In this document: positions 1-64,000 of the stretch, piece by piece
How positions within the stretch are numbered: the first letter of the stretch is position 1
How the letters are laid out: the number at the start of each line of letters is the position of its first letter
Origin: Alicyclobacillus sp. SO9
GTDB taxonomy: Bacteria > Bacillota > Bacilli > Alicyclobacillales > Alicyclobacillaceae
NCBI RefSeq assembly: GCF_016406125.1
Contig: NZ_CP066339.1
Coordinates: forward strand, 496,001 to 560,000
Direction of reading: 5' to 3'
Length of the DNA stretch: 64,000 nt
The notes under the pieces: model-generated
What the model saw: the letters and a program-made list of their open reading frames with translations, nothing else
What the model was told of the DNA's origin: nothing
The model's database searches: none
Made by a program: the position numbers and the translations under genes

Positions 1-915
1 AAAGTCTTGGCTGCACAAGCAGCTATCTCTATTGAAAATGCATTTCTCTATGAATCCTTGGAGAATAAGGTTGCGGAAAGGACGCAGGAACTGGAAGTAT
101 CTTCTACGGCGTTGGCTGAGGCAAACACCCAATTGGAACAGGCCAATGAGGAACTGCGGAAGGCAGACCGGATGCGGCGAGAATTGTTGGCCAATGTATC
201 CCATGACCTCCGCACACCAATCACGCTTATTGCCGGCTACGCAGAGGCTATTGAAAACGGTGTTGCACAGACCGATGAACAAATAAAGGGATTTGCTGGT
301 CGAATTCACGATAAGACAGTCAGCTTGACAAGACTCATTGAAGACTTGTTCAATTTGGTGCGATTAGAAGCCAAACAGGCTGATTTCAATTTCAGTCCAT
401 GTACCGCGGAAGAATTTCTTGTTTCCATGGTCATGCAATTCGAGGGCGATGTGGAACAGGCTGGTCTGACATTTGCCTGGCGCGGAGTTGAAGCCGCTGA
501 TATTACGGAGGATGGAACGTGGATGTTGATTGATCGCGATCGAATGGAGCAAGTGTTCTCAAACATCATCTACAATGCCATTAAGCACACCGCGCCCGGC
601 GGCACCATCGAGTTGGTCTTGGAAAAAGGTTCAGGAGAGGTACGGTATCAAGTCCGTGACACGGGATCGGGGATTGCTGCAGGGGACCTGCCGCACGTGT
701 TTGAAAGGTTTTATAAGGTGGACAAGTCTAGGTCTAAAGACACCGGGGGAGGACTTGGACTCGCAATTGCAAAACGGATTGTCGATCTCCATCATGGTGA
801 CATTGCTGTAGACAGCATCCTTGGTCAGGGGACCACTTTCACAGTGACTTTAGGAATGCTTGAGGAAGATGCATCACCGGAGCTCATCATGGACCACTCC
901 GATGACGGCGATTGA
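1..915 (+). CDS. Sensor histidine kinase, C-terminal part (cut by window start)
   Basis: The frame is open from base 1, so the gene begins upstream of the window. The first residues (AAQAAISIENAFLYESLE) read like the last helix of a GAF domain, followed by a coiled coil to about residue 55. A HisKA domain follows, with phospho-acceptor His near residue 66 in ANVSHDLRTP, then a HATPase_c domain with N box (NIIYNAIKHT), G1 box (DTGSGI) and G2 box (GGGLGLAIAKRI). It should autophosphorylate and signal to a response regulator that is not in view. The sensing domain is mostly missing, so the stimulus cannot be named. The next gene is on the opposite strand. Confidence 0.93.
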   Translation, partial: KVLAAQAAISIENAFLYESLENKVAERTQELEVSSTALAEANTQLEQANEELRKADRMRRELLANVSHDLRTPITLIAGYAEAIENGVAQTDEQIKGFAGRIHDKTVSLTRLIEDLFNLVRLEAKQADFNFSPCTAEEFLVSMVMQFEGDVEQAGLTFAWRGVEAADITEDGTWMLIDRDRMEQVFSNIIYNAIKHTAPGGTIELVLEKGSGEVRYQVRDTGSGIAAGDLPHVFERFYKVDKSRSKDTGGGLGLAIAKRIVDLHHGDIAVDSILGQGTTFTVTLGMLEEDASPELIMDHSDDGD

Positions 916-962
916 TTCTGCGGTTCATTGAGCCGGAAGGGAACGGAATGGGAACGGAATGT

Positions 963-999
963 AAAAAGGGTATCTTGTGCGCAGACCGCCAAGATACCC
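963..999 (-). terminator. Rho-independent terminator of the minus-strand surface-protein gene
   Basis: A 10-bp perfect stem (GGGTATCTTG at 968-977 against CAAGATACCC at 990-999) is followed on the minus strand by a T run (complement of AAAAA at 963-967). It lies 31 bases past the stop of the gene at 1030-1683. Confidence 0.8.
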
Positions 1000-1029
1000 C
1001 CTCAATCTTCTGTTGGGATAAGACTCCAA

Positions 1030-1683
1030 TCAGGTCGTTTGCTTCTTCTTGGAGAAACGATATAACAGGTAGCCGCCGGCAAGGACTACAGGAATGATGC
1101 CTGCGTAGGGGACTTCAGGCATGTTGCCGCCGGTGGATGGAGAGATGGGCTCTGTCAGCGTAAAGTTGCCGCCAACGGGATCGTCCGAATCAGAACCATA
1201 GTGTGTGCCGAACGGTTGCCACATGGTAAATGCTGTGGTGATTTTTGCGTTACCGGTCATCTTGGCTGGCACAGGTACTGCATAGGTTGCCTGGAACTTC
1301 TGGCCCAACTTGTTTGCTTCCATTACTTTGGATGCATCCGCATAATGGCCGCCCGTACCGGTGGTGGGCTTAATCATTGTTCCGGTTTCGGAGACTGTCT
1401 GGCCGTGGCTGTCCACAAAAGTAAACTTGGCTGTGGGAGGCAATCCGTGAACGTGGTTTTCTCCGCCCTGCGTATCCTGGTTTGACTCAATTACATTCAA
1501 TGTAATGTCCAGTGTTCCGCCCTGGGTTACACTCTTTTGAGTCGTAGTCATTCCGTTTGAATGGTCAAACATGAAGTGATAGGTAGTTTGCGCCATTGCG
1601 ACACTGGGTCCCATTGCCACCGCGGCAACGGCCAATCCTGCTCCAATTCCCACAATAGATGATTTCTTCAAGTTAAGGGTCAA
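1030..1683 (-). CDS. Exported protein with C-terminal PEVPYA anchor-like signal
   Basis: 217 residues, TTG start with SD AGGAGG seven bases upstream. A signal peptide covers residues 1-31 (lysines, hydrophobic core, AMAQ cleavage-like end). The body is rich in Thr and Gly and has no domain I recognise. The C-terminus is tripartite: Gly/Pro linker, motif NMPEVPYAGI, a hydrophobic stretch of about 18 residues, and a basic tail (RFSKKKQTT). This is the architecture of a wall- or membrane-sorting signal but without LPxTG. The protein encoded at 4139-4864 ends in the same way. Before the IS1634-type insertion the two genes were divergent neighbours about 350 bp apart. A cell-surface role is inferred; the function is unknown. 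Confidence 0.8.
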   Translation of the reverse strand: MTLNLKKSSIVGIGAGLAVAAVAMGPSVAMAQTTYHFMFDHSNGMTTTQKSVTQGGTLDITLNVIESNQDTQGGENHVHGLPPTAKFTFVDSHGQTVSETGTMIKPTTGTGGHYADASKVMEANKLGQKFQATYAVPVPAKMTGNAKITTAFTMWQPFGTHYGSDSDDPVGGNFTLTEPISPSTGGNMPEVPYAGIIPVVLAGGYLLYRFSKKKQTT

Positions 1684-2054
1684 TACAATTCCTCCTTACC
1701 CAAATGCACATAGTCAATAGTCAATTCGACCTTTTATTTATTTCCATAGTACCGTGAAATTAACTCAAATTGGCTAAAGAGTTTAGTTCAGGAACCTAAA
1801 GATTCCTTTAAATTAGTTGACTTGAGTGATATCTGTGATCGCAGTTTGTACTTTAAAGAAATCTTAAACAAGATGTACTGCGCATTTTACCCAGTTAATT
1901 ACATCCATATGATATTCTGTGTATAGAATAGATATTTAGTAGTTCTACCTCATCCTTGACAGCACCCTAGACCCCGCAAGGGATTGTAGGGGGGATTTTG
2001 CCCTACAGCACAAATAGCCCCAAACGGATTGGGGCCGTAAGGATGGGATTCTCG

Positions 2055-3854
2055 TTAAACGAGTGTGCCTGAAGACGTGTTGCGTAGTTGGATTGCCTTG
2101 GCAGGAAGCGGGATACCCAGTGCCTTGAGGACCTCGCTTAGGTTCTGTGGTGGCGGTGGAACGCTGAGGAATTCTTTCCCGAGAAACTCGGCTTTCATCA
2201 CGTGCCAACGCGAGAGGTCTTTCATGATTCGCTCGCCTGTGTACCAACGGTCATTCAGTTCCTCCAGCCGTTGCTCGCGCTCGTCTGCGTTGGTCATCTG
2301 CTCTGCTTCTTGCTCTTGCTGCGCCCACCCACGTCGGTACATCACTTGGATCTCTTGCTCGAACAGATAGGCAAGTACGCAGACGAAGATGTGCCCGCGC
2401 ACACGTTTTTCATTCCAGTGGTACACCGGCCCTACATCCAGGAAGTTCTTGATCTCTCGAAAAGCCCGCTCTACGTTCATCAACGTTTTGTAGGAAGTAA
2501 CCACCTGTTCGGCAGGGAGCAACGTGTTGGTCTTAATCACAAACTTTCCGTCGCGTAAGGCTTCTTTGGCGAGGGCCGCCTCATTCCATGTGTAGGAGAG
2601 CTTCTGTTCACTGAACTCCACCTCAAGGAACCCCTGTACACCTTTTTTGGTGAGGATGTCACTGACTTTGAGCATGATGGACTGTGTACTTGCTTTTCGC
2701 CCGCGATGGGGCTTGTCCAACCACGTCTGGTAGTCCACCAATGCCTGTTCCGCTTCCTCCAATGCCGATGTGCGGAAGGCTTCATCCGCCTTCGCCTTCA
2801 GCGGATTGTAGCAGAGAATATAGCGCGCATCTTGCCCTTTCTCATCGTCTTCCACTGCAGATGCGGGCACTTCGAGATAGCTGAGATTTCCGCGCAGCTC
2901 AGTGTAGAGAGAGAGGTCACCGTACTGTGCCAATAAGGTGTCGCTAACCACGCGGCCACGTTTGTGGTAGCCCACAATATAGGGATACTCAAGCGCCGCC
3001 AACAACTCCGTGTTCTTTTTCGTGACCATACCGCGGTCTCCGACGAACACACATTGTTCAACGGAGAAGTCTTTCTTCAAACGCTCCAGAACTTCCTTGA
3101 CGGTCTTTTTGTCCGGCGTGTTTCCCGCAAAGACTTCATGGGTAATTGGCAACCCATCCGGAGTCACAAGCAGACCCAGCTCGACCTGTTCCAGGTCCGG
3201 CCTGTGGGTTCGTGAATATCCATGCTTGCCAATTGGGCAGTGGTGGCCACTGAGGTGCGTACTGGTCAGGTCATAGAGTACAAGCGATAAACGAAAGTTC
3301 AAGAGGTCCGTGAGTCGTTGATAGATAAATGTCTCCAGTTCGGGCTTCATATCCATCAGGTGATCCAGCGCACGATAGAAATGTTGCAACTGCCAGGATT
3401 CACCTTCCTCCTCCGGAAGATACATGTCCTCAATCGTATGAAACAAATCCAACTTACTAGACGGATTCATCAAACGGTTACAGACCATGGCCTTTACATA
3501 GCGAGCTACGTCAAAGGTGACCTGACGGTCTTTGAGTCCGGTCTCTATCGCCTTGGTCAACCCAAGCTGATCCCACAAAAATTGAACCACGTAGGGAACG
3601 CCAAAAGAGAGGGTCGACTTGGGGTCAAAGTCCTCAATCGAACCAGAGGTACGGTTCTGTAGGAGCGATTCAAGGGTACGAATAAACTGCTCAATCTCTT
3701 GCTCAGAGTAGTTATCGATGTTACCAAGACTGGCAATCCGACGCTTTTTAACGGTTTTTCCCTCGCGATAGGACTCAACAATATGCATATACCTGTAGGT
3801 ACGACCATCGGGGCGTTTTGTGGATACAACTTGTGCGAACACTGGGCTCACCAC
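2055..3854 (-). CDS. IS1634-family DDE transposase
   Basis: 599 residues, full length for the family. The catalytic triad can be placed at Asp195 (VLYDLTSTHL), Asp273 (FVGDRGMVTKKN) and Glu462 (NVERAFREIKNFLDV, the YREK-type region), with the large beta-strand insertion between the second Asp and the Glu that marks the IS4 superfamily. The start is within the right end of the element and the stop is about 100 bp from its left end. It should catalyse cut-and-paste transposition of its own element. I see no frameshift or internal stop. Confidence 0.95.
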   Translation of the reverse strand: MVSPVFAQVVSTKRPDGRTYRYMHIVESYREGKTVKKRRIASLGNIDNYSEQEIEQFIRTLESLLQNRTSGSIEDFDPKSTLSFGVPYVVQFLWDQLGLTKAIETGLKDRQVTFDVARYVKAMVCNRLMNPSSKLDLFHTIEDMYLPEEEGESWQLQHFYRALDHLMDMKPELETFIYQRLTDLLNFRLSLVLYDLTSTHLSGHHCPIGKHGYSRTHRPDLEQVELGLLVTPDGLPITHEVFAGNTPDKKTVKEVLERLKKDFSVEQCVFVGDRGMVTKKNTELLAALEYPYIVGYHKRGRVVSDTLLAQYGDLSLYTELRGNLSYLEVPASAVEDDEKGQDARYILCYNPLKAKADEAFRTSALEEAEQALVDYQTWLDKPHRGRKASTQSIMLKVSDILTKKGVQGFLEVEFSEQKLSYTWNEAALAKEALRDGKFVIKTNTLLPAEQVVTSYKTLMNVERAFREIKNFLDVGPVYHWNEKRVRGHIFVCVLAYLFEQEIQVMYRRGWAQQEQEAEQMTNADEREQRLEELNDRWYTGERIMKDLSRWHVMKAEFLGKEFLSVPPPPQNLSEVLKALGIPLPAKAIQLRNTSSGTLV

Positions 3855-3974
3855 CGCTCATAATATTACCTACAATTATACAATATAAATACTTTTATAA
3901 CAAGGAAAAAGTTATCCACTGTCCAAACACATTTTGACCTACATTTTTGAGCTCAAAACACAACTTATCAACAG

Positions 3975-3995
3975 AAAAACCGCGCAACGGCGCGG
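3975..3995 (-). terminator. Stem-loop at the IS edge upstream of the transposase
   Basis: CCGCGC (3980-3985) pairs with GCGCGG (3990-3995) around an AACG loop. On the minus strand it is followed by TTTTT (complement of 3975-3979). It sits inside the right end of the IS, upstream of the transposase start, so it would stop transcripts entering from outside, a known protective feature of insertion sequences. Confidence 0.6.
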
Positions 3996-4138
3996 CTTCG
4001 GGATACTGATAACCTACTTTTCCACAGCTAAACTGTCAAAGATGAGTTCTACTGTAGTTATGCTGTAGTTCTACTATAGTCTCGAGATGCCCTCCGACTT
4101 GTACAAATAGGGCTTATCTTAGGAAGAGGGGACATTAT

Positions 4139-4864
4139 ATGTGGGGTAAGGGAATCATAAAAAAAGCTGTGATAACGGCTGTAGCAGTAGGCAGCCTGCT
4201 GGTCAGTGCACCGATTGCATTGGCTGACGGCGGTGGCAGTGGTAGTGGGTATAGCGGCGGAGGTTACGGTGGCTACGGTGGAGGTTCTGGTGACAACAAT
4301 GGCGGCGGCAGCGGAGACAACCACGGAGGCGGCAGCGGGAGCGGCACAAGCGGTTTTAAGTATGCCTCAGGGTATCTGACGTTTTACCTGAGCAAACAAG
4401 AAAAGCAATCGACCCAGGATTTACAATGGGGTCACACGTATTACGTTAAAATAAATGGAAAATCTGGAAGTGGATTTGGCGGATATGATTTCTGGGTTTC
4501 GCATCAGTCATTCTACTTCTACAACTACTCACAGTCCAAGTTGAGTGAGAGTCCGGGCAAGTGGGGTTCAAATGTTTTTAAGAGTATTGGGACAAAGGTC
4601 TCTACTGGATTTTATAAAGTCAACATTCCAGCCGAAGGGCACTACAGCTCAGGTAAATACATTGTTCAGACCCACCTCTCATTTGGAGGAAAGGACTACT
4701 ATTTCACTTGTGGACCTTCCAATGGATTCACACACGTGACAATCCACGGAAACGGTACGGCAGGAGACATGCCCGAGGTTCCGTATGCAGGAATCTTACC
4801 CGCAGTTGTACTCCTTGGAGCCGGGTACTTGTACCTGCGTCGTCGTCGCAAAACGACACGTTAA
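4139..4864 (+). CDS. Exported Gly-rich protein with C-terminal PEVPYA anchor-like signal
   Basis: 241 residues, ATG start with GAGGGG upstream. A signal peptide spans about residues 1-29 (WGKGIIKKAV then a hydrophobic core ending ALAD). Residues 30-75 are a low-complexity Gly/Ser/Asn linker. The central part (about 76-205) is Tyr/Phe/Ser-rich with predicted beta character and no domain I recognise. The end is GDMPEVPYAGIL, a hydrophobic segment and the basic tail RRRRKTTR, matching the end of the protein at 1030-1683. It is probably displayed on the cell surface. No sortase gene is in the window, so the anchoring enzyme is unknown. Confidence 0.82.
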   Translation: MWGKGIIKKAVITAVAVGSLLVSAPIALADGGGSGSGYSGGGYGGYGGGSGDNNGGGSGDNHGGGSGSGTSGFKYASGYLTFYLSKQEKQSTQDLQWGHTYYVKINGKSGSGFGGYDFWVSHQSFYFYNYSQSKLSESPGKWGSNVFKSIGTKVSTGFYKVNIPAEGHYSSGKYIVQTHLSFGGKDYYFTCGPSNGFTHVTIHGNGTAGDMPEVPYAGILPAVVLLGAGYLYLRRRRKTTR

Positions 4865-4971
4865 AACGATACATTCGTCATTCGGAAATACATCGATTGA
4901 TTTGATAGAATGATTGAAGGTACGAAATGTCACAGTCTTACAAGTGTAAAATGGTAGGATCGCGTTCATGG

Positions 4972-5008
4972 ACCGGCCTCTCCCTCTGGATTGGGATGGG
5001 CCGGTTTT
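4972..5008 (+). terminator. Rho-independent terminator
   Basis: ACCGGCC (4972-4978) pairs with GGCCGGT (4999-5005), followed by TTTT. It closes the transcription unit of the exported Gly-rich protein. Confidence 0.7.
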
Positions 5009-5030
5009 CGCATAGGAACCCATGAAGCCG

Positions 5031-5823
5031 TTGGTTAGTGATCCTTTTGCTCCTTAACACCGATGCTCCCTTGGGATCACAATGGCGCTCCCCCTCCGAC
5101 GATAAGGATCTTTGGAGGCACTAATCGCCCAGCCCCGCTCGAACAGCAGCCGCCGCAGCCAGCGAGGCCCGGTAGATCAACGGGATCGAACGAAAAAATA
5201 AGCGGTGAACTACCATTTATCTACTGAAATTGAAGTTTAGACCTAATAATGGTGTAAACGCGGTAGCCGCTGCGACGGACATAGGGGCACAGAGTCGGCG
5301 CAGGCCCCTGCGCCGTTGGCATCCCGTTGCTTAGTGATCCCGTTGATCCTTATCTCCATACCCGCGACAGAATAGTGATCGATTCGATCACTATCACCAG
5401 CAGGCCCTCCGAAATAGTGATCCCTTTGCTCCTTAACACCGATGCTCCCTTCTGCCTCTCTCGACATTAGTGTGCATTTATGACACTAATGCCGCGGGCC
5501 AGGTGGCATTAAGGATCCTTGGGATCACAATGGCATCGCCCCGCCGACAATAGGGATCTTTGGAGGCACTAACCAGCCTCACCGGCTCACCCCCAGCCGC
5601 CACAGCCAGCGAGGCCTGGGAGATCAGCGGGATCGAACGGAAAGAATGAGTGGTAAACTGCCATTAATCAACTAAAATTGCAGTTGCACCCTAATTATGC
5701 AATGAATCTGGCAGCCGCTACGGCAGACACGGGGCCGCAGCGTGGGTGCAGGCGCCTGCACCGTTGGCACACCGTTGCTTAGTGATCCTTTTGCTCCTTA
5801 TCTCCATACCCGCGACAGAATAG
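5031..5823 (+). repeat. Array A (left part) of the ~430-bp hairpin-rich repeat family
   Basis: Three units begin at the anchor TTAGTGATCC (5035, 5331, 5779). A full unit contains, in order: the anchor; a near-perfect palindrome built around GATCGATTCGATC; a second copy of the anchor-like segment; a palindrome CATTAGTGTC...GACACTAATG; GGTGGCATTAAGGATCC; a segment ending GAGGCACTAA; a GC-rich variable stretch; and an AT-richer conserved stretch with AACGGGATCGAACG. The first unit has lost both large palindromes. The third is broken by an IS1111-type element and resumes at 7512. No protein is supported here. Confidence 0.85.
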
Positions 5824-5936
5824 TTATCATGAACGAAGTCGGCTCCATGTCACAATTTCGTAGGTTAATTGGCAATACTGGATTTGTAAGAGAACCAGAA
5901 AACCAATCAGAGCTACATTGTGAAGGAGCCGATACT

Positions 5937-7052
5937 ATGCAGGATAACACAAAATATGTTGGTTTAGACACGTCCAAAGATACGATTGCTATTGCTGTTG
6001 CCGACGCCGGCAGAGATGCACCAAGGTCATGGGGGGTTATTCCTAACACACCGGAAGCAATTCGAAAACTCATTCGGAAGTTGGGTCAACCTGAGGATTT
6101 GGATGTCTGTTATGAAGCGGGTCCCTTAGGATATGGACTCCAGAGAATGCTTACCCAAATGGGTGTAAAGTGTTCTGTTATCGCCCCGTCTCTCATTCCG
6201 TCACGACCTGGAGATCGAGTGAAGACAGACCGTCGAGATGCAATCAAGCTGGCACATCTACACCGAGCAGGGGAGCTCACAGCGGTATACGTCCCGAACG
6301 AAGACGATGAGGCACTGCGAGATCTAGTGCGCTGTAGAGAAGATGCAAAAGAGGACTTACTAAGAGCAAGACAGCGCATGAGTAAGTTTCTTCTTCGTCA
6401 TGACTTAACATCCCCTGCCAAGATGACAAAGTGGAAGAGCAAATATATGGCTTGGCTACAGCAGTTAAAGTTTTCGAACCGAGCTCTACAACAGACACAT
6501 CAAGAATATCTACATGCAATTATTGTAATTGCACAACGAATTGAACGCTTGGAAAAAGAAATTCACGAACTGGCTATGAAAAGCCCACACAAGCCAGTCA
6601 TTCAAGCACTACAAACACTCCGTGGTGTAAAAGAGCTTACGGCAGTGACCTTAGTTGTAGAGGTTGGAGACTTCCGTCGCTTTACGACTGCCCGTCAATT
6701 CATGGGATATACAGGATTAATACCGAGTGAATCATCGAGCGGCCCTGTGCGACGTCAAGGGAAAGTTACAAAGACAGGAAATACCCACCTAAGAAGAGTA
6801 CTCGTCGAAGCGGCTTGGAGCTATCGCTATAGACCTGCATTGAGGGGGGACATTCGAAAGCGACAGGAAGGGCAGTCCCCTTCTGTGCAAAGTATCTCTT
6901 GGAAAGCCCAGGACCGCTTACATCGTAAATACCTTCGATTGCTCTCTCGAGGTAAGCCTAGTACCAAAGCCATCGTTGCACTTGCCCGAGAGTTAGCTGG
7001 GTTCGTGTGGGCCATCTCTAAAGAAGAAATGAATTCAGTAGCTAGTAACTGA
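5937..7052 (+). CDS. IS110/IS1111-type transposase (RuvC-like DEDD recombinase)
   Basis: 371 residues from the ATG at 5937, preceded by GAAGGAG. The N-terminal DEDD_Tnp_IS110 domain shows the expected acidic residues: Asp in GLDTSKD, Glu in CYEAGPLGYG, and Asp pair in KTDRRDAIKLAHL. The C-terminal Transposase_20 domain has TLRGVKELTAVTLVVEVGDFRRF and the GYTGLIPSESSSG...KTGN block with the candidate nucleophilic Ser. IS110-family enzymes recombine without flanking duplications using a guide (bridge) RNA from the element's non-coding end. The frame is intact. An in-frame extension upstream to 5742 crosses the repeat and is not part of the gene. Confidence 0.95.
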   Translation: MQDNTKYVGLDTSKDTIAIAVADAGRDAPRSWGVIPNTPEAIRKLIRKLGQPEDLDVCYEAGPLGYGLQRMLTQMGVKCSVIAPSLIPSRPGDRVKTDRRDAIKLAHLHRAGELTAVYVPNEDDEALRDLVRCREDAKEDLLRARQRMSKFLLRHDLTSPAKMTKWKSKYMAWLQQLKFSNRALQQTHQEYLHAIIVIAQRIERLEKEIHELAMKSPHKPVIQALQTLRGVKELTAVTLVVEVGDFRRFTTARQFMGYTGLIPSESSSGPVRRQGKVTKTGNTHLRRVLVEAAWSYRYRPALRGDIRKRQEGQSPSVQSISWKAQDRLHRKYLRLLSRGKPSTKAIVALARELAGFVWAISKEEMNSVASN

Positions 7053-7511
7053 GTAAGTTGCCGTTGTCATAGCCCTGTGGGATAACCGTTTGAAGTGATA
7101 TAAAGGCTTGAAGATTGGACTCGAAGGCAAAAGTGTAAAACCGTAGAGGAGAACCCACGCAGATCACTTGTTGCTACGTGGAGAGTCTTTCTCCACCGAA
7201 CGCACGCCAATAGTTAGTCGGAAGCTCCTTGGACGGAGAGATACTATGTGGTAACCAACCCACGCATATCAGAATGCTCATCGTCGAGAAGTTTTTGCCT
7301 TCGAGTCGAGTCTTTCAGCTCAAGTGGCTTGACTTGGAGCCTCTGCAGCCGTGATGACTGCAGCCAAGGCAGCCTATATAAAGTACTTAATGGCCGCGGC
7401 AAATGAGCCTATCACGGCAGCCACTCCAATTCAAGCCACGCGGTACTTAGGTACTCGAACGGTGTAGTGTCATGGAGTCTAAGTTGTAGTTGACACCTTC
7501 GTTCATATCAG
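7053..7511 (+). other. Non-coding right end of the IS1111-type element; candidate bridge-RNA region
   Basis: About 460 bp without a plausible gene, conserved in position relative to the transposase. It contains several short hairpins (for example around GTGGAGAGTCTTTCTCCAC near 7178-7198 and TGCAGCC...GGCAGCC near 7340-7375). In IS110-family elements the guide RNA is encoded in such a non-coding end, and in the IS1111 group it is usually on the 3' side. RNA expression cannot be seen from sequence. Confidence 0.4.
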
Positions 7512-7750
7512 TGATCGATTCGATCACTATCACCAGCAGGCCCTCCGAAATAGTGATCCCTTTTCTCCCTAACACCGATGCTCTCTTCTGCCTCTCCCAA
7601 CATTAGTGTCCATTTATGACACTAATGCCGCGGGCCAGGTGACATTAAGGATCCTTGGGATCACAATGGCATCGCCTCGCCGACAATAGGGATCTTTCGA
7701 GTCACTAATCGCCCGCCCCGCAGCCTCCGCCCCGCAGCCTCATCCGTGTC
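7512..7750 (+). repeat. Array A (right part) of the ~430-bp repeat family
   Basis: Continuation of the unit broken at 5823: the palindrome resumes at AGTGATCGATTCGATCACTATC, then the second anchor-like segment, the CATTAGTGTC/GACACTAATG palindrome, the GGATCCTTGGGATCACAATGG segment and the end GAGTCACTAATCGCCC. The AT-richer second half of a unit is absent. Confidence 0.85.
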
Positions 7751-8357
7751 TAGGTGAATCAGTGCAAGTGGCATAAAGCAGAGAAAAATGAACAAAGGAA
7801 ATGCAACGTAGTACCTCGTTCCGGTACAACACTACTCGAGCGAGGCACAGATACATATTCTGTCGGACTCAACTCCGTTTTGAACGAAAAAGGTTCGGGA
7901 CCGCACGGCAGGCTGCGGTTGGCATCGTACGTCAGTCTGTTGTGGCAGCGCATTGCGGCAGTGTCCGCTGATGGTGACCGCTGATGGTGACCGCTGATGG
8001 TGACCGCTGATGGTATCGGAAGCGTCGGCTGTGGTATGATATACTCCGATGGGTATGAGTTTGTCTGCATGAGCATATAATATCTCTGCTCCCGTCTGCC
8101 GGGAGAGTCCGCCCAGCGGCAATCGCTTTTACATTTTGCGTCTCTCGTCAATACCTATAAGTATTCATGGATATATGTAAACATATGTAAAAATATGTGA
8201 ACACATTAGGCCAGCTCATATTGTGCAGACGGAACACAGTCACAAGGTTAGTTTCGCAAATACTATGGCCCGTACGTTTGGTATTTTGAATGCGCTATTT
8301 CTAAACGCTTTTGATCCCTTTATAATATGGGTACAACGTATATAGGAGGTGGCACAA
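7751..8357 (+). other. Long intergenic stretch with a 13-bp tandem repeat
   Basis: No credible gene. At 7965-8014 CCGCTGATGGTGA is repeated 3.8 times. The part at 8140-8340 is AT-rich and contains TATAAT at 8321-8326, about 30 bases before the next start codon, but no convincing -35 box at 16-18 bp. The open frames here on both strands lack ribosome-binding sites. Confidence 0.6.
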
Positions 8358-9026
8358 ATGGAACGATTCTATGATGAACGACATCAAGCTGTTCGCAGTG
8401 GATATATGAGTAAAGTGTACGGATGGATGTTCCTGGCGCTTGTCATTACTGCACTTGTATCATTGGCAACTGTGCAGTCTGTAGTAATGAGTACAATCGC
8501 GGTGAGAGGTTTTTGGCTCTTCTTCCTGGCGGCTTTTGGGATTGTGTTTTTCTTGTCTGCTCGCATTACAAAGATGAGTTCTGGAACCGCGGTTCTGTGG
8601 TTCTTAATTTACTCAGCTATTAACGGCATCTGGATTACACCTATTGTCTTTCGCTATACCGGAGAGACGGTGGCATTGGCGTTCGCGGTTTCAGCCCTCT
8701 CCTTTGGAGTGATGAGTGTTTATGGTGCTGTCACCAAAACTGATTTAACACGTATCGGAAGTCTTGCTTTCTTTGGCTTGATAGGGATTATCATTGCGTC
8801 GTTGCTGAACATGCTGTTCCGTTCAAGCGGCTTTGAGTTTATCATTTCCTATCTGGGCGTCGCCATCTTTACCATCTTGACCGCATGGGACACACAGCGC
8901 ATCAAAAACAATCCTGCGTATCAGCGTTACGCGATTATTGGTTCGCTTAGCCTGTACTTGGATTTCCTCAACATCTTCCTGTTCCTGCTGAATATTTTTG
9001 GCGGGGGCGGAGCCAGAAGAGGCTGA
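8358..9026 (+). CDS. Bax inhibitor-1 / YccA-family membrane protein
   Basis: 222 residues with about seven transmembrane segments filling the protein. The start at ATG 8358 is set by SD AGGAGG at 8344-8349; an upstream GTG overlaps that SD and is rejected. Family signatures are an N-terminal cytoplasmic segment, GIWITPIVFRYTGETVALAF in the middle, and the C-terminal TAWDTQRIKNNPAYQRYAIIGSLSLYLDFLNIFLFLLNIFGG block, whose acidic residues belong to the di-aspartyl pH-sensing site in the Bacillus homologue YetJ. The family is proposed to act as a pH-gated Ca2+ leak. Monocistronic, followed by a strong terminator. Confidence 0.93.
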   Translation: MERFYDERHQAVRSGYMSKVYGWMFLALVITALVSLATVQSVVMSTIAVRGFWLFFLAAFGIVFFLSARITKMSSGTAVLWFLIYSAINGIWITPIVFRYTGETVALAFAVSALSFGVMSVYGAVTKTDLTRIGSLAFFGLIGIIIASLLNMLFRSSGFEFIISYLGVAIFTILTAWDTQRIKNNPAYQRYAIIGSLSLYLDFLNIFLFLLNIFGGGGARRG

Positions 9027-9072
9027 TTGTTCGTTGTGAAATAGTTCACGGCCATGGCTGTGATCACGGTAG

Positions 9073-9120
9073 AACTGCCGAGGAACTCGTTTCGTGTTCG
9101 AGTGGACTCGGCAGTTTTTT
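9073..9120 (+). terminator. Rho-independent terminator
   Basis: AACTGCCGAG (9073-9082) pairs with CTCGGCAGTT (9107-9116) and runs into TTTTTT. It ends the BI-1-like gene. Confidence 0.85.
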
Positions 9121-9130
9121 ATTAGATTCC

Positions 9131-9200
9131 AGACTGTACTTTCCGGACTGCGCTTTCTAGACTGCACTTTGCAGACCGCATCTTGCAGACTGTGTCTTGT
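9131..9200 (+). repeat. 14-bp tandem repeat, five degenerate copies
   Basis: Five consecutive 14-mers of the form AGACTGCACTTTGC with 2-4 changes each, directly after the terminator. Confidence 0.8.
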
Positions 9201-9319
9201 TCTTTGACCTGTCTCTTTCCTTTTCCTGTGTGCTTGGGAACAAAGGAGATTTGTTTTAAGATAGAGCTAATGTCTTTCGAAACCTTGTTTGAAGCTGTGA
9301 GAAGGGTGATGGGAATTTT

Positions 9320-11347
9320 ATGAATACTGTGACGACACGCACTCTGTTGGACCTAAAGTTCAGCTCAGATCCACAGATAGCTCCTGACGGAAAATCCTTT
9401 GTTTACGTTTTGACTGGGCTTAATGAAGAAGAAAATCGATACCAGAGCAGGGTACATAAGGTGTACTTCGAAACGTTTGAAGACTTTTGCTTTACGGCGG
9501 GATCAGGTGTTGAGGGAGTGGCACAAGACAAAAACCCTCTTTTTTCACCGGACGGTAAATGGCTTGCATTTCTGTCGGACCGGACGGGAAAATTTCAATT
9601 GTACGTGATGCCGTACACGGGAGGAGAACCGGTAAGAATAACGAATTTTAGAAAAGGTATTGGCAGCTATTCATGGGCACCGGACAGCCGTACACTGGTG
9701 TTTTCTGCGCGCGACTACCATGAAGGCACTAAGTCTGACGTGCGAACCGTTAAGACACTTCGATACTGGATGAACGGAACAGGATTCTATGGTGACGATG
9801 CACTCCACTTGTGGACCGTTTCAAGGAACGGGGACAATCTTACGCAAATAACGGATGGCCCTTTTGATGAGGATCAGCCGGTATTTTCTCCTGACGGCAG
9901 GAAGGTCGTCTTTGTATCCTGGAGGCACGAAAATCAAATTGAAATTATGCCGTCTATCTACTCGGTTGATACAACCGATAGAAAAGTAGAACTGATATAC
10001 GAGGGGCTGGGGTATACGTTCGCGCCCGTCTTCTCACCCGATGGACAGAGCATTGCATTCTTCGGTCACCAACAGGGAGAAACCAGCGCAGCCAATAACC
10101 ACGTATGGGTGGTTTCTGCCAAAGGCGGTGAGGCGGTAGACTTGACGCCCCAGTTTGAATTTGGCCAAGGCAATCACGTTGGCACAGATGCACGATATGA
10201 CAGTGCACCGGAACAGCCAGTGTGGTCGACAGATGGCAGTTACATTTATTTCACAGCCACATCCGGAGGAAACTGCAATCTGTACAAAGTAAGCCTGGAA
10301 GGGAACATTTCACAGGTGAGCCCTGATGAGCCTGCTGTGATAAACTCGTTTGCTGCGCGCAACGAAACAATTGTTATGGCAAAAGAAACGCCGATTTGCC
10401 CAGCAGAAATGTATGCGCAAGAAGGTAGCTCCTCCAATGCCGTGACGACGCACAACGACGGTCTTCTTTCGGGATTGGATTTGTCGCATCCGGAGCGTTT
10501 GTCATGGCAAGCGAGCGACGGACTTCCCCTCGAAGGGTGGCTGTTAAAACCGCCGTCCTTTGAAGAAGACCAAAAACATGAAAAAGAGCAAAAGCATGAC
10601 GAAATTCAAAAATACCCGATGGTCTTAGAGATTCACGGAGGCCCGCACACTTGCTACGGGAATACGTTTCATCATGAATTGCAACTTCTGGCTGCAAGCG
10701 GCTATCTGGTGCTGTACATGAATCCTCGGGGCAGCACGGGATATGGCGAGGACTTTGTGAAAGGTTGTATTGGCGATTGGGGCGGCAAGGATTATGAAGA
10801 TATCATGTCTGGTGTCGATTTGGTTGAATCGAGGCCGTACGTAGATCGTACGAAAATGTTTGTCACCGGCGGAAGTTACGGCGGTTACATGACGAACTGG
10901 ATTGTCGGACATGACAATCGCTTTTGTGCAGCAGTCACGCAGCGGTCCATTTGCAATTTATACAGTATGTACGGCACCAGCGATATCGGTTATTTCTTTA
11001 ATTACAAAGAGCTTGGTGGTGCAGACTTATGGGAGCAGGAAGATTTCGTTATGGAACGTTCGCCAATCAGATATGTTCCCCAGGTTGAGACACCAACCAA
11101 AATTATTCATTCAAAAGAGGACCTGCGCTGCAGAATGGAGCAGGCCGAACAGTGGTATATCGCGTTGAAGCGGCGCGGAGTGGACACTGAATTGGTTCGA
11201 TTTCCAGACGAAAACCATGAATTGTCCAGGTCTGGCAAGCCGGCTCACCGTATTGAACGTTTAGATCACATTATCAATTGGTTCGACCATTATCGATTTG
11301 GTACGACAGTGGATAAGACAGTGGATAAGACAGAGCAGCAAAAATGA
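9320..11347 (+). CDS. S9-family prolyl oligopeptidase-like serine peptidase
   Basis: 675 residues. The N-terminal ~380 residues form a beta-propeller with WD40-like/TolB-type blades (FSPDGKWLAF, WAPDSRTLVFSA, FSPDGRKVVFVS, FSPDGQSIAFF). The C-terminal alpha/beta-hydrolase carries EIHGGPHTCYG, the nucleophile Ser519 in GGSYGGYM, acid Asp601 in HSKEDLRCRMEQAEQ and His633 in DENHELSRSGKP. It fits acylaminoacyl-peptidase / dipeptidyl-peptidase-like cytosolic enzymes that trim small peptides. No signal peptide. The tail repeats VDKT twice from a 12-bp DNA duplication. The next gene, also a peptidase, starts 115 bp later. Confidence 0.93.
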   Translation: MNTVTTRTLLDLKFSSDPQIAPDGKSFVYVLTGLNEEENRYQSRVHKVYFETFEDFCFTAGSGVEGVAQDKNPLFSPDGKWLAFLSDRTGKFQLYVMPYTGGEPVRITNFRKGIGSYSWAPDSRTLVFSARDYHEGTKSDVRTVKTLRYWMNGTGFYGDDALHLWTVSRNGDNLTQITDGPFDEDQPVFSPDGRKVVFVSWRHENQIEIMPSIYSVDTTDRKVELIYEGLGYTFAPVFSPDGQSIAFFGHQQGETSAANNHVWVVSAKGGEAVDLTPQFEFGQGNHVGTDARYDSAPEQPVWSTDGSYIYFTATSGGNCNLYKVSLEGNISQVSPDEPAVINSFAARNETIVMAKETPICPAEMYAQEGSSSNAVTTHNDGLLSGLDLSHPERLSWQASDGLPLEGWLLKPPSFEEDQKHEKEQKHDEIQKYPMVLEIHGGPHTCYGNTFHHELQLLAASGYLVLYMNPRGSTGYGEDFVKGCIGDWGGKDYEDIMSGVDLVESRPYVDRTKMFVTGGSYGGYMTNWIVGHDNRFCAAVTQRSICNLYSMYGTSDIGYFFNYKELGGADLWEQEDFVMERSPIRYVPQVETPTKIIHSKEDLRCRMEQAEQWYIALKRRGVDTELVRFPDENHELSRSGKPAHRIERLDHIINWFDHYRFGTTVDKTVDKTEQQK

Positions 11348-11461
11348 GATACTTCTCATCACGAGACATGGGTACCACGAAGACGTGAGGGGTTAAAGGA
11401 TGCTGTTATACGGGAAGAACTGTAATGACGGCATTTTGTGAAAGTGGATGGGAGAGCGGCA

Positions 11462-13021
11462 ATGGACATATATCAGCCGAATGACCGGCGTCAATCGAAA
11501 TTCGGGCAGGCTGTCGTTAGCATAGTATTGGTGATTTTGGCATGGGTGTTCTTTAACCTGTCGGCATGGGTGATGGGTTATGATTACTGGCACAATGGAA
11601 TTGCAGGGGGTTCTGCACCGGGATCGGCGGGGTTACCTGTACTGTCAACACTCAAGCAATTGCAAAGCAAAGCTCCACAGACATTGACACCTGCGACATT
11701 CTCCAAACTGTTTCAGTTGTCGGCGGCACAGAAGGCTGGAAACGACGGAGCCGGAGAGACCATCTTGTTTTTGGAACAGAACACAAATTTTAGTCAGAAC
11801 GCCTTTAACGATTTCTGTAAAACATTCGGATTGCCCAACGAGCAAATCAACCTCGTTGGCAAGAAGACAAAGATGAAGAAGAACGCTACTTTGGATGAAA
11901 CCCTAATGGACGTCGAATGGGCCCATTCTGTAGCGCCGAAAGCAAAACTCGTAGTTTTGGGAGAATCCGGAAAGACGATTTCTCAAGTGGAAGCGATGAT
12001 TAAGAAAGTTCATCCCAACGCCATTTCTGATTCCCATATCAGCTTTAATTTTCTGTTGAGAAATCCGTTCCTTGGTGATTCACAAGTGACCTTGGCTGAT
12101 TGGGCCGCTCGCCATTATCCGTATTTTGTAAGTTCGGGTGACGGTGGCCAAAACGTGGCTCCGGTAGCGGTGGTACCAAATCTGGTTGTTGTCGGCGGCG
12201 TCTCATTGTCCGACTTCACAAAGAGCGAAATGAACACAGTCAATTACGGTCCGTGGTCCGGAGAAGGCTATGGTCGCGCGGTATTCGAAGCGACAAGCCC
12301 CCCATACCAAAACAAGGCGCTCCAGCACCAGTCTTGGTGGCGCCAGGTTCCAGATGTAGTGTGGCTTGCGGGCTATCCTGAAGTTGCTCTTCGAAGCGGC
12401 GGAGGATGGACGATTGGTGCCGGTACGAGCCTTGCAACGCCCATGTGGGCTGGTTTGTGGGTCCTGGCAGACGCTGCTCATGTCAGCAAGCAGCACTCCC
12501 ACTTGCCTGTACATGCAAATCAGGTTTTATACCAAATTCACAACGCAGATGCGAAGGCATACCAACAAAACTTAAAGGTTAACGGCAACAAGGTGCAGTG
12601 GGGGCTTGGGATGCCCGTTCCAAGTCAGTTCGTCCAAGCTGCCAGCAACATTTCAGCAAAGAATGTACCACAGTGGACAGGTTGGTCCATGGCGGATGTG
12701 CCCGGTCGAATTGCCTACACGATTCTCGTGTTGTTTGCGTTAAATGTCGTGTGGCAAATTTTGGTCCTCGCCTGGAACAGCTTGCGGTCGAGAAGTACCT
12801 ACGCTGGCAGGAACCATCGCGGTCATGCTTTAGCCACTTCGCTGCTGTCTGCTTCATCTGTAGGAATACTAGCAGTCATCGGGGGTGCGGCAGGTATGTT
12901 TGCACGTGACTTGTCTGCCCAGGGAGAATTGTGGATCAGAAATGGATTTGTTTTGAGCCTCGGCTTGTGTGTCTCGATTTTGGTGGTTGCTGCCGCACGT
13001 TACTTATCAAAAACTGATTAG
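11462..13021 (+). CDS. Membrane-tethered sedolisin (S53) peptidase without a propeptide domain
   Basis: 519 residues from ATG 11462 (SD GGGAGAG at 11450-11456; an upstream GTG at 11438 lacks one). A single N-terminal transmembrane helix (about residues 15-40) is followed directly by the sedolisin core. Catalytic residues can be placed at Glu146 and Asp150 (DETLMDVEWAHSVAPKAK), oxyanion Asp227 (SSGDGGQ) and Ser323 (GTSLATPMWAGL), with spacings close to kumamolisin. The long activation prodomain of kumamolisins is absent, and about 120 C-terminal residues hold roughly three further transmembrane helices. The catalytic domain should face outward. Substrate unknown. Confidence 0.88.
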   Translation: MDIYQPNDRRQSKFGQAVVSIVLVILAWVFFNLSAWVMGYDYWHNGIAGGSAPGSAGLPVLSTLKQLQSKAPQTLTPATFSKLFQLSAAQKAGNDGAGETILFLEQNTNFSQNAFNDFCKTFGLPNEQINLVGKKTKMKKNATLDETLMDVEWAHSVAPKAKLVVLGESGKTISQVEAMIKKVHPNAISDSHISFNFLLRNPFLGDSQVTLADWAARHYPYFVSSGDGGQNVAPVAVVPNLVVVGGVSLSDFTKSEMNTVNYGPWSGEGYGRAVFEATSPPYQNKALQHQSWWRQVPDVVWLAGYPEVALRSGGGWTIGAGTSLATPMWAGLWVLADAAHVSKQHSHLPVHANQVLYQIHNADAKAYQQNLKVNGNKVQWGLGMPVPSQFVQAASNISAKNVPQWTGWSMADVPGRIAYTILVLFALNVVWQILVLAWNSLRSRSTYAGRNHRGHALATSLLSASSVGILAVIGGAAGMFARDLSAQGELWIRNGFVLSLGLCVSILVVAAARYLSKTD

Positions 13022-13076
13022 GAGCAACAAACGGTATGACATGAGTCTCAATATCAGTCAGCCTGAGTCAGTTGTT

Positions 13077-13135
13077 GCCCTGTCCGGCATGAGTGTGTGT
13101 ACATTCAACTCATTGTCAGACAGGGCTTCCTTTTT
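13077..13135 (+). terminator. Rho-independent terminator
   Basis: GCCCTGTC (13077-13084) pairs with GACAGGGC (13119-13126), with a smaller ATGAGT/ACTCAT stem inside the loop, then TTCCTTTTT. It closes the sedolisin gene. Confidence 0.75.
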
Positions 13136-13221
13136 GAACAATACGTTCATTAAACCGCCTGGAGAACACACAAATGCACTATATATAAAAACAAATTATA
13201 AATAAAATTGAATTTATTCAT

Positions 13222-13250
13222 TTTACATATATATAAACCAGGGGTATACT
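13222..13250 (+). promoter_or_regulatory. Promoter with CsoR/CstR-type operator in the spacer
   Basis: TTTACA (13222-13227), 17-bp spacer, TATACT (13245-13250). The spacer and -10 hold the imperfect palindrome TATAAACCAGGGGTATA (13232-13248). Two other promoters in the window (14.7 and 26.65 kb) have the same layout and also precede sulfur-transfer or transport genes. CsoR-family repressors of the persulfide-sensing CstR type bind TATACC..GGTATA-like sites. The operator reading is inference. Confidence 0.65.
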
Positions 13251-13313
13251 CCAAATCGTAGTCAGAGCAATGAATGCTCACAACAACAGAGTTTGACATG
13301 GAGGGAATACACA

Positions 13314-13709
13314 ATGACACGACGTGTAGCAATCATTGCGTCCAATGGTGGGATGGAGACGGCATATAAGGTTTTAAACATCGCCACAACTGCTGCCGCG
13401 ACCGATGCAGAAGTAGCCGTCTTCTTTACCTTTGACGGTCTCGAGATTATTCGAAAGGATGCACAAGACATCCTGTCTTTTGGACAGGGAAAGGAACACT
13501 ACAAAGAGCGTTTTCAATCGTCAAATATTCCGCCCGTGGGTGAGATGCTTGAGCTTGCTTTGGAAAGCGACATAAAGCTGATAGCGTGCCAAATGACCAT
13601 GGACGTCATGGGGCTTTCACGCAATCAATTTTTAGATGAAATCGAAGTAGGCGGTGCCATGAGTTTCCTGGATTTTGCATACGATGCGGACGTTTCCCTG
13701 ACATTCTAG
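13314..13709 (+). CDS. DsrE2-like (DsrE/DsrF/DrsH family) sulfur-carrier protein
   Basis: 131 residues from ATG 13314, with SD GGAGGG 8 bases upstream; an in-frame TTG upstream is not used. The Rossmann-like fold is suggested by RRVAIIASNGGMETAYKVLNIATTAAAT, EVAVFFTFDGLEII and KLIACQMTMDVMGL. Cys92 in IACQM is the position used by DsrE-type proteins to carry a sulfane sulfur. A hydrophobic N-terminal helix was not found, so it is soluble. It is followed 92 bp later by the TusA-rhodanese gene, reproducing the rhd-tusA-dsrE2 association of sulfur-metabolising bacteria, and is probably co-transcribed with it from the promoter at 13222. Confidence 0.88.
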   Translation: MTRRVAIIASNGGMETAYKVLNIATTAAATDAEVAVFFTFDGLEIIRKDAQDILSFGQGKEHYKERFQSSNIPPVGEMLELALESDIKLIACQMTMDVMGLSRNQFLDEIEVGGAMSFLDFAYDADVSLTF

Positions 13710-13801
13710 TTGAACTAGATTGTATTTTGATTGTATTTTACCTGACTCATTGGAGTCTGACAGGACTCGGTTTGCAGTTGAGAAGACGGAGGGAATTTTA
13801 G

Positions 13802-14380
13802 ATGATTGAGTATGCTGTTGATAAAATAATAGATTGTGCGGGCATGTCCTGCCCAATGCCTGTTGTCAAGACGAAGAAGGCAATCCAGCAGATAAATCCA
13901 GGACAAGTGCTGGGGGTGATTGCAACTGATGCTGGTTCCGTGGCAGACGTCAAAAGCTGGGCTTCCAGAATGGGACATCATTTTCTAGGTACTGAAGAGA
14001 GAGAAGGAAAATACCATCATTACATTCGGCGGGCTCATGCAGACGGTGCAGAACCGGATACCAGATATGCCTTGACGATTTCAACAGAAGGGTTAATGGA
14101 ACGGCTGAATGGACCGCAACATGATGAGAGTGTGGTTTTGGATGTACGAGAACCAGACGAATTTGAGTCAGGACACATTAAAGGTGCAATTTCAGTTCCT
14201 CTCGGTCAGTTGGAGTACAGGTTGCCTGAGCTAAAGCCTCTTCTCGACAAAGAACTGTTTGTCATTTGCAGGAGCGGAAGCAGAAGTGAATCAGCTTGTC
14301 ACATTCTCACAAAACACGGGTTCACAAAAGCCGTAAATGTTTCTGACGGAATGAAGGACTGGCTTGGGCCGACAGAATAG
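13802..14380 (+). CDS. TusA-rhodanese fusion sulfurtransferase
   Basis: 192 residues, SD GGAGGG. Residues 1-76 form a TusA/SirA domain with the active Cys17 in GMSCPMPVVKTKKAI. Residues 90-192 form a single rhodanese domain with VVLDVREPDEFESGHIKGA and persulfide Cys156 in VICRSGSRSESA. Both catalytic cysteines are present, so a persulfide could pass within one chain. The arrangement is a reduced version of Staphylococcus CstA, which joins rhodanese and TusA domains. Neighbours (DsrE2-like upstream, TauE downstream) support handling of reactive sulfane sulfur. Confidence 0.92.
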   Translation: MIEYAVDKIIDCAGMSCPMPVVKTKKAIQQINPGQVLGVIATDAGSVADVKSWASRMGHHFLGTEEREGKYHHYIRRAHADGAEPDTRYALTISTEGLMERLNGPQHDESVVLDVREPDEFESGHIKGAISVPLGQLEYRLPELKPLLDKELFVICRSGSRSESACHILTKHGFTKAVNVSDGMKDWLGPTE

Positions 14381-14432
14381 AACGGCAACAGAACTGGCGG
14401 TAATAGAACGGTGGCAGCAGAGCAGCGGTCCA

Positions 14433-14472
14433 TGAGTTTGAAGCAGAGGTGGAAACTCTGCTTCAAAACTCA
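14433..14472 (+). terminator. Strong hairpin after the TusA-rhodanese gene
   Basis: TGAGTTTGAAGCAGAG (14433-14448) pairs with CTCTGCTTCAAAACTCA with a single bulged A. No T tract follows, so it may end transcription weakly or only stabilise the mRNA 3' end. Confidence 0.5.
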
Positions 14473-14680
14473 GGTGATTAGGGATGGTTTCTCATCAAAC
14501 TTATAATATTTATTTATAACTGTGATTATTAATATCAATTTCACAGATGTCAGTAGTCCGAGTATACTACGTACCGTACTCTTAGGCGTACTGTCTTCCA
14601 AAGTAAATAGCATCACCCTTGAGCAGCTCGTTTTGGATTTATCTGCGGAAAGTAAACCGTAATAACACCCAAGCGTTTTC

Positions 14681-14710
14681 TTGTTGCCAAAAACATACCC
14701 CCATAGGTAT
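14681..14710 (+). promoter_or_regulatory. Promoter with CsoR/CstR-type operator before tauE
   Basis: TTGTTG (14681-14686), 17-bp spacer, TAGGTA (14704-14709). The palindrome ATACCCCCATAGGTAT (14695-14710) covers the spacer end and the -10. It is close to the operator at 26.65 kb (ATACCCCCAGAGGTAT). Confidence 0.68.
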
Positions 14711-14743
14711 ATGAGGTTACATCAGAGAAGGTGGTAGGGATAT

Positions 14744-15529
14744 ATGCATCTAAGTGACTTGCAAATGATACTGTCGGTTGTTTCTGGCGGAGTGGTCGGA
14801 TTTACCCTGGGTTTGATTGGCGGAGGGGGTTCCATTTTGGCCGTTCCGCTCTTGCTGTACGTGGTAGGAATCCACGATGCTCACATAGTGATTGGGACAA
14901 CGGCTCTTGCTGTCTCGGTCAATGCATTCATGAACTTGATTCCCCATTGGCGAGAAGGAAACGTTCGCTGGAAAGCAGCTGTGCTGTTTGCTATACCAGG
15001 AGCCATCGGTGCTTATGTAGGCTCTATTTTTGGGAAAATGGTGAACGACAACGCGATTCTATTTTTGTTTGCAATTTTAATGATTGTGATAGCTGTATTG
15101 ATGCTTCGTCCCAAAAAACAATTGGATAATGAACAGCATGTGTTAGATATACAAGCAAAGAAAGTCATTCCTTCCGGGTTCTCAACGGGCGCGATTGCCG
15201 GATTCTTTGGTATCGGCGGAGGTTTTCTAATTGTTCCAGGACTTGTTTTTTCAACTGGGATGGGAATGATTGAAGCTATCGCGACCTCTTTGTTTTCAGT
15301 GGGAACGTTTGGGTTAACCACTGCAGTATCCTATGCGTTTTCCGGACTTGTAGATTGGCTTATTGTCATTTTATATATTGTGGGTGGTCTAATCGGCGGA
15401 TTTTTTGGTGTAAAACTGGCAACGCGATTGGCTAATACAAAACGGTTGCTGCAAATTGTGTTTTCTACAGTTATCATTGTTGTTGCAATTTACATGCTAT
15501 ATAAGAATCTATCTTTCCTCCACCTGTAA
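14744..15529 (+). CDS. TauE/SafE-family anion (sulfite/thiosulfate-type) permease
   Basis: 261 residues, about eight transmembrane helices in two homologous halves. Each half carries the family glycine/proline signature: GFTLGLIGGGGSILAVPLLLYVVG near the start and GFSTGAIAGFFGIGGGFLIVPGLVF near residue 150. TauE proteins sit beside sulfurtransferase genes in cst-type operons and are thought to export sulfite or related anions. Here it has its own CstR-type promoter and follows the TusA-rhodanese gene by 360 bp, supporting a sulfur role. Confidence 0.9.
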   Translation: MHLSDLQMILSVVSGGVVGFTLGLIGGGGSILAVPLLLYVVGIHDAHIVIGTTALAVSVNAFMNLIPHWREGNVRWKAAVLFAIPGAIGAYVGSIFGKMVNDNAILFLFAILMIVIAVLMLRPKKQLDNEQHVLDIQAKKVIPSGFSTGAIAGFFGIGGGFLIVPGLVFSTGMGMIEAIATSLFSVGTFGLTTAVSYAFSGLVDWLIVILYIVGGLIGGFFGVKLATRLANTKRLLQIVFSTVIIVVAIYMLYKNLSFLHL

Positions 15530-15594
15530 CAATTCTTGTCGCCCCCTGTTTCAAAGCCATATAATAGGATGCGTGGTGAAACGGGGGCAAAAAT

Positions 15595-16248
15595 ATGGCG
15601 GAACGCAATGTCAAGGAAAGAATCATCGAGACTGCTCTGCAGTTGTTTGAGCAGTATGGCTATCACGGCGTCGGTGTGAATAAAATAATTGAAGAAAGCG
15701 GGACTTCAAAGGGAGGCTTTTACCACAACTTCAAATCGAAAGACGAATTGTTGTACATCATTCACGACTCGTTCATTACGTACGCGTTGGACAAAGCTCA
15801 AGAGGCTTATGAAAAATGGGATACAGCGACGGAACGCCTGCACGAAATTTTAAAGTCCTTTGCAAGAGTTTTTCATCTGTATAAGCCGCATACAACTGTA
15901 TTCTATCAGGAAAGTGTCTATCTGGTTCCAGAGTACTCCGAAGCTATAAAAAGGAAACGGCACGATTACATGGATATCCTCTTTCGTGTTGTCCAGGAAG
16001 GCGTTGACAGCGGTGAGTTTCGACGGAATCTTCCTGTACCGATTGTCTCCATGGCCATCTCCGGGATGATTAACTGGACCTATATGTGGTACCAAACAAG
16101 CGGGAAGTACAGTATTGACGAAATTGCTGACATTTACGCCGATCTCGTTTTCCACGCACTCCTGACAGACGATACCAAGCAAAATCCGGATTTTGCGGGA
16201 TTCTTTCTGCCCGCGAAGCCTAACAACAGTGATGTGCATATGGATTAG
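15595..16248 (+). CDS. TetR/AcrR-family transcriptional regulator
   Basis: 217 residues. Residues 1-60 are a typical TetR helix-turn-helix (VKERIIETALQLFEQYGYHGVGVNKIIEESGTSKGGFYHNFKSKDELL). The C-terminal helical domain (LKSFARVFHLYKPHTTVFYQESVYLVPEYSEAIKRKRHDYMDILFRVVQEGVDSGEF) resembles TetR_C_33/KstR2-type regulators of acyl-CoA metabolism. It lies directly upstream of the acyl-CoA dehydrogenase operon, whose promoter region carries two copies of ACCGACCAGTCTGT, the probable binding sites. An acyl-CoA ligand is inferred. Confidence 0.9.
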   Translation: MAERNVKERIIETALQLFEQYGYHGVGVNKIIEESGTSKGGFYHNFKSKDELLYIIHDSFITYALDKAQEAYEKWDTATERLHEILKSFARVFHLYKPHTTVFYQESVYLVPEYSEAIKRKRHDYMDILFRVVQEGVDSGEFRRNLPVPIVSMAISGMINWTYMWYQTSGKYSIDEIADIYADLVFHALLTDDTKQNPDFAGFFLPAKPNNSDVHMD

Positions 16249-16319
16249 TTTGCGGCTGTCCGGCACTACAGACAATCACAGAGCGATGAAGGCATAATAA
16301 AGGCAGCAAGTGACGGCAC

Positions 16320-16385
16320 CGAGTCAAGGCAGGAAACAAAGGTAAGCAAGTGAAGGTAGGAAACAAAGGTAAGCAAGTGAAGGCA
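16320..16385 (+). repeat. 27-bp direct repeat, about 2.3 copies
   Basis: The unit AGGNAGGAAACAAAGGTAAG plus CAAGTGA occurs twice in a row and begins a third time, downstream of the TetR stop. Confidence 0.7.
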
Positions 16386-16400
16386 GGTTTGAAAAGCCTC

Positions 16401-16428
16401 TTGACGGGAATTTGATGCCCTTTATAAT
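16401..16428 (+). promoter_or_regulatory. Sigma-A promoter of the acyl-CoA dehydrogenase operon
   Basis: TTGACG (16401-16406), 16-bp spacer, TATAAT (16423-16428). It precedes the first TetR-type operator by about 35 bp. Confidence 0.7.
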
Positions 16429-16462
16429 TAAGACTTAACAGTGTCTTTTGTTGTCATCCAAA

Positions 16463-16586
16463 ACCGACCAGTCTGTACGGTTGCCGTCTTACCTTTTAGA
16501 ATGCTCTGTGAAAGCGCTTTATGAGGAGATAAGGTATATTTACAACGTGCTTTGCAATATTGTCCACAACAGACCGACCAGTCTGT
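16463..16586 (+). promoter_or_regulatory. Two TetR-type operators
   Basis: ACCGACCAGTCTGT occurs at 16463-16476 and 16573-16586. The second is embedded in ACAGACCGACCAGTCTGT (16569-16586), with perfect 6-bp arms around a 6-bp centre. The adjacent TetR protein is the likely ligand of these sites, giving repression of the operon downstream and possibly looping over about 110 bp. Confidence 0.72.
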
Positions 16587-16678
16587 TCGTCCGGAATTTT
16601 TGTCGGACTGGGTTCTTACGCCTGCATTTACAGGAACCCTGCATGACGAGAAAGTCTACATTCAGAGGAGGAATTCAT

Positions 16679-17821
16679 ATGGATTTTGATTTGTCGCAAG
16701 AGCAACAAATGACGCGGGATATGGTGCGGGATTTTGCCCAAAAGGAGATTGCCCCAAAAGCAGCTGAAATTGATAAAACAGGAGAGTTCCCTCATGACAC
16801 CTTTAAGAAAATGGGTGAACTCGGCATTTTAGGTATTCCCTTTGCCGAGGAATACGGCGGATCCGGAGGAGATACCATCTCTTACGCATTGGCTGTCGAA
16901 GAAGTAGGCAGAGCTTGCGGCAGTACAGGTCTTGGCTATGCAGCGGCCGTCTCTCTTGGAGCAAGCCCAATCTACTATTTTGGTACTGAGGAACAGAAGG
17001 AAAAGTTTCTCACACCGCTCGCATCCGGGGAAGCTTTGGGTGCATTCGGGTTGACGGAACCGACGGCTGGATCTGATGCAGGCGGTACTAAGACAAAAGC
17101 CGTTCTCGACGGTGATGAATATGTGATTAATGGCAGCAAGTGTTTCATCACGAATGCTTCCTATGCCAAAACAGTGATTGTCACTGCGGTGACGGGCCAG
17201 ACAACATCCGGTAAGAACATTATTTCTGCCATTATTGTTCCCACAGATACACCGGGGTTTTCTGTCAGCAAAGAGTATGACAAACTCGGTTTGCGGGGTT
17301 CCAATACTGCTGAAATCGTACTTGAAGACGTCCGGGTCCCGAAGGAAAACCTGTTGGGTGATCCTCAAAAGGGCTTCAAACAATTCCTTTACACCCTTGA
17401 CGGAGGCCGCATTTCCATCGGCGCTTTGTCTGTTGGTATTGCTCAGGCAGCTTTGGATGCATCATTAGCATATGCGAAGGAACGCAAGCAGTTTGGCCAA
17501 TCCATCTCGAAGTTTCAAGCTATCCAGTTTAAACTGGCGGACATGGCGATGCATGTGGAATTGGCCCGGAACCAGGTTCTCAAAGCCGCTTGGTTGAAAG
17601 ACAATCACCGTTCGTTTACAACCGAGTCGGCCATGGCAAAGTTGTATGCTTCGGAAATTGCGATGAGAGCAGCAGATCAAGCCATTCAGATTCACGGCGG
17701 CAACGGATACATGAAAGACTATCCTGTCGAGCGAATGATGCGGGATGCGAAGCTGATGGAAATTGGCGAAGGGACTTCTGAAGTACAGCGTATGGTCATT
17801 GCCCGTCAATTAGGCTGCTGA
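16679..17821 (+). CDS. Acyl-CoA dehydrogenase (YngJ-like, short/branched-chain)
   Basis: 380 residues from ATG 16679 (SD AGAGGAGG), the usual family length; an upstream in-frame extension is not coding. The N-terminal helical domain, the FAD signature [19 protein letters not shown] and the C-terminal block [41 protein letters not shown] are intact. The catalytic Glu is near residue 364 in IGEGTSEVQ. It should oxidise an acyl-CoA to the 2-enoyl-CoA with electrons passed to ETF. Its operon partners form a biotin-dependent carboxylase, so isovaleryl-CoA or a related branched substrate is plausible. Confidence 0.92.
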
Positions 17822-17876
17822 TTACATCAGTACGGACAGGCGACAGAGTACTTATCATCTCAGGGGAGGGAGTACC

Positions 17877-19223
17877 TTGTTTACAAAAGTTTTGATTGCT
17901 AACCGCGGCGAAATTGCGGCGCGTGTTATCAGGACCTGTAAGAAATTGAACATACAAACGGTTGCAGTCTACTCTGAAGCTGATGCACAGGTCCCCCACG
18001 TAAAACAGGCTGACGAATCCTGTTTGCTTGGCGGGCCCCGAGTGAATGAGAGCTACTTAAATATGGATAAGTTGATTGAAATAGCAACGGAAACTGGGGC
18101 ACAGGCCGTCCATCCCGGGTATGGACTTCTGTCTGAAAACGCTGAGTTTGCACGCCGGTGTACAGAAGCCGGTCTGGTATTTATCGGCCCGTCTCCCGCA
18201 GTCATTGCCCAGATGGGCAGCAAAATCCAAGCACGTAAGGCCATGGAAGAAGCAGGGGTTCCTGTTGTGCCGGGTGTGACCAAGGATCTGGCAAATGCGG
18301 AAGAGGCCAATGAGATCGCTGCAAGTATGGGCTATCCTGTCATGCTGAAAGCTTCCGCAGGAGGCGGCGGTATTGGAATGCAGGTGGTGTACGACGAATC
18401 AGGCCTTCGAAAGGCCTTCGAAAGCAATAAAAAGCGCGCTACAGATTTCTTTGGAGACGGAGCCATCTACCTCGAGAAGTATATCGAGAATCCCCGACAC
18501 ATCGAGATCCAGGTGCTGGCCGACAATCAAGGCAACACGGTCTACCTGTGGGAACGGGAGTGCTCTATTCAACGCAGGCATCAAAAAATCGTGGAAGAAG
18601 CCTTGTCGCCCTTTCTGGATGAACAGACGCGGCACAAGATGGGTGCAGTTGCTGTGAAAGCAGCCAAGGCACTCGGCTACAGCAACGCAGGAACCATTGA
18701 GTTTTTGGTTGATCCGGACAAGAACTTTTACTTCCTTGAAATGAACACACGGCTGCAAGTAGAGCATCCAGTAACGGAAGAAATTACAGGGCTCGATCTC
18801 GTCGAACAACAGCTCCTCGTCGCCTCCGGCGCATCTCTCTCCTTTACACAGGACCAGGTGCAGCGCCAGGGACACGCCATTGAAGTTCGCATCTACGCTG
18901 AGGACCCGACGACCTTCTTTCCCTCACCGGGCACCATCAGTGCTATGAAGGTACCAGAAGGGGACGGAATTCGGCATGAATTGGCCGTTCACAGCGGCTC
19001 TGTTGTGACGCCTTACTACGATCCGATGATTGGGAAACTGATTGTAACGGGTGAGACACGTGATGCCGCCATCGATAAGTTGCAATTCGCGCTGGAAGGG
19101 TATGAAATAGAGGGTATCAAGACAAACATCCCCGCCTTGCGGCAAGTTGCGAACCACCAGGCCTTCCGTGAGGGCGATACCACCACAGGGTTCGTAGCAA
19201 AATACTTACAAGGGAAATCGTAA
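17877..19223 (+). CDS. Biotin carboxylase subunit of an acyl-CoA carboxylase
   Basis: 448 residues, TTG start with GGGAGGGAG upstream. It has the biotin carboxylase N domain (KVLIANRGEIAARVIRTCKKL), the ATP-grasp domain with glycine-rich loop KASAGGGGIGM, the EMNTRLQVEHPVTEEITG active-site segment with the conserved Arg and Glu, and the C-terminal domain (GHAIEVRIYAEDP). It carboxylates biotin on the small protein encoded next, using ATP and bicarbonate. Length and context match B. subtilis YngH. No biotin domain is fused to it. Confidence 0.94.
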   Translation: MFTKVLIANRGEIAARVIRTCKKLNIQTVAVYSEADAQVPHVKQADESCLLGGPRVNESYLNMDKLIEIATETGAQAVHPGYGLLSENAEFARRCTEAGLVFIGPSPAVIAQMGSKIQARKAMEEAGVPVVPGVTKDLANAEEANEIAASMGYPVMLKASAGGGGIGMQVVYDESGLRKAFESNKKRATDFFGDGAIYLEKYIENPRHIEIQVLADNQGNTVYLWERECSIQRRHQKIVEEALSPFLDEQTRHKMGAVAVKAAKALGYSNAGTIEFLVDPDKNFYFLEMNTRLQVEHPVTEEITGLDLVEQQLLVASGASLSFTQDQVQRQGHAIEVRIYAEDPTTFFPSPGTISAMKVPEGDGIRHELAVHSGSVVTPYYDPMIGKLIVTGETRDAAIDKLQFALEGYEIEGIKTNIPALRQVANHQAFREGDTTTGFVAKYLQGKS

Positions 19224-19261
19224 TAGAAGCGACTGACCAGGGTACAAAGCAATACGGAACA

Positions 19262-19348
19262 GAGAAATAGGGAACAGAGCAGTACGGAAGAGAGCAGTAC
19301 GAAGAGGGCAGTACGAAGAGGGCAGTACGAAGAGGGCAGTACGAAGAG
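19262..19348 (+). repeat. 14-bp tandem repeat between carboxylase genes
   Basis: GGCAGTACGAAGAG is repeated three times exactly (19307-19348), preceded by degenerate copies from about 19262. It fills the gap between two genes of one operon. Confidence 0.8.
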
Positions 19349-19409
19349 ACGGCAGGTCAGGTAAGGCAGATCGCGAAGTTGAAGAAATTTTAAAACCGGA
19401 GGGATTTGA

Positions 19410-19622
19410 GTGGCACAAGTTACGGCAAGTATGGCAGGAAATGTATGGAAAGTTTTGGTGAAACCCGGTGACTCAGTAGAGGCCGATGCAGATATTGTGA
19501 TTCTGGAATCCATGAAAATGGAGATTCCCATTACGACGGAGTCTTCAGGAACGGTTAAAGAAGTAAAGGTAAATGAAGGAGATTTTGTTAACGAAGGAGA
19601 CGTATTGGCGGAAATAGAGTAG
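19410..19622 (+). CDS. Biotin/lipoyl attachment protein (biotin carrier)
   Basis: 70 residues, GTG start with SD GGAGGG. The whole protein is a biotinyl domain, with the modified Lys36 in ESMKMEIP and the mirrored half EVKVNEGDFVNEGDVLAEIE. It resembles B. subtilis YngHB in size and position. It carries carboxybiotin between the biotin carboxylase upstream and the carboxyltransferase 22 bp downstream. Confidence 0.93.
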   Translation: MAQVTASMAGNVWKVLVKPGDSVEADADIVILESMKMEIPITTESSGTVKEVKVNEGDFVNEGDVLAEIE

Positions 19623-19644
19623 TTGATGAGTGGGGGGAGATTAA

Positions 19645-21174
19645 ATGTCCATCGGGGAAGACTTTGAAGGTCGAGTTGAACAAATCAGGCGCGGAGGCGC
19701 TGAAAAATATCATCAGAAGAATGCAGAGCAGGGGAAGATGTTTGTCCGCGACAGGCTGGAGCAGTTGTTTGACGACAACTTTCAGCTTGAAGACGGCCTG
19801 TTTGCCAATTCCCAAGCGGAAGGACTCCCTGCGGACGGTGTGGTCACAGCGATAGGAAGAGTAAACGGACAAACGGTGTGTGTGATGGCGAATGATTCAA
19901 CTGTAAAAGCGGGATCGTGGGGAAAACGCACAGTAGAAAAAATCATTCGAATTCAAGAGACGGCAGAAAAGTTGGAAGTGCCGCTTTTGTATCTGGTAGA
20001 TTCAGCCGGGGCACGCATCACCGATCAAGTGGAAATGTTCCCAGGCCGCCGCGGCGCGGGCCGAATTTTTTACAACCAGGTGAAACTCTCAGGGAAAATA
20101 CCGCAGGTGTGCTTGCTGTTTGGACCTTCTGCTGCCGGAGGGGCGTACATCCCAGCCTTCTGTGACATTGTCATTATGGTGGAGGGAAATGCTTCCATGT
20201 ATCTGGGGTCGCCTCGGATGGCCGAAATGGTCATCGGCGAAAAAGTGACGCTGGAGGAGATGGGCGGCGCACGGATGCACTGCTCTGTTTCTGGGTGTGG
20301 TGATGTTCTGGCGAAAAACGAAGAGGAAGCTATAACCATGGCTCGCCAGTACTTGTCCTATTTTCCGGCCAACTATGCACAGCAACCTGTGCAAGCAGAG
20401 CCGAAAGAGCCGAAGCAGTTCGAAAAGACCATTGAGGATATTATTCCTGCCAACCAGAACGCACCGTTTAACATGCATGACTTGATTCAGCGAGTGATTG
20501 ATGAGGACTCATTCTTTGAAGTCAAGAAACTGTTTGCCGGTGAATTGATTACAGGACTGGCCCGAATCGATGGGGAAGCAGTTGGAATTATTGCCAATCA
20601 GCCGCGGGTCAAAGGCGGCGTGTTGTTCCATGATACGGCAGACAAAGCTGCCAGGTTTATTACACTGTGTGATGCTTTTAACATTCCGCTGTTGTTCCTG
20701 GCGGACGTTCCGGGCTTCATGATTGGTACGAAGGTAGAACGTGCCGGCATTATCCGCCACGGCGCGAAAATGATTTCGGCCATGTCCGAGGCAACAGTAC
20801 CGAAAATATCCATTATTGTCCGAAAAGCCTACGGCGCCGGCCTGTACGCCATGGCTGGTCCAGCATTTGAACCAGACTGCTGTCTGGCGCTGCCAAGTGC
20901 ACAGATTGCTGTGATGGGTCCGGAAGCGGCTGTAAATGCTGTCTATGCAAACAAGATTGCGCAGCTATCTGGGGAAGAACGCAACGAGTTTATTCAAGCC
21001 AAGCGCGAAGAGTATAAGGAAGACATCGATATCTACCACCTCGCGTCAGAGATGGTCGTGGACGGAATTGTGAAGGGCAGTTCATTACGGGAAGAGCTCA
21101 CAAATCGCTTTAAGGCGTACTCCAGCAAATACATGACCTTTTCGCATCGCAAGCACCCGGTCTATCCGGTCTAA
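19645..21174 (+). CDS. Acyl-CoA carboxylase carboxyltransferase subunit (YngE/MCC-beta-like)
   Basis: 509 residues with both halves of the carboxyltransferase fold. Visible signatures are YLVDSAGARITDQVEMFPGRRGAGRIFYNQVKLSG, the GPSAAGGAYIPAFCD oxyanion segment, and the C-terminal half FLADVPGFMIGTKVERAGIIRHGAKMISA with AYGAGLYAMAG. It transfers CO2 from carboxybiotin to an acyl-CoA. The set dehydrogenase - BC - BCCP - CT matches the leucine-breakdown (methylcrotonyl-CoA) operon of Bacillus, but the enoyl-CoA hydratase and HMG-CoA lyase of that pathway are absent here, so propionyl-CoA as substrate stays possible. Confidence 0.92.
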   Translation: MSIGEDFEGRVEQIRRGGAEKYHQKNAEQGKMFVRDRLEQLFDDNFQLEDGLFANSQAEGLPADGVVTAIGRVNGQTVCVMANDSTVKAGSWGKRTVEKIIRIQETAEKLEVPLLYLVDSAGARITDQVEMFPGRRGAGRIFYNQVKLSGKIPQVCLLFGPSAAGGAYIPAFCDIVIMVEGNASMYLGSPRMAEMVIGEKVTLEEMGGARMHCSVSGCGDVLAKNEEEAITMARQYLSYFPANYAQQPVQAEPKEPKQFEKTIEDIIPANQNAPFNMHDLIQRVIDEDSFFEVKKLFAGELITGLARIDGEAVGIIANQPRVKGGVLFHDTADKAARFITLCDAFNIPLLFLADVPGFMIGTKVERAGIIRHGAKMISAMSEATVPKISIIVRKAYGAGLYAMAGPAFEPDCCLALPSAQIAVMGPEAAVNAVYANKIAQLSGEERNEFIQAKREEYKEDIDIYHLASEMVVDGIVKGSSLREELTNRFKAYSSKYMTFSHRKHPVYPV

Positions 21175-21275
21175 GGCAAAAGGTAAAAGGTAAAAGGCAA
21201 AAGGTAAAAGGCAAAAGGTAAAAGGCAAAAGGTAAAAGGTAAAAGGTAAAAGGTAAAAGGTAAAAGGTAAAAGGT
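21175..21275 (+). repeat. 7-bp tandem repeat, about 14 copies
   Basis: AGGTAAA and AGGCAAA heptamers run head to tail immediately after the carboxyltransferase stop codon. Confidence 0.9.
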
Positions 21276-21308
21276 AATCGCCTAAGAGTAGGTTAATAGT
21301 CGTTAAAA

Positions 21309-21336
21309 AGCTGCCAGGTGTTCTGGCAGCTTTTTT
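21309..21336 (+). terminator. Rho-independent terminator, probably bidirectional
   Basis: AGCTGCCAG (21309-21317) pairs with CTGGCAGCT (21323-21331), with TTTTTT after and AAAAA before. It ends the carboxylase operon and can also stop minus-strand transcripts. Confidence 0.88.
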
Positions 21337-21480
21337 GCGTCCGATGTCGATTTTCGTTAGCGAAGGAGACGAAGGCCATCGAGCGCCGCTTTCCCGGTAC
21401 TAGCTGAGGCATCAGAGTTATCGGCGGGATCGTCGAGCAGAGTGGGTGGAGTCGTCTGCGCGGTGGCTGCGGGCGGCAGC

Positions 21481-22720
21481 GCCGTTGGTTAGTGATCCCG
21501 TTGATCCTTAACTCGCTACCCGCCACGTGATAGTGATCGAATCGATCACTATCACCAGCAGGCCCTCTGAAATAGTGATCCCTTTGCTCCCTAACAGCCA
21601 CGCTCCACTCTGCCTCTCCCGACATTAGTGTCCATTTATGACACTAATGCCAGGGCCAGGTGGCATTAAGGATCCTTGGGATCACAATGGCATCGCCCCG
21701 CCGACAATAGGGATCTTTCGAGGCACTAACCAGCCTCACCGGCAGGCAGCAAAGCGCGGCAGATCAACGGGATCGAACGAAAAAACGAGCGGTAAACTGC
21801 CATTAGTTAACTGATATTGAATTTACACCTAATGACGAGCGAATCTGGCAGGCGCTGCGACGGACAGAGTGGGTGCAGCCCCCTGTGCCGCTGGCAGCCC
21901 GTTGGTTAGTGATCCTTTTGCTCCTTATCTCGATACCCGCCACAGGATAGTGATCGATCCGATCACTATCACCAGCAGGCCCTCTGAAATAGTGATCCCT
22001 TTGCTCCTTAACACCCACGCTCCACTCTGCCTCTCCCGGCATTAGTGTCCATTTATGACACTAATGCCAGGGGCCAGGTGGCATTAAGGATCATTGGGAT
22101 CACAATGGCATCGCCCCTCGGGCAATGGGGATCTTTCGAGGCACTAACCAGCCTCACCAGCAGGCCCGCCAGCTGCCGCAGGCAGCAAAGCGCGGCAGAT
22201 CAACGGGATCGAGCGGAAAGAATGAGTAGTAAACTGATATTCATTAACTGAGATGGAAGTTACACCTAATGACGAGCGAATCTGGCAGACATGGGGGTTG
22301 CAGACTGAGTGCGGGCGGCTGCGGGCGGCTGCGCCGTGGCACATCGTTGGTTAGTGATCCTTTTGCTCCTTATCTCGATACCCGCCACAGAATAGTGATC
22401 GATTCGATCACTATCACCAGCAGGCCCTCTGAAATAGTGATCCCTTTGCTCCTTAACACCCACGCTCCACTCTGCCTCTTCCGGCATTAGTGTCCATTTA
22501 TGACACTAATGCCAGGGGCCAGGTGGCATTAAGGATCATTGGGATCACAATGGCATCGCCCCTCGGGCAATAGGGATCTTTCGAGGCACTAACCAGCCTC
22601 ACTGGCAGCCCTTGCAGCCACCGCAGGCAGCGAGGCCCGCCACCGTCTCCCCGTCTCCCCGTCTCCCCGCCACCCACCGCAGCCAGCCCTTGCAGCCAGG
22701 GAGGCTCGTCAGCCAATTCG
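21481..22720 (+). repeat. Array B of the ~430-bp hairpin-rich repeat family (three units)
   Basis: Anchors TTAGTGATCC lie at 21489, 21906 and 22351 (spacings 417 and 445). Each unit has the GATCGATTCGATC-centred palindrome, the CATTAGTGTCCATTTATG palindrome, GGTGGCATTAAGGATC, the GAGGCACTAACCAGCCTCAC end, a GC-rich variable segment and the conserved GATCAACGGGATCGA segment. The last unit ends in GC-rich sequence with three CCGTCTCC copies. The array occupies the space between convergent genes, with the same orientation as array A. Confidence 0.88.
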
Positions 22721-22748
22721 GCTCAGGTGGTGTTTGTCACTGTGGCGC

Positions 22749-24116
22749 CTACTTGTGAAGAAGTTTTCCTGGATTGAGGATGCCGTTTGGGTCGAACATC
22801 TTCTTCACCCGATTCATCCACGGAATGGTATCCTTGTGTTCCTTTTCAACGTAAGAGATCTTGCCGATGCCGACACCGTGTTCTCCAGTACAGGTGCCGC
22901 CTCGTTCCAAAGCATATTCTACAATTTGGTGGTTAATTTCATCCGCGACGCGGATTTCTTCTTTGTCATTGGGGTCTACCATAAAAATAACGTGATAATT
23001 GCCGTCTCCAACATGACCGAGGATGGCGCCGTATACGCCATAGCTGTCGATGGTTTGCCTGGCTACGGCAATCGCTTTGGGCAGCTCTGACAGAGGAACG
23101 CATACATCCGTTACTTTCATCTTCTTGTCTGGTGCTGTTTGCATAACGGCAAGTGCTGCATCGTGGCGTGCTTCCCAAAGCTGATTCCTTGACTCTGTGT
23201 CCGTTTCAAACACGAAATCTACGCAGTCTTCATCCTCACACAGCTCTTGACCTAGGACTACATCACCCTGAACGGAGGACTCGCTGCCGTGAAACTCAAG
23301 AAACAGTGTGGGTTGTTCGGTATAGCTCGTCTCTTTAGCCAAGTTTACGGCGTGAATGGTGTGTTCATCGACGAGTTCAATACGGCCAATCTGCATTCCG
23401 GAGCTCATCATGGAATAAGCAGCTTCGCTGGCTTTGTCCAAGTCGGGGAACACGGCTCGAGCTGCAACTGTGGCTTCAGGAATCGGGTGAATACGCAAAG
23501 TCAGTTCTGTGATGACCCCTAGTGTTCCTTCAGACCCAATAAAGAGCTGTGTCATGTTATATCCGGCAGAGGACTTTACTGCTGAGCCGCCGGTATGAAT
23601 GATGGAACCGTCTGCTAGTACAACAGCCAAGTCCAGTACTTGATTACGCATGACACCGTAGCGCACTGCAGTGGTACCGCTGGCGTTTGTGGCGGCCATG
23701 CCGCCAAGGGTGGCGTCGGCACCGGGATCGAGCGGAAACTGCAAGCCATAACGCTTCAGTTCCTGATTCAGCTGCGTTCGAGTTACGCCTGGTTGAACCC
23801 GCACCAAAAAATCCCTGGGACGGACCTCAAGTATACGGTTCATTTGCGTCAGGTCCAAACTGATGCCGCCCTGAACTGGAATCACGTGTCCTTCAAGACT
23901 GGTCAGGACACCGCAGGGAGTAATCGGGATCCGGTTGTCATTGGCGAAACGTACGATACTTGCGACCTCTGCTTCTGACTCCGGGAAGGCAACAACGTCA
24001 GGGGAATGAGGGGGATGATGGCTAAAATCTTGTGCGTGTTGAGCAACGATGGATTCACCGCTGCTGACTCTCTTCGAATCGGAGATATATTGCATAAGTT
24101 CCTGCTGCAGGTCCAT
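22749..24116 (-). CDS. FAD-linked 2-hydroxy acid oxidase / D-lactate dehydrogenase (GlcD-like)
   Basis: 455 residues, started at the internal ATG 24116 because GGGAGG lies eight bases before it; an upstream ATG adds nine residues without an SD. Residues 45-220 are a PCMH-type FAD domain (FPESEAEVASIVRFANDNRIPITPCGVLTSLEGH, DPGADATLGGMAATNASGT, SAGYNMTQLFIGSEGTLGVITELTLRIHP). The rest is FAD-oxidase_C with GHVGDGNYHVIF and the terminal GTCTGEHGVGIGK...FDPNGILNPGK. It should oxidise D-lactate or glycolate. It stands alone between repeat array B and a hypothetical gene. Confidence 0.93.
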   Translation of the reverse strand: MDLQQELMQYISDSKRVSSGESIVAQHAQDFSHHPPHSPDVVAFPESEAEVASIVRFANDNRIPITPCGVLTSLEGHVIPVQGGISLDLTQMNRILEVRPRDFLVRVQPGVTRTQLNQELKRYGLQFPLDPGADATLGGMAATNASGTTAVRYGVMRNQVLDLAVVLADGSIIHTGGSAVKSSAGYNMTQLFIGSEGTLGVITELTLRIHPIPEATVAARAVFPDLDKASEAAYSMMSSGMQIGRIELVDEHTIHAVNLAKETSYTEQPTLFLEFHGSESSVQGDVVLGQELCEDEDCVDFVFETDTESRNQLWEARHDAALAVMQTAPDKKMKVTDVCVPLSELPKAIAVARQTIDSYGVYGAILGHVGDGNYHVIFMVDPNDKEEIRVADEINHQIVEYALERGGTCTGEHGVGIGKISYVEKEHKDTIPWMNRVKKMFDPNGILNPGKLLHK

Positions 24117-24356
24117 AGGAAGGCCTCCCGTGTTTTTATTCATTGTGTAAAACTCTTTCGAAACCTGTCAAGGGAAACTTCCAAGTAGCGCCAAAGGGGG
24201 ACTTCTCACGACTTTCTCTACGTTCGCTCCACGTCTGGTCCACGCTCTGCCCGACCAGCCTTGCCCAGCCCGACCAGCCCTTCGTTCGCCCTACGTCTGC
24301 CTCCACCTCCACGTGCGAAAATCGGCTTTAGATGGTGTGCATGTTCTACAGGCGGT

Positions 24357-24941
24357 TTACTGCAGCACCTTCTTGTACCACGTCAAAAATGATTCTGTTA
24401 TAACCTTGTAGATTTTCGATTCATTTACAGGGCCCGAGTATGCAGTTTTCGTATCGGCCCAGTGACCCCAGTTGCCGGATACGTTGGGGATACTTTCCCA
24501 CTTTCCATCTGAGATTTGAAGTTCCACGTTACTTCCTTTACAGGTGGCTGTGACAGAGAATGGAGTCGGATTGTGACCGCCGTGACTAACAAATAGAATT
24601 TCGAAACCGGGTGCTTTTGCGTCTGTTTGTACCAAATGACTGCCATCATCACTCTTGTCATTGGAAGTCAGGTCTTTGGAGATAGCGTACAGGAGTTCCT
24701 TCATCTGCTTTTCTGTCCGCTGTGTCTCCAACTTCTGCTCCTGCTTCTCTTGTACTTCGGCCTTATTTTCCAACTCAACATGGTTTTTTACGTGTTCTAT
24801 GTCATCGTGAATGTGCGTCACTGACAAAACTCCCTTTGCAAATGAGAATTGTGCACAAAGGCTGATACACCTTTTGAGCACTAGGATTGCCAGTACGATT
24901 CGTACAATACGTGCGGTCATGATAAAATAAACACACTGCAC
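24357..24941 (-). CDS. Hypothetical membrane-anchored or exported coiled-coil protein
   Basis: Up to 194 residues (GTG start; an ATG seven codons later is also possible and neither has a good SD). The first 30 residues contain a hydrophobic helix (IVRIVLAILVL) that may anchor or export it. Residues 45-85 are highly charged and predicted to be coiled coil (EHVKNHVELENKAEVQEKQEQKL). The rest is globular with Gly/His-rich FVSHGGHNPTPFSVTATCKGSNVEL. I recognise no family. It faces away from bshB2 and is 240 bp from the FAD oxidase. Confidence 0.6.
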   Translation of the reverse strand: MQCVYFIMTARIVRIVLAILVLKRCISLCAQFSFAKGVLSVTHIHDDIEHVKNHVELENKAEVQEKQEQKLETQRTEKQMKELLYAISKDLTSNDKSDDGSHLVQTDAKAPGFEILFVSHGGHNPTPFSVTATCKGSNVELQISDGKWESIPNVSGNWGHWADTKTAYSGPVNESKIYKVITESFLTWYKKVLQ

Positions 24942-25015
24942 GTCGCTGGTCAGTGTCCATTTAATACTGCAGACGACATCTCATGAAAGTTGATAAACAC
25001 ATAGGGGGACGAACA

Positions 25016-25684
25016 TTGGAACGCCATGTATTAGTTGTATTTCCACATCCAGATGATGAGACGTTAGCTGTCGGCGGAGCCATTGCCTGGCACGCACATA
25101 CCGGGGCCCCTATTACTTATGGTTGCTTTACTTTGGGTCAAATGGGCCGGAACATGGGGAACCCTTTTTTTGCGAACCGAGAGACCCTTCCAGATATCCG
25201 CAAGAAGGAACTTCAAGAGGCTTGTGAAGTATTGGGCATAAAGGACTTGCGTTTGTTGGGATACAGAGACAAGACGCTTGAATTTGAAGATCCGGAAGAA
25301 CTCGTTCGCGTGATAACGGGCTTAATTGAAGAAGTCAATCCATCCTTAATTATTACGTATTATCCTGGGTATTGTGTTCACCCCGATCACGAAGCAATAG
25401 CGGAAGCTACCGTCGAAGCGATTCGTCGGATGCCGGAGAATGCACGACCTAAGCTCCACTGTCAGGCATTTTCGCGAGGGCATGAAGAAGCACTTGGCAA
25501 GCGCGATGTCATGCTTGATACGAGCAAAGTGTGGGATACTGTGTTCCGAGCGTGGAAGGCACACAAGTCTCAGACCGCAGTGCGTCTTGATAAGGTGGAG
25601 CAAGAGTTGAGTGGTTCAGAGGAAGAACGTAAACGTGCCATCTTGGCCTTTAGTGAGGTTGGCATGTACACATACGAAATCTAG
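25016..25684 (+). CDS. bshB2: Bacillithiol biosynthesis deacetylase BshB2
   Basis: 222 residues from TTG 25016, chosen because GGGGG precedes it by seven bases and homologues begin ME(R/K)HVLVV; the upstream ATG lacks an SD. PIG-L/LmbE fold with zinc motif PHPDDE (residues 10-15), second-site His in YYPGYCVHPDHEAIAEAT, and GQMGRNMGNP typical of the BshB2 subgroup. It removes acetyl from GlcNAc-malate in bacillithiol synthesis or acts on related conjugates. Bacillithiol fits the sulfur-handling genes elsewhere in the window. Confidence 0.9.
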   Translation: MERHVLVVFPHPDDETLAVGGAIAWHAHTGAPITYGCFTLGQMGRNMGNPFFANRETLPDIRKKELQEACEVLGIKDLRLLGYRDKTLEFEDPEELVRVITGLIEEVNPSLIITYYPGYCVHPDHEAIAEATVEAIRRMPENARPKLHCQAFSRGHEEALGKRDVMLDTSKVWDTVFRAWKAHKSQTAVRLDKVEQELSGSEEERKRAILAFSEVGMYTYEI

Positions 25685-25718
25685 TCCGGACAAAGCTTCT
25701 TTTACGGTGGACAAGCTG

Positions 25719-25757
25719 AAAACCCGTCAGCAGCCGAAGGCTGTCTGGCGGGTTTTT
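25719..25757 (+). terminator. Rho-independent terminator of bshB2
   Basis: AAACCCG..CAGC..GCC pairs with GGC..GTCTGGCGGGTTTTT around a GAA loop, ending in a T run. The gene on the other strand ends at 25759, so it may serve both. Confidence 0.8.
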
Positions 25758-25758
25758 G

Positions 25759-26139
25759 TCACCCGTGAATGCTTGGCAGGCCAGCGACGATGGAAGCAAT
25801 TTCTATTACAAAAGCTATAAATGACAGGACAACGCCTGCAATGCCCAGGCCCAAGCCCCATCCCGCACTTTTTCTCCGTGTAGACCGCAGGCCCAGAGAG
25901 CCGAAAATGATTCCGAGAATTCCCGAAATGAGCCCAATGATAGGTATTAAAGCCAACATGATGCTTGCAATACCAAGGATCAGTCCTGTAATCGCCATGC
26001 CGCTTCTGTCGCGTTCAGGAGTTTGCGAAGAAGCAGTTCCTGTATCGTCGTACACCGTTGGTTGCCCATCGTCACGTTCCTCTGTCACTGTAGCAGTCCT
26101 CCCAAGTACACGCTGCATATTGGCTCGCACGTCATACAC
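25759..26139 (-). CDS. Small membrane protein with DUF4190-like domain
   Basis: 126 residues. The first 45 are hydrophilic and rich in acidic residues and Thr. Two hydrophobic segments follow: MAITGLILGIASIMLALIPIIGLISGILGIIFGSLGL and WGLGLGIAGVVLSFIAFVIEIASIVAG. The pattern (A/G)xxGLxLGI repeated twice is that of DUF4190 proteins, often linked to membrane or secretion homeostasis but without known function. The exact start is uncertain as no strong SD is visible. Confidence 0.7.
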   Translation of the reverse strand: MYDVRANMQRVLGRTATVTEERDDGQPTVYDDTGTASSQTPERDRSGMAITGLILGIASIMLALIPIIGLISGILGIIFGSLGLRSTRRKSAGWGLGLGIAGVVLSFIAFVIEIASIVAGLPSIHG

Positions 26140-26188
26140 TTGTCATACACTTAGTGTACACGATACCAGCTTGGCGGACATAAAAATA

Positions 26189-26224
26189 GAGATTATCTTT
26201 ACAAAACCCTGTAAAGATAATCTC
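26189..26224 (-). terminator. Terminator-like perfect hairpin after the rhodanese gene
   Basis: A perfect 15-bp inverted repeat GAGATTATCTTTACA with six-base loop, followed on the minus strand by TATTTTTA. It is AT-rich but long, and lies 36 bp past the rhodanese stop. Confidence 0.65.
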
Positions 26225-26259
26225 GCAACATTACGTCCTCGGGACAAGGCTGGTATCAA

Positions 26260-26568
26260 TTAATACTCGATGTCTCCGTCCCAGCTCATCATTCCACCCA
26301 TAAGGTTGTGAACGTTCTTGAATCCACTCTGTTGAAGAAACTGACAAGCCATGGCACTGCGGCTGCCGCTGCGGCACACGACTACAGTCTCCTTATTTGT
26401 ATCAATTTCTTTGGTCCGCTGCATAATCTGTCCAAGCGGAATAAGTTTTGCACCGGGAATGTGTCCTCCCGCGAATTCTCCAGGTTCTCGCACGTCGATA
26501 ATTTGAACTGACTTTCCAGACTGTATACGTTCTTTTACATCAACCGACATCCATTGTGGGACTGCCAA
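26260..26568 (-). CDS. Single-domain rhodanese
   Basis: 102 residues, TTG start with SD AAGGAGG. It is a complete rhodanese domain: IIDVREPGEFAGGHIPGAKLIPLGQI and persulfide Cys65 in VVCRSGSRSAMACQFLQQSGF. It moves sulfane sulfur between thiols. It is preceded by a near-consensus promoter whose spacer is a perfect CsoR/CstR-type palindrome, so expression is probably induced by polysulfide or persulfide. It is probably monocistronic, given the hairpin after it. Confidence 0.92.
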   Translation of the reverse strand: MAVPQWMSVDVKERIQSGKSVQIIDVREPGEFAGGHIPGAKLIPLGQIMQRTKEIDTNKETVVVCRSGSRSAMACQFLQQSGFKNVHNLMGGMMSWDGDIEY

Positions 26569-26646
26569 GTGAAAATCCTCCTTATCTTGTCACAGCAAAT
26601 TTTTGAACTTCATGGTGGAGCCATTTAAAATATCCACATGTAATGT

Positions 26647-26674
26647 TGTATACCCCCAGAGGTATACTTGTCAA
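26647..26674 (-). promoter_or_regulatory. Promoter with perfect CstR-type palindrome in the spacer
   Basis: On the minus strand TTGACA (26669-26674), 16-bp spacer, TATACA (26647-26652). The palindrome GTATACCCCCAGAGGTATAC (26648-26667) has 7-bp perfect arms and covers the spacer and -10, so a bound repressor would exclude RNA polymerase. Confidence 0.8.
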
Positions 26675-26916
26675 GTCACTTTACTATTTACCTTGAGTTT
26701 AATTCGAATGTAAACCTATTTTGGCATAAAATTCAGTTTACATTCACTTTCACAGTGTAATTATAAGGGCAAATCAGCGTAAAATGAAGTGCTTTTAGGG
26801 ATTTGGGCCAATGTAGCAGAGTTCTGGATGTTGCACCGATGTTTTCGGTGCTTTAATGAAATTTGCGAAATGTTATATCATAAATATCATAGGTAATCAG
26901 AAAGGGGATGACCAGA

Positions 26917-27159
26917 ATGGCAATTTATCGATTTGGTGCAAACCCAGACCAAGAGTTTAAAGCCGGGAGGCTGCAAGGATTTAGTCGTAAAGACATCACC
27001 CGCTCCGACGTGAAGTCCGAAGCAGCTCAAAAACTGTACGCTGAGATGCGTTCTGATCCGAAGGACTTTGATTGTATTCTTGGAAAACTTCCGGATGGGC
27101 GTTTGGCGCTGCTTGGTCTTACTCTCCCGGATCACAAATACGCTGTACAGGGCGAGTAA
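26917..27159 (+). CDS. Conserved-looking small protein of unknown function
   Basis: 80 residues from ATG 26917, with AAAGGGG nine bases upstream; an ATG at 26908 would touch that SD. Sequence is hydrophilic, with KDITRSDVKSEAAQKLYAEMRSDPKDFDCILGKLPDGRLALLGLTLPDHKYAV. No membrane segment, no motif I recognise. It lies 190 bp before dps on the same strand. Confidence 0.65.
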   Translation: MAIYRFGANPDQEFKAGRLQGFSRKDITRSDVKSEAAQKLYAEMRSDPKDFDCILGKLPDGRLALLGLTLPDHKYAVQGE

Positions 27160-27348
27160 CGTCCAGTTGCCGCTCTCTGACTCCGACCCCGGTGAGGCAC
27201 CCTGGGGGTAGCGCACATGCCACAGAATACGCTTACAGAGTACAAATCACCCATGTGTAATAAATTGGGGCCCCGGGAGATACTACAGTTGGCACGCGAG
27301 CTGTAGGAAGCTGCCCGTGTTAAAGCGGCGCGAATGGGGGATGGCAAG

Positions 27349-27849
27349 ATGAATCAAACAGCAACAGCAGCAAGGTTGTCCAATACTCGAATTAGTCTCC
27401 AAAGCCAAACTAAGGAACAGATGGTTCGTATCCTGAACCAGCATGTGACGGACCTGACCGACCTCTTTGTTCAATCCAAGCTAGCCCACTGGAACGTGCG
27501 CGGAGCGCATTTTATTTCGTATCACAAGTTGTTTGACGAATTGGCCGGACATCTCACTGAACTGACCGACACGGTTGCAGAGCGAGTGACGGCACTCGGC
27601 GGCACCGCGGGAGTGCCCGTTCAATCAATTGCTGCGCAGACTTCTGTGGCGCAGTGGCCGCTAGATCAGCATCAGGATGTGGATGTTATCAAGGCGTTGG
27701 CAGAGCGATGGGCTGTTGTCGCAAATTCAGCACGACAGGCTGTTGTGGATACTGCGCAAGCAGACCCTGACACTTCGGATTTATTCACTGAGGTTTCACG
27801 CCAGCTTGACAAGGACTTGTGGTTCCTGGAAGCCCACTTTGAGATGTAG
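27349..27849 (+). CDS. dps: Dps-family ferritin-like DNA-protection protein
   Basis: 166 residues from ATG 27349 (SD GGGGGA at 27336-27341). The ferroxidase ligands of Dps are visible: His in KLAHWNVRG and the His/Asp/Glu set in HFISYHKLFDELAGHLTELTDTVAERV, shared between subunits at the dimer interface. The protein should form a dodecamer that oxidises Fe(II) with peroxide and may bind DNA in starvation or oxidative stress. It ends before a strong hairpin shared with the convergent lrgB gene. Confidence 0.93.
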   Translation: MNQTATAARLSNTRISLQSQTKEQMVRILNQHVTDLTDLFVQSKLAHWNVRGAHFISYHKLFDELAGHLTELTDTVAERVTALGGTAGVPVQSIAAQTSVAQWPLDQHQDVDVIKALAERWAVVANSARQAVVDTAQADPDTSDLFTEVSRQLDKDLWFLEAHFEM

Positions 27850-27864
27850 GCAACAGTAAAGAAG

Positions 27865-27892
27865 CCGCAGCGGCCACAACCGCTGCGGTTGT
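27865..27892 (+). terminator. Terminator between convergent dps and lrgB
   Basis: CCGCAGCGG (27865-27873) pairs with CCGCTGCGG (27880-27888), followed by TTGTT on the plus strand and CTTCTTT on the minus strand. Confidence 0.65.
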
Positions 27893-28569
27893 TACATCCA
27901 GTGCATCAAAAGAGGTGCCAATACAACGGTAGAGACACCGTTTATAATCAGTGCAATGCTGGCAATCGTTCCTTCTAACTGCCCCATTTCAAATGCCCTT
28001 GAGGTGCCAATTGCGTGAGCTCCAGTCCCCATTAATGCACCTTGCGCAAACTTGCTTCGCAGCTTTAACCTTCGAATCAGCAGCGGCCCTGTCATGATAC
28101 CAACCAGGGCAGTAACAATTACAAAGACGGCTGTCAGTACCGGATTTCCGCCAATCGCAGCGGATGTGTCCATTGCCAGTGGGGTCGTAATCGACCTCGG
28201 TGCCAAACTGGCAGCAAGACCCTGCAGATGGAACAGGTCTGCAAACAGAACAGAGGTCGTGACGGCTGTGATACCGCCGAGAATAATGCTGGTCAGAAGC
28301 GGTACAGCATTACGTCGTAACACGGGAAAGTACTTGTAGAGAGGAATGGCAAAGGCCACCGTGGCCGGTTGCAGCATGAATTTAAGCCACTTAGCGCTGA
28401 CCCAGTATTCTTTATAGGACACATGAAGGCTCACCAAGATTGCTATCATGGCCAACAAACTTGTCAGAATTGGTGACAGGATTACCACACTCCATCGCTT
28501 GTACACAAGACGCGAGAGAAGAAAGACGGCAAGTGTAACTATGATTCCGAATACCGCCACCTTACACAT
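27892..28569 (-). CDS. lrgB: LrgB/CidB-family membrane protein
   Basis: 225 residues with about seven transmembrane segments. Family motifs include WVSAKWLKFMLQPATVAFAIPLYKY, LAPRSITTPLAMDTSAAIGGNPVLTAVFVIVTALVGIMTGP and GALMGTGAHAIGTSRAFEMGQLEGTIASIALIINGV. It pairs with LrgA (overlap 8 bp), forming the holin/antiholin-like system linked to murein hydrolase control, programmed lysis and, in Bacillus YwbHG and PftAB, pyruvate uptake. Confidence 0.93.
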   Translation of the reverse strand: MCKVAVFGIIVTLAVFLLSRLVYKRWSVVILSPILTSLLAMIAILVSLHVSYKEYWVSAKWLKFMLQPATVAFAIPLYKYFPVLRRNAVPLLTSIILGGITAVTTSVLFADLFHLQGLAASLAPRSITTPLAMDTSAAIGGNPVLTAVFVIVTALVGIMTGPLLIRRLKLRSKFAQGALMGTGAHAIGTSRAFEMGQLEGTIASIALIINGVSTVVLAPLLMHWM

Positions 28570-28951
28570 GTCTCCTTTCTTTTCCCCGCATCCAAAACTC
28601 TGTCAACACCCCGCTGATGAGCATGACACAGAGTGTGCTTGCTCCAATGACCAAGAGCAGACGCCAACCGTCTGTCTTTACTAATCCTCCATACTGGACA
28701 ATCCCGGTGGCCGACGGGACGAAAAACAGCAGCATCTCCGCCAACAGCAGGTTTGCTCCGAGTTCAAACCACTCTACCTTTACGATTTTTAATTGCAAAA
28801 GAAGAAAAAGCACTACGAGTCCAATGAGACTAGCGGGTAGATGAAGGTGGGTCACACGAACGATGAGTTCTCCGAGGAGACTCATAAGTGTCAAGAGAGT
28901 TACTTGAAGTACTGTCTTCCCAACAGTCTTGAGTACTGCACTCAAGTTCAT
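28562..28951 (-). CDS. lrgA: LrgA/CidA-family holin-like protein
   Basis: 129 residues from ATG 28951 (AGGAAGTG just upstream); an ATG nine codons earlier has no SD. Four transmembrane segments with the family block LPASLIGLVVLFLLLQLKIVKVEWFELGANLLLAEMLLFFVPSATGIVQY. It overlaps the start of lrgB, so the two are translationally coupled. No lytSR two-component genes are next to it. Confidence 0.92.
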   Translation of the reverse strand: MNLSAVLKTVGKTVLQVTLLTLMSLLGELIVRVTHLHLPASLIGLVVLFLLLQLKIVKVEWFELGANLLLAEMLLFFVPSATGIVQYGGLVKTDGWRLLLVIGASTLCVMLISGVLTEFWMRGKERRHV

Positions 28952-29127
28952 CACTTCCTGTGTTAATCTGCGCTGCATGGTGGGTGAGAGCTATATCGAT
29001 ACTAAATTATACAACCAACCTCTGCTTCTGATAAGCCGCTGGGACGTTGCATCTTAGCTTGCATTTGGACAAGGAAGCTCGGGAAGGGGGCATGAAGCAA
29101 TTGTCTTGTGTTCTTCTCGGAAGGGGG

Positions 29128-29283
29128 TTATCCACACGATTGGAGATTATGGTTAACCTCTCTATCCACAAATCGGTTGGTCATTTAGGTTGCTATTGCG
29201 GCTGATTTTTCACTTTGATAAGGTTATTCACAATCGTATCCACAGAGTTATACACAGGGTTATCCACAGATTTTCGTGGATAA
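29128..29283. promoter_or_regulatory. DnaA-box cluster 1
   Basis: Perfect TTATNCACA boxes lie at 29128-29136, 29224-29232, 29248-29256 and 29260-29268. One-mismatch boxes lie at 29162-29170, 29236-29244 and, on the reverse strand, 29275-29283. Four of them start exactly 12 bp apart (29224, 29236, 29248, 29260). No dnaA or dnaN is adjacent, so it resembles the regulatory DnaA-box clusters of Bacillus rather than oriC. It fills the ~530-bp gap between lrgA and folE. Confidence 0.75.
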
Positions 29284-29484
29284 GTGGACAAAACACAAGC
29301 CAAACACACCTATAAATATAAAAATTATGAATAAATTCCAATATAAGTATTACAATGGGGGTGTGTGGAATACGTGGAAGAAGTTTTGTTCTGATGGATA
29401 TGTTCGCTTGATTGACACAGGCTCGTCCTATAAGCTTAACTCTACAGACATTCACGTCTGGCTGCCAAGATGGGAGGAATGGGG

Positions 29485-30135
29485 ATGCGCCCTACTGATA
29501 TACAAACCAACATGATGGTTGATGCTGAACTTGAAGAAATGGACAGAACCATTCATGCGGAAAGTGAAGGAAGAAAAATGGATCACGAGAAGATAAAGCA
29601 GGCTGTAACGATGATTCTTGAAGCAGTGGGCGAAGACCCCAATCGCGAGGGACTTGTCGATACCCCGGCTCGAGTTGCAAGAATGTACGAAGAGATTTTT
29701 GCAGGGCTACACATGGACCCTGCCAGTGTATTGTCGGCTAAATTTCACGTTGATGAAGATGAAATGGTCTTCGTGAAAGACATTACGTTCTACTCTATGT
29801 GTGAACATCACTTGCTTCCGTTTTTTGGGAAGGCACATGTAGCTTATCTGCCCAGCAATGGCGTAGTCACCGGACTTTCCAAGTTGGCTCGTCTTGTGGA
29901 GGCAGTGGCGACACGCCCGCAGGTGCAGGAACGAATGACCAATGAGATTGCAGAGGTCCTGCACAGAGAACTGCAAACGCAGGGAGTTATGGTCATCGTA
30001 GAGGCGGAGCACTTGTGCATGAATATGAGAGGAGTACGCAAACCCGGCAGTCAAACCGTTACCATGGCTAAGCAGGGCAGGTACAATGATGAGCCTGCTT
30101 TAGCCGATCAGGTGTTTCGGATGTTGAAAAGCTGA
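29485..30135 (+). CDS. folE: GTP cyclohydrolase I
   Basis: 216 residues from ATG 29485, placed by SD GGGAGGA at 29472-29478; two upstream ATGs overlap or precede it. An N-terminal extension of about 30 residues precedes the T-fold domain. Zn ligands Cys and His lie in FYSMCEHHLLPFFGKAHVAY and the second Cys in AEHLCMNMRGVRKPGS; the substrate loop GLSKLARLVEAVATRPQVQERMT is intact. It converts GTP to dihydroneopterin triphosphate for folate synthesis. Monocistronic here, downstream of the DnaA-box cluster. Confidence 0.95.
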   Translation: MRPTDIQTNMMVDAELEEMDRTIHAESEGRKMDHEKIKQAVTMILEAVGEDPNREGLVDTPARVARMYEEIFAGLHMDPASVLSAKFHVDEDEMVFVKDITFYSMCEHHLLPFFGKAHVAYLPSNGVVTGLSKLARLVEAVATRPQVQERMTNEIAEVLHRELQTQGVMVIVEAEHLCMNMRGVRKPGSQTVTMAKQGRYNDEPALADQVFRMLKS

Positions 30136-30201
30136 TTCTACAGCAGAATGTACCGGCAATTGTACCGTAACTTTCGGGGAACAAGTGAGGGAAATTGAAG
30201 C

Positions 30202-30240
30202 AAATGGGGCCTGCTCAACAGATGCAAGCCCCATTTACGT
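30202..30240 (+). terminator. Terminator-like hairpin after folE
   Basis: AAATGGGGC (30202-30210) pairs with GCCCCATTT (30228-30236); the T tract is weak. Confidence 0.5.
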
Positions 30241-30293
30241 TGTACCTCGATGTGAGCTGTCGTACGTGCATGCACACCTACAGAAGAAAACTT

Positions 30294-31223
30294 CTAGTTA
30301 CAGGAAGCTTCTGACCTTCTCTCAGTTACCTCAGCAGATTGCTTCAGGTTTGGTTTTTTTACCTTTCGGTTGACAAGGTAGATACCCAATACAATGGCAA
30401 CAAGCCCAATGACCAATTTCGGAGTAAAGGGCTCGTGTAAGAACAATGTTGCGACGAGGACCGAGATCATCGGGACAAAGAATGTAAATGCGGCAACTCT
30501 GCTGGCTTCGCCCTCATGGACCAGAGAAAACCAAATGGACCAAGACGCCGCAATGCCAAAGAGGCTGGCGTACAGCGTTCCAAACAAAAATGGGCCGTTC
30601 CAGGTAATTGCAGCCCAGGACTCGGTTAAACTCCCGGCACCCGTAAGCACTGCCCCGCCAAGTAGAAATTGAATAGCTAGGAGCCACAACATCTGCGTGC
30701 GCCCTTGCACTTTCTTTGAGTAGACCGTTCCAATGGCCCAGGCAATGGCTGTAAAAATGCCAATGACCGTGCCAATGAGAGACAAATGCCCAGCCAAACT
30801 GTCAATACTGATTGAGGCAACTCCCGCAAAGCCAAGGACAAGCCCAAGTACTTTCCACCAATTCATGATTTCACCGAGCCACATCCAAGCAAATAAGCCG
30901 ACTAACACCGGTTCTAAGTAGACAAGTACAGAAAACAGTCCGGCAGGCAGATAGGACAGACCGACCGTTTGCAGTCCAAAAAACAACACCACATTGAACA
31001 AAGCGGAGATGACATAAACGGGCCAGCTTTGCTTCCACCGAATCTGATGTCTTTGCGGCCATGCAAAGACAGCCAAAATGACACCTCCAAGAAATGTACG
31101 CACTCCTGCAAACAGGAGGGGAGGTGAGTAGTTGAGAGCCACCTTGTATACGGAAAACGAAGCACCCCAAATTACTACAAGAAGTAGAATTCTTAGTGCT
31201 GTCCAGGCGGGTGAATGCTTCAT
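30294..31223 (-). CDS. EamA-family (DMT superfamily) transporter
   Basis: 309 residues, ATG start with SD AAAGGAGG. Ten transmembrane segments in two EamA repeats: the first begins LRILLLVVIWGASFSVYKVAL, the second begins LIGTVIGIFTAIAWAIGTVYSKKV. The end is basic (NRKVKKPNLKQ). These are typically exporters of amino acids or other metabolites; the substrate cannot be read from sequence. Confidence 0.9.
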   Translation of the reverse strand: MKHSPAWTALRILLLVVIWGASFSVYKVALNYSPPLLFAGVRTFLGGVILAVFAWPQRHQIRWKQSWPVYVISALFNVVLFFGLQTVGLSYLPAGLFSVLVYLEPVLVGLFAWMWLGEIMNWWKVLGLVLGFAGVASISIDSLAGHLSLIGTVIGIFTAIAWAIGTVYSKKVQGRTQMLWLLAIQFLLGGAVLTGAGSLTESWAAITWNGPFLFGTLYASLFGIAASWSIWFSLVHEGEASRVAAFTFFVPMISVLVATLFLHEPFTPKLVIGLVAIVLGIYLVNRKVKKPNLKQSAEVTERRSEASCN

Positions 31224-31607
31224 TGTGATCCTCCTTTAAATTGTTCCGGAACACGAAACAAATAATTGATACCAAAACAGTATAACAGGGATGGAGGATG
31301 TCTGAACACGTCTCTTTCATCAGAATCATCGATATGAATATGAAGGAACCAAATAGCAGGATACGCTTGGCGCGGCAACAAGGTGTGCGGCTGGGGCATG
31401 AACTTCTGCAACACGCTTCGCTTGTGAAAGCGGCAGCCCATGTTCGCTTGGACTGCCGCAGTGATCTGACTTTGTTCTTTAATTTTCTCCAATTCGCCTG
31501 TTTTCAACAGCCGAGTGTGACACGGTGTGACACGGTGTGACCGAGCCTGTCGGTGATTTATCAGGGCTCAGCACGGCTTCAACTGCTTATAGGTGAGTTG
31601 CCGAGTT
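31224..31607. other. Intergenic stretch without a supported gene
   Basis: Divergent upstream region of the EamA gene and 3' side of the YhgE gene. A 10-bp tandem repeat (GTGTGACACG, about 2.5 copies) lies at about 31515-31541. A frame at 31298-31540 has no ribosome-binding site or coding character. Confidence 0.5.
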
Positions 31608-33818
31608 CTAGGAGACCAATCTATCCGGAATTTGCAGCTCTGCAGGCGATATTCTTTTCAGATTTCTGAGTACAAGTACCAGCAATGAAGTGCCAAGATA
31701 AATGCCTGTCATTTCGGCTGTATGCCAAGCCGTGCTTAAGTTGTGAAATGCAATGAGTCGACGCAAACCGGTGACAGCGTAGCTCATTGGCAGCCATGGA
31801 TGCACTGCCTGAAAGAAATGAGGAACCAGCTGGATTGGGAAAGTACCTCCGCTTGACGTGAGTTGCAAGAGCAACAGGACAATCGCCAGCACCCTTCCTG
31901 GTCCTGTTCCAAGCAGGCTGAGCAGCATGCCGATGACGGTTACATAGGTAATGGCCATCAGAATTGCATACAAGTAGAAACCAAGTGTGCTGGTCACTGT
32001 AAGTCCTAAGCCGAACAGCAGGGCCGAAGCAGCAATGACCGCTTGGGCCGCTGCTATAGTCCACAATAACGCGAACTTGCCGATCAGCACCGATGTGTTT
32101 GAGACGGGCGTTATGGACCAGCGTCCTTCTCGCAAGGACATGATGAAGTACAGCATAAGGGCACCAACCCAGAGACTCAAAGGTAAAAAGTAGGGTGTCA
32201 ATCCTGGGCCGTATTTGGTGACTGGGTTAATCGCCAGACTCTTAATGGTTACGGGGTTGGACATCAGTTTCGCTTTTTCCGTTTTATTCGGTATCGATGA
32301 AAGCTGTACCGAGTTTAGTTTATGCGCAAAAGTTGAAGCTCCTGACGCCAGTTTACCTGTCGCCGTTGTAAGGTCTTTGCTGCCTTGACTGGCTTTGTCC
32401 AGGCCGGTTGCCAACTTTGCTGCACCCGTTTGAGCTGCTTCTGCGGATGTAGTCAATGTATCAGCACCTGAATGCAGTTGACTCTGTGCGGATGCCAGTT
32501 TGTCTAGAGCGGCTCCTGACTGACTGAGAGCAGACTGCACCTGTGTCAACGCCTGCTGCGCCTGACCCAGGCCTGTTGCAATTTGGTCAGAGCCCTTAGC
32601 GGCACTACCCAATTTCGTCGACAGTTGCGAGAGACCGCCGGTTAACTGCTGCTGACCTTTTTCTATTGTCTGCAACGAGTTCGCAAGATTGGCCGATCCC
32701 GTCTGTAATTGTTGCAAACTACCTGTCAGTTTCTGTGTACCCGGGTAGACTTGATGCAGAGCACCAAGCGCCTTTTGAACAGCTGGGTCTTGGTTTGCGG
32801 CAGAGTTGGCCAAAAGTTGAAGCGCTCCGCCCACGCCGGTTTCAATCTGCTGTGATGCGGACGTCGCTTGCTGCAGTCCGGCTGCAATGGAATTCGCACC
32901 TTGATGGGCTTGCGTGCTGCCGGATTGGAGTTGGTTGCTCGCTTGTTGCAGCCTTGCTCCTGACGAAGCCGCCTTTTTCAGTCCACCCGTCAGGTTTGCT
33001 GCCGCGGCTTGGGCCTGTGAGAGTTTACTGTTTACCTGACTGACGCCTTGACCTGTCTGGGTTACCCCTTGCGCCACTTTTTTTGTTCCGGTTGCTGCAG
33101 CTGACAGACCGTCTGCAAGTTGTCCGCTCCCCGTGGACATCTTTGTCAGTGCCGCCGCCAGCTTGTGCGCGCCTGCATCTGCCGAATTCACTCCCGTTTC
33201 CAACTGCGTCGTACCATTTGCCACCGCAGTGCTGCCGGAAGCCAGTTTGCCGGCTTGCTTGGCTGCGCTGGACAATCCGCCCGACTCTTTTCCGACGACA
33301 TCGAGCAGACGAGTAATAAATTTCTGACTAAACTGGCGGTTTAGGCTTGCGGCAACATCGTCTTGTACACGAGCTACAATGTTGCCTGCCAAATAGTTGG
33401 TGCCTTGGTTTGGTATAAAGATAAGCTGTGCTTTTTTGGCGTGTGTTCCGTCAACGCTCAAAATGTCCTTAGTGAAATTCTTTGGGACCTTTAAGACCGC
33501 AAAGTATGTCCCATTACTTACGCCGCTGTCAGCTTCATTTGGGCCAACAACGTGCCAATCCAACTGTTTGTCATGCTGCAGATTTGTGATGAGATTTTGT
33601 CCATAGTTCACGTGTTCTCCACTGAGGGTTCCACCACTGTCAGCGTTAACGAGTGCGACTGGCAGCTTGTCTAGGGATCCATAGGGGTCCCAAAATGCCC
33701 ATAGATACAGAAAACTGTATAACAACGGTATGATGAGGCCGACGAGCATCCCCGCTCGTGTCAATTTATTGCGCCATATCCGCCGCCACTCAATTCGGAA
33801 GACGGTGAGTATTCCCAT
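31608..33818 (-). CDS. YhgE/Pip-domain membrane protein
   Basis: 736 residues. The N-terminus has one transmembrane helix (residues 20-45) followed by the YhgE_Nterm ectodomain (PVALVNADSGGTLSGEHVNYGQNLI...). Residues 180-520 form a long repeat-rich region of Gln, Ala, Ser, Gly heptads (LASGSTAVANGTTQLETG and similar), expected to form an extended helical rod outside the cell. The last 200 residues have about six transmembrane helices of the ABC-2 permease type. Relatives include lactococcal phage-infection protein Pip and B. subtilis YhgE/YueB. The ATPase gene upstream overlaps it by 58 bp, suggesting a joint exporter or envelope complex. Confidence 0.9.
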   Translation of the reverse strand: MGILTVFRIEWRRIWRNKLTRAGMLVGLIIPLLYSFLYLWAFWDPYGSLDKLPVALVNADSGGTLSGEHVNYGQNLITNLQHDKQLDWHVVGPNEADSGVSNGTYFAVLKVPKNFTKDILSVDGTHAKKAQLIFIPNQGTNYLAGNIVARVQDDVAASLNRQFSQKFITRLLDVVGKESGGLSSAAKQAGKLASGSTAVANGTTQLETGVNSADAGAHKLAAALTKMSTGSGQLADGLSAAATGTKKVAQGVTQTGQGVSQVNSKLSQAQAAAANLTGGLKKAASSGARLQQASNQLQSGSTQAHQGANSIAAGLQQATSASQQIETGVGGALQLLANSAANQDPAVQKALGALHQVYPGTQKLTGSLQQLQTGSANLANSLQTIEKGQQQLTGGLSQLSTKLGSAAKGSDQIATGLGQAQQALTQVQSALSQSGAALDKLASAQSQLHSGADTLTTSAEAAQTGAAKLATGLDKASQGSKDLTTATGKLASGASTFAHKLNSVQLSSIPNKTEKAKLMSNPVTIKSLAINPVTKYGPGLTPYFLPLSLWVGALMLYFIMSLREGRWSITPVSNTSVLIGKFALLWTIAAAQAVIAASALLFGLGLTVTSTLGFYLYAILMAITYVTVIGMLLSLLGTGPGRVLAIVLLLLQLTSSGGTFPIQLVPHFFQAVHPWLPMSYAVTGLRRLIAFHNLSTAWHTAEMTGIYLGTSLLVLVLRNLKRISPAELQIPDRLVS

Positions 33819-34453
33819 GTCGTTCTCACCTCCCCTCTGGGCAATGCAACTGTCTGTGTTGCTGCCGCAGATGCAGCTTCAAGGACTGTTGTGTACAGAA
33901 TTCCAACGTTATTTCTTTCAAGACGGCGAAAGTAGTGGACCATTTGTTGCCATTCTTGCTCTGTCAGGCCGACCTCAGGTTCGTCCAACAGTAAAAAGGG
34001 TGGACGATGTGCGATTGAAATGGCAAGAGAGAGCCTTGCGTAGGAAAATTTATCAATGTCCTTAACACGTTGTTTGCGGACGTCCGTGAGCGAGTACTCA
34101 GATAAAAGCTCCTCCGCTCGTTTTTTGGCACCTCGCAAGTGATGGAGTTTTCCATGGAAAAACAAATGCTCCTCTACCGTCAGCGTTTCAAACAGAGGAG
34201 CAAAATGCTCGATGGACCCGATTCCTACAAGTTGCCAACAAGGAGTCAGACTCTGCCCTTCTTCATCAATGATTTGCACGGTCCCTTCTACTGGCCGCAC
34301 ATTTCCTGAACCATACAACAGGAGTGTGGATTTACCGGTCTTGGAAGCTCCTAGTATAGCCGTGGTACTTCCTTCTTCAACAGAAAAGGTAATGGGTTCT
34401 GTTAAGTGTGTATTGTGATTTCGGACACGAATGTCTCTAAATTCCAGTCTCAA
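33761..34453 (-). CDS. ABC transporter ATP-binding protein, degenerate signature
   Basis: 230 residues, TTG start with AGGTGGTG upstream. Walker A is GASKTGKST (residues 35-43) and Walker B is FLLLDEPEVGL, both functional-looking. The signature motif that should read LSGGQ is replaced by FSYAR, and the H-loop region (YTTVLEAASAAATQTVALPRGE) lacks the usual His. It overlaps the YhgE-type gene and probably powers or regulates it. The altered signature suggests weak or regulatory ATPase activity. Confidence 0.85.
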   Translation of the reverse strand: MRLEFRDIRVRNHNTHLTEPITFSVEEGSTTAILGASKTGKSTLLLYGSGNVRPVEGTVQIIDEEGQSLTPCWQLVGIGSIEHFAPLFETLTVEEHLFFHGKLHHLRGAKKRAEELLSEYSLTDVRKQRVKDIDKFSYARLSLAISIAHRPPFLLLDEPEVGLTEQEWQQMVHYFRRLERNNVGILYTTVLEAASAAATQTVALPRGEVRTTWEYSPSSELSGGGYGAIN

Positions 34454-34473
34454 GTTCCGTCACCACCTTTCTC

Positions 34474-34508
34474 AAAACATAAAATGACACTTTGTCATTT
34501 TATGTTTT
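34474..34508. promoter_or_regulatory. Perfect 16-bp-arm palindromic operator
   Basis: AAAACATAAAATGACA (34474-34489), centre CTT, and its exact reverse complement (34493-34508). The inner TGACA-N3-TGTCA resembles TetR-family operators. It lies between the promoter below and the TTG start of the ABC gene. In B. subtilis yhgE is next to the TetR gene yhgD; no such regulator is in this window. Confidence 0.72.
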
Positions 34509-34532
34509 ACTGTATAGCTTTATGGGTGTCAA
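34504..34532 (-). promoter_or_regulatory. Promoter of the ABC/YhgE operon
   Basis: On the minus strand TTGACA (34527-34532), 17-bp spacer, TAAAAC (34504-34509). The -10 touches the palindromic operator. Confidence 0.55.
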
Positions 34533-34642
34533 GATGATTTTTCAGGAAAAGCCCGTCATTAAACTGAAACAGCAAGTGCTGAAAGGTATAATGAAGCTGT
34601 TTCAGTTATCATCACGTCAACAATTTAAGAGGAGTTTTTGCT

Positions 34643-35482
34643 GTGAAGTTAGATTTATTCAGTAAGGGCGGATTGTACAACTTTCTCGAAGGCGGATGCT
34701 CTGTTGAAGATGCCGGTGAGGCAACGGATATCTGTGTTTGGCTTTTGGAGAATTTAGGGTCTCCTGATGCGGAACTTCGGGACGGTTTGTCCTTCACCAT
34801 CCTGGCGAAAATACTCATGGAAACCCCAAACCTCGAAGGCAGCCATTTAAAGCAAGTCCTTCAGACTGCGATAGATGATGAACACTTGTTTTACCGCATT
34901 GGTGAGACAGGTTCGGATTCTGTCTTCATGCGCAGCTTCTCGGTTCTGGTTGTAGCCGCAGTGCTGGAACGAGATGGCCGAGATAATTTGTTGGATACGG
35001 ACACAGTCAGAGAGGCGATTGCGGCTGTTCTCCGCTACGCTTTGGAGGAAGAGGACAAGCGCGGCTATGTTGCCAAGAAGGGATGGGCTCACTCTGTGGC
35101 GCATACGTCCGATGCACTCGACAGTTGCATTGTGCACCGATATATTACTGTCGAGCAGACGGACCTTGCTCTGGATGCATTGAGACATCTAATTATGAGC
35201 CGGGATTACTTGGTGCATGATGAAGACGGGAGACTGGCTGAGACCGTCTATCGAATGGTCAAGCTGAATCGAGTAGAGTTTGATATTGTGAAAGACTGGA
35301 TGCCGGGCTTTGCACAGCATACGTACGGGACTTCTCTCGAACCAAGTGCACCTGGGTGGAACGCACAGAATTTTTTACGTCGTTTATACCTGCGGTTGCA
35401 CTGGGCAGGTGACAGCGATTACTTTAAAGCTGTCGTAGAGGAAACTTTGAAAAGCGTAGACCCGCTGGCAATCCAATCTTGA
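34643..35482 (+). CDS. DUF2785-family protein
   Basis: 279 residues, GTG start with SD AAGAGGAG. All-helical, acidic and soluble. Recognisable stretches are LRDGLSFTILAKIL, YRIGETGSDSVFMRSFSVLVVAAVLERD and YVAKKGWAHSVAHTSDALD, which match the DUF2785 pattern (HEAT-like helical repeats). No enzymatic role is known. It is divergent from the ABC/YhgE operon. Confidence 0.75.
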   Translation: MKLDLFSKGGLYNFLEGGCSVEDAGEATDICVWLLENLGSPDAELRDGLSFTILAKILMETPNLEGSHLKQVLQTAIDDEHLFYRIGETGSDSVFMRSFSVLVVAAVLERDGRDNLLDTDTVREAIAAVLRYALEEEDKRGYVAKKGWAHSVAHTSDALDSCIVHRYITVEQTDLALDALRHLIMSRDYLVHDEDGRLAETVYRMVKLNRVEFDIVKDWMPGFAQHTYGTSLEPSAPGWNAQNFLRRLYLRLHWAGDSDYFKAVVEETLKSVDPLAIQS

Positions 35483-35505
35483 GTATTTTTGTGTCTGATG
35501 ACAGT

Positions 35506-35545
35506 GTTCCCCTTCGGGTAACCTTACCGAGGGGGAAGATTTTGG
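35506..35545 (+). terminator. Possible terminator after the DUF2785 gene
   Basis: TTCCCCTTCGGGTAA folds against TTACCGAGGGGGAA with a short loop, followed by GATTTT. The T tract is short. Confidence 0.5.
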
Positions 35546-35658
35546 GCAAGTCCACTCCTATTTTATCCTTTCCCACTGATGTAGTATTCAGATTCAGAGC
35601 ATAGACTTGCATATACGGTAACCGATAGAGCCCAAGAAAACGAAAATATGAAAAATGA

Positions 35659-35687
35659 TTGACAGAATAAAATAGTCTGAATATAAT
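35659..35687 (+). promoter_or_regulatory. Consensus sigma-A promoter of the GntR gene
   Basis: TTGACA (35659-35664), exactly 17 bp, TATAAT (35682-35687). About 20 bp downstream lie three GTCGAC palindromes at 7-bp spacing (35706-35726), a possible operator for feedback by the GntR protein. Confidence 0.82.
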
Positions 35688-35788
35688 GTTTACAATCTCT
35701 ACAGATCGTCGACGGTCGACGGTCGACCAACACTGCTGTCGCAGAGTCCATGGGGGCAAAGCAATTCAATAGAGTTAGGGGGGACGAC

Positions 35789-36457
35789 TTGGATACGCCG
35801 ATTGTCCGGTCAGAGTCATTGGCCCAGCAGGTATATCGTTACCTGAGACATAACATTCTGACAGGGAACATGAGTCCTGGAGAGCGAATTGTTGAAACTC
35901 GACTTGCTGCAGACCTGAACACGAGCCGCAGTCCTGTTCGAGAGGCTTTGCGGATGCTGATGGTTGAGGGACTTGTATCCGATAAGGATGGCAACCTGCA
36001 AGTGTTTGACCCGTCATTCGAAGATTTTCGCGAACTCTACGAGCTTCGGCTTGCACTAGAATCTGAAGCAGCGAGACACGCAGCTGTGAGGATTACGGTA
36101 AATCAATTGGAGCAGTTACAACAGAACATCGAAGTTACGAAACAAGTTATTGCAGACGGAGAAATGGAAAAACTCATTCAGCTGAATAGTGAGTTTCACG
36201 GCATCGTTCTCGACGCATCAGGGAATCGTCGGTTTCTTCAATCGGTGCGAAACATTGAAGCTTTAATTAACTATTACAGCTATATTATTTTCCGAAAAAA
36301 CAACATGCAGACCAATATTGTTGAAGAACACGGAAAGATCCTTCGAGCCATGGCCCATCATGACGCAGAAGCAGGATACCATGCAATGTACAGTCATATC
36401 TATCGAGATTTGAGTGTAGTCAAACCCGTTTATGATGAAAAGCGAGACGTGCGCTAA
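35789..36457 (+). CDS. GntR-family regulator, FadR/FCD type
   Basis: 222 residues from TTG 35789, placed by AGGGGGG six bases upstream; the ATG at 35750 lacks an SD. Winged helix-turn-helix at residues 5-70 (LAQQVYRYLRHNILTGNMSPGERIVETRLAADLNTSRSPVREALRMLMVEGLV), then a helical FCD domain with metal-type ligands in ELRLALESEAARHAA and HGIVLDASGNRRF...EEHGKILRAMAHHDAE. It probably controls the peptide importer and gamma-glutamyltranspeptidase genes that follow on the same strand. Confidence 0.9.
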   Translation: MDTPIVRSESLAQQVYRYLRHNILTGNMSPGERIVETRLAADLNTSRSPVREALRMLMVEGLVSDKDGNLQVFDPSFEDFRELYELRLALESEAARHAAVRITVNQLEQLQQNIEVTKQVIADGEMEKLIQLNSEFHGIVLDASGNRRFLQSVRNIEALINYYSYIIFRKNNMQTNIVEEHGKILRAMAHHDAEAGYHAMYSHIYRDLSVVKPVYDEKRDVR

Positions 36458-36563
36458 GAACGATTTTTAGAGCACAGAGGATGGACAGTTAGGTAAGTAC
36501 AGGCGAGCAGACATATTCATAGACCGAAGATTTAGTATATTCATATAACAGGGGGGTTCTTTT

Positions 36564-38132
36564 GTGAACGGCAAAACACTGGTGACGTCCATGGCTTTAC
36601 TGGTTGGTCTCGGAACCGTTACAGCTTGTGGTAGTACTACGGGAACATCTGGTTCAGGAAACTCATCTCAAAACTCGGCATCTGGCGGCGGCAGCGCATC
36701 GAGTGCGGCCAGCACTTTGAAAATAGGATTGGACGCGGCTCCTCCAAAACTTGACCCGTCACTTTCCACATCGTTAGTCTCTCGGCAAGTCATGGTGAAC
36801 ATTTTTGACACTCTGGTAAAGATCGGACCAGACAACAAGTTGCAGCCGGACTTAGCGACGAAATGGCATGTGTCGAACGGCGGGCTCACGTATACGTTCA
36901 CCCTGAGACAAAACGTGAAGTTTCAGGACGGAACAACTTTTGACGCGAAGGCAGTCAAATTCAACCTAGACCGGGATATGCAGAAGATTTCTCCGCGGCA
37001 CAGTTCTCTGTCAGCGATTAAGAGTGTTACGACTCCAAACAGTTCAACGGTCGTTTTGACATTGAGCAAGCCTTTCAGTCCTCTCTTAACCATTCTTGCA
37101 GGGCGGTCCGGAATGATGGTGTCGCCGGCAGCGGTTAAAAAAGAAGGTTCAAAGTTTACCAACCATCCTGTCGGAACGGGACCCTTTGAGTTCAAGACTG
37201 AGGTTAAAGGCGATCACATTACATTGGTGCGCAACCCTAAATACTGGGGTGGAGAGCCAAAAATTAAGACTGTTGAATATAAGATTTTCACAGACCCCAA
37301 TGTTGAAACAACAAATCTGAAATCAGGTGCAGTTCAGATGGTAGATACGGTGCCGGCTTCAGAACTGGCGTCTGTTAAGAGCAACAGTCAATTAAAAATT
37401 GTAAACAAGCCCAGCTTGGGATTTCAGGGAATTTATATGAACGTGAAAGCCAAACCATTTACAAACCAATACCTGCGCGAGGCAGTCAATTTGGCCATTA
37501 ACCGCCAAGCTCTCGTCAATGTTGCACTGAAAAATGCAGCAGTCCCGGGATACAGCGCATTCAGCCCCGCGTCACCGGCTTACAACAAGAAGGAGGATAC
37601 GCCGCCCACGCCTAATGCTGCGAAGATAAAACAGCTTTTACAAAAAGGCGGCGCTCCAAGTGGCTTTAAGTTTACGTTCCAGACTGCAGCAAACTCTGTC
37701 AACACGCAGATTGCGCAGATTATTCAGCAGATGTTGAAAAAATACGGTATTCAAATGAGTATCAAGCAGCTAGATTTCGGAACCCTGCTTAACAACTCTG
37801 AGAATGGGAATTTTCAGGCTATGCAACTCGGTTGGTCCGGGCGCGTCGATCCAGACCAGAACATTTACAGCTTCATGCATACAGGCGGACCTCTGAACTC
37901 ATCGCAGTTCAGCAATAAGAAGGTGGACCAACTGTTAACCCAAGCTCGCACCATCACGAGCATGCCAAAGAGAGCCGAGTTGTACGCTCAAATTTCTCAG
38001 ATTATTCACCAACAGGCACCATACGCCTACTTGTATCATCAGGACAACATCATTGCCTACAGCAAGAAGGTTCAAGGATTTCAGTATTACGCTGATGGCT
38101 TAATCCGCGTAGCAAATCTCTCACTGTCCTAA
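36564..38132 (+). CDS. Peptide-type ABC transporter substrate-binding lipoprotein (SBP_bac_5)
   Basis: 522 residues, GTG start. A lipoprotein signal ends in VTAC with Cys22 as lipidation site, then a Ser/Gly linker. The SBP family 5 domain shows KIGLDAAPPKLDPSLSTSLVSRQVMVNIFDTLVK, FQDGTTFDAKAVKFNLDRD and QLGWSGRVDPDQNIYSFMHTGG. It binds oligopeptides, dipeptides or glutathione-like compounds outside the membrane. It is followed by two permeases; a hairpin between them probably lets this subunit be made in excess. Confidence 0.92.
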   Translation: MNGKTLVTSMALLVGLGTVTACGSTTGTSGSGNSSQNSASGGGSASSAASTLKIGLDAAPPKLDPSLSTSLVSRQVMVNIFDTLVKIGPDNKLQPDLATKWHVSNGGLTYTFTLRQNVKFQDGTTFDAKAVKFNLDRDMQKISPRHSSLSAIKSVTTPNSSTVVLTLSKPFSPLLTILAGRSGMMVSPAAVKKEGSKFTNHPVGTGPFEFKTEVKGDHITLVRNPKYWGGEPKIKTVEYKIFTDPNVETTNLKSGAVQMVDTVPASELASVKSNSQLKIVNKPSLGFQGIYMNVKAKPFTNQYLREAVNLAINRQALVNVALKNAAVPGYSAFSPASPAYNKKEDTPPTPNAAKIKQLLQKGGAPSGFKFTFQTAANSVNTQIAQIIQQMLKKYGIQMSIKQLDFGTLLNNSENGNFQAMQLGWSGRVDPDQNIYSFMHTGGPLNSSQFSNKKVDQLLTQARTITSMPKRAELYAQISQIIHQQAPYAYLYHQDNIIAYSKKVQGFQYYADGLIRVANLSLS

Positions 38133-38191
38133 CTCCAACACGTACAGATAGAGCGGAATAATTGGTGTTACTGTCACTGTGCTCTGCGAAA

Positions 38192-38225
38192 AGTGCAAAA
38201 GGGGGGGGATCCCCTCTTTTGCGCT
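38192..38225 (+). terminator. Intra-operon hairpin (partial terminator or mRNA stabiliser)
   Basis: AGTGCAAAAGGGG folds against CCCCTCTTTTGCGCT. It lies 60 bp after the binding-protein stop and 95 bp before the permease start, a usual position for attenuating the downstream genes of ABC operons. Confidence 0.6.
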
Positions 38226-38319
38226 CTCAGCAGACAGCACGGCTAGAAGTTATGTTGTCTGGTGTCACGTCCGGTTTCGTAGACAAACCTGATTTTATCC
38301 ACTGTGTGGGGGTCGTTCC

Positions 38320-39270
38320 ATGAATTATGTTGCTAAGCGCCTCATCACCGTCATTCCAGTCCTGTTCATCTTATCAATCCTGGTGTTTGGCCTCATTCAT
38401 CTGATTCCGGGAGGTCCGGCACAGGCAGTTCTGGGTCAGGAAGCAACACCGTCCGCTTTGGCCGCACTGAGGGCCCAGCTGGGCTTAAATCAGCCCGTTC
38501 CAATTCAATACACCACTTGGTTGTGGCACGCCCTTCACGGCAATCTGGGGACTTCTCTGGTAAACGGAGAGCCGGTCACACTGCTTATTATGCAGCGGTT
38601 GCCAGAAACACTTGAGCTGGCAATTGGAACCATTGTTGTTGCAGTCCTTGTGTCGTTTCCGTTTGGTATCATGGCGGCCGTTTACCGTGGCAAATGGGCT
38701 GATACTGCGGCTCTTTTCGCTTCGACAATTGGAATTGCAGTTCCGCCGTTTTGGCTGGGGCTTGTGTTACTCATTCTGTTCACTGTGAAATGGCATCTGT
38801 TCCCGTCTTCCGGATATGTTCCAATTTGGGATAATGTTGGCCAAAACCTTCGGGTAATGCTTCTGCCGATTGTTGCAACCGGCGTGCGTGAAGCAGGAGT
38901 TCTCATGAGAATGCTCAGATCCAGTCTTTTGGACATCCTTGACGCTGACTTTATTCGCACTGCTAGGGCCAAAGGACTTCGCGGATGGGCCGTAATTGTT
39001 GGTCATGCATTGCAAAATGCGCTGATTCCAGTCATAACGACAGGCGGACTGGAAATTGCGGCGCTTCTTGGCGGACTGGTCATCACTGAGCAGATGTTTT
39101 CACTGCCTGGATTCGGCACGCTATTGATTCAAAGTATCTTTAGCCGCGACTATACAACGGTTCAAGGTGCAGCTTTGTTTGTCGCTGTAGGCGTAGTTCT
39201 TGTCAATGTCGTGGTTGACATCTTCTACGGCATCGCTGACCCGCGAATGAGACTAGGAAAGGGGGCGTAA
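38320..39270 (+). CDS. Peptide ABC transporter permease (DppB/OppB type)
   Basis: 316 residues, six transmembrane helices. The N-terminus YVAKRLITVIPVLFILSILVFGLIHLIPGGPAQAVLG and the BPD_transp_1 EAA-like loop RTARAKGLRGWAVIVGHALQNALIPVIT are characteristic of DppB. The C-terminus YGIADPRMRLGKGA is standard. It forms half of the membrane channel with the next gene, which starts 3 bp after this stop. Confidence 0.94.
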   Translation: MNYVAKRLITVIPVLFILSILVFGLIHLIPGGPAQAVLGQEATPSALAALRAQLGLNQPVPIQYTTWLWHALHGNLGTSLVNGEPVTLLIMQRLPETLELAIGTIVVAVLVSFPFGIMAAVYRGKWADTAALFASTIGIAVPPFWLGLVLLILFTVKWHLFPSSGYVPIWDNVGQNLRVMLLPIVATGVREAGVLMRMLRSSLLDILDADFIRTARAKGLRGWAVIVGHALQNALIPVITTGGLEIAALLGGLVITEQMFSLPGFGTLLIQSIFSRDYTTVQGAALFVAVGVVLVNVVVDIFYGIADPRMRLGKGA

Positions 39271-39273
39271 AAA

Positions 39274-40179
39274 TTGGCAATTGCCAGTAATCCAGCCTCA
39301 AATCCACAGACTTTACCGCCATCTGGCGGGAAAGTGACACGCACGTCGCGTTGGTTTCGGAAGATGTGGCGAAACAGGTCACTTGTTTTGGGCGGGGCGA
39401 TTGTTGCTGTCATTCTTATCTCTGCCGTTTTTGCGCCGCTGTTGACCCCTTATTCGCCCACCGAGCAGAACTACACGGAAATTCTCCAGCCGATGAGCGC
39501 CCATCACTGGCTTGGTACAGACCCTGTGGGTCGTGACATCTTATCTAGAATTCTAATTGGTGCCAGGACATCAATGGAAGTCTCCTTTGGAGCTGTTGCA
39601 ATAGGTATGCTTGTTGGTATCCCCGTAGGTTTGTTTTCCGGATTTTACGGCGGGTTTATGGATAATTGGGTGATTATGCGAGTCGTTGATGCGCTGCAAG
39701 CTTTTCCTTTCTTGATTCTTGCTTTGGTACTGGCTGCCATGTTAGGCCCTGGCATCGGAAATGCGATGTTCGCAATTGCCATAGGGTATCTGCCCATATT
39801 CATTAGAATTACAAGAGGACAAGTGATTGCGGAGATGAACAAGGATTATGTTGAGGCCGCAAAAATGGTCGGAGCCTCGCCAATGCGCATCATGTTCAAG
39901 CACATCTTAAGGAATGTGACAACTCCCCTTATCGTACAAGGTACCATTGCGATGGCCAGCGGCATTGTCGCAGAAGCCAGTCTGAGTTACTTGGGGTTGG
40001 GACCCAAACCTCCAACCGCCAGTTGGGGAACCATGATTCAGACGGCGCAAGGATACATGTCACAAGCACCGTGGTTTGGCCTCATCCCGGGCTTTGCGAT
40101 TGTCATTGCAGTTCTGGGTTTCAACATGCTGGGAGAAGGTCTTCAGGACCTGTGGAATCCAAGAAATCGAAATAGATAG
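39274..40179 (+). CDS. Peptide ABC transporter permease (DppC/OppC type)
   Basis: 301 residues, TTG start. An N-terminal cytoplasmic tail precedes the first helix (NRSLVLGGAIVAVILISAVFAPLLTPYSP). OppC_N motif HWLGTDPVGRDILSRILIGARTSMEVS and the EAA loop YVEAAKMVGASPMRIMFKHILRNVTTPL are intact. No ATPase gene (DppD/DppF) follows, so the importer must borrow ATPases encoded elsewhere. Confidence 0.94.
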   Translation: MAIASNPASNPQTLPPSGGKVTRTSRWFRKMWRNRSLVLGGAIVAVILISAVFAPLLTPYSPTEQNYTEILQPMSAHHWLGTDPVGRDILSRILIGARTSMEVSFGAVAIGMLVGIPVGLFSGFYGGFMDNWVIMRVVDALQAFPFLILALVLAAMLGPGIGNAMFAIAIGYLPIFIRITRGQVIAEMNKDYVEAAKMVGASPMRIMFKHILRNVTTPLIVQGTIAMASGIVAEASLSYLGLGPKPPTASWGTMIQTAQGYMSQAPWFGLIPGFAIVIAVLGFNMLGEGLQDLWNPRNRNR

Positions 40180-40224
40180 ATTCACTTCAGTGAACATGTA
40201 AGGCTTGAGAAAGGAGCAGCGGAT

Positions 40225-41832
40225 GTGAACTTCGATACATTATGTAATCCTTACGCATCACGACGAACAACAGTTTATGGAAACAGGGCAATGGTGGCCA
40301 CGAGCCAACCGTTAGCAGCTCAAGCCGGAATGGACATCATGAAACGAGGCGGAAACGCCGTTGATGCAGCCATTGCGACTGCTGCCGCTCTGACAGTTGT
40401 TGAACCCACATCCAATGGCATTGGCGGCGATGCATTCGCCATCGTGTGGACGAACGGTCAGTTGCACGGGCTCAATTCCAGCGGTCAAGCACCAAAAACA
40501 CTGACGCTGGAAAAGGTAAAATCGCTGGGACTAACCGAAATGCCGAAGTTTGGGTGGGTTCCTGTGACTGTGCCCGGGGTTCCTGGCGCATGGGCAGAGC
40601 TGTCTCGAAAGTTCGGAAAGCTCCCTTTGCATGAAGTGTTGGAACCGGCAGCGGTATTGGCGGAAACGGGTCATCCCGTGGCTCCGACGGTTGCGAAGTA
40701 TTGGCAGGCAGCTTTCCGTCGCTATCAAGAAGTGCTCAAGGGAGAAGAGTTCAAATACTGGTTTGAAACCTTTGCAAACCAGGGGCGACCGCCTCAACCG
40801 GGAGAGTTGTGGGCTTCTCAGGGGCATGCCGACACGTTGCGGGAAATCGGCGAGTCCAGTGCACAGTCCTTTTATCAAGGCAGCCTGGCTAAGCAGATTG
40901 CATCATTTGCGAAGGATACGGGCGGCTTCATCAGTGAAGAGGATTTAGGCTTGTTCCAGCCAGAATGGGTTCATCCAATCAGTGTTCGTTATCACGGTTA
41001 CGACGTTTGGGAATTGCCGCCAAACGGTCAAGGACTCATTACTCTCATGGCACTTAATATTTTGGATGGATACGAATTTCCTCATAGAGAAGCGGTTGAA
41101 ACCTATCATCGGCAAATTGAAGCGATTAAACTTGCGTTTGCGGATGGGAAAAAATACATTACAGATCCACATGACATGACAGTAGCAACGAAGCAGCTTT
41201 TGTCGCGAAAGTATGCAGACGAGCGGCGGAAAATCATTACGGACACCGCTTTAGAGCCTTTTCCAGGTCGTCCTGACGCCGGCGGAACCGTCTATTTGGC
41301 AACGGCCGACAACGAAGGGAATATGGTGTCATTTATTCAGAGCAACTATATGGGCTTCGGATCAGGACTGGTTGTTCCCGGCACAGGAATTGCTTTACAA
41401 AACCGAGGACATACCTTCTCGTTGGATGACGCACACCTGAACGCGCTTCGCCCTGGTAAACGAACCTATCATACAATCATTCCTGGCTTTCTCACCAAGG
41501 ACGGAGCTCCGGTAGGCCCGTTTGGAGTGATGGGAGGGTATATGCAGCCGCAAGGGCACTTGCAAGTTGTCATGAATACAGTAGACTTTCACATGAATCC
41601 ACAAGCAGCATTGGATGCACCTCGGTGGCAGTGGTTGGAAGGGAAGAAGTGTGTCGTTGAACGGGGTGTGCCTGAGCACTTGGCACTGGGTCTCGCAGAG
41701 CGAGGACACGGCATTGAGGTTGCCAATGACACTGGAGGATTCGGACGCGGACAAATCATCTGGAGAATGGGGAATGGTGTGTTGGCCGGCGGCACGGAGC
41801 CCCGAGCTGATGGAACGATTGCGGCGTGGTAG
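40225..41832 (+). CDS. Cytosolic gamma-glutamyltranspeptidase (YwrD-like)
   Basis: 535 residues, GTG start with AAGGAG eight bases upstream. Ntn-hydrolase with autoprocessing nucleophile Thr355 in DAGGTVYLATADNEGNMVS. The large-subunit substrate Arg is expected in the N-terminal part near ATSQPLAAQAGMDIMKRGGNAVDAAIAT, and the oxyanion glycines GVMGGYMQPQGHLQ are present. There is no signal peptide, unlike secreted GGTs, which with its length matches B. subtilis YwrD. It should cleave gamma-glutamyl bonds of peptides imported by the upstream transporter. Confidence 0.93.
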   Translation: MNFDTLCNPYASRRTTVYGNRAMVATSQPLAAQAGMDIMKRGGNAVDAAIATAAALTVVEPTSNGIGGDAFAIVWTNGQLHGLNSSGQAPKTLTLEKVKSLGLTEMPKFGWVPVTVPGVPGAWAELSRKFGKLPLHEVLEPAAVLAETGHPVAPTVAKYWQAAFRRYQEVLKGEEFKYWFETFANQGRPPQPGELWASQGHADTLREIGESSAQSFYQGSLAKQIASFAKDTGGFISEEDLGLFQPEWVHPISVRYHGYDVWELPPNGQGLITLMALNILDGYEFPHREAVETYHRQIEAIKLAFADGKKYITDPHDMTVATKQLLSRKYADERRKIITDTALEPFPGRPDAGGTVYLATADNEGNMVSFIQSNYMGFGSGLVVPGTGIALQNRGHTFSLDDAHLNALRPGKRTYHTIIPGFLTKDGAPVGPFGVMGGYMQPQGHLQVVMNTVDFHMNPQAALDAPRWQWLEGKKCVVERGVPEHLALGLAERGHGIEVANDTGGFGRGQIIWRMGNGVLAGGTEPRADGTIAAW

Positions 41833-41889
41833 ATATGCAGTCAGACGGTACTGTGATCCCCAGTACTTTACAAAGGAGCTCTGTTGACG

Positions 41890-42489
41890 ATGTCTCTACA
41901 AATTTATAGGGAGCTTGTCGTCGCGTTTGTACGAACCGGAGTGGTTGGTTACGGCGGCGGCCCTTCTATCATTCCTCTGATTCGACATGAGGCTGTGACA
42001 CGCTACAAGTGGGTCAGCGACGAGGAATTCGGGGAAATTCTCGCCTTAGCCAATACCCTTCCAGGTCCAATTGCGACCAAAATGGCCAGCTATCTAGGCT
42101 ATCGCACGGCCGGAACGATAGGATCACTTGTAGCTCTTGTCTCTCACATTTTACTGAGTGTACTTGGAATGGTATTTCTGTTGGGTGCACTGACTGCATT
42201 CCGGAAGTCTCCTATTGTCAGAGGCATGATTTCCGCAGTCGATCCCGTTGTTGTCGTGATGCTGGGCATCATGGCCTACGAGTTTTCTGCCAAATCGGTA
42301 AAAGGACTTGGCAAATGGCTGAGTCTGGGCTTTGGGGTACTCATCTTTATACTCATTGAGGTTGTTCACGTGCCGGTAGGTTTTATTGTTGCAGGGGCTC
42401 TGCTCTACGGAGCTTTTCACTTGCGTCTTGCCGGCCGCTTACGAAAGAAGCACAGTGACGGTAAGACGGACAAGGGGGCATCTTTGTGA
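41890..42489 (+). CDS. Chromate-transporter family protein, first half of a ChrA pair
   Basis: 199 residues from ATG 41890 (AAGGAG at 41873-41878; a TTG two codons earlier is possible). About five to six transmembrane helices. ChrA signature: VVGYGGGPSIIPLIRHEAV and LALANTLPGPIATKMASYLGYRTAG. Short ChrA proteins work as heterodimeric pairs; the partner overlaps this stop by 4 bp. The substrate may be chromate/sulfate or unknown. In B. subtilis the pair ywrB-ywrA also neighbours the GGT gene ywrD. Confidence 0.92.
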   Translation: MSLQIYRELVVAFVRTGVVGYGGGPSIIPLIRHEAVTRYKWVSDEEFGEILALANTLPGPIATKMASYLGYRTAGTIGSLVALVSHILLSVLGMVFLLGALTAFRKSPIVRGMISAVDPVVVVMLGIMAYEFSAKSVKGLGKWLSLGFGVLIFILIEVVHVPVGFIVAGALLYGAFHLRLAGRLRKKHSDGKTDKGASL

Positions 42490-43022
42490 ATTCGTGGCAT
42501 GTATTCCTTGGGTTTCTGATTGCCAATTTACTCGGCTACGGCGGGGGGCCTTCGACGATTCCGCTGATGCAGTCCCAGATTGTGACGCATTATCAGTGGA
42601 TGAACAATGCCCAATTTGCAAATCTGTTGGCTATCGGCAATGCCCTTCCTGGTCCGATTGCAACGAAAATCGCAGCAGCCGTGGGGTATCAGGAAGGGGG
42701 GGCTCTAGGACTTCTTCTCGGCATTGTGGCTACGGTTGTGCCGTCTGCTGTTGCACTTATTCTTATGTTAAAGGTGCTGAACAAATTCCGTCAGTCACGC
42801 GTCGTAAAAGGCATGACCATGGTTGTGCAGCCAGTGATAGCCATTCTGATGATACTGTTGACTTGGCAGGTGTTTCACGATTCCACTAGAGGGTTGGGCA
42901 TTCTGCAGACCGTCATTATTGCGCTTGTTTCGTTATGGGCTATTAAGGTGCGGAAGATTCACCCTGCACTTGTGATTGTTGCCGCTTTTGTCTACGGGGG
43001 AGTTGTCTTGCCGTTAATCTAG
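42486..43022 (+). CDS. Chromate-transporter family protein, second half of a ChrA pair
   Basis: 178 residues, GTG start overlapping the previous stop (GTGA). Same signature, NLLGYGGGPSTIPLMQSQIV and LAIGNALPGPIATKIAAAVGYQEGG, with a predicted membrane topology opposite to its partner, as is usual for split ChrA. The translational overlap supports a stoichiometric heterodimer. Confidence 0.92.
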   Translation: MNSWHVFLGFLIANLLGYGGGPSTIPLMQSQIVTHYQWMNNAQFANLLAIGNALPGPIATKIAAAVGYQEGGALGLLLGIVATVVPSAVALILMLKVLNKFRQSRVVKGMTMVVQPVIAILMILLTWQVFHDSTRGLGILQTVIIALVSLWAIKVRKIHPALVIVAAFVYGGVVLPLI

Positions 43023-43055
43023 TCAGCTGGAATAAATGGTGTTTTTATACTGCAA

Positions 43056-43148
43056 CTATCCACAACCCATAAATGCACGCCATAAAAAGAAATCCACAGG
43101 GTTATGCACAGAAAACTGTGGATAACTGTGGATAAATCCTGTGGATTA
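43056..43148. promoter_or_regulatory. DnaA-box cluster 2
   Basis: Perfect TTATNCACA boxes: 43102-43110 (plus) and TGTGGATAA at 43117-43125 and 43127-43135 (minus). One-mismatch boxes at 43056-43064 and 43140-43148. The cluster lies between convergent chrA and proC genes, so it is not a promoter region. Confidence 0.7.
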
Positions 43149-43176
43149 CATAATGTGTCTTCAAAACGAGCCGTTT

Positions 43177-44004
43177 TTATCGTTTAGCGTAAGTTCTCCC
43201 GAGCTCTTCTGACCGTTGTGCTGCAGCCAGAATGGCCTTTCCGATAGACTGTCGAACCTGGTTTTTTTCCAGCACATCCACACCTGCTGCCGTGGTTCCG
43301 CCTGGAGACATGACCCGCAATCTTAACTCTCGCGGAGAGAGTTCCCATTCATCGAGTGTACGAACGGTACCAGTGAGCGTGGTGAGCAACATGCGTCTGG
43401 CCAGTTCGGGTGTAAAGCCCACGCTGACAGCGGCATCTTCTATAGCTTCGAGCATGTAACACAGAAACCCCGGTCCGCTGCCGGAAAGAGCGGTCACTGC
43501 ATCCATCATATCCTCCGGCATCTCCACGGCATCTCCCAGCTGTTCTAACAGACGTAAAACGACGGTTCGCTCTTCCCGACCGACATCTTCGCTGAATGCC
43601 ACTGCGGTGGTACCTGCGGATACAGATACGGGCAGGTTGGGCATCGTTCGAATGGCTGCAGCTTTTCCCTCACTGTCACGTTCCAACTGAGCGAGACCTA
43701 CACCCGCAGCGAATGAAATGAGTAATTGGCCGTCGAGAAACGGAAGGGCCGACGACAGAGCTTGACTGACATCAGCCGGCTTGACGGCCAAAGCAACGAT
43801 GTCGGCATGCTGTATGTCCGAAAACGAAGTTGCCTGACGCACACCGTAGCCCGCCGTCAACTGTTCAAGCTTGTCACGCCGAGACTTGTTTAAGACCCGA
43901 ATCTGTTCTGGAGGGACAACACCACCCTTTGTAATGCCTCTGATGAACGCTTCAGACATAGAGCCGGCTCCAATGACGAAAATCTCTCCGCCTTTACTCA
44001 CCAT
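43177..44004 (-). CDS. proC: Pyrroline-5-carboxylate reductase
   Basis: 275 residues, ATG start with SD AGGAGG. N-terminal Rossmann fold IFVIGAGSMSEAFIRGI, NADP-side motif VLNKSRRDKLEQL, and the C-terminal dimerisation domain with ALSGSGPGFLCYMLEAIEDAAVSVG and LRLRVMSPGGTTAAGVDVLE. It makes proline from P5C with NAD(P)H. A T-box leader precedes it, so expression should rise when tRNA-Pro is uncharged. Confidence 0.95.
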   Translation of the reverse strand: MVSKGGEIFVIGAGSMSEAFIRGITKGGVVPPEQIRVLNKSRRDKLEQLTAGYGVRQATSFSDIQHADIVALAVKPADVSQALSSALPFLDGQLLISFAAGVGLAQLERDSEGKAAAIRTMPNLPVSVSAGTTAVAFSEDVGREERTVVLRLLEQLGDAVEMPEDMMDAVTALSGSGPGFLCYMLEAIEDAAVSVGFTPELARRMLLTTLTGTVRTLDEWELSPRELRLRVMSPGGTTAAGVDVLEKNQVRQSIGKAILAAAQRSEELGRTYAKR

Positions 44005-44074
44005 TTTTTGTTCCCTCCTTATGATTTAAGTCCTATGAATTAAAGTCGTGTCAAGCAAACCTGGTAGGAATAAT

Positions 44075-44330
44075 GAAAAGCGCTCACGCCATTGCCAAAC
44101 TGGACAGTTTGACAGGGGCGTGAGCGCTGCTCACACGGTACCACCCTGATTTTAGAAGCGTAGAGAGCTTCATCTCGTTGCGCCAATATCGGGGCGCATC
44201 CGGATGCCTTGTCGGCATCGACTAGAAGGTGGGTTCGCTCAGATACAAACAGGAGACTTTCAGCCTTGAGGTCATCCCTCTCTGGGGTCGCTGTCTGAGG
44301 TACTCTTCCTTCATTGCAGTCACAGTTACG
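44075..44330 (-). promoter_or_regulatory. T-box riboswitch leader of proC
   Basis: On the minus strand: a Stem I region with AGTA and AGAGAGGGATGACC elements (about 44325-44250), then the T-box core AGGGTGGTACCG (complement of 44136-44147), then the terminator GCGCTCACGCC / GGCGTGAGCGC (44117-44128 with 44079-44090) followed by TTTTC. A CCU (Pro) triplet lies on the 3' side of Stem I near 44241, which would suit a proline specifier, but its pairing was not verified. The antiterminator would form from the T-box core and the 5' arm of the terminator. Confidence 0.88.
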
Positions 44331-44340
44331 GTTATAGTTA

Positions 44341-44659
44341 CAGTTACAATGTCAACCACAGTGAGCTGACTTATTATTTAGGATTATGAAAGATTATACA
44401 CCCGGGCTGAGATTTCGGTCAAGGTAATGCTCTGAATTCATAAAATATACAAATATTTATGCACAAAACTCACGTAATCAGGTATAAAAAAATTTTTTTA
44501 GGGAACAAGCGAAATCTCCCTTTGCCTTCCGGTCTGATTCATGTTAAGCTATGCTCTGTGTTTGAGACACAACTCCAGCCCACAGGTTAATTCACACGTT
44601 GGAGTTGCAGATTGACACGTGCAAGCTGACAGGAAATCATCTTAGATTGAGACAAACGC
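44341..44659. other. Intergenic region between the proC leader and tRNA-fMet
   Basis: No gene. It has the direct-repeat track GTTACAGTTACGGTTATAG-like near 44320-44350, an AT-rich stretch, and a hairpin CAACTCCA (44569-44577 region) with TGGAGTTG (44600-44607). TTGACA at 44612-44617 is a candidate -35 for the tRNA, with no clear -10. Confidence 0.4.
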
Positions 44660-44735
44660 CGCGGGGTGGAGCAGTTGGCAGCTCGTCGGGCTCATAACCC
44701 GAAGGTCGCAGGTTCAAGTCCTGCCCCCGCAACCA
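44660..44735 (+). tRNA. Initiator tRNA-fMet (CAT)
   Basis: 76 bases with encoded CCA. Full cloverleaf: acceptor CGCGGGG/CCCCGCA, D arm GAGC/GCTC, anticodon loop CTCATAA, T arm GCAGG-TTCAAGT-CCTGC. The C1-A72 mismatch and three consecutive G-C pairs in the anticodon stem identify the initiator rather than the elongator. Confidence 0.96.
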
Positions 44736-45044
44736 GATTAGTCCTCAAATAAGTAAGGTTCTCCTGAAGTTCTTCTGTAAAAGTTTTTCCGAAAGTTCTT
44801 CTGAAAAATTTTCCGAAACAAGTTCTTCTGTGAAGTTCTCCTGGAAATCACGGTTCCTCATAACGAGATGTATTTTAAAATCCACTATTTCCAACACAAC
44901 ATTTGCCAAAGGGCTTATAATACGAAGCAATGATTGAAAATGTGATGAGTGATTGAATGCGTGATGAGTGATGAAAATATGATACGCACGATTATGAACG
45001 CCATTACATAACCCCTCATCTGGATGAAGGAGACCGGCGCACTT

Positions 45045-45929
45045 ATGAATCAGTTATTACTTATTGACGGGAGTTCCATGCTGGTACGTGCCTTTTTTGC
45101 CACCAGCTTTGGTAAGACGCTGCGAACAACCAGCAGTGGAGTTTATACAAACGCTGTATTTGGCTTCCTCAATATGACCCTTGCAGCATTAGAACAATTT
45201 AATCCCACACATCTGCTGGTTGCCTGGGATGTTTCCAGGGATACATTTCGGCGTGAACTCTACCCTGATTACAAGGGTACAAGAGGAGAACTGCCCATTG
45301 AAATGCTGCAGCAATTTGACACGACACAGAACTTGCTCGATTCGGTAGGGATTCATCAGTGTTCCAACAGGCGCTATGAAGCGGATGACTTACTTGGAAC
45401 CGCTGCAAGGCTTGGCAGTTCAGCAGAGATGAAAGTGAATGTTTTGACGGGAGACCGCGATGCATTGCAACTGGTTTCAGAATCAGTTTCTGTTTGTATT
45501 ATGCGCAAGGGGATTTCCGAAATGGATGTCTATACCCCGGCATACCTGCAGTCCACTTGGGGACTTACAGCAGAGCAAATTCCAGACCTGAAAGCGTTAA
45601 TGGGTGACAGCAGCGACAACATTCCTGGTGTACCCGGTGTTGGAGAAAAAACGGCGAAGAAGCTCCTTGCACAGTTTTCAACGCTGGAACAATTGTATGA
45701 CAATGTGCACCAAGTGTCAGGAAAGCTGCGGCAGAAACTTGTTGACAATCGAGACTTGGCGTTTTTAAGCAAGGAACTAGCAACCATTGTTTGTGATGCA
45801 CCCATGGAAAGCAGTGCATTGGATTGGCGTGTCCAGCTCAATTTGGATGACGTGACAACGGCGTTTACGGAATTGGAACTGCACCGATCACTCGGACGAT
45901 GGAAAGAATTTATTGGCGCAACCAGTTAA
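45045..45929 (+). CDS. Stand-alone 5'-3' exonuclease (PolA N-terminal domain-like)
   Basis: 294 residues from ATG 45045, with AAGGAGA upstream. PIN-like N-terminal domain with metal-binding Asp in LLLIDGSSMLVRAFFA, DYKGTRGELP, RRYEADDLLGTAARLG and LTGDRDALQLVSE, followed by the H3TH domain LMGDSSDNIPGVPGVGEKTAKKLLAQFSTLEQLYDNV. It matches YpcP/ExoA-type flap endonucleases, which can remove RNA primers alongside DNA polymerase I. Confidence 0.93.
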   Translation: MNQLLLIDGSSMLVRAFFATSFGKTLRTTSSGVYTNAVFGFLNMTLAALEQFNPTHLLVAWDVSRDTFRRELYPDYKGTRGELPIEMLQQFDTTQNLLDSVGIHQCSNRRYEADDLLGTAARLGSSAEMKVNVLTGDRDALQLVSESVSVCIMRKGISEMDVYTPAYLQSTWGLTAEQIPDLKALMGDSSDNIPGVPGVGEKTAKKLLAQFSTLEQLYDNVHQVSGKLRQKLVDNRDLAFLSKELATIVCDAPMESSALDWRVQLNLDDVTTAFTELELHRSLGRWKEFIGATS

Positions 45930-46029
45930 TCGCTCAGAGGACACGGACCTCCTAACCCTATCTCCTATGTTGTTTTAAATTCCAATGGTTCCAATGGTTC
46001 CTACGGCTGTGACCTGAGTGGGAGACGTT

Positions 46030-46143
46030 TTAATCTCCATCTTGCGGCCGTGTAAAATAAAAGTAGAAAACCACAAGGAAAATGGTGACGGCGAACAACA
46101 GCCAGCGCGGCATTCGGATTGTGGGTGCTTGGTTCAGTGCCAT
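46030..46143 (-). CDS. Small membrane protein of 37 residues
   Basis: ATG at 46143 with SD AAGGGGGA five to eight bases upstream. The product begins MALNQAPTIRMPRWLL, has one transmembrane segment (LLFAVTIFLVVFYFYF) and ends TRPQDGD. It starts 12 bp after the stop of the 162-residue membrane protein on the same strand, so the two are probably co-translated and may interact. No family recognised. Confidence 0.7.
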   Translation of the reverse strand: MALNQAPTIRMPRWLLFAVTIFLVVFYFYFTRPQDGD

Positions 46144-46155
46144 CGCGGTTCCCCC

Positions 46156-46644
46156 TTATGGCTCAAGTCCGTTCTCTTTTGCAGTGAATTGGGACAGAGG
46201 CTTAAGAACAAAATCGTCCACCACTGTTTGTCGAAGTGCCCGATAGAAATCTTTGCGGCCTTCTGCAGCACGGGCGTGTTCTTGAGTTTCCGAATGACTT
46301 GGGATTGGGACGCCGTCTCCTAATGGAGCTCCTGTCACGACAATATATAGACTCCTTGGCCCCACAAAGGGTCCAATGACTCGCAATTCTCCAATGATGA
46401 GTAGTAGAGCTACAAGAATATCCATTCCATCAATGATAGCGTTCGCTGTTTTGGATGTGCCAGAAAGACGAATTCCGCCGAGGATGGGGCCAGACAAACT
46501 CAATGACAGTCCGCTGGCAAATGCGAATACGCCAGTGGTCGTGATTTGTCCCGTTAGCAGCAAGATTGCCGTGGCGTAATCGATTCCTTGATAAATGCCG
46601 GAAAGAACTGGAGCGCGATTTGGTTTGCCCGCACTCGTGCTCAT
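46156..46644 (-). CDS. Uncharacterised membrane protein
   Basis: 162 residues, ATG start with GGGGGAT upstream. Two or three hydrophobic segments (YATAILLLTGQITTTGVFAFASGLSLSLSG, MDILVALLLIIGELRVIG) followed by a soluble C-terminus of about 60 residues rich in charged residues. I do not recognise the family. Operon partner is the 37-residue protein directly downstream. Confidence 0.7.
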   Translation of the reverse strand: MSTSAGKPNRAPVLSGIYQGIDYATAILLLTGQITTTGVFAFASGLSLSLSGPILGGIRLSGTSKTANAIIDGMDILVALLLIIGELRVIGPFVGPRSLYIVVTGAPLGDGVPIPSHSETQEHARAAEGRKDFYRALRQTVVDDFVLKPLSQFTAKENGLEP

Positions 46645-46739
46645 GTAGAATCCCCCATTCGTGGACGTTTCCTCTTACAATATGCAAGCGAAATAAGGGG
46701 AGGATGGGTTAGCGCAGCAGGCACTTGGGAAGTGTTTGT

Positions 46740-47030
46740 TCAATCTAACGGACGTTCGAATACAACCTGTTGGCCTTCACGGTTGATATGACATACAATC
46801 AGTTTCATGTCATTATTGGCCCAAACAGGGTGTCCTGCCAATACAGTTCCATCCGGCATGATGGACGCAGTCCAGCCCCTCGGCAGAGTATCGTCAATTT
46901 GTTCCAGGATAGAATCATCCGCAGCTGTTCCTGTCATCTTCGGCAGAAAGCCTTCAGCGTAGGCATACCAAATGTCGCGCATCACCCCGGCAGCCTCCTG
47001 CAAATGAATTTCTCCCATCAAATTTTGCAT
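46740..47030 (-). CDS. Hypothetical protein
   Basis: 96 residues, ATG start with GAAGGGAG about eleven bases upstream. Soluble, mildly acidic, with LQEAAGVMRDIWYAYAEGFLPKM and WTASIMPDGTVLAGHPVWANNDMKLIVCHI. No recognised motif. Same direction as the 46156-46644 gene, 95 bp upstream of it. Confidence 0.6.
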   Translation of the reverse strand: MQNLMGEIHLQEAAGVMRDIWYAYAEGFLPKMTGTAADDSILEQIDDTLPRGWTASIMPDGTVLAGHPVWANNDMKLIVCHINREGQQVVFERPLD

Positions 47031-47164
47031 GTGTGTCCGCTCCCTTCGTCATAGGTATATGCACATTCTTGACGAGTTAGATCCAAATCAACCCTGGACG
47101 CGAGAAATTCATTGAATCATCCACCCGTTTTTCTCCCTAAAAGCATTTACTGTACAAAGGGGGT

Positions 47165-47536
47165 ATGGGGGATATGGACATGCATGTATTCGATCCCGTT
47201 ATTTCACAAGTCCTCACAAATCTCATTCAACTTGCAGCCATGTTGGTATTTGCAGGTCTCGCAACCCTGTGGAAAACAGTCCGGCATTATTTAAAGGCCC
47301 ATCTCAGTGCCAAACAAATTCAAGTGCTTCAGTTCCTTGGTCAGGAAGCATACTCATTAATCGAATCGCAATACAAAACTCTAGGTGGGGCTGCCAAACT
47401 AGATAAGGCACTCCTGTATGTAGAGGAACAGGCGAAAATTCACAAAATACCGTTTCAGGCTGATGCGGCACGGGCTGCAATTGAACAAGGGTGGATGACA
47501 ATGGAGGGTCAATATAAGAAACGGGTATCTAATTAG
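47165..47536 (+). CDS. Phage holin LLH-family protein
   Basis: About 123 residues; ATGs at 47165, 47174 and 47180 are all possible because AGGGGG occurs twice. One transmembrane helix near the N-terminus (LTNLIQLAAMLVFAGLATLW) followed by an amphipathic helical domain AKQIQVLQFLGQEAYSLIESQYKTLGGAAKLDKALLYVEEQAKIHKIPFQADAARAAIEQ. This is the layout of LL-H type phage holins (Phage_holin_6_1). There are no other phage genes here, so it may be a domesticated remnant. Confidence 0.78.
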   Translation: MGDMDMHVFDPVISQVLTNLIQLAAMLVFAGLATLWKTVRHYLKAHLSAKQIQVLQFLGQEAYSLIESQYKTLGGAAKLDKALLYVEEQAKIHKIPFQADAARAAIEQGWMTMEGQYKKRVSN

Positions 47537-47736
47537 CTGGAGTAACAAATATTGGATGAGTGCAGAAGGGGAAATCCGGGAGGAAGAAAACCGCCCCGTC
47601 TCGAAGTGGTGTAAGGCAGAGTTAGTTCGAGAAGCAGAGTTCAGAACGCTTTTAAGAACACTTCAAGGAGTAGATATCAGGAAAGACCAAGGTTTGTGCG
47701 GAAAAAGCGGAGTTTGGCTTCTGAGGGGGAGCAATC

Positions 47737-48015
47737 GTGTTGTTTGATGTAGGAAAAGTCAAGTGGTCAAGAGAGGTTTTGGTTCATCCTGGAATCACAC
47801 AGCAGGACCTTATACATGCGTTTGAGCGGTACATTGTTGGTGATTGGGGCGCAGTGACTGCCGAACAGAGTCTAAGCAATGACGTGTCCTTGACCAGCGG
47901 CGGAAGTACAGTGGCCAAGTACGAGTCGCAGTCAGGAGTTGCGTTTTACTTCTGTACGGAAGCTGAAGGTACAAAAGTAATGCTGGAGCCCATTTTGTCG
48001 GTGTTTCGACCGTAA
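47737..48015 (+). CDS. Hypothetical protein
   Basis: 92 residues, GTG start with SD GAGGGGGAG six bases upstream. Soluble alpha/beta-looking sequence: VKWSREVLVHPGITQQDLIHAFERYIVGDWGAVTAEQSLSND and GVAFYFCTEAEGTKVMLEPILSVF. No family recognised. It follows the holin-like gene by 200 bp. Confidence 0.62.
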   Translation: MLFDVGKVKWSREVLVHPGITQQDLIHAFERYIVGDWGAVTAEQSLSNDVSLTSGGSTVAKYESQSGVAFYFCTEAEGTKVMLEPILSVFRP

Positions 48016-48091
48016 CAGGGCGAGTGTCCCGTCATTGAGATTCCTCCTGTCATAGTGTGGAGTATGCCATAATGAAAAGGAGGAATTCTCA

Positions 48092-48223
48092 ATGTATGGC
48101 GTATTTGGCGGATATACACGTTGGGCGGTAGTGTTTTTGATTATCTTTGTCCTGTTCTTCCTGCTTGTTCCAGGATATGGTGGTGCAGCCGCGGGTGCAG
48201 CGGGTGCCGGAGTAGCATATTAA
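48092..48223 (+). CDS. YjcZ-like 43-residue sporulation-type membrane peptide
   Basis: ATG start with a strong SD AAAGGAGG. The product begins MYGVFGGYTRWAVVF, has one transmembrane segment (VVFLIIFVLFFLLVPGYG) and a Gly/Ala tail ending GAGVAY. Aromatic/Gly N-terminus plus a single hydrophobic segment is the pattern of YjcZ/SscA-type small spore proteins. It is followed by its own terminator. Confidence 0.8.
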   Translation: MYGVFGGYTRWAVVFLIIFVLFFLLVPGYGGAAAGAAGAGVAY

Positions 48224-48261
48224 AGAAGCTGACGAACACATGTGAATACCGCATAGCAATC

Positions 48262-48295
48262 GGGGCACACCTCAGGTGTGCCCTGTTTTAGTTTT
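48262..48295 (+). terminator. Rho-independent terminator
   Basis: GGGCACACCT (48263-48272) pairs with AGGTGTGCCC (48274-48283), followed by TGTTTTAGTTTT. It closes the 43-residue peptide gene. Confidence 0.85.
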
Positions 48296-48454
48296 AGAAT
48301 TTGTTCATATTATTTTCATAAACGATTTCTATCAATAATCTTGCTGTACAAACGAAGCTGTTATTCTATAATGTGTATCAAAGACATAACTTTAATCGCA
48401 GAATGAGATAATAGTTCTGTGACTAAACCATTTAGCAAGGAGGTGACGTTTGAG

Positions 48455-49360
48455 GTGGAATTGCGTCAACTAATTTATTTTCGCACGGTGGCTCAGATGC
48501 AACACGTGACCCGTGCCTCTGAACACCTGATGGTGGCGCAATCTGCAATCAGCCGTCAAATCCAGTTGCTCGAACAGGAACTCGGGGCTCCTTTGTTTTT
48601 CAGGGAAGGCAAACGCATTCGGCTGTCTCCTTTAGGTACAAGGTTTCTCCCGCACGCAGAGCGGATTTTGAGAAACATCGAACAGGCCAAGGCCGAAACA
48701 CAGAGTTTTCGCAACCCGCACGCAGGAACCATTCATTTGGGCTTTCCACACAGTGTGGGCGTTTATTATGTTCCACGACTGATTGCCGCATTTCAACAGG
48801 AGTTTCCGGAAGTGTCGTTTGATTTGGTCCAGGCCCGTGTAAGTGCGCTCTTGTCACAACTGCGGGACGGTGATTTGGAACTGGCCATTGTTACACCATG
48901 GGATACATCCGTTCTTGCAGAACGATATCCAGGCAGGTTTTTGACAGAAGAGCCCCTTTTCATTGTGTTGCCGGAACAGCACCCCTTGTGTCAGCGCAAA
49001 GAAATTCACTTGTCAGAGTTACGGGATGAACCGTTTGTAGTGTTTAAAGAGGGATACACTTTACGTAAGATGGTGTGGGACGCATGCATTGAAGCGGGCT
49101 TCGTCCCAAGAATTGCTTTTGAGGCTGAGGAGACGGACACAATCCGGGCTTTTGTCCAGGCAGGTCTCGGCATCAGCGTGCTGCCTCCGTCAGAGACGGC
49201 TGGAGCACTGGGTATCCGTGAGGTAGCCATCAGCAATCCGCCGCTTCAGCGGGCGATTGGTATGGCATGGTGGCAGGATTCCGCTTTGTCAGCAGCGGCA
49301 AAGGAATTTGTAAGTTTTGCTTCAAAGTCTGTCCCTGTTTTCAACAAACGAGTAGAATAG
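48455..49360 (+). CDS. LysR-family transcriptional regulator
   Basis: 301 residues from GTG 48455, set by AAGGAGGTGA eight bases upstream and by the usual LysR start (M)ELRQLIYF. N-terminal winged HTH (FRTVAQMQHVTRASEHLMVAQSAISRQIQLLEQELGAPLFFREGKRIRLSPLG), then a periplasmic-binding-like effector domain (GTIHLGFPHSVGVYYVPRLIAAFQQEFPEVSFDLVQ). Effector unknown. It is 27 bp from the CLC gene in the same direction and may share its transcript. Confidence 0.92.
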   Translation: MELRQLIYFRTVAQMQHVTRASEHLMVAQSAISRQIQLLEQELGAPLFFREGKRIRLSPLGTRFLPHAERILRNIEQAKAETQSFRNPHAGTIHLGFPHSVGVYYVPRLIAAFQQEFPEVSFDLVQARVSALLSQLRDGDLELAIVTPWDTSVLAERYPGRFLTEEPLFIVLPEQHPLCQRKEIHLSELRDEPFVVFKEGYTLRKMVWDACIEAGFVPRIAFEAEETDTIRAFVQAGLGISVLPPSETAGALGIREVAISNPPLQRAIGMAWWQDSALSAAAKEFVSFASKSVPVFNKRVE

Positions 49361-49387
49361 GGACGGTATTGGAATAACAAACATAGG

Positions 49388-51187
49388 GTGGGGAAGAAAT
49401 TGCACGTAGTGAATGAAGTAGGACAAGACCAAGCAGCATTCTTTTCAGCACAAGTAACCGCTGAAAAGAGGAAGTGGTATCAACCGCGTCTAGGCTTCCA
49501 TGCATGGTTGAAGAAATTTCTGCCCGAGCCTATTATTTTGTTGTTATATGCACTTCTTGTCGGTATTATTGGCGGCTTTGGCGCAGTCGGATTTCGTCGT
49601 TTAATTGCGCTGTTCAAATCGCTTTTCTTTACAGATGTAAAAGGTGCATTTGCGCCTTTAGGACACTTCGACGTGTTTTTATTACCTGTAATCGGGCTGT
49701 TTATTGTCAGTTTTATGGTGCAGTACTTGGCGCCTGAGGCCAAAGGACACGGTGTGCCGGAGGTCATGGCGGCAATTGCTGAAGAAGGAAGTATTATTCG
49801 TCCGCGTGTAGTTGTCATAAAAGCTGTATCTTCCGCACTTTGTATCGGATCTGGTGGTTCAGTCGGTCGTGAAGGCCCGATTGTTCAAATCGGATCCGCT
49901 TTTGGTTCATCCCTTGGAGCTTATCTGGGGTTGCCTGAACGCTACCTGCGTTTGCTCGTCGGGTGTGGCGCTGGGGCTGGTATTGCGGCCACGTTTAATG
50001 CACCAATCGGCGGAGTGATGTTTGCCACAGAGGTTATTCTCAACAGCTTCACACTTCAGAATTTTACCGCTGTGGTGATTTCCTGTGTAGCGGCTGCAGG
50101 AATTGGACGTATTTTCTTTGGAAATCATGCTACATTGACTGCAACCGTTCCGGTTTCATCGCCCCATTTTTCTTACTACTTCATCTACATTCTGGTTGGT
50201 TTGCTTGCTGGACTGTGGGGCTTCGTATACATTCGGGTTCTCTATAAAATCGAGGACTGGTTCAATGCGATTCCGTGGCCCTTTTGGAGTAAGGCAATTC
50301 TTGGCGGCGTCATTGTGGGCGGTATTGGCGTGGCATTTCCGCAGGTGTTCGGCGTTGGCTATACTTGGGTCAATGCTGCCATTTCCAATCACATTGGGCT
50401 GACTATGATGTTTGTACTGCTGATTCTCAAACTATTGGTGACATCTGTAACCATCGGGGCCGGCGGCTCAGGCGGAGTTTTCTCACCTGGACTGTACCAA
50501 GGCTCGATGCTTGGCGGCGTGATTGGTCTGCTCGTCGTGCAGATTTTTCCGCACAGCGGTCTTAATCCAGGCATGTTAGCTGCCATTGCGATGGCTGGCG
50601 TATTTGCAGGCAGTGCTCACGCACCGGTCACCTCCATTATTATGTTGTTTGAAATGACAGGTGACTACAAAATCATTCTTCCAATTATGATTGTGTCTGT
50701 CCTGGCTGCGACGGTCACAACGACCATGTCCAAGGAAACAATTTACACTCTAAAACTGGTTCGTCGAGGCCTTGACTTCTATCGCCTGCGACAACCTGAT
50801 AGAATGAAGGCAATCACCGTTGGAGACGCTTTGGCGACAGAGCATTTAGCCCTTGATGCGAATTTGACTGTCCGTCAGGCGTGGAAACGGTTTGCGGAAA
50901 CCAACGCGTGGTTTGCCCATGTACGCGACGAAAAAGGTGTCGTAATGGGGTCTGTTGCCCGTGCACAAGTGCTTGAAACCATGAACCAGACAGATGGTCA
51001 GGATACCATTAAAATGGAAGAGCTTTTGCCAAAGACGATTCATCGCATCGATGAGCAGGCCACTCTCGCAGAGGCGTTGGATAAAATGCACACCTTGGAT
51101 GTGACCTACTTGCTGGTTGTCCGCAAACAAAATCCAATCGGCGTGATAGGCAGCTCAGATATCATTCACGCTTATAAGGAAGAATAG
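49388..51187 (+). CDS. CLC-family chloride channel/antiporter with CBS domains
   Basis: Up to 599 residues; GTG 49388 lacks a clear SD and TTG 49400 with GGTGGGG upstream is equally possible. CLC signatures: KAVSSALCIGSGGSVGREGPIVQIGSAFG with the gating Glu162, and GAGGSGGVFSPGLYQGSMLGG. About ten membrane segments up to residue 450, then two CBS domains (about 475-599) that may bind adenine nucleotides. It should move Cl-, possibly coupled to H+, which would help pH homeostasis. The next gene follows directly. Confidence 0.94.
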   Translation: MGKKLHVVNEVGQDQAAFFSAQVTAEKRKWYQPRLGFHAWLKKFLPEPIILLLYALLVGIIGGFGAVGFRRLIALFKSLFFTDVKGAFAPLGHFDVFLLPVIGLFIVSFMVQYLAPEAKGHGVPEVMAAIAEEGSIIRPRVVVIKAVSSALCIGSGGSVGREGPIVQIGSAFGSSLGAYLGLPERYLRLLVGCGAGAGIAATFNAPIGGVMFATEVILNSFTLQNFTAVVISCVAAAGIGRIFFGNHATLTATVPVSSPHFSYYFIYILVGLLAGLWGFVYIRVLYKIEDWFNAIPWPFWSKAILGGVIVGGIGVAFPQVFGVGYTWVNAAISNHIGLTMMFVLLILKLLVTSVTIGAGGSGGVFSPGLYQGSMLGGVIGLLVVQIFPHSGLNPGMLAAIAMAGVFAGSAHAPVTSIIMLFEMTGDYKIILPIMIVSVLAATVTTTMSKETIYTLKLVRRGLDFYRLRQPDRMKAITVGDALATEHLALDANLTVRQAWKRFAETNAWFAHVRDEKGVVMGSVARAQVLETMNQTDGQDTIKMEELLPKTIHRIDEQATLAEALDKMHTLDVTYLLVVRKQNPIGVIGSSDIIHAYKEE

Positions 51188-51217
51188 TTGCAGAAACCAC
51201 AAGGCAGGAGGAGTTGG

Positions 51218-54118
51218 ATGAAAAACAATTCATTTTCATCGACGAGGGTCAAGTTGCCTCGAGGGTGGAAATACATCCTTGGGATCATCGTGCTGGTCGT
51301 CATTGTCAATGTTGCCTTCAACCGGTTTTATGAAGTCCGCTTGCACGGCGCACTGGGTTACGGCAGCGTCTATACCAAACAAATGGTCTTTGAACTGTTG
51401 ACAAGGTATATTGGCGCAGTCATTTATGCCGGGCTGGCCATGCTCGCTATCCGTCCGTTGGAGCGAATGCTGCCCAAGGCATTTGCGGTGCTGCTTCGGA
51501 TCCCTGCACTGTTTCTTGGTTGGGTGATTGGCTATGGCATGTGGTCGCTGAATCCAACGACTTGGTATTTGTTTTTTATGGGCAAGTCCTTTGGCAAAGT
51601 GGACCCTTTGTTTCATATTGACTTGTCGTTTTACGTCTATCGTCTCGATCCGGTATTGAGTATTCTTGGGCGAATCGCAGCTACTTTTATTCTATTTGCT
51701 GCGGTTCGAGCCTTTATTTTCCTCATTTACATAGCCCGTCACAGGATAGCTATCTCCGCAGAAAACTTGACTGCTGAAACGGGGCGTCAAGGACGGTTCC
51801 TCTTGTGGTCTGCAGCAGTCCTGTTTGCGTTGCTGACGGTAATTGCAGTGGTCTTGCGCTACCGTCTGGCACTCGTGACAGGTCCTGGGTCGTTTCTATT
51901 TGGACCCGGATTTGTAACTGCAAAACTAACGGCCCCGATTTTCTCATGGCTTCATATCGCAGCCTTGGCACTCATTGCTGTTACGTTTGCTATCTTGGCT
52001 TTGCGGCCTCACTCTGTTTTTACCGTTCAGGACGGTTTTGTAAGTACATCTGTTCGCGCCTGGAAACGTCCGCTGCAAGCTATCGGCTTGTTAATTAGTG
52101 TCTCGATTCTAACTGGAGCCACAGGAGCACTTGTCAACGGACTGTATGTGCATCCGAATCAGAACACGGTTGAACTTCCGTACATCAAGCGCACGATTGA
52201 CGCAACGCGCTGGGCCCTCGGTATCAACAACGTAAAGGCCAAGACTTTCACGCCGTCGGATACGTTGTCTGCCAAGGAAGTCAAACGAGATCAAAATGCG
52301 CTTGAAAATGTACGCGTCAACGACCAGGGACAGACGACATCCATATACAACCAATTGCAGAGCTTCAAGAGCTACTTCGATTTCCCGGCGACCAGTGTGG
52401 ACAGGTACGGAGGAAAGGAAGTATACATTTCTGCACGGGAGATGGACGTTTCCAAATTGCCAGTTCAAACGTGGGTTAACAAGACGTTGGTCTATACCCA
52501 CGGATACGGTGTTGCGGCGAGCCCTGTGAACCACTTTGACGTCAATGGATTGCCGCAGATGTGGGCCAAGAACACGCCCCAGGCAACGCAGAGTCCCATT
52601 CCGAAAGTCACACAGCCGAACATTTACTTTGGTTTGATGAACAACAACGTCATTGCTCCTTCAAAACAGCCGGAGTTTGATTACCCGGTGGCCTCGGCTG
52701 ACCACACGTCACACTATAAGGGCGGATATGGACTGCCCATCCGGGGGAACAGACTGTTTCTGGCAGTAGAAGAGGGATCATTAAAGTTTTACACCAGCAG
52801 TCAGTTTACAAACAAGTCCCAGTGGCTCTTTGACAGGAACATTTACACGCGAGTCAAGGACATTGCACCCTTTTTGTCCTATGACAACGATGCGTATCCA
52901 TTTATTGGAGCCGATGGTCACATCAAGTGGATGCTTGACGCCTACACAGAGTCGGCAAGTATTCCGTACGCACAAAACAAGCTGCAGACGGCGTATATTC
53001 GAAATTCCGTAAAAGTCGTGATGGATGCGTATACGGGCAAGGTCACATTTTATGTGGTCAACAAACAAGACCCGATTATTCGAAGCCTCATGGCCATCTA
53101 TCCGCATGTGTTTACAACCAAGATACCTGCCTACGTGCGAGCGCACTTCCGCTATCCAAAGGACTTGTTCCAAGCTCAGGCACAGGCATTGACACGCTAT
53201 CATATGACGAACCCTGCAGCCTTTTACAATCAAGAGGACCTGTGGTCGATGGCAAACCAGATCTACAACCAGAACCAGACGAAGCCAAGACCGCCAGTGT
53301 ATCAGATGATTCGAATGCCAGACCAGAATAAACCCCAGTTTGTACTGAGCGCCTTGTTCACACCTGCCAACAAGGATAACCTCAACGGTTGGCTGATTGC
53401 GGATAACGAGCCGGGTGATTATGGGACGCTGAGTTTGTACCAGTTCCCCCAGTCAAAACTGATATTCGGTCCCATGCAGGCCGAGAACCAAATCGATTCT
53501 GATCCAGTCATCTCATCGCAACTAACGCTGTGGAATCAGCAGGGTTCCCATGTCATCCGAGGAGACCTGCTTTTGATTCCTGTCGGAAACTCCATTCTGT
53601 ATGTGGAGCCAGTCTACCTCGTGGCAAACCGAAGCAACTCCTTGCCTCAGCTTGAACGCGTCATCGTCGAGTACAACAAGCACGTGTACATCAATCACTC
53701 ACTAGGTGCGGCTGTTCAGGACTTGCTGAAGGGGAACTCCACGAAGTCTCAAAGTGGCGGCTCCAGCGGAGGAACTTCCGGCCAGCAGGGGGCAGGAGGC
53801 AGCAGCGCTGGAACGGGATCGACCGGAGCGGGATCGACCGGAACGGGAGCCGTGCCGGGCACCATTTCGGAGAACGCCAAGAAAGCAAATCAGCTCTTCC
53901 AGCAGTACCGGAAGGATACGGCAAGCGGCAACTACCAGGCTGCTGGCAAGGACCTGACGCAATTAGGCCAGTTGTTGAGTCAGATGCAGAATCAAACCAA
54001 TTCACAGGGAGCCGCAACAGGCGGGGGAAGCGCCAAGACCGGCAACTCGACTGGCGGGAGCAGTAACACTACCGGCGGACACTCTGGCAACAGTACAACG
54101 AACAGCAGCGGGAAGTAA
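51218..54118 (+). CDS. UPF0182-family (COG1615) large membrane protein
   Basis: 966 residues from ATG 51218, with SD GGAGGAG six bases upstream; a TTG directly after the previous stop is less likely. About seven transmembrane helices in the first 310 residues (WKYILGIIVLVVIVNVAFNRF to LLISVSILTGATGALVNG), then a large extracellular domain with family motifs TRWALGINNV, YGGKEVYISAREMD, VYTHGYGVAASPVN and GGKGYGLPIRGNR-like GGYGLPIRGNRLFLAVEEG. The tail after residue 850 is Ser/Gly/Thr-rich with short repeats, then a helical segment. Function of the family is unknown. Confidence 0.92.
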   Translation: MKNNSFSSTRVKLPRGWKYILGIIVLVVIVNVAFNRFYEVRLHGALGYGSVYTKQMVFELLTRYIGAVIYAGLAMLAIRPLERMLPKAFAVLLRIPALFLGWVIGYGMWSLNPTTWYLFFMGKSFGKVDPLFHIDLSFYVYRLDPVLSILGRIAATFILFAAVRAFIFLIYIARHRIAISAENLTAETGRQGRFLLWSAAVLFALLTVIAVVLRYRLALVTGPGSFLFGPGFVTAKLTAPIFSWLHIAALALIAVTFAILALRPHSVFTVQDGFVSTSVRAWKRPLQAIGLLISVSILTGATGALVNGLYVHPNQNTVELPYIKRTIDATRWALGINNVKAKTFTPSDTLSAKEVKRDQNALENVRVNDQGQTTSIYNQLQSFKSYFDFPATSVDRYGGKEVYISAREMDVSKLPVQTWVNKTLVYTHGYGVAASPVNHFDVNGLPQMWAKNTPQATQSPIPKVTQPNIYFGLMNNNVIAPSKQPEFDYPVASADHTSHYKGGYGLPIRGNRLFLAVEEGSLKFYTSSQFTNKSQWLFDRNIYTRVKDIAPFLSYDNDAYPFIGADGHIKWMLDAYTESASIPYAQNKLQTAYIRNSVKVVMDAYTGKVTFYVVNKQDPIIRSLMAIYPHVFTTKIPAYVRAHFRYPKDLFQAQAQALTRYHMTNPAAFYNQEDLWSMANQIYNQNQTKPRPPVYQMIRMPDQNKPQFVLSALFTPANKDNLNGWLIADNEPGDYGTLSLYQFPQSKLIFGPMQAENQIDSDPVISSQLTLWNQQGSHVIRGDLLLIPVGNSILYVEPVYLVANRSNSLPQLERVIVEYNKHVYINHSLGAAVQDLLKGNSTKSQSGGSSGGTSGQQGAGGSSAGTGSTGAGSTGTGAVPGTISENAKKANQLFQQYRKDTASGNYQAAGKDLTQLGQLLSQMQNQTNSQGAATGGGSAKTGNSTGGSSNTTGGHSGNSTTNSSGK

Positions 54119-54131
54119 CGCTACACTCTGG

Positions 54132-54202
54132 GCAGGAGAGCAGGAGAGCAGGAGAGCAGGAGAGCAGGAGAGCAGGAGAGCAGGAGAGCAGGAGAGCAGG
54201 AG
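54132..54202 (+). repeat. 8-bp tandem repeat, eight full copies
   Basis: GCAGGAGA repeated eight times without change (54132-54195) plus GCAGGAG, starting 14 bases after the UPF0182 stop. Confidence 0.92.
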
Positions 54203-54540
54203 CCCGATGCGGGGAGCGGACTTGTTTGAACGGAGCCGGCCAAACAGCAGCATGAGCAAAGTGACGCCGTGCAGGTTATACTGTGCGGCGTCGCCAATTT
54301 CGGTTGGATGACAGAGTCGGCCAGATTGCGCCGAGAGAGTGTGTAAATTTGTCCCTCAGTAAAACCAGGTGTCCCCAACATTGCACTACGTTGCGTTTCC
54401 TTTTTTTTCTCTGTATACGCCATTGCACGGATTCAACTGGACGTTGATGACACTCCCGTCGCTGGGCCTGCCGGGGCAGGGGCTGATGGACTGACGGGAA
54501 GATAGGAAGACGGTGGGCTGCTGGATGAGGCTGCTGGGCG
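54203..54540. other. Intergenic region between tandem repeat and array C
   Basis: No supported gene. GC-rich at both ends, with a hairpin-capable stretch GACGCCGTGCAGG...CTGTGCGGCGTC at about 54265-54291. Frames on the minus strand only translate the tandem repeat. Confidence 0.4.
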
Positions 54541-55410
54541 GGCGATTAGTGCCTCGAAAGATCCCTATTGCCCGAGGGGCGATGCCATTGTGATCCCAAG
54601 GATCCTTAATGCCACCTGGCCCCTGGCATTAGTGTCATAAATGGACACTAATGTCGGAAGAGGCAGAGTGGAGCGTGGCTGTTAAGGAGCAAAGGGATCC
54701 CTATTTCAGAGGGCCTGCTGGTGATAGTGATCGAATCGATCACTATTCTGTGGCGGATATCGAGATAAGGATCAAAAGGATCACTAAGCAACGGGCTACC
54801 AGCGGCACAGGGGCCCGCACCGACTGTGTCCGTCGCAGCGCCTGCCAAATTCGCACCAGCATTAGGGTGTAACTTCAATTTCAGTTGATTAATGGCAGTT
54901 TACCACCTATTTTTTCGTTCGATCCCGTTGATCTGCCGGGCCTCGCTGGCTGTGGTGGCTGGCGGGCCTGCCAGTGAGGCTGGTTAGTGCCTCGAAAGAT
55001 CCCTATTGTCGGCGGGGCGATGCCATTGTGATCCCAAGGATCCTTAATGCCACCTGGCCCTGGCATTAGTGTCATAAATGGGCACTAATGTCGGAAGAGG
55101 CAGAGTGGAGCGTGGCTGTTAAGGAGCAAAGGGATCCCTATTTCGGAGGGCCTGCTGGTGATAGTGATCGAATCGATCACTATCCTGTGGCGGGTATCGA
55201 GATAAGGAGCAAAAGGATCACTAAGCCACCCCGCAGGCGCCAGCAGCGGCCCGCACCCACTCTGCACCCCCGTCTCCGTCGCAGCGCCTGCCAAATTCGC
55301 CCCATCATTAGGGTGTAACTTCAATATCAGTTGATTAATGGCAGTTTACCACTTATTTTTACCTTCGATCCCGTTGCCCCGCCCGGCTTCGCTGCCTGCC
55401 GCGCCCTTAG
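54541..55410 (-). repeat. Array C of the ~430-bp hairpin-rich repeat family (two units, inverted)
   Basis: The same unit as arrays A and B in opposite orientation: anchors read GGATCACTAA at 54778-54787 and 55215-55224 (spacing 437). Each unit shows TTAGTGCCTC at one end, the CATTAGTGTC/GACACTAATG palindrome, the GTGATCGAATCGATCAC palindrome and the TTAATGGCAGTTTACCAC segment. The two units are very similar; their differences in the longest shared open frame are all amino-acid changing, which argues against coding. Confidence 0.88.
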
Positions 55411-55687
55411 TGCCTCATCCTTCCATCCTTCCATCACCCCGTGCATGTTTTCACCTGGTTTGTCGTTAGCCCATGATGCGGTCGCCGTACAGGAGTTCCG
55501 GCAGGTCCAGCAACAATAGGCGGATTTTGCTGAAAATAGGAAGTCTCGGTGTTGCTGTCGCGTGAAGGGAAACATTGCATCGTAACGTGAGACAAAAATC
55601 ATCCGAAAGGACTAGTCAATTTAAGCAAAGGGTAGTAACATACTTCTTGTGTATTTCGAGTACCGAAGAATCATGGGAGAGATTGTT

Positions 55688-56860
55688 ATGATCAAACGTT
55701 TTCCGCCTGCAGTCTGGGCGACCACTTTTGCTACATTGATTGCATTTATGGGGATTGGTGTTGTCGATCCGATTTTATCCCAAATCGGCAAAGCCATGGG
55801 AGCCAACAGTTTTCAGGTGGAGTGGCTGTTTACCAGTTACATTGCCGTGATGGCGTTGTCCATGCTGATATCTGGGGTGCTTGGAACAATTTTTGGCGGA
55901 CGCCGTGTGCTTTTGATTGGATTGGGCTTGGTCGTTATCTTTGCGACAGCCAGCGGACTTTCTCCAAACCTTGTTGTTTTGGCCACAGTACGGGCTGGGT
56001 GGGGATTAGGCAATGCATTTTTTACCTCGACGGCTTTGTCTATCATCGTTGGCGCTTCCAGTGCGAGTATGTCGGAAGCGATTACGCTGTATGAAGCGGC
56101 ACTTGGGCTTGGCATCGCATCGGGCCCGCTTCTCGGAGGTTTCCTTGGCAGCTTCTGGTGGCGTTATCCCTTTTTTGGCACGGCCACTTTGATGGCCATC
56201 GCTTTTATTCTGACGTTTACGCTTGTGAGGGATCCCGAAAATAAAGAGCCGCCGCGAGGTCCCCAAGACATTTTTATTGCCATGCGGCATCCTGCGGTGC
56301 TGACCAACGCGTTAATTGGGCTGGCGTATAGCTTTGCCTTCTTTACGATTCTCGCGTATTCTCCATTTACGCTAAAGAATATAAGCAGCATGTCTCTTGG
56401 CTTTACCTACTTTGCATGGGGCATTCTGGTTGGCATATCGTCTGTGTTTGTGGTGAATTGGCTGCGGCCTTTGCTGGGCACAATTCGACTCCTGGTCTTG
56501 AATTTGGTTGGTTTGGTTGCGGTGTTCGCTGTGGCCGGTTTTGTCCACGGCAGTTCGTTGCTGCTTGTAATTGTGATATCCGGATTCTTCTGCGGCATCG
56601 CAAACGCTTTGTTCACTACTCTGGCCATGGAGGTATCTCCGTACTCCAGGTCGATATCGTCAGGCGCCTACAACTTTGTACGCTGGGCTGGCGCCGCTTT
56701 GGCACCTGTCATTTCCGGATTTATAGGTGACAAGTTTGGAGCGCAAGTCCCCTTCTTTGTCAGCGGAGCGATCCTCTTAATCGGGATGCTGGCACTGGTG
56801 ATTCGGTCGAGTACCATGGAAACAGCATTGGCGGCCACAGGGCACGCCCATGGAGAGTAG
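55688..56860 (+). CDS. MFS-family efflux transporter
   Basis: 390 residues from ATG 55688 (SD GGGAGAG). Twelve transmembrane helices. Motifs: PILSQIGKAMGANSFQVEWLFTSYIAVMALSML for the first two helices, GRRVLLIGLGLVVIFATASGLSP (motif A region), and GAALGLGIASGPLLGGFLG-like LYEAALGLGIASGPLLGG (antiporter motif C in helix 5), which marks drug:H+ antiporters. The tail is His-containing (ATGHAHGE). The substrate cannot be told. Confidence 0.9.
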   Translation: MIKRFPPAVWATTFATLIAFMGIGVVDPILSQIGKAMGANSFQVEWLFTSYIAVMALSMLISGVLGTIFGGRRVLLIGLGLVVIFATASGLSPNLVVLATVRAGWGLGNAFFTSTALSIIVGASSASMSEAITLYEAALGLGIASGPLLGGFLGSFWWRYPFFGTATLMAIAFILTFTLVRDPENKEPPRGPQDIFIAMRHPAVLTNALIGLAYSFAFFTILAYSPFTLKNISSMSLGFTYFAWGILVGISSVFVVNWLRPLLGTIRLLVLNLVGLVAVFAVAGFVHGSSLLLVIVISGFFCGIANALFTTLAMEVSPYSRSISSGAYNFVRWAGAALAPVISGFIGDKFGAQVPFFVSGAILLIGMLALVIRSSTMETALAATGHAHGE

Positions 56861-57150
56861 ACCGATTGTGTTTATGATGGGAAAACTCACGCAGAGGGTA
56901 TTGGAAGATGGCGAGAAACTCTAATAGCGCTATGAATCGTACCTGCTTTGACCGGTTTGGATTGGGAAGTTTGGTGGACAGAAGAGACAGTTAGAACATC
57001 GTAGTGCTTTTTGAACCGCCGCATGGAAATCCGCTTGTACGGTGATTGGGGGGAGGGGGTTAGCCGCCCCCTTCTACTCGATTCGATTTGGTGCGCGGAT
57101 TACGGAGCGGTGTTCCGTCACCTGTTTCACTCTGTGTTCCGCGCGTTTGT

Positions 57151-59028
57151 TCAGTTCTCTTGCAGTGCTGTTTTCCTGGAGAATTCAATTCGAACCTTGT
57201 AATCCTTTAACCACTGATTGACTTGAATAAGGTAGTGAAACATCTGGGCCGTTCCTGCGATTTGTCCGAACCATGGCCGGTGTTCAGACTTGTCGTAGCT
57301 TGATGAAATCCATTCCTTAACGGCCCCTTCATCCAGCAAGGGTCGAATAGGTGCTTTGTCATCCGCCAGGATCTCTTCCAATCGACTGCGAACAGCTTGC
57401 AGGTACTCGGGGTTGGGATCAGACGGATATGGACTCTTTTTTCGTCCCAAGACGTCTTTGGGAAGATAGGCTTTCATTGCACGCCTGAACACGCCCTTGA
57501 CTTGGTTGTCACAAGCCTTGTACTCCCATGGGATGTTGAAGACGTATTGAACCAGTCGATGATCGCAAAAGGGGACACGGACTTCGAGTCCGGTAGCCAT
57601 ACTCATTCGGTCTTTTCGGTCCAAAAGTGTTGCCAAAAAACGCGTAATACTCAGGTATGAGATTTCACGGATACGCGCTTCTCGTTCTGACTCTCCTTCT
57701 AGCCGCGGCACTTCTGCAAGCGCTTCTTGATAGCGTTTTTGGACATATTCATAAGGTTTGATTTTGTCCTGGATATCAGGTGATAACACGTTTACCCGTT
57801 CCTGGAGTTTGAGTGCCCACGGAAAGGTGTCAGCGTCAAGGGATTCTTGGCGGTGAAACCAGGGGTATCCGCCAAAGACCTCGTCAGCCGCTTCTCCGGA
57901 CAAAGCCACAGTGGCATCCTTCTTAATTTCCTTGCAGAATAGATACAACGACGAATCGATGTCGTACATGCCCGGCAGGTCCCTGGCTTTTATGGGTGTC
58001 ATTAAATGCTCCAGTTGGTCTTTCATACTAAAGACAACCGGGTGATGCATACTGTCAATGTGATTCGAGACTTTTCTGGCCCACGGTGCATCGAGGCCGG
58101 TTTGAAAGGCGTTTGCCTCAAAGTTCTGCTCCATGCCGTCAAAATCGATGGAGTACGTGTGCAAACGTCCCATACCTTGCTCTTCAAACGCTTCGGCTGC
58201 TACCGCGGATACAGCGCTGGAGTCAAGACCGCCTGATAGAAAGGTACATACAGGGACATCAGATACCAGTTGCCGCGAAACGGTGTCGAGAAAGAGTTCC
58301 TTGACTTTTTCTACAGTCGTCTCGAGATTGTCTGTGTGTTCTTCAGCTTTGAGTGACCAATACTGATCAATCTTTGTCGTGCTTTTCGTTACGGTCATAC
58401 GGTGACCGGGCCGCAGTTCATCAATGCCTTTGAAGACGCCGTGACCAGGGGTTCTGGCAGGGCCCACACAAAAAATCTCTGCAAGGCCTTCTTCATCAAT
58501 GACGGGTTCGATTTGCGGATTGGCCAAAATTGCCTTTAACTCTGATCCAAATAAAACTCCCGTACCAGTTTGAGAGTAAAACAAAGGCTTGACTCCAAGC
58601 CGGTCACGTGCCATAAACAGCGAATCGTTTTTCTCGTCCCAGATGGCAAACGCGAAAATCCCATTGAGTTGGTGGACACATTCTGAGCCCCATTCAATGT
58701 AGGAGATGAGTAATACTTCTGTATCCGAATATGATTCAAACTGATATCCGAGCAGAGCTAGTTTACTTCGAATGTCCTCTGTGTTGTATAACTCTCCATT
58801 GTAGGTAATCGAATAGGTTCGGTCACCGTGGGTTCTTACCATAGGCTGCGCGCCGCCAACGGGATCGACAACAGTCAGACGACGGTGGGCGAAAGCGGCT
58901 CGCGTTGAAAACCAGGCGCCGTCAGCATCTGGTCCTCTGCAGGCTAACGTTTCTCCCATGGCTGCAACGGTCTCTTTCTCCTGCGTCAAATCTCGTTCCC
59001 AGTCAACCCATCCTGCGATTCCACACAT
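57151..59028 (-). CDS. asnB: Asparagine synthase (glutamine-hydrolysing)
   Basis: 625 residues from ATG 59028, so that Cys2 of MCGIAGWVDWERD becomes the N-terminal nucleophile; GGGAGG lies nine bases upstream. Class II glutamine amidotransferase domain (residues 1-200: LACRGPDADGAWFS, AFAHRRLTVVDPVGGAQPM, NGELYN) and the synthase domain with PP-loop FLSGGLDSSAVSAVAAE and VALSGEAADEVFGGYPWFH. It makes Asn from Asp, Gln and ATP; AsnB/AsnO-type homologues may also amidate cell-wall or spore components. Confidence 0.94.
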   Translation of the reverse strand: MCGIAGWVDWERDLTQEKETVAAMGETLACRGPDADGAWFSTRAAFAHRRLTVVDPVGGAQPMVRTHGDRTYSITYNGELYNTEDIRSKLALLGYQFESYSDTEVLLISYIEWGSECVHQLNGIFAFAIWDEKNDSLFMARDRLGVKPLFYSQTGTGVLFGSELKAILANPQIEPVIDEEGLAEIFCVGPARTPGHGVFKGIDELRPGHRMTVTKSTTKIDQYWSLKAEEHTDNLETTVEKVKELFLDTVSRQLVSDVPVCTFLSGGLDSSAVSAVAAEAFEEQGMGRLHTYSIDFDGMEQNFEANAFQTGLDAPWARKVSNHIDSMHHPVVFSMKDQLEHLMTPIKARDLPGMYDIDSSLYLFCKEIKKDATVALSGEAADEVFGGYPWFHRQESLDADTFPWALKLQERVNVLSPDIQDKIKPYEYVQKRYQEALAEVPRLEGESEREARIREISYLSITRFLATLLDRKDRMSMATGLEVRVPFCDHRLVQYVFNIPWEYKACDNQVKGVFRRAMKAYLPKDVLGRKKSPYPSDPNPEYLQAVRSRLEEILADDKAPIRPLLDEGAVKEWISSSYDKSEHRPWFGQIAGTAQMFHYLIQVNQWLKDYKVRIEFSRKTALQEN

Positions 59029-59195
59029 TGGGCGTAGCCTCCCTGTCATTGCGTCGTACCTAGGTACCCTATGCGCATCGCGAGAAAGATGTGCTTTTGC
59101 CTACAAGTGTGGAGAGGAAATTATGCGGGATGTGTCGAAATATGGTGCCTATAACACTCGAAGCGCCTAAAGTGTCACTTTTGGAAGGTGGAAAA

Positions 59196-59465
59196 ATGAT
59201 GGTGACAAATGTTGTAGAGCAGCTTGTTCGCAATACACTGGAGGAAAATTTCCTGGAAGACGACAAGCTCTTCTGTTCCTGTGAACTATGTCAAAACGAT
59301 ATTGTTGCCTTTGCCTTGAATCGGCTGCCCCCAAGGTATGCTTCGTCCGAATTGGGGCGAGCTTATATTAAGAGTCAGTATTTTACGGTGCAAATGCAGT
59401 CGGATATTCTTCGGGAAGTGACACACGCGGTTGAGGTTGTTGGACAGCATCCCCGTCATGCATGA
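59196..59465 (+). CDS. ComFB-like late-competence-family protein
   Basis: 89 residues from ATG 59196, with GGAAGGTGG five bases upstream; longer in-frame extensions lack an SD. Contains VTNVVEQLVRNTLEEN, the Cys-rich FCSCELCQNDIVAFALNRLPPRYASSELGRAYIK and DILREVTHAVEVV, matching ComFB (PF10719). The CxCxxC suggests a metal site. In B. subtilis comFB lies in the competence comF operon; here it is alone, 13 bp before tadA. ComFB relatives were reported to bind cyclic dinucleotides. Confidence 0.85.
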   Translation: MMVTNVVEQLVRNTLEENFLEDDKLFCSCELCQNDIVAFALNRLPPRYASSELGRAYIKSQYFTVQMQSDILREVTHAVEVVGQHPRHA

Positions 59466-59478
59466 AAGGATGAATCCA

Positions 59479-59952
59479 TTGAAAGACGAGGACTACATGC
59501 GTCTGGCACTAGAGCAGGCAGAACAAGCGGCCGTCCTTGGCGAAGTTCCCATTGGGGCCGTCGTGATAAAGGACGGTGCGGTGGTTGGAAGCGGGCATAA
59601 TTGGCGGGAAACATGGCGAGACCCGACGGCGCACGCTGAACTGGTTGCTTTGCAAGCGGCAAGCCGGCGCTTAGGAGGTTGGCGGCTGGAAGGGTGCGAC
59701 CTGTACGTTACACTTGAACCGTGCCCGATGTGCACAGGAGCTGTCATGCAAAGCCGCATAAGGCGGTTGGTGTATGGCTCTGCAGACAGCAAGGGCGGTG
59801 CCGTAGTTTCAAAAGTAGAGTTGCTGAAAACGGGCTTGTGGAACCATAATCCAGAGATTACAGGTGGCATTTTGGCTGACGAATGTGGTATGATACTCAA
59901 GGACTTTTTTCGAGGACTGAGAAACAAGCCTGTCTCCGACAATCAGTCCTAA
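59479..59952 (+). CDS. tadA: tRNA-specific adenosine deaminase
   Basis: 157 residues from TTG 59479, with AAGGA eight bases upstream (MKDEDYMRLALEQAEQ); an ATG at 59470 overlaps that SD. Zinc cytidine-deaminase fold with DPTAHAEL (catalytic Glu and His ligand) and LEPCPMCTGAVMQSRI (two Cys ligands). It converts A34 to inosine in tRNA-Arg(ACG). Followed by tRNA-Ser and SRP RNA, a standard Bacilli arrangement. Confidence 0.95.
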   Translation: MKDEDYMRLALEQAEQAAVLGEVPIGAVVIKDGAVVGSGHNWRETWRDPTAHAELVALQAASRRLGGWRLEGCDLYVTLEPCPMCTGAVMQSRIRRLVYGSADSKGGAVVSKVELLKTGLWNHNPEITGGILADECGMILKDFFRGLRNKPVSDNQS

Positions 59953-60021
59953 GTGACGAACAGCTATGAGGTTCGTTCAGGATTCAAGTTTCAACAGCAT
60001 AACACTTTGAATGAAGAGCAC

Positions 60022-60111
60022 GGAGAGATGTCTGAGTGGTCGAAAGAGCTCGCCTCGAAAGCGAGTGGCCCTGCAAGGGGCCCGTGGGTTCGAATCCCAC
60101 TCTCTCCGCCA
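60022..60111 (+). tRNA. tRNA-Ser (CGA)
   Basis: 90 bases with CCA. Acceptor GGAGAGA/TCTCTCC, anticodon stem CTCGC/GCGAG with loop CTCGAAA (anticodon CGA), a long class II variable arm (TGGCCCTGCAAGGGGCCC) and T arm GTGGG-TTCGAAT-CCCAC. Confidence 0.96.
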
Positions 60112-60144
60112 TTAGTTTATGTGGTAGTGGTCGCGTCGGATTGT

Positions 60145-60293
60145 AACGCGTCTTGTGCCCAAGGACCAAATTGGGTCCCATGCGGCGAAACCTCCCGAAC
60201 CGTGTCAGGTCCTGACGGAAGCAGCACTAAGGGAGATGTTTCGGGCGACGTGGGGCAACCTGGTTTGGTTCTTGGTCAGAGGGCGCGTTTTTT
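60145..60293 (+). ncRNA. ffs: Signal recognition particle RNA (short form)
   Basis: The SRP core is unmistakable: GTGTCAGGTCC, then TGACGGAAGCAGCAC (Ffh-binding helix 8 with GGAA tetraloop region), flanked by CCTCCCGAAC and AAGGGAGATGTTTCGGG. The ends close as ACGCG (60146-60150) with CGCGT (60284-60288) followed by TTTTTT, giving about 145-150 nt. Only 34 bases separate it from tRNA-Ser, so there is no room for the Alu domain of the ~270-nt Bacillus RNA. Confidence 0.9.
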
Positions 60294-60455
60294 GCTGTCT
60301 GTTGCGCGTAAGTCCCTTTAAGTCCCTGTAACTAGTCTAACTTTCGCAAAATACGTCGATCCAAGTCAACTTGTGGAATGTTTTGTCGATAGAGGAGGAA
60401 GTTGGCTTCCTGCTGCGAATTCAGATAGACATAGTACAGGACTGGAGGTTAAGGA

Positions 60456-61574
60456 ATGGCTGAGGCAGGACACCTAGATGACAGCATTTGTTGGGATTGG
60501 GCACGCTCTCTGAACTGGGGTGTTATCTTCATACACAGTGACTTAACCGTTCGAATTGAGAATCAGCTCGGTGCATCCTTGCTGGATACAGGATTTGAGG
60601 AAGACATGGTTGTACCCTTGGCTGACTGCCTTCCGTCCCATTCTGATGAATACCGCGTGCTTCAGGATATGGTCTATGCACAGAGAGAGTTTCGAGACTT
60701 GTTTTTGCTCTGGCAAACTAACGGACGAGTCCGGCATGTACTGCTCGATTCCTATCGCATTCGCCGTGAAGACGGGACTGTGGCCGGCATGCGGGTGATT
60801 GCCAAGGACTTAGGTAATTTTATATCCCTTGAAAAGCGCTTGCAGCAGACGAACCGGCTCTTGACGACGAGCAAAGTAGCCGCTGGCATCGCACATGAAA
60901 TCCGTAATCCGTTAACGACTATTAAAGGTTTTGTGCAGGTGCTCGACCAGGTGATTTCCAATCTTCCTGCCCAGATGCAGTCATCCGAACGGAATTATGT
61001 CGATACCATTCTTTCCGAAGTGGAACGCGTTGAATACATTGTTACTGACTTGCTCATGCTGGCCAATCCCAGACGACTTGAAAAGACCGAGTGCAGCATC
61101 AAAGACCTGCTTGTGGAACTTGAACCGGTCATATCAGAGAGGACTCTGTCTCAGAATATACAATTCGAATACAGCGCTGAGGACCTGCCTCTGCTTGAAT
61201 TAGATAAGGAAATGATGAAACATGCCATGCTGAACCTGATTGACAATGCGATTGAAGCCATGGCAGATGAAACACACGGAGATGCCGCTGCCGGCATCCT
61301 GAAAATTCACGCGCAGCGAGTGGACGATTTGATACGAATCGATATTTCTGATTCTGGTCCAGGCATTCCCTACTATGAAACGGATAAAATTTTTGATGCA
61401 TTTTTCACAACCAAGGACGGCGGCATTGGCTTGGGACTGCCGATTTGTCAGCGCATTGTCTCCGATCACGATGGTGAAATTCGCGTCTCGTCAAAGGGCT
61501 ACGGCACTACCTTTTCTGTCTTTTTGCCTCTTTCTGCCTCTAAGGCGGCACATTTGTCCAGTAGAAGCGGTTGA
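60456..61574 (+). CDS. Orphan sensor histidine kinase (sporulation-kinase type)
   Basis: 372 residues, SD GGAGG. No transmembrane segment, so cytosolic. Residues 15-120 are PAS-like (WGVIFIHSDLTVRIENQLGASLL). HisKA has His147 in AAGIAHEIRNPLTTIKGFVQ, the motif of Bacillus Kin sporulation kinases; HATPase_c has NLIDNAIEAM, ISDSGPGI and DGGIGLGLPICQRI. No response regulator is adjacent, so a phosphorelay partner elsewhere (Spo0F-like) is likely. Followed by a 12-bp tandem repeat. Confidence 0.92.
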   Translation: MAEAGHLDDSICWDWARSLNWGVIFIHSDLTVRIENQLGASLLDTGFEEDMVVPLADCLPSHSDEYRVLQDMVYAQREFRDLFLLWQTNGRVRHVLLDSYRIRREDGTVAGMRVIAKDLGNFISLEKRLQQTNRLLTTSKVAAGIAHEIRNPLTTIKGFVQVLDQVISNLPAQMQSSERNYVDTILSEVERVEYIVTDLLMLANPRRLEKTECSIKDLLVELEPVISERTLSQNIQFEYSAEDLPLLELDKEMMKHAMLNLIDNAIEAMADETHGDAAAGILKIHAQRVDDLIRIDISDSGPGIPYYETDKIFDAFFTTKDGGIGLGLPICQRIVSDHDGEIRVSSKGYGTTFSVFLPLSASKAAHLSSRSG

Positions 61575-61584
61575 AGCGCTCTCT

Positions 61585-61656
61585 GTAGTTCTTGATGTAG
61601 TTCTTGATGTAGTTCTTGATGTAGTTCTTGATGTAGTTCTTGATGTAGTTCTTGAT
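61585..61656 (+). repeat. 12-bp tandem repeat, six perfect copies
   Basis: GTAGTTCTTGAT six times without change, beginning 10 bases after the kinase stop and ending 196 bases before dnaX. Confidence 0.93.
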
Positions 61657-61852
61657 GTAGTGAATGTGAATCCGGTCACTTTCAGGACAGATTCCCCCTC
61701 GTTTGCGGAAGTCATTTTATTGTTAAAGAACTGCCGTTTGTCGTCGCCAGCATTGCTGTGATACTGTTATGACAGGTTTTATGAGGCTGTTCGAAAAGCT
61801 ACCGTCTTTTCGGACACGTACCTTATGTGTCCTCGTGAAGGAGGGGTCCGCC

Positions 61853-63616
61853 CTGTCATATCAAGCTCTTTATCGAATGTGGCGGCCGCAGACGTTCCGT
61901 GACCTTATTGGTCAACCCCATGTTAAACAAACACTGGTTAACGCACTGCAGCGCGGGCAGGTTGCCCATGCCTATCTATTTGCCGGACCGCGGGGTACCG
62001 GGAAAACCAGTGCGGCTAAAATTCTTGCGAAAGCCGTGAATTGTTTAAATCCCCTGGAAGGCGAGCCGTGCAATGAGTGTGAAGCCTGTACAGCCGTTCA
62101 AAACGGGACTGGGATGGATGTAGAGGAAATTGATGCGGCCTCCAATCGCGGCGTAGATGAAATCAGACAGCTTCGTGAAAAAGTGCAGTATGCGCCCACT
62201 GGGCTGACGCGCAAAGTGTACATCGTTGATGAGGTTCATATGTTGACCACGGAAGCGTTTAATGCGCTCCTGAAGACGCTGGAAGAACCCCCCAACCACA
62301 CCCTGTTTGTTCTCGCAACGACTGAGCCTCACAAAATCCCAGGGACTATCATTTCTCGCTGTCAGCGGTTTGATTTTCGTCGGATTGCACCAGAACTCAT
62401 GGTGGAACGACTGGAGACTGTGTGTAGTACTGAAGGCTGGACGCGCAGCGAAGAAGCCCTGTGGAAAATTGCTCAGGCAGCAGACGGCGGGTTGCGTGAT
62501 GCTCTTGGACTGTTGGAGCAGACGTCCGCGTTTGGCGGGGGAGACATCAGCAGTGAGAATGCAGCGCACGTAATGGGAGGGGTTGAGTCCGTTCTGTTAG
62601 TGCAATTGCTGCAAGCCATGTGGCAACGTGACATGGCTAAGGTGTTGAATTTGCTTGGGGACTGGTATGAAAGGGGCAAGGACGCTACAAGAATCGTGCA
62701 TGATCTGCTGCAGATTCTACGCGATTTGGTCATCATCAAAATGTCTCCTTCGGATAGTCTGCCAGGTCATCTTCGACTGTCTTCGCTGCAGGACGCAGCG
62801 CAGCAACTGAGCGTTCCGTGGTTAATGCAAGGCGTCAAGAAACTTGGGGAGACATACACCGGTCTGCGGTATGTAGATGACCCCAGGCTTGCTTTGGAGG
62901 CTGCCTTACTGGCATTGGTACCACGAGATGAAGATACTGAGGAGCGTCTCCATTCGGCACATCAGGCAAGCGGAGTAAAGTCCGAATCAGGCGTTACGGT
63001 ACCAGGTAAAGCTGCAGACAAGGCGTCAGCGAGTACGCGCTCAGATGCCAATGATTCGCGGGAACCGGATGAACCCGCAGGGGCCACAGGGCCGTCTGGA
63101 CGTCAAGGCCGCGAGGCAGCACTTGCACCAGAGCCGAGCGCGACAACGTTGGCGAAGCCCGCTGCGAAAAAGAATGGACGCACTTCCGAATCAAGGAAGC
63201 AGGAAGTTCTGAGAAAACTTGCAACTGAAGCAGACAACGAGGTACTCGAACGAGTACAATCAGAGTGGCAGCAAATTCTCCAACGGGTAAAAGATGAGCG
63301 AATTCAAACCCATGCCTGGCTGATGAACGGACAGCCTGTTTTAGCCACAAAAAATGCAGTTGTGGTTGTGTTTAGCAGCCGGTTTCACCGTGATGCAGTC
63401 ATGAAACCAGACGAGCGTACGGTCATCGAACAGGCCTTTGCCCAAGCAGCGGGCATTTCACTTCAAATGCTTGCCCTGTTAAAAGAGGACTGGGAAAAAT
63501 TTCAGACACCGACAGAGCCTGAACCAAGTGCTGCTTTGGCTACAGAGTCAGACCTTGCTGAGAAAGCGGTTCGGGTTTTCGGGAAAGACTTGGTTGAAAT
63601 TATTGACGGAGAGTGA
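61853..63616 (+). CDS. dnaX: DNA polymerase III subunit gamma/tau, apparent CTG start
   Basis: 587 residues from CTG 61853. SD AAGGAGG (61838-61844) is eight bases before this codon, and the product then begins (M)[11 protein letters not shown] exactly as in other Bacilli. The nearest alternatives are a GTG at 61835 that overlaps the SD region and a distant ATG at 61769 that would add unrelated residues. AAA+ clamp-loader with Walker A GPRGTGKT (45-52), zinc Cys64/73/76/79, Walker [10 protein letters not shown] and sensor [10 protein letters not shown]. The C-terminal tau region is linked by a Ser/Ala/Glu-rich stretch. Confidence 0.93.
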
Positions 63617-63623
63617 TAATTAC

Positions 63624-63935
63624 ATGAAAAACATGAATCAAATTATGAAGCAAGCCAAGAAAATGCAGGAGGATATTGCACGAGCTCAAGCCGAATTGGC
63701 GGAGAAGACTGTCGAAGGTACAGCCGGCGGCGGTGCTGTAAAAACTACTATGACGGGTGACAAGAAACTTATTGGTGTATCTATCAGTAAGGAAGTTGTC
63801 GATCCGGAAGACATCGAGATGCTCCAAGATTTAATTGTAGCTTCCTTTCAAGATGCCATGAATCAGGTTGATGAGATGACCAGCACAGAACTTGGAAAAT
63901 ACACCAAGGGCATGAACATGCCGGGCTTGTTCTAA
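63624..63935 (+). CDS. YbaB/EbfC nucleoid-associated protein
   Basis: 103 residues (ATG 63624; GGAG about eleven bases upstream). Coiled-coil N-terminus [33 protein letters not shown], then [45 protein letters not shown], typical of the family. Binds DNA as a dimer; always found between dnaX and recR in Bacilli (yaaK in B. subtilis). It starts 7 bp after dnaX. Confidence 0.95.
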
Positions 63936-63936
63936 T

Positions 63937-64000
63937 ATGATGGGATATCCGGAGCCGATATCCAGGCTCATAGAGCAGTTTATGAAGCTTCCAAGTATTG
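63937..64000 (+). CDS. recR: Recombination protein RecR, N-terminus (cut by window end)
   Basis: Starts at ATG 63937 or 63940, one base after the YbaB stop. The visible residues MGYPEPISRLIEQFMKLPSI match the RecR N-terminal helix-hairpin region. The rest lies beyond the window. Confidence 0.88.
   Translation, partial: MMGYPEPISRLIEQFMKLPSI

Follow-up and report, generated by a model that had tools for sequence, protein, structure and literature searches.

The divergent gap between lrgA (- strand) and folE (+ strand) in Alicyclobacillus sp. SO9 contains a dense group of DnaA boxes (cluster 1). We regard it as probably a lineage-specific chromosomal DnaA-box cluster (DBC) outside oriC, in the sense used for Bacillus subtilis, that restrains initiation by titration. 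It is very likely that DnaA binds the boxes. The earlier note had proposed a regulatory off-origin cluster of the Bacillus type, and this is the reading best supported by the box statistics, the distance to oriC, and the clusters of relatives; the part that placed oriC nearby did not hold. Unless a contig is named, positions refer to the window, the whole stretch of 64,000 nucleotides that was analysed (C1:496001-560000 of the main contig, which has 5,196,104 bases).

DnaA boxes were defined as matches to TTATNCACA with at most one mismatch, and perfect boxes as those with none. The box scan reproduced the positions and mismatches of the seven boxes, four perfect and three with one mismatch, that had been described in 156 bp (29128-29283), as well as the four starts at steps of exactly 12 bp (29224, 29236, 29248, 29260). 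An eighth, weak box lies in an AT-rich stretch 3' of this array (82% A+T at 29305-29354).

29128-29136, + strand, TTATCCACA, perfect box
29162-29170, + strand, CTATCCACA, box with one mismatch
29224-29232, + strand, TTATTCACA, perfect box, unit 1 of the 12-bp array
29236-29244, + strand, GTATCCACA, box with one mismatch, unit 2 of the array
29248-29256, + strand, TTATACACA, perfect box, unit 3 of the array
29260-29268, + strand, TTATCCACA, perfect box, unit 4 of the array
29275-29283, - strand, TTATCCACG, box with one mismatch, on the strand opposite to the array
29326-29334, - strand, TTATTCATA, eighth, weak box with one mismatch, inside the AT-rich stretch

The density of consensus boxes is far beyond chance. 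Counting in 2 Mb of this chromosome gave 64 boxes that are perfect and 1649 with one mismatch; with these densities, a Poisson model predicts 3.5e-6 occurrences per genome of at least four perfect boxes in 156 bp, and 3.2e-5 of at least seven boxes that are perfect or have one mismatch. The 12-bp pair pattern TTATNCACANNNNTATNCACA has two matches in the 5.29 Mb genome, both in cluster 1, and none in the reversed control. The box TTATCCACA is also found at the genome's own oriC (C1:5195740, 5195973, 5196014).

A second group of boxes, which the earlier note did not mention, lies 14 kb beyond cluster 1. This cluster 2 (43056-43148) has three perfect boxes and two with one mismatch:

43056, + strand, box with one mismatch
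43102, + strand, perfect box
43117, - strand, perfect box
43127, - strand, perfect box
43140, - strand, box with one mismatch

It is located between the convergent genes chrA2 (+ strand, ending at 43022) and proC (43177-44004, - strand), and promoter control is therefore not expected there. The sequence is a nested inverted repeat (AATCCACAGG ... CCTGTGGATT) with a predicted RNA hairpin of -26.5 kcal/mol; since such a repeat could form a strong RNA hairpin, cluster 2 might alternatively be a terminator. Among the 191 perfect boxes of the whole genome, closely paired ones occur only in cluster 1, cluster 2, and oriC (perfect-pair patterns in all orientations; perfect boxes were listed up to 2.93 Mb and the remainder was scanned by pair patterns). 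The one-mismatch scan, which covered the chromosome outside C1:60001-480000, 580001-2920000, and 4920001-5156104, revealed, in the 2 Mb of the left arm that it included, only one weak group. Elsewhere in the window, two TTATCCACT sites (11308 and 11320) are also exactly 12 bp apart, in coding sequence at the end of an S9-peptidase-like gene.

Neither dnaA nor dnaN adjoins cluster 1, as had been observed before. The genes dnaA-dnaN-recF-gyrB-gyrA, as named from sequence, begin at C1:1, and the other end of the contig carries the yidC/jag/mnmE/mnmG/rsmG/noc/parAB side, named in the same way. Boxes flank dnaA on both sides (C1:5195683-5196056 and 1385-1489), and the dnaA-dnaN gap contains a DnaA-trio run (TAATAGTAATAG) at ~C1:1493. 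GC skew is positive in the first 60 kb (+0.071) and at 480-580 kb (+0.062), and negative over 2.92-4.92 Mb (-0.070) and in the final 40 kb (-0.098); its sign changes at dnaA and there is no switch inside the window. The boxes on both sides of dnaA, the trio, and the skew switch together place oriC at dnaA. Cluster 1, at C1:525128, is thus 525 kb from oriC, and the earlier idea that the origin is not far must be abandoned. This idea had been drawn from a dnaX-recR block, which is indeed found at the window's right end (dnaX at 61769-63616, followed by ebfC and the start of recR); given the distance, the block is no origin marker in this genome. A DnaA-trio was looked for at clusters 1 and 2 and found at neither. 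Position, GC skew, and the missing trio rule out cluster 1 as a replication origin.

The genes next to cluster 1 are the following:

27892-28569, lrgB, after lrgA
28562-28978, - strand, lrgA (PF03788), divergent neighbour of cluster 1
29470-30135, + strand, folE, GTP cyclohydrolase I (PF01227), divergent neighbour, with a real start that may be at ~29578

The best named match of FolE is in Alicyclobacillus sacchari (69%). An RNA element was rejected, as no Rfam match beyond chance level was found in 28500-30200, and so was a plasmid or phage source of the segment, as there was no similar DNA among 72,556 plasmid and 50,697 phage records. The earlier note had proposed that a lack of boxes in orthologous intergenic regions would count against a functional cluster. 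In the compared set, which consists of family genomes with the host's genus represented by this genome alone, no box cluster was found at folE or proC (29 relatives each), and a set of 80 named folE loci likewise had none. The same is true of lrgB in 29 relatives, except for loci L306 and L307 (genus g5), where lrgAB abuts the true oriC. However, among the genomes compared the lrgA/folE junction itself was seen solely in this one, and the test is not cleanly applicable. In L306 and L307 the order is lrgA-lrgB-oriC-dnaA; this genome has the rpmH/yidC side there.

Off-origin clusters are frequent in the family. A search for two perfect boxes on one strand, separated by 1-12 bp, was positive in 35 of 41 family genomes, and the same search in the reversed control of the 41 genomes gave one match in total. 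Some of the relatives' pairs are at oriC (L141-L143, L152-L154) and others at mtnW/mtnX near asnB-tadA-dnaX (L156-L159). In 20 of the 40 relatives (genomes G001, 2, 3, 5, 9-13, 15, 21-23, 26, 28, 29, 32, 33, 36, and 40), a perfect pair lies ~0.1-0.85 kb past the 3' end of tsaD (gcp), for an estimated chance rate of ~1e-3 per genome. All 20 were placed by coordinates and the sequences of 14 were read.

Clusters 3' of tsaD: loci L160-L170, L126, L130, L137, L138, L140, L144-L146, L148-L150, L155

Their position matches the strong DnaA peak at gcp/ydiF of B. subtilis, and in two genomes (G005 and G012) the cluster separates tsaD from a convergent ABC-F gene, as at gcp-ydiF, where DnaA binding has been measured, with 10 sites and strong binding of ATP-DnaA (PMC4447404). 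In SO9, tsaD is at C1:4793054-4794064, and the region past its 3' end holds neither perfect nor one-mismatch boxes. This genome and G021 have a tsaD neighbour in common, an ABC transporter gene whose products are 71% identical, and G021 has nine boxes at the site that is empty here. The shared neighbour, with boxes in one genome and not in the other, points to a loss: SO9 has most likely lost its tsaD cluster, which cluster 1 possibly replaces.

Other box groups were seen in the relatives. The one-mismatch box TCATCCACA occurs eight times next to the tsaD cluster of G001, at intervals of 16-17 bp (L126, 1244-1368). In the large genus g2, a box cluster occupies the gap preceding mtnW (L156-L158, ~8258-8390), 3 kb from asnB-tadA-dnaX; in L157 this gap lies between an mtnD-like gene of the ARD family and mtnW. 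The nearby mtnX pair (L127 and others) was discarded as evidence on DnaA, since it sits within coding sequence and its conservation is uninformative in this respect.

The 12-bp phasing, whose conservation the earlier note had proposed to check, recurs in part. Same-strand distances in the relatives' tsaD clusters, which are orthologous and hence not independent, include 13 pairs at 12 bp, 17 at 21 bp, and 10 at 9 bp, and in the relatives' oriCs 12 bp is the commonest same-strand distance (10 pairs). A run of four boxes at this spacing was seen only in cluster 1 among the clusters compared. On these distances, the 12-bp spacing is a habit of the family's DnaA arrays, not a peculiarity of the locus.

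If cluster 1 acts by titration, DnaA would occupy its boxes and ATP-DnaA would form a head-to-tail oligomer on the array, whose four boxes share one orientation and follow each other in 12-bp steps; in Escherichia coli, a row of co-oriented boxes favours such oligomers (PMC10316083). Since cluster 1 lies about a fifth along the right replichore, it would be doubled some time after initiation. The doubled clusters 1 and 2 would then sequester more DnaA, leaving less free ATP-DnaA at oriC and hindering premature re-initiation. According to a review (PMC5295017), B. subtilis lacking six off-origin DBCs initiates early, and restoring one of them at various locations partly relieves this. Several observations support titration: the box content far beyond chance, the match between boxes of cluster 1 and those of its own oriC, the restriction of closely paired perfect boxes to two places outside oriC, the convergent intergenic position of cluster 2, the tsaD clusters in half of the relatives, the 12-bp same-strand spacing in these and in the relatives' oriCs, and the early initiation of the B. 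subtilis mutant. It is weakened by the lack of conservation at the relatives' folE, lrgAB, and proC, by the location of cluster 1 within a divergent promoter region, and by the same review, which judges that DBCs play a minor part in B. subtilis.

This location raises the question of a DnaA-dependent switch of folE and/or lrgAB, through which folate synthesis or the expression of LrgAB would follow the state of replication. DnaA acts as a transcription regulator at sda and ywlC of B. subtilis, cluster 1 is in a divergent intergenic region, and there is a weak promoter-like site for lrgA at 29034-29006 (- strand, 10/12 matches). Yet the nearest box is ~94 bp upstream of the -35 element of this site, the promoter scan found no + strand promoter-like site near cluster 1 (three sites in total, for 1.7 expected), the relatives' folE and lrgAB lack boxes, and cluster 2 is away from promoters. 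Such a switch is possible but less likely than titration.

Two further explanations seem much less probable. The gene order of genus g5 and the AT-rich stretch after the array could suggest that lrgAB and the boxes stem from an oriC fragment, as a relic or duplicated origin. This is the most improbable reading, as the boxes here are upstream of lrgA and not downstream of lrgB, the window has no skew switch, and neither cluster has the DnaA-trio that the genome's own dnaA-dnaN gap does have. That the boxes are a functionless product of chance or mutation, for instance through tandem duplication of a short, 12-bp unit, would fit the lack of conservation at this junction in other species, but it is very unlikely in view of the expectation of 3.5e-6 per genome and of the second cluster 14 kb away. 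Moreover, the array units are not alike beyond the box itself, and the boxes at 29128, 29162, and 29275 do not belong to the array.

Three known systems are most similar to cluster 1. The off-origin clusters of B. subtilis are at sda, ywlC, ywcI, yydA, trmE, and gcp/ydiF. Cluster 1 resembles them in that a number of consensus boxes are crowded into a short intergenic segment away from oriC, but differs by its position at lrgA/folE, by its four boxes in strict 12-bp register, and by its host genome, where the gcp/tsaD position, the one known position checked, is empty. Position is not strictly defining, since re-inserted DBCs function elsewhere (PMC5295017). With the family's tsaD clusters (L160-L170) it shares the same boxes, a 12-bp same-strand spacing among others, and an intergenic, off-origin location, while its neighbour genes are different. 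In its proposed role it is comparable to datA of E. coli, which likewise lies off-origin, carries DnaA boxes, and reduces the amount of active DnaA. A difference concerns IHF, which Bacillota are not known to possess. The E. coli locus requires IHF and promotes ATP hydrolysis (PMC5295017).

In the papers searched, we found no earlier description of an off-origin DnaA-box cluster in this lineage. Cluster 1 adds one, at a place where our literature search returned no known cluster, and the comparison shows that B. subtilis shares its gcp/tsaD cluster with the host's family. Clusters 1 and 2 are 525 and 539 kb from oriC; the tsaD site, on the other arm, is at a roughly similar distance of 403 kb. 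We tentatively consider that box clusters might turn over like regulatory modules, the ancient tsaD cluster having been lost and a new phased titration array built. If this were true, selection would keep dosage and distance rather than neighbour genes. This genome provides a natural case of loss and gain in which DnaA titration can be set against the regulation of neighbouring genes.
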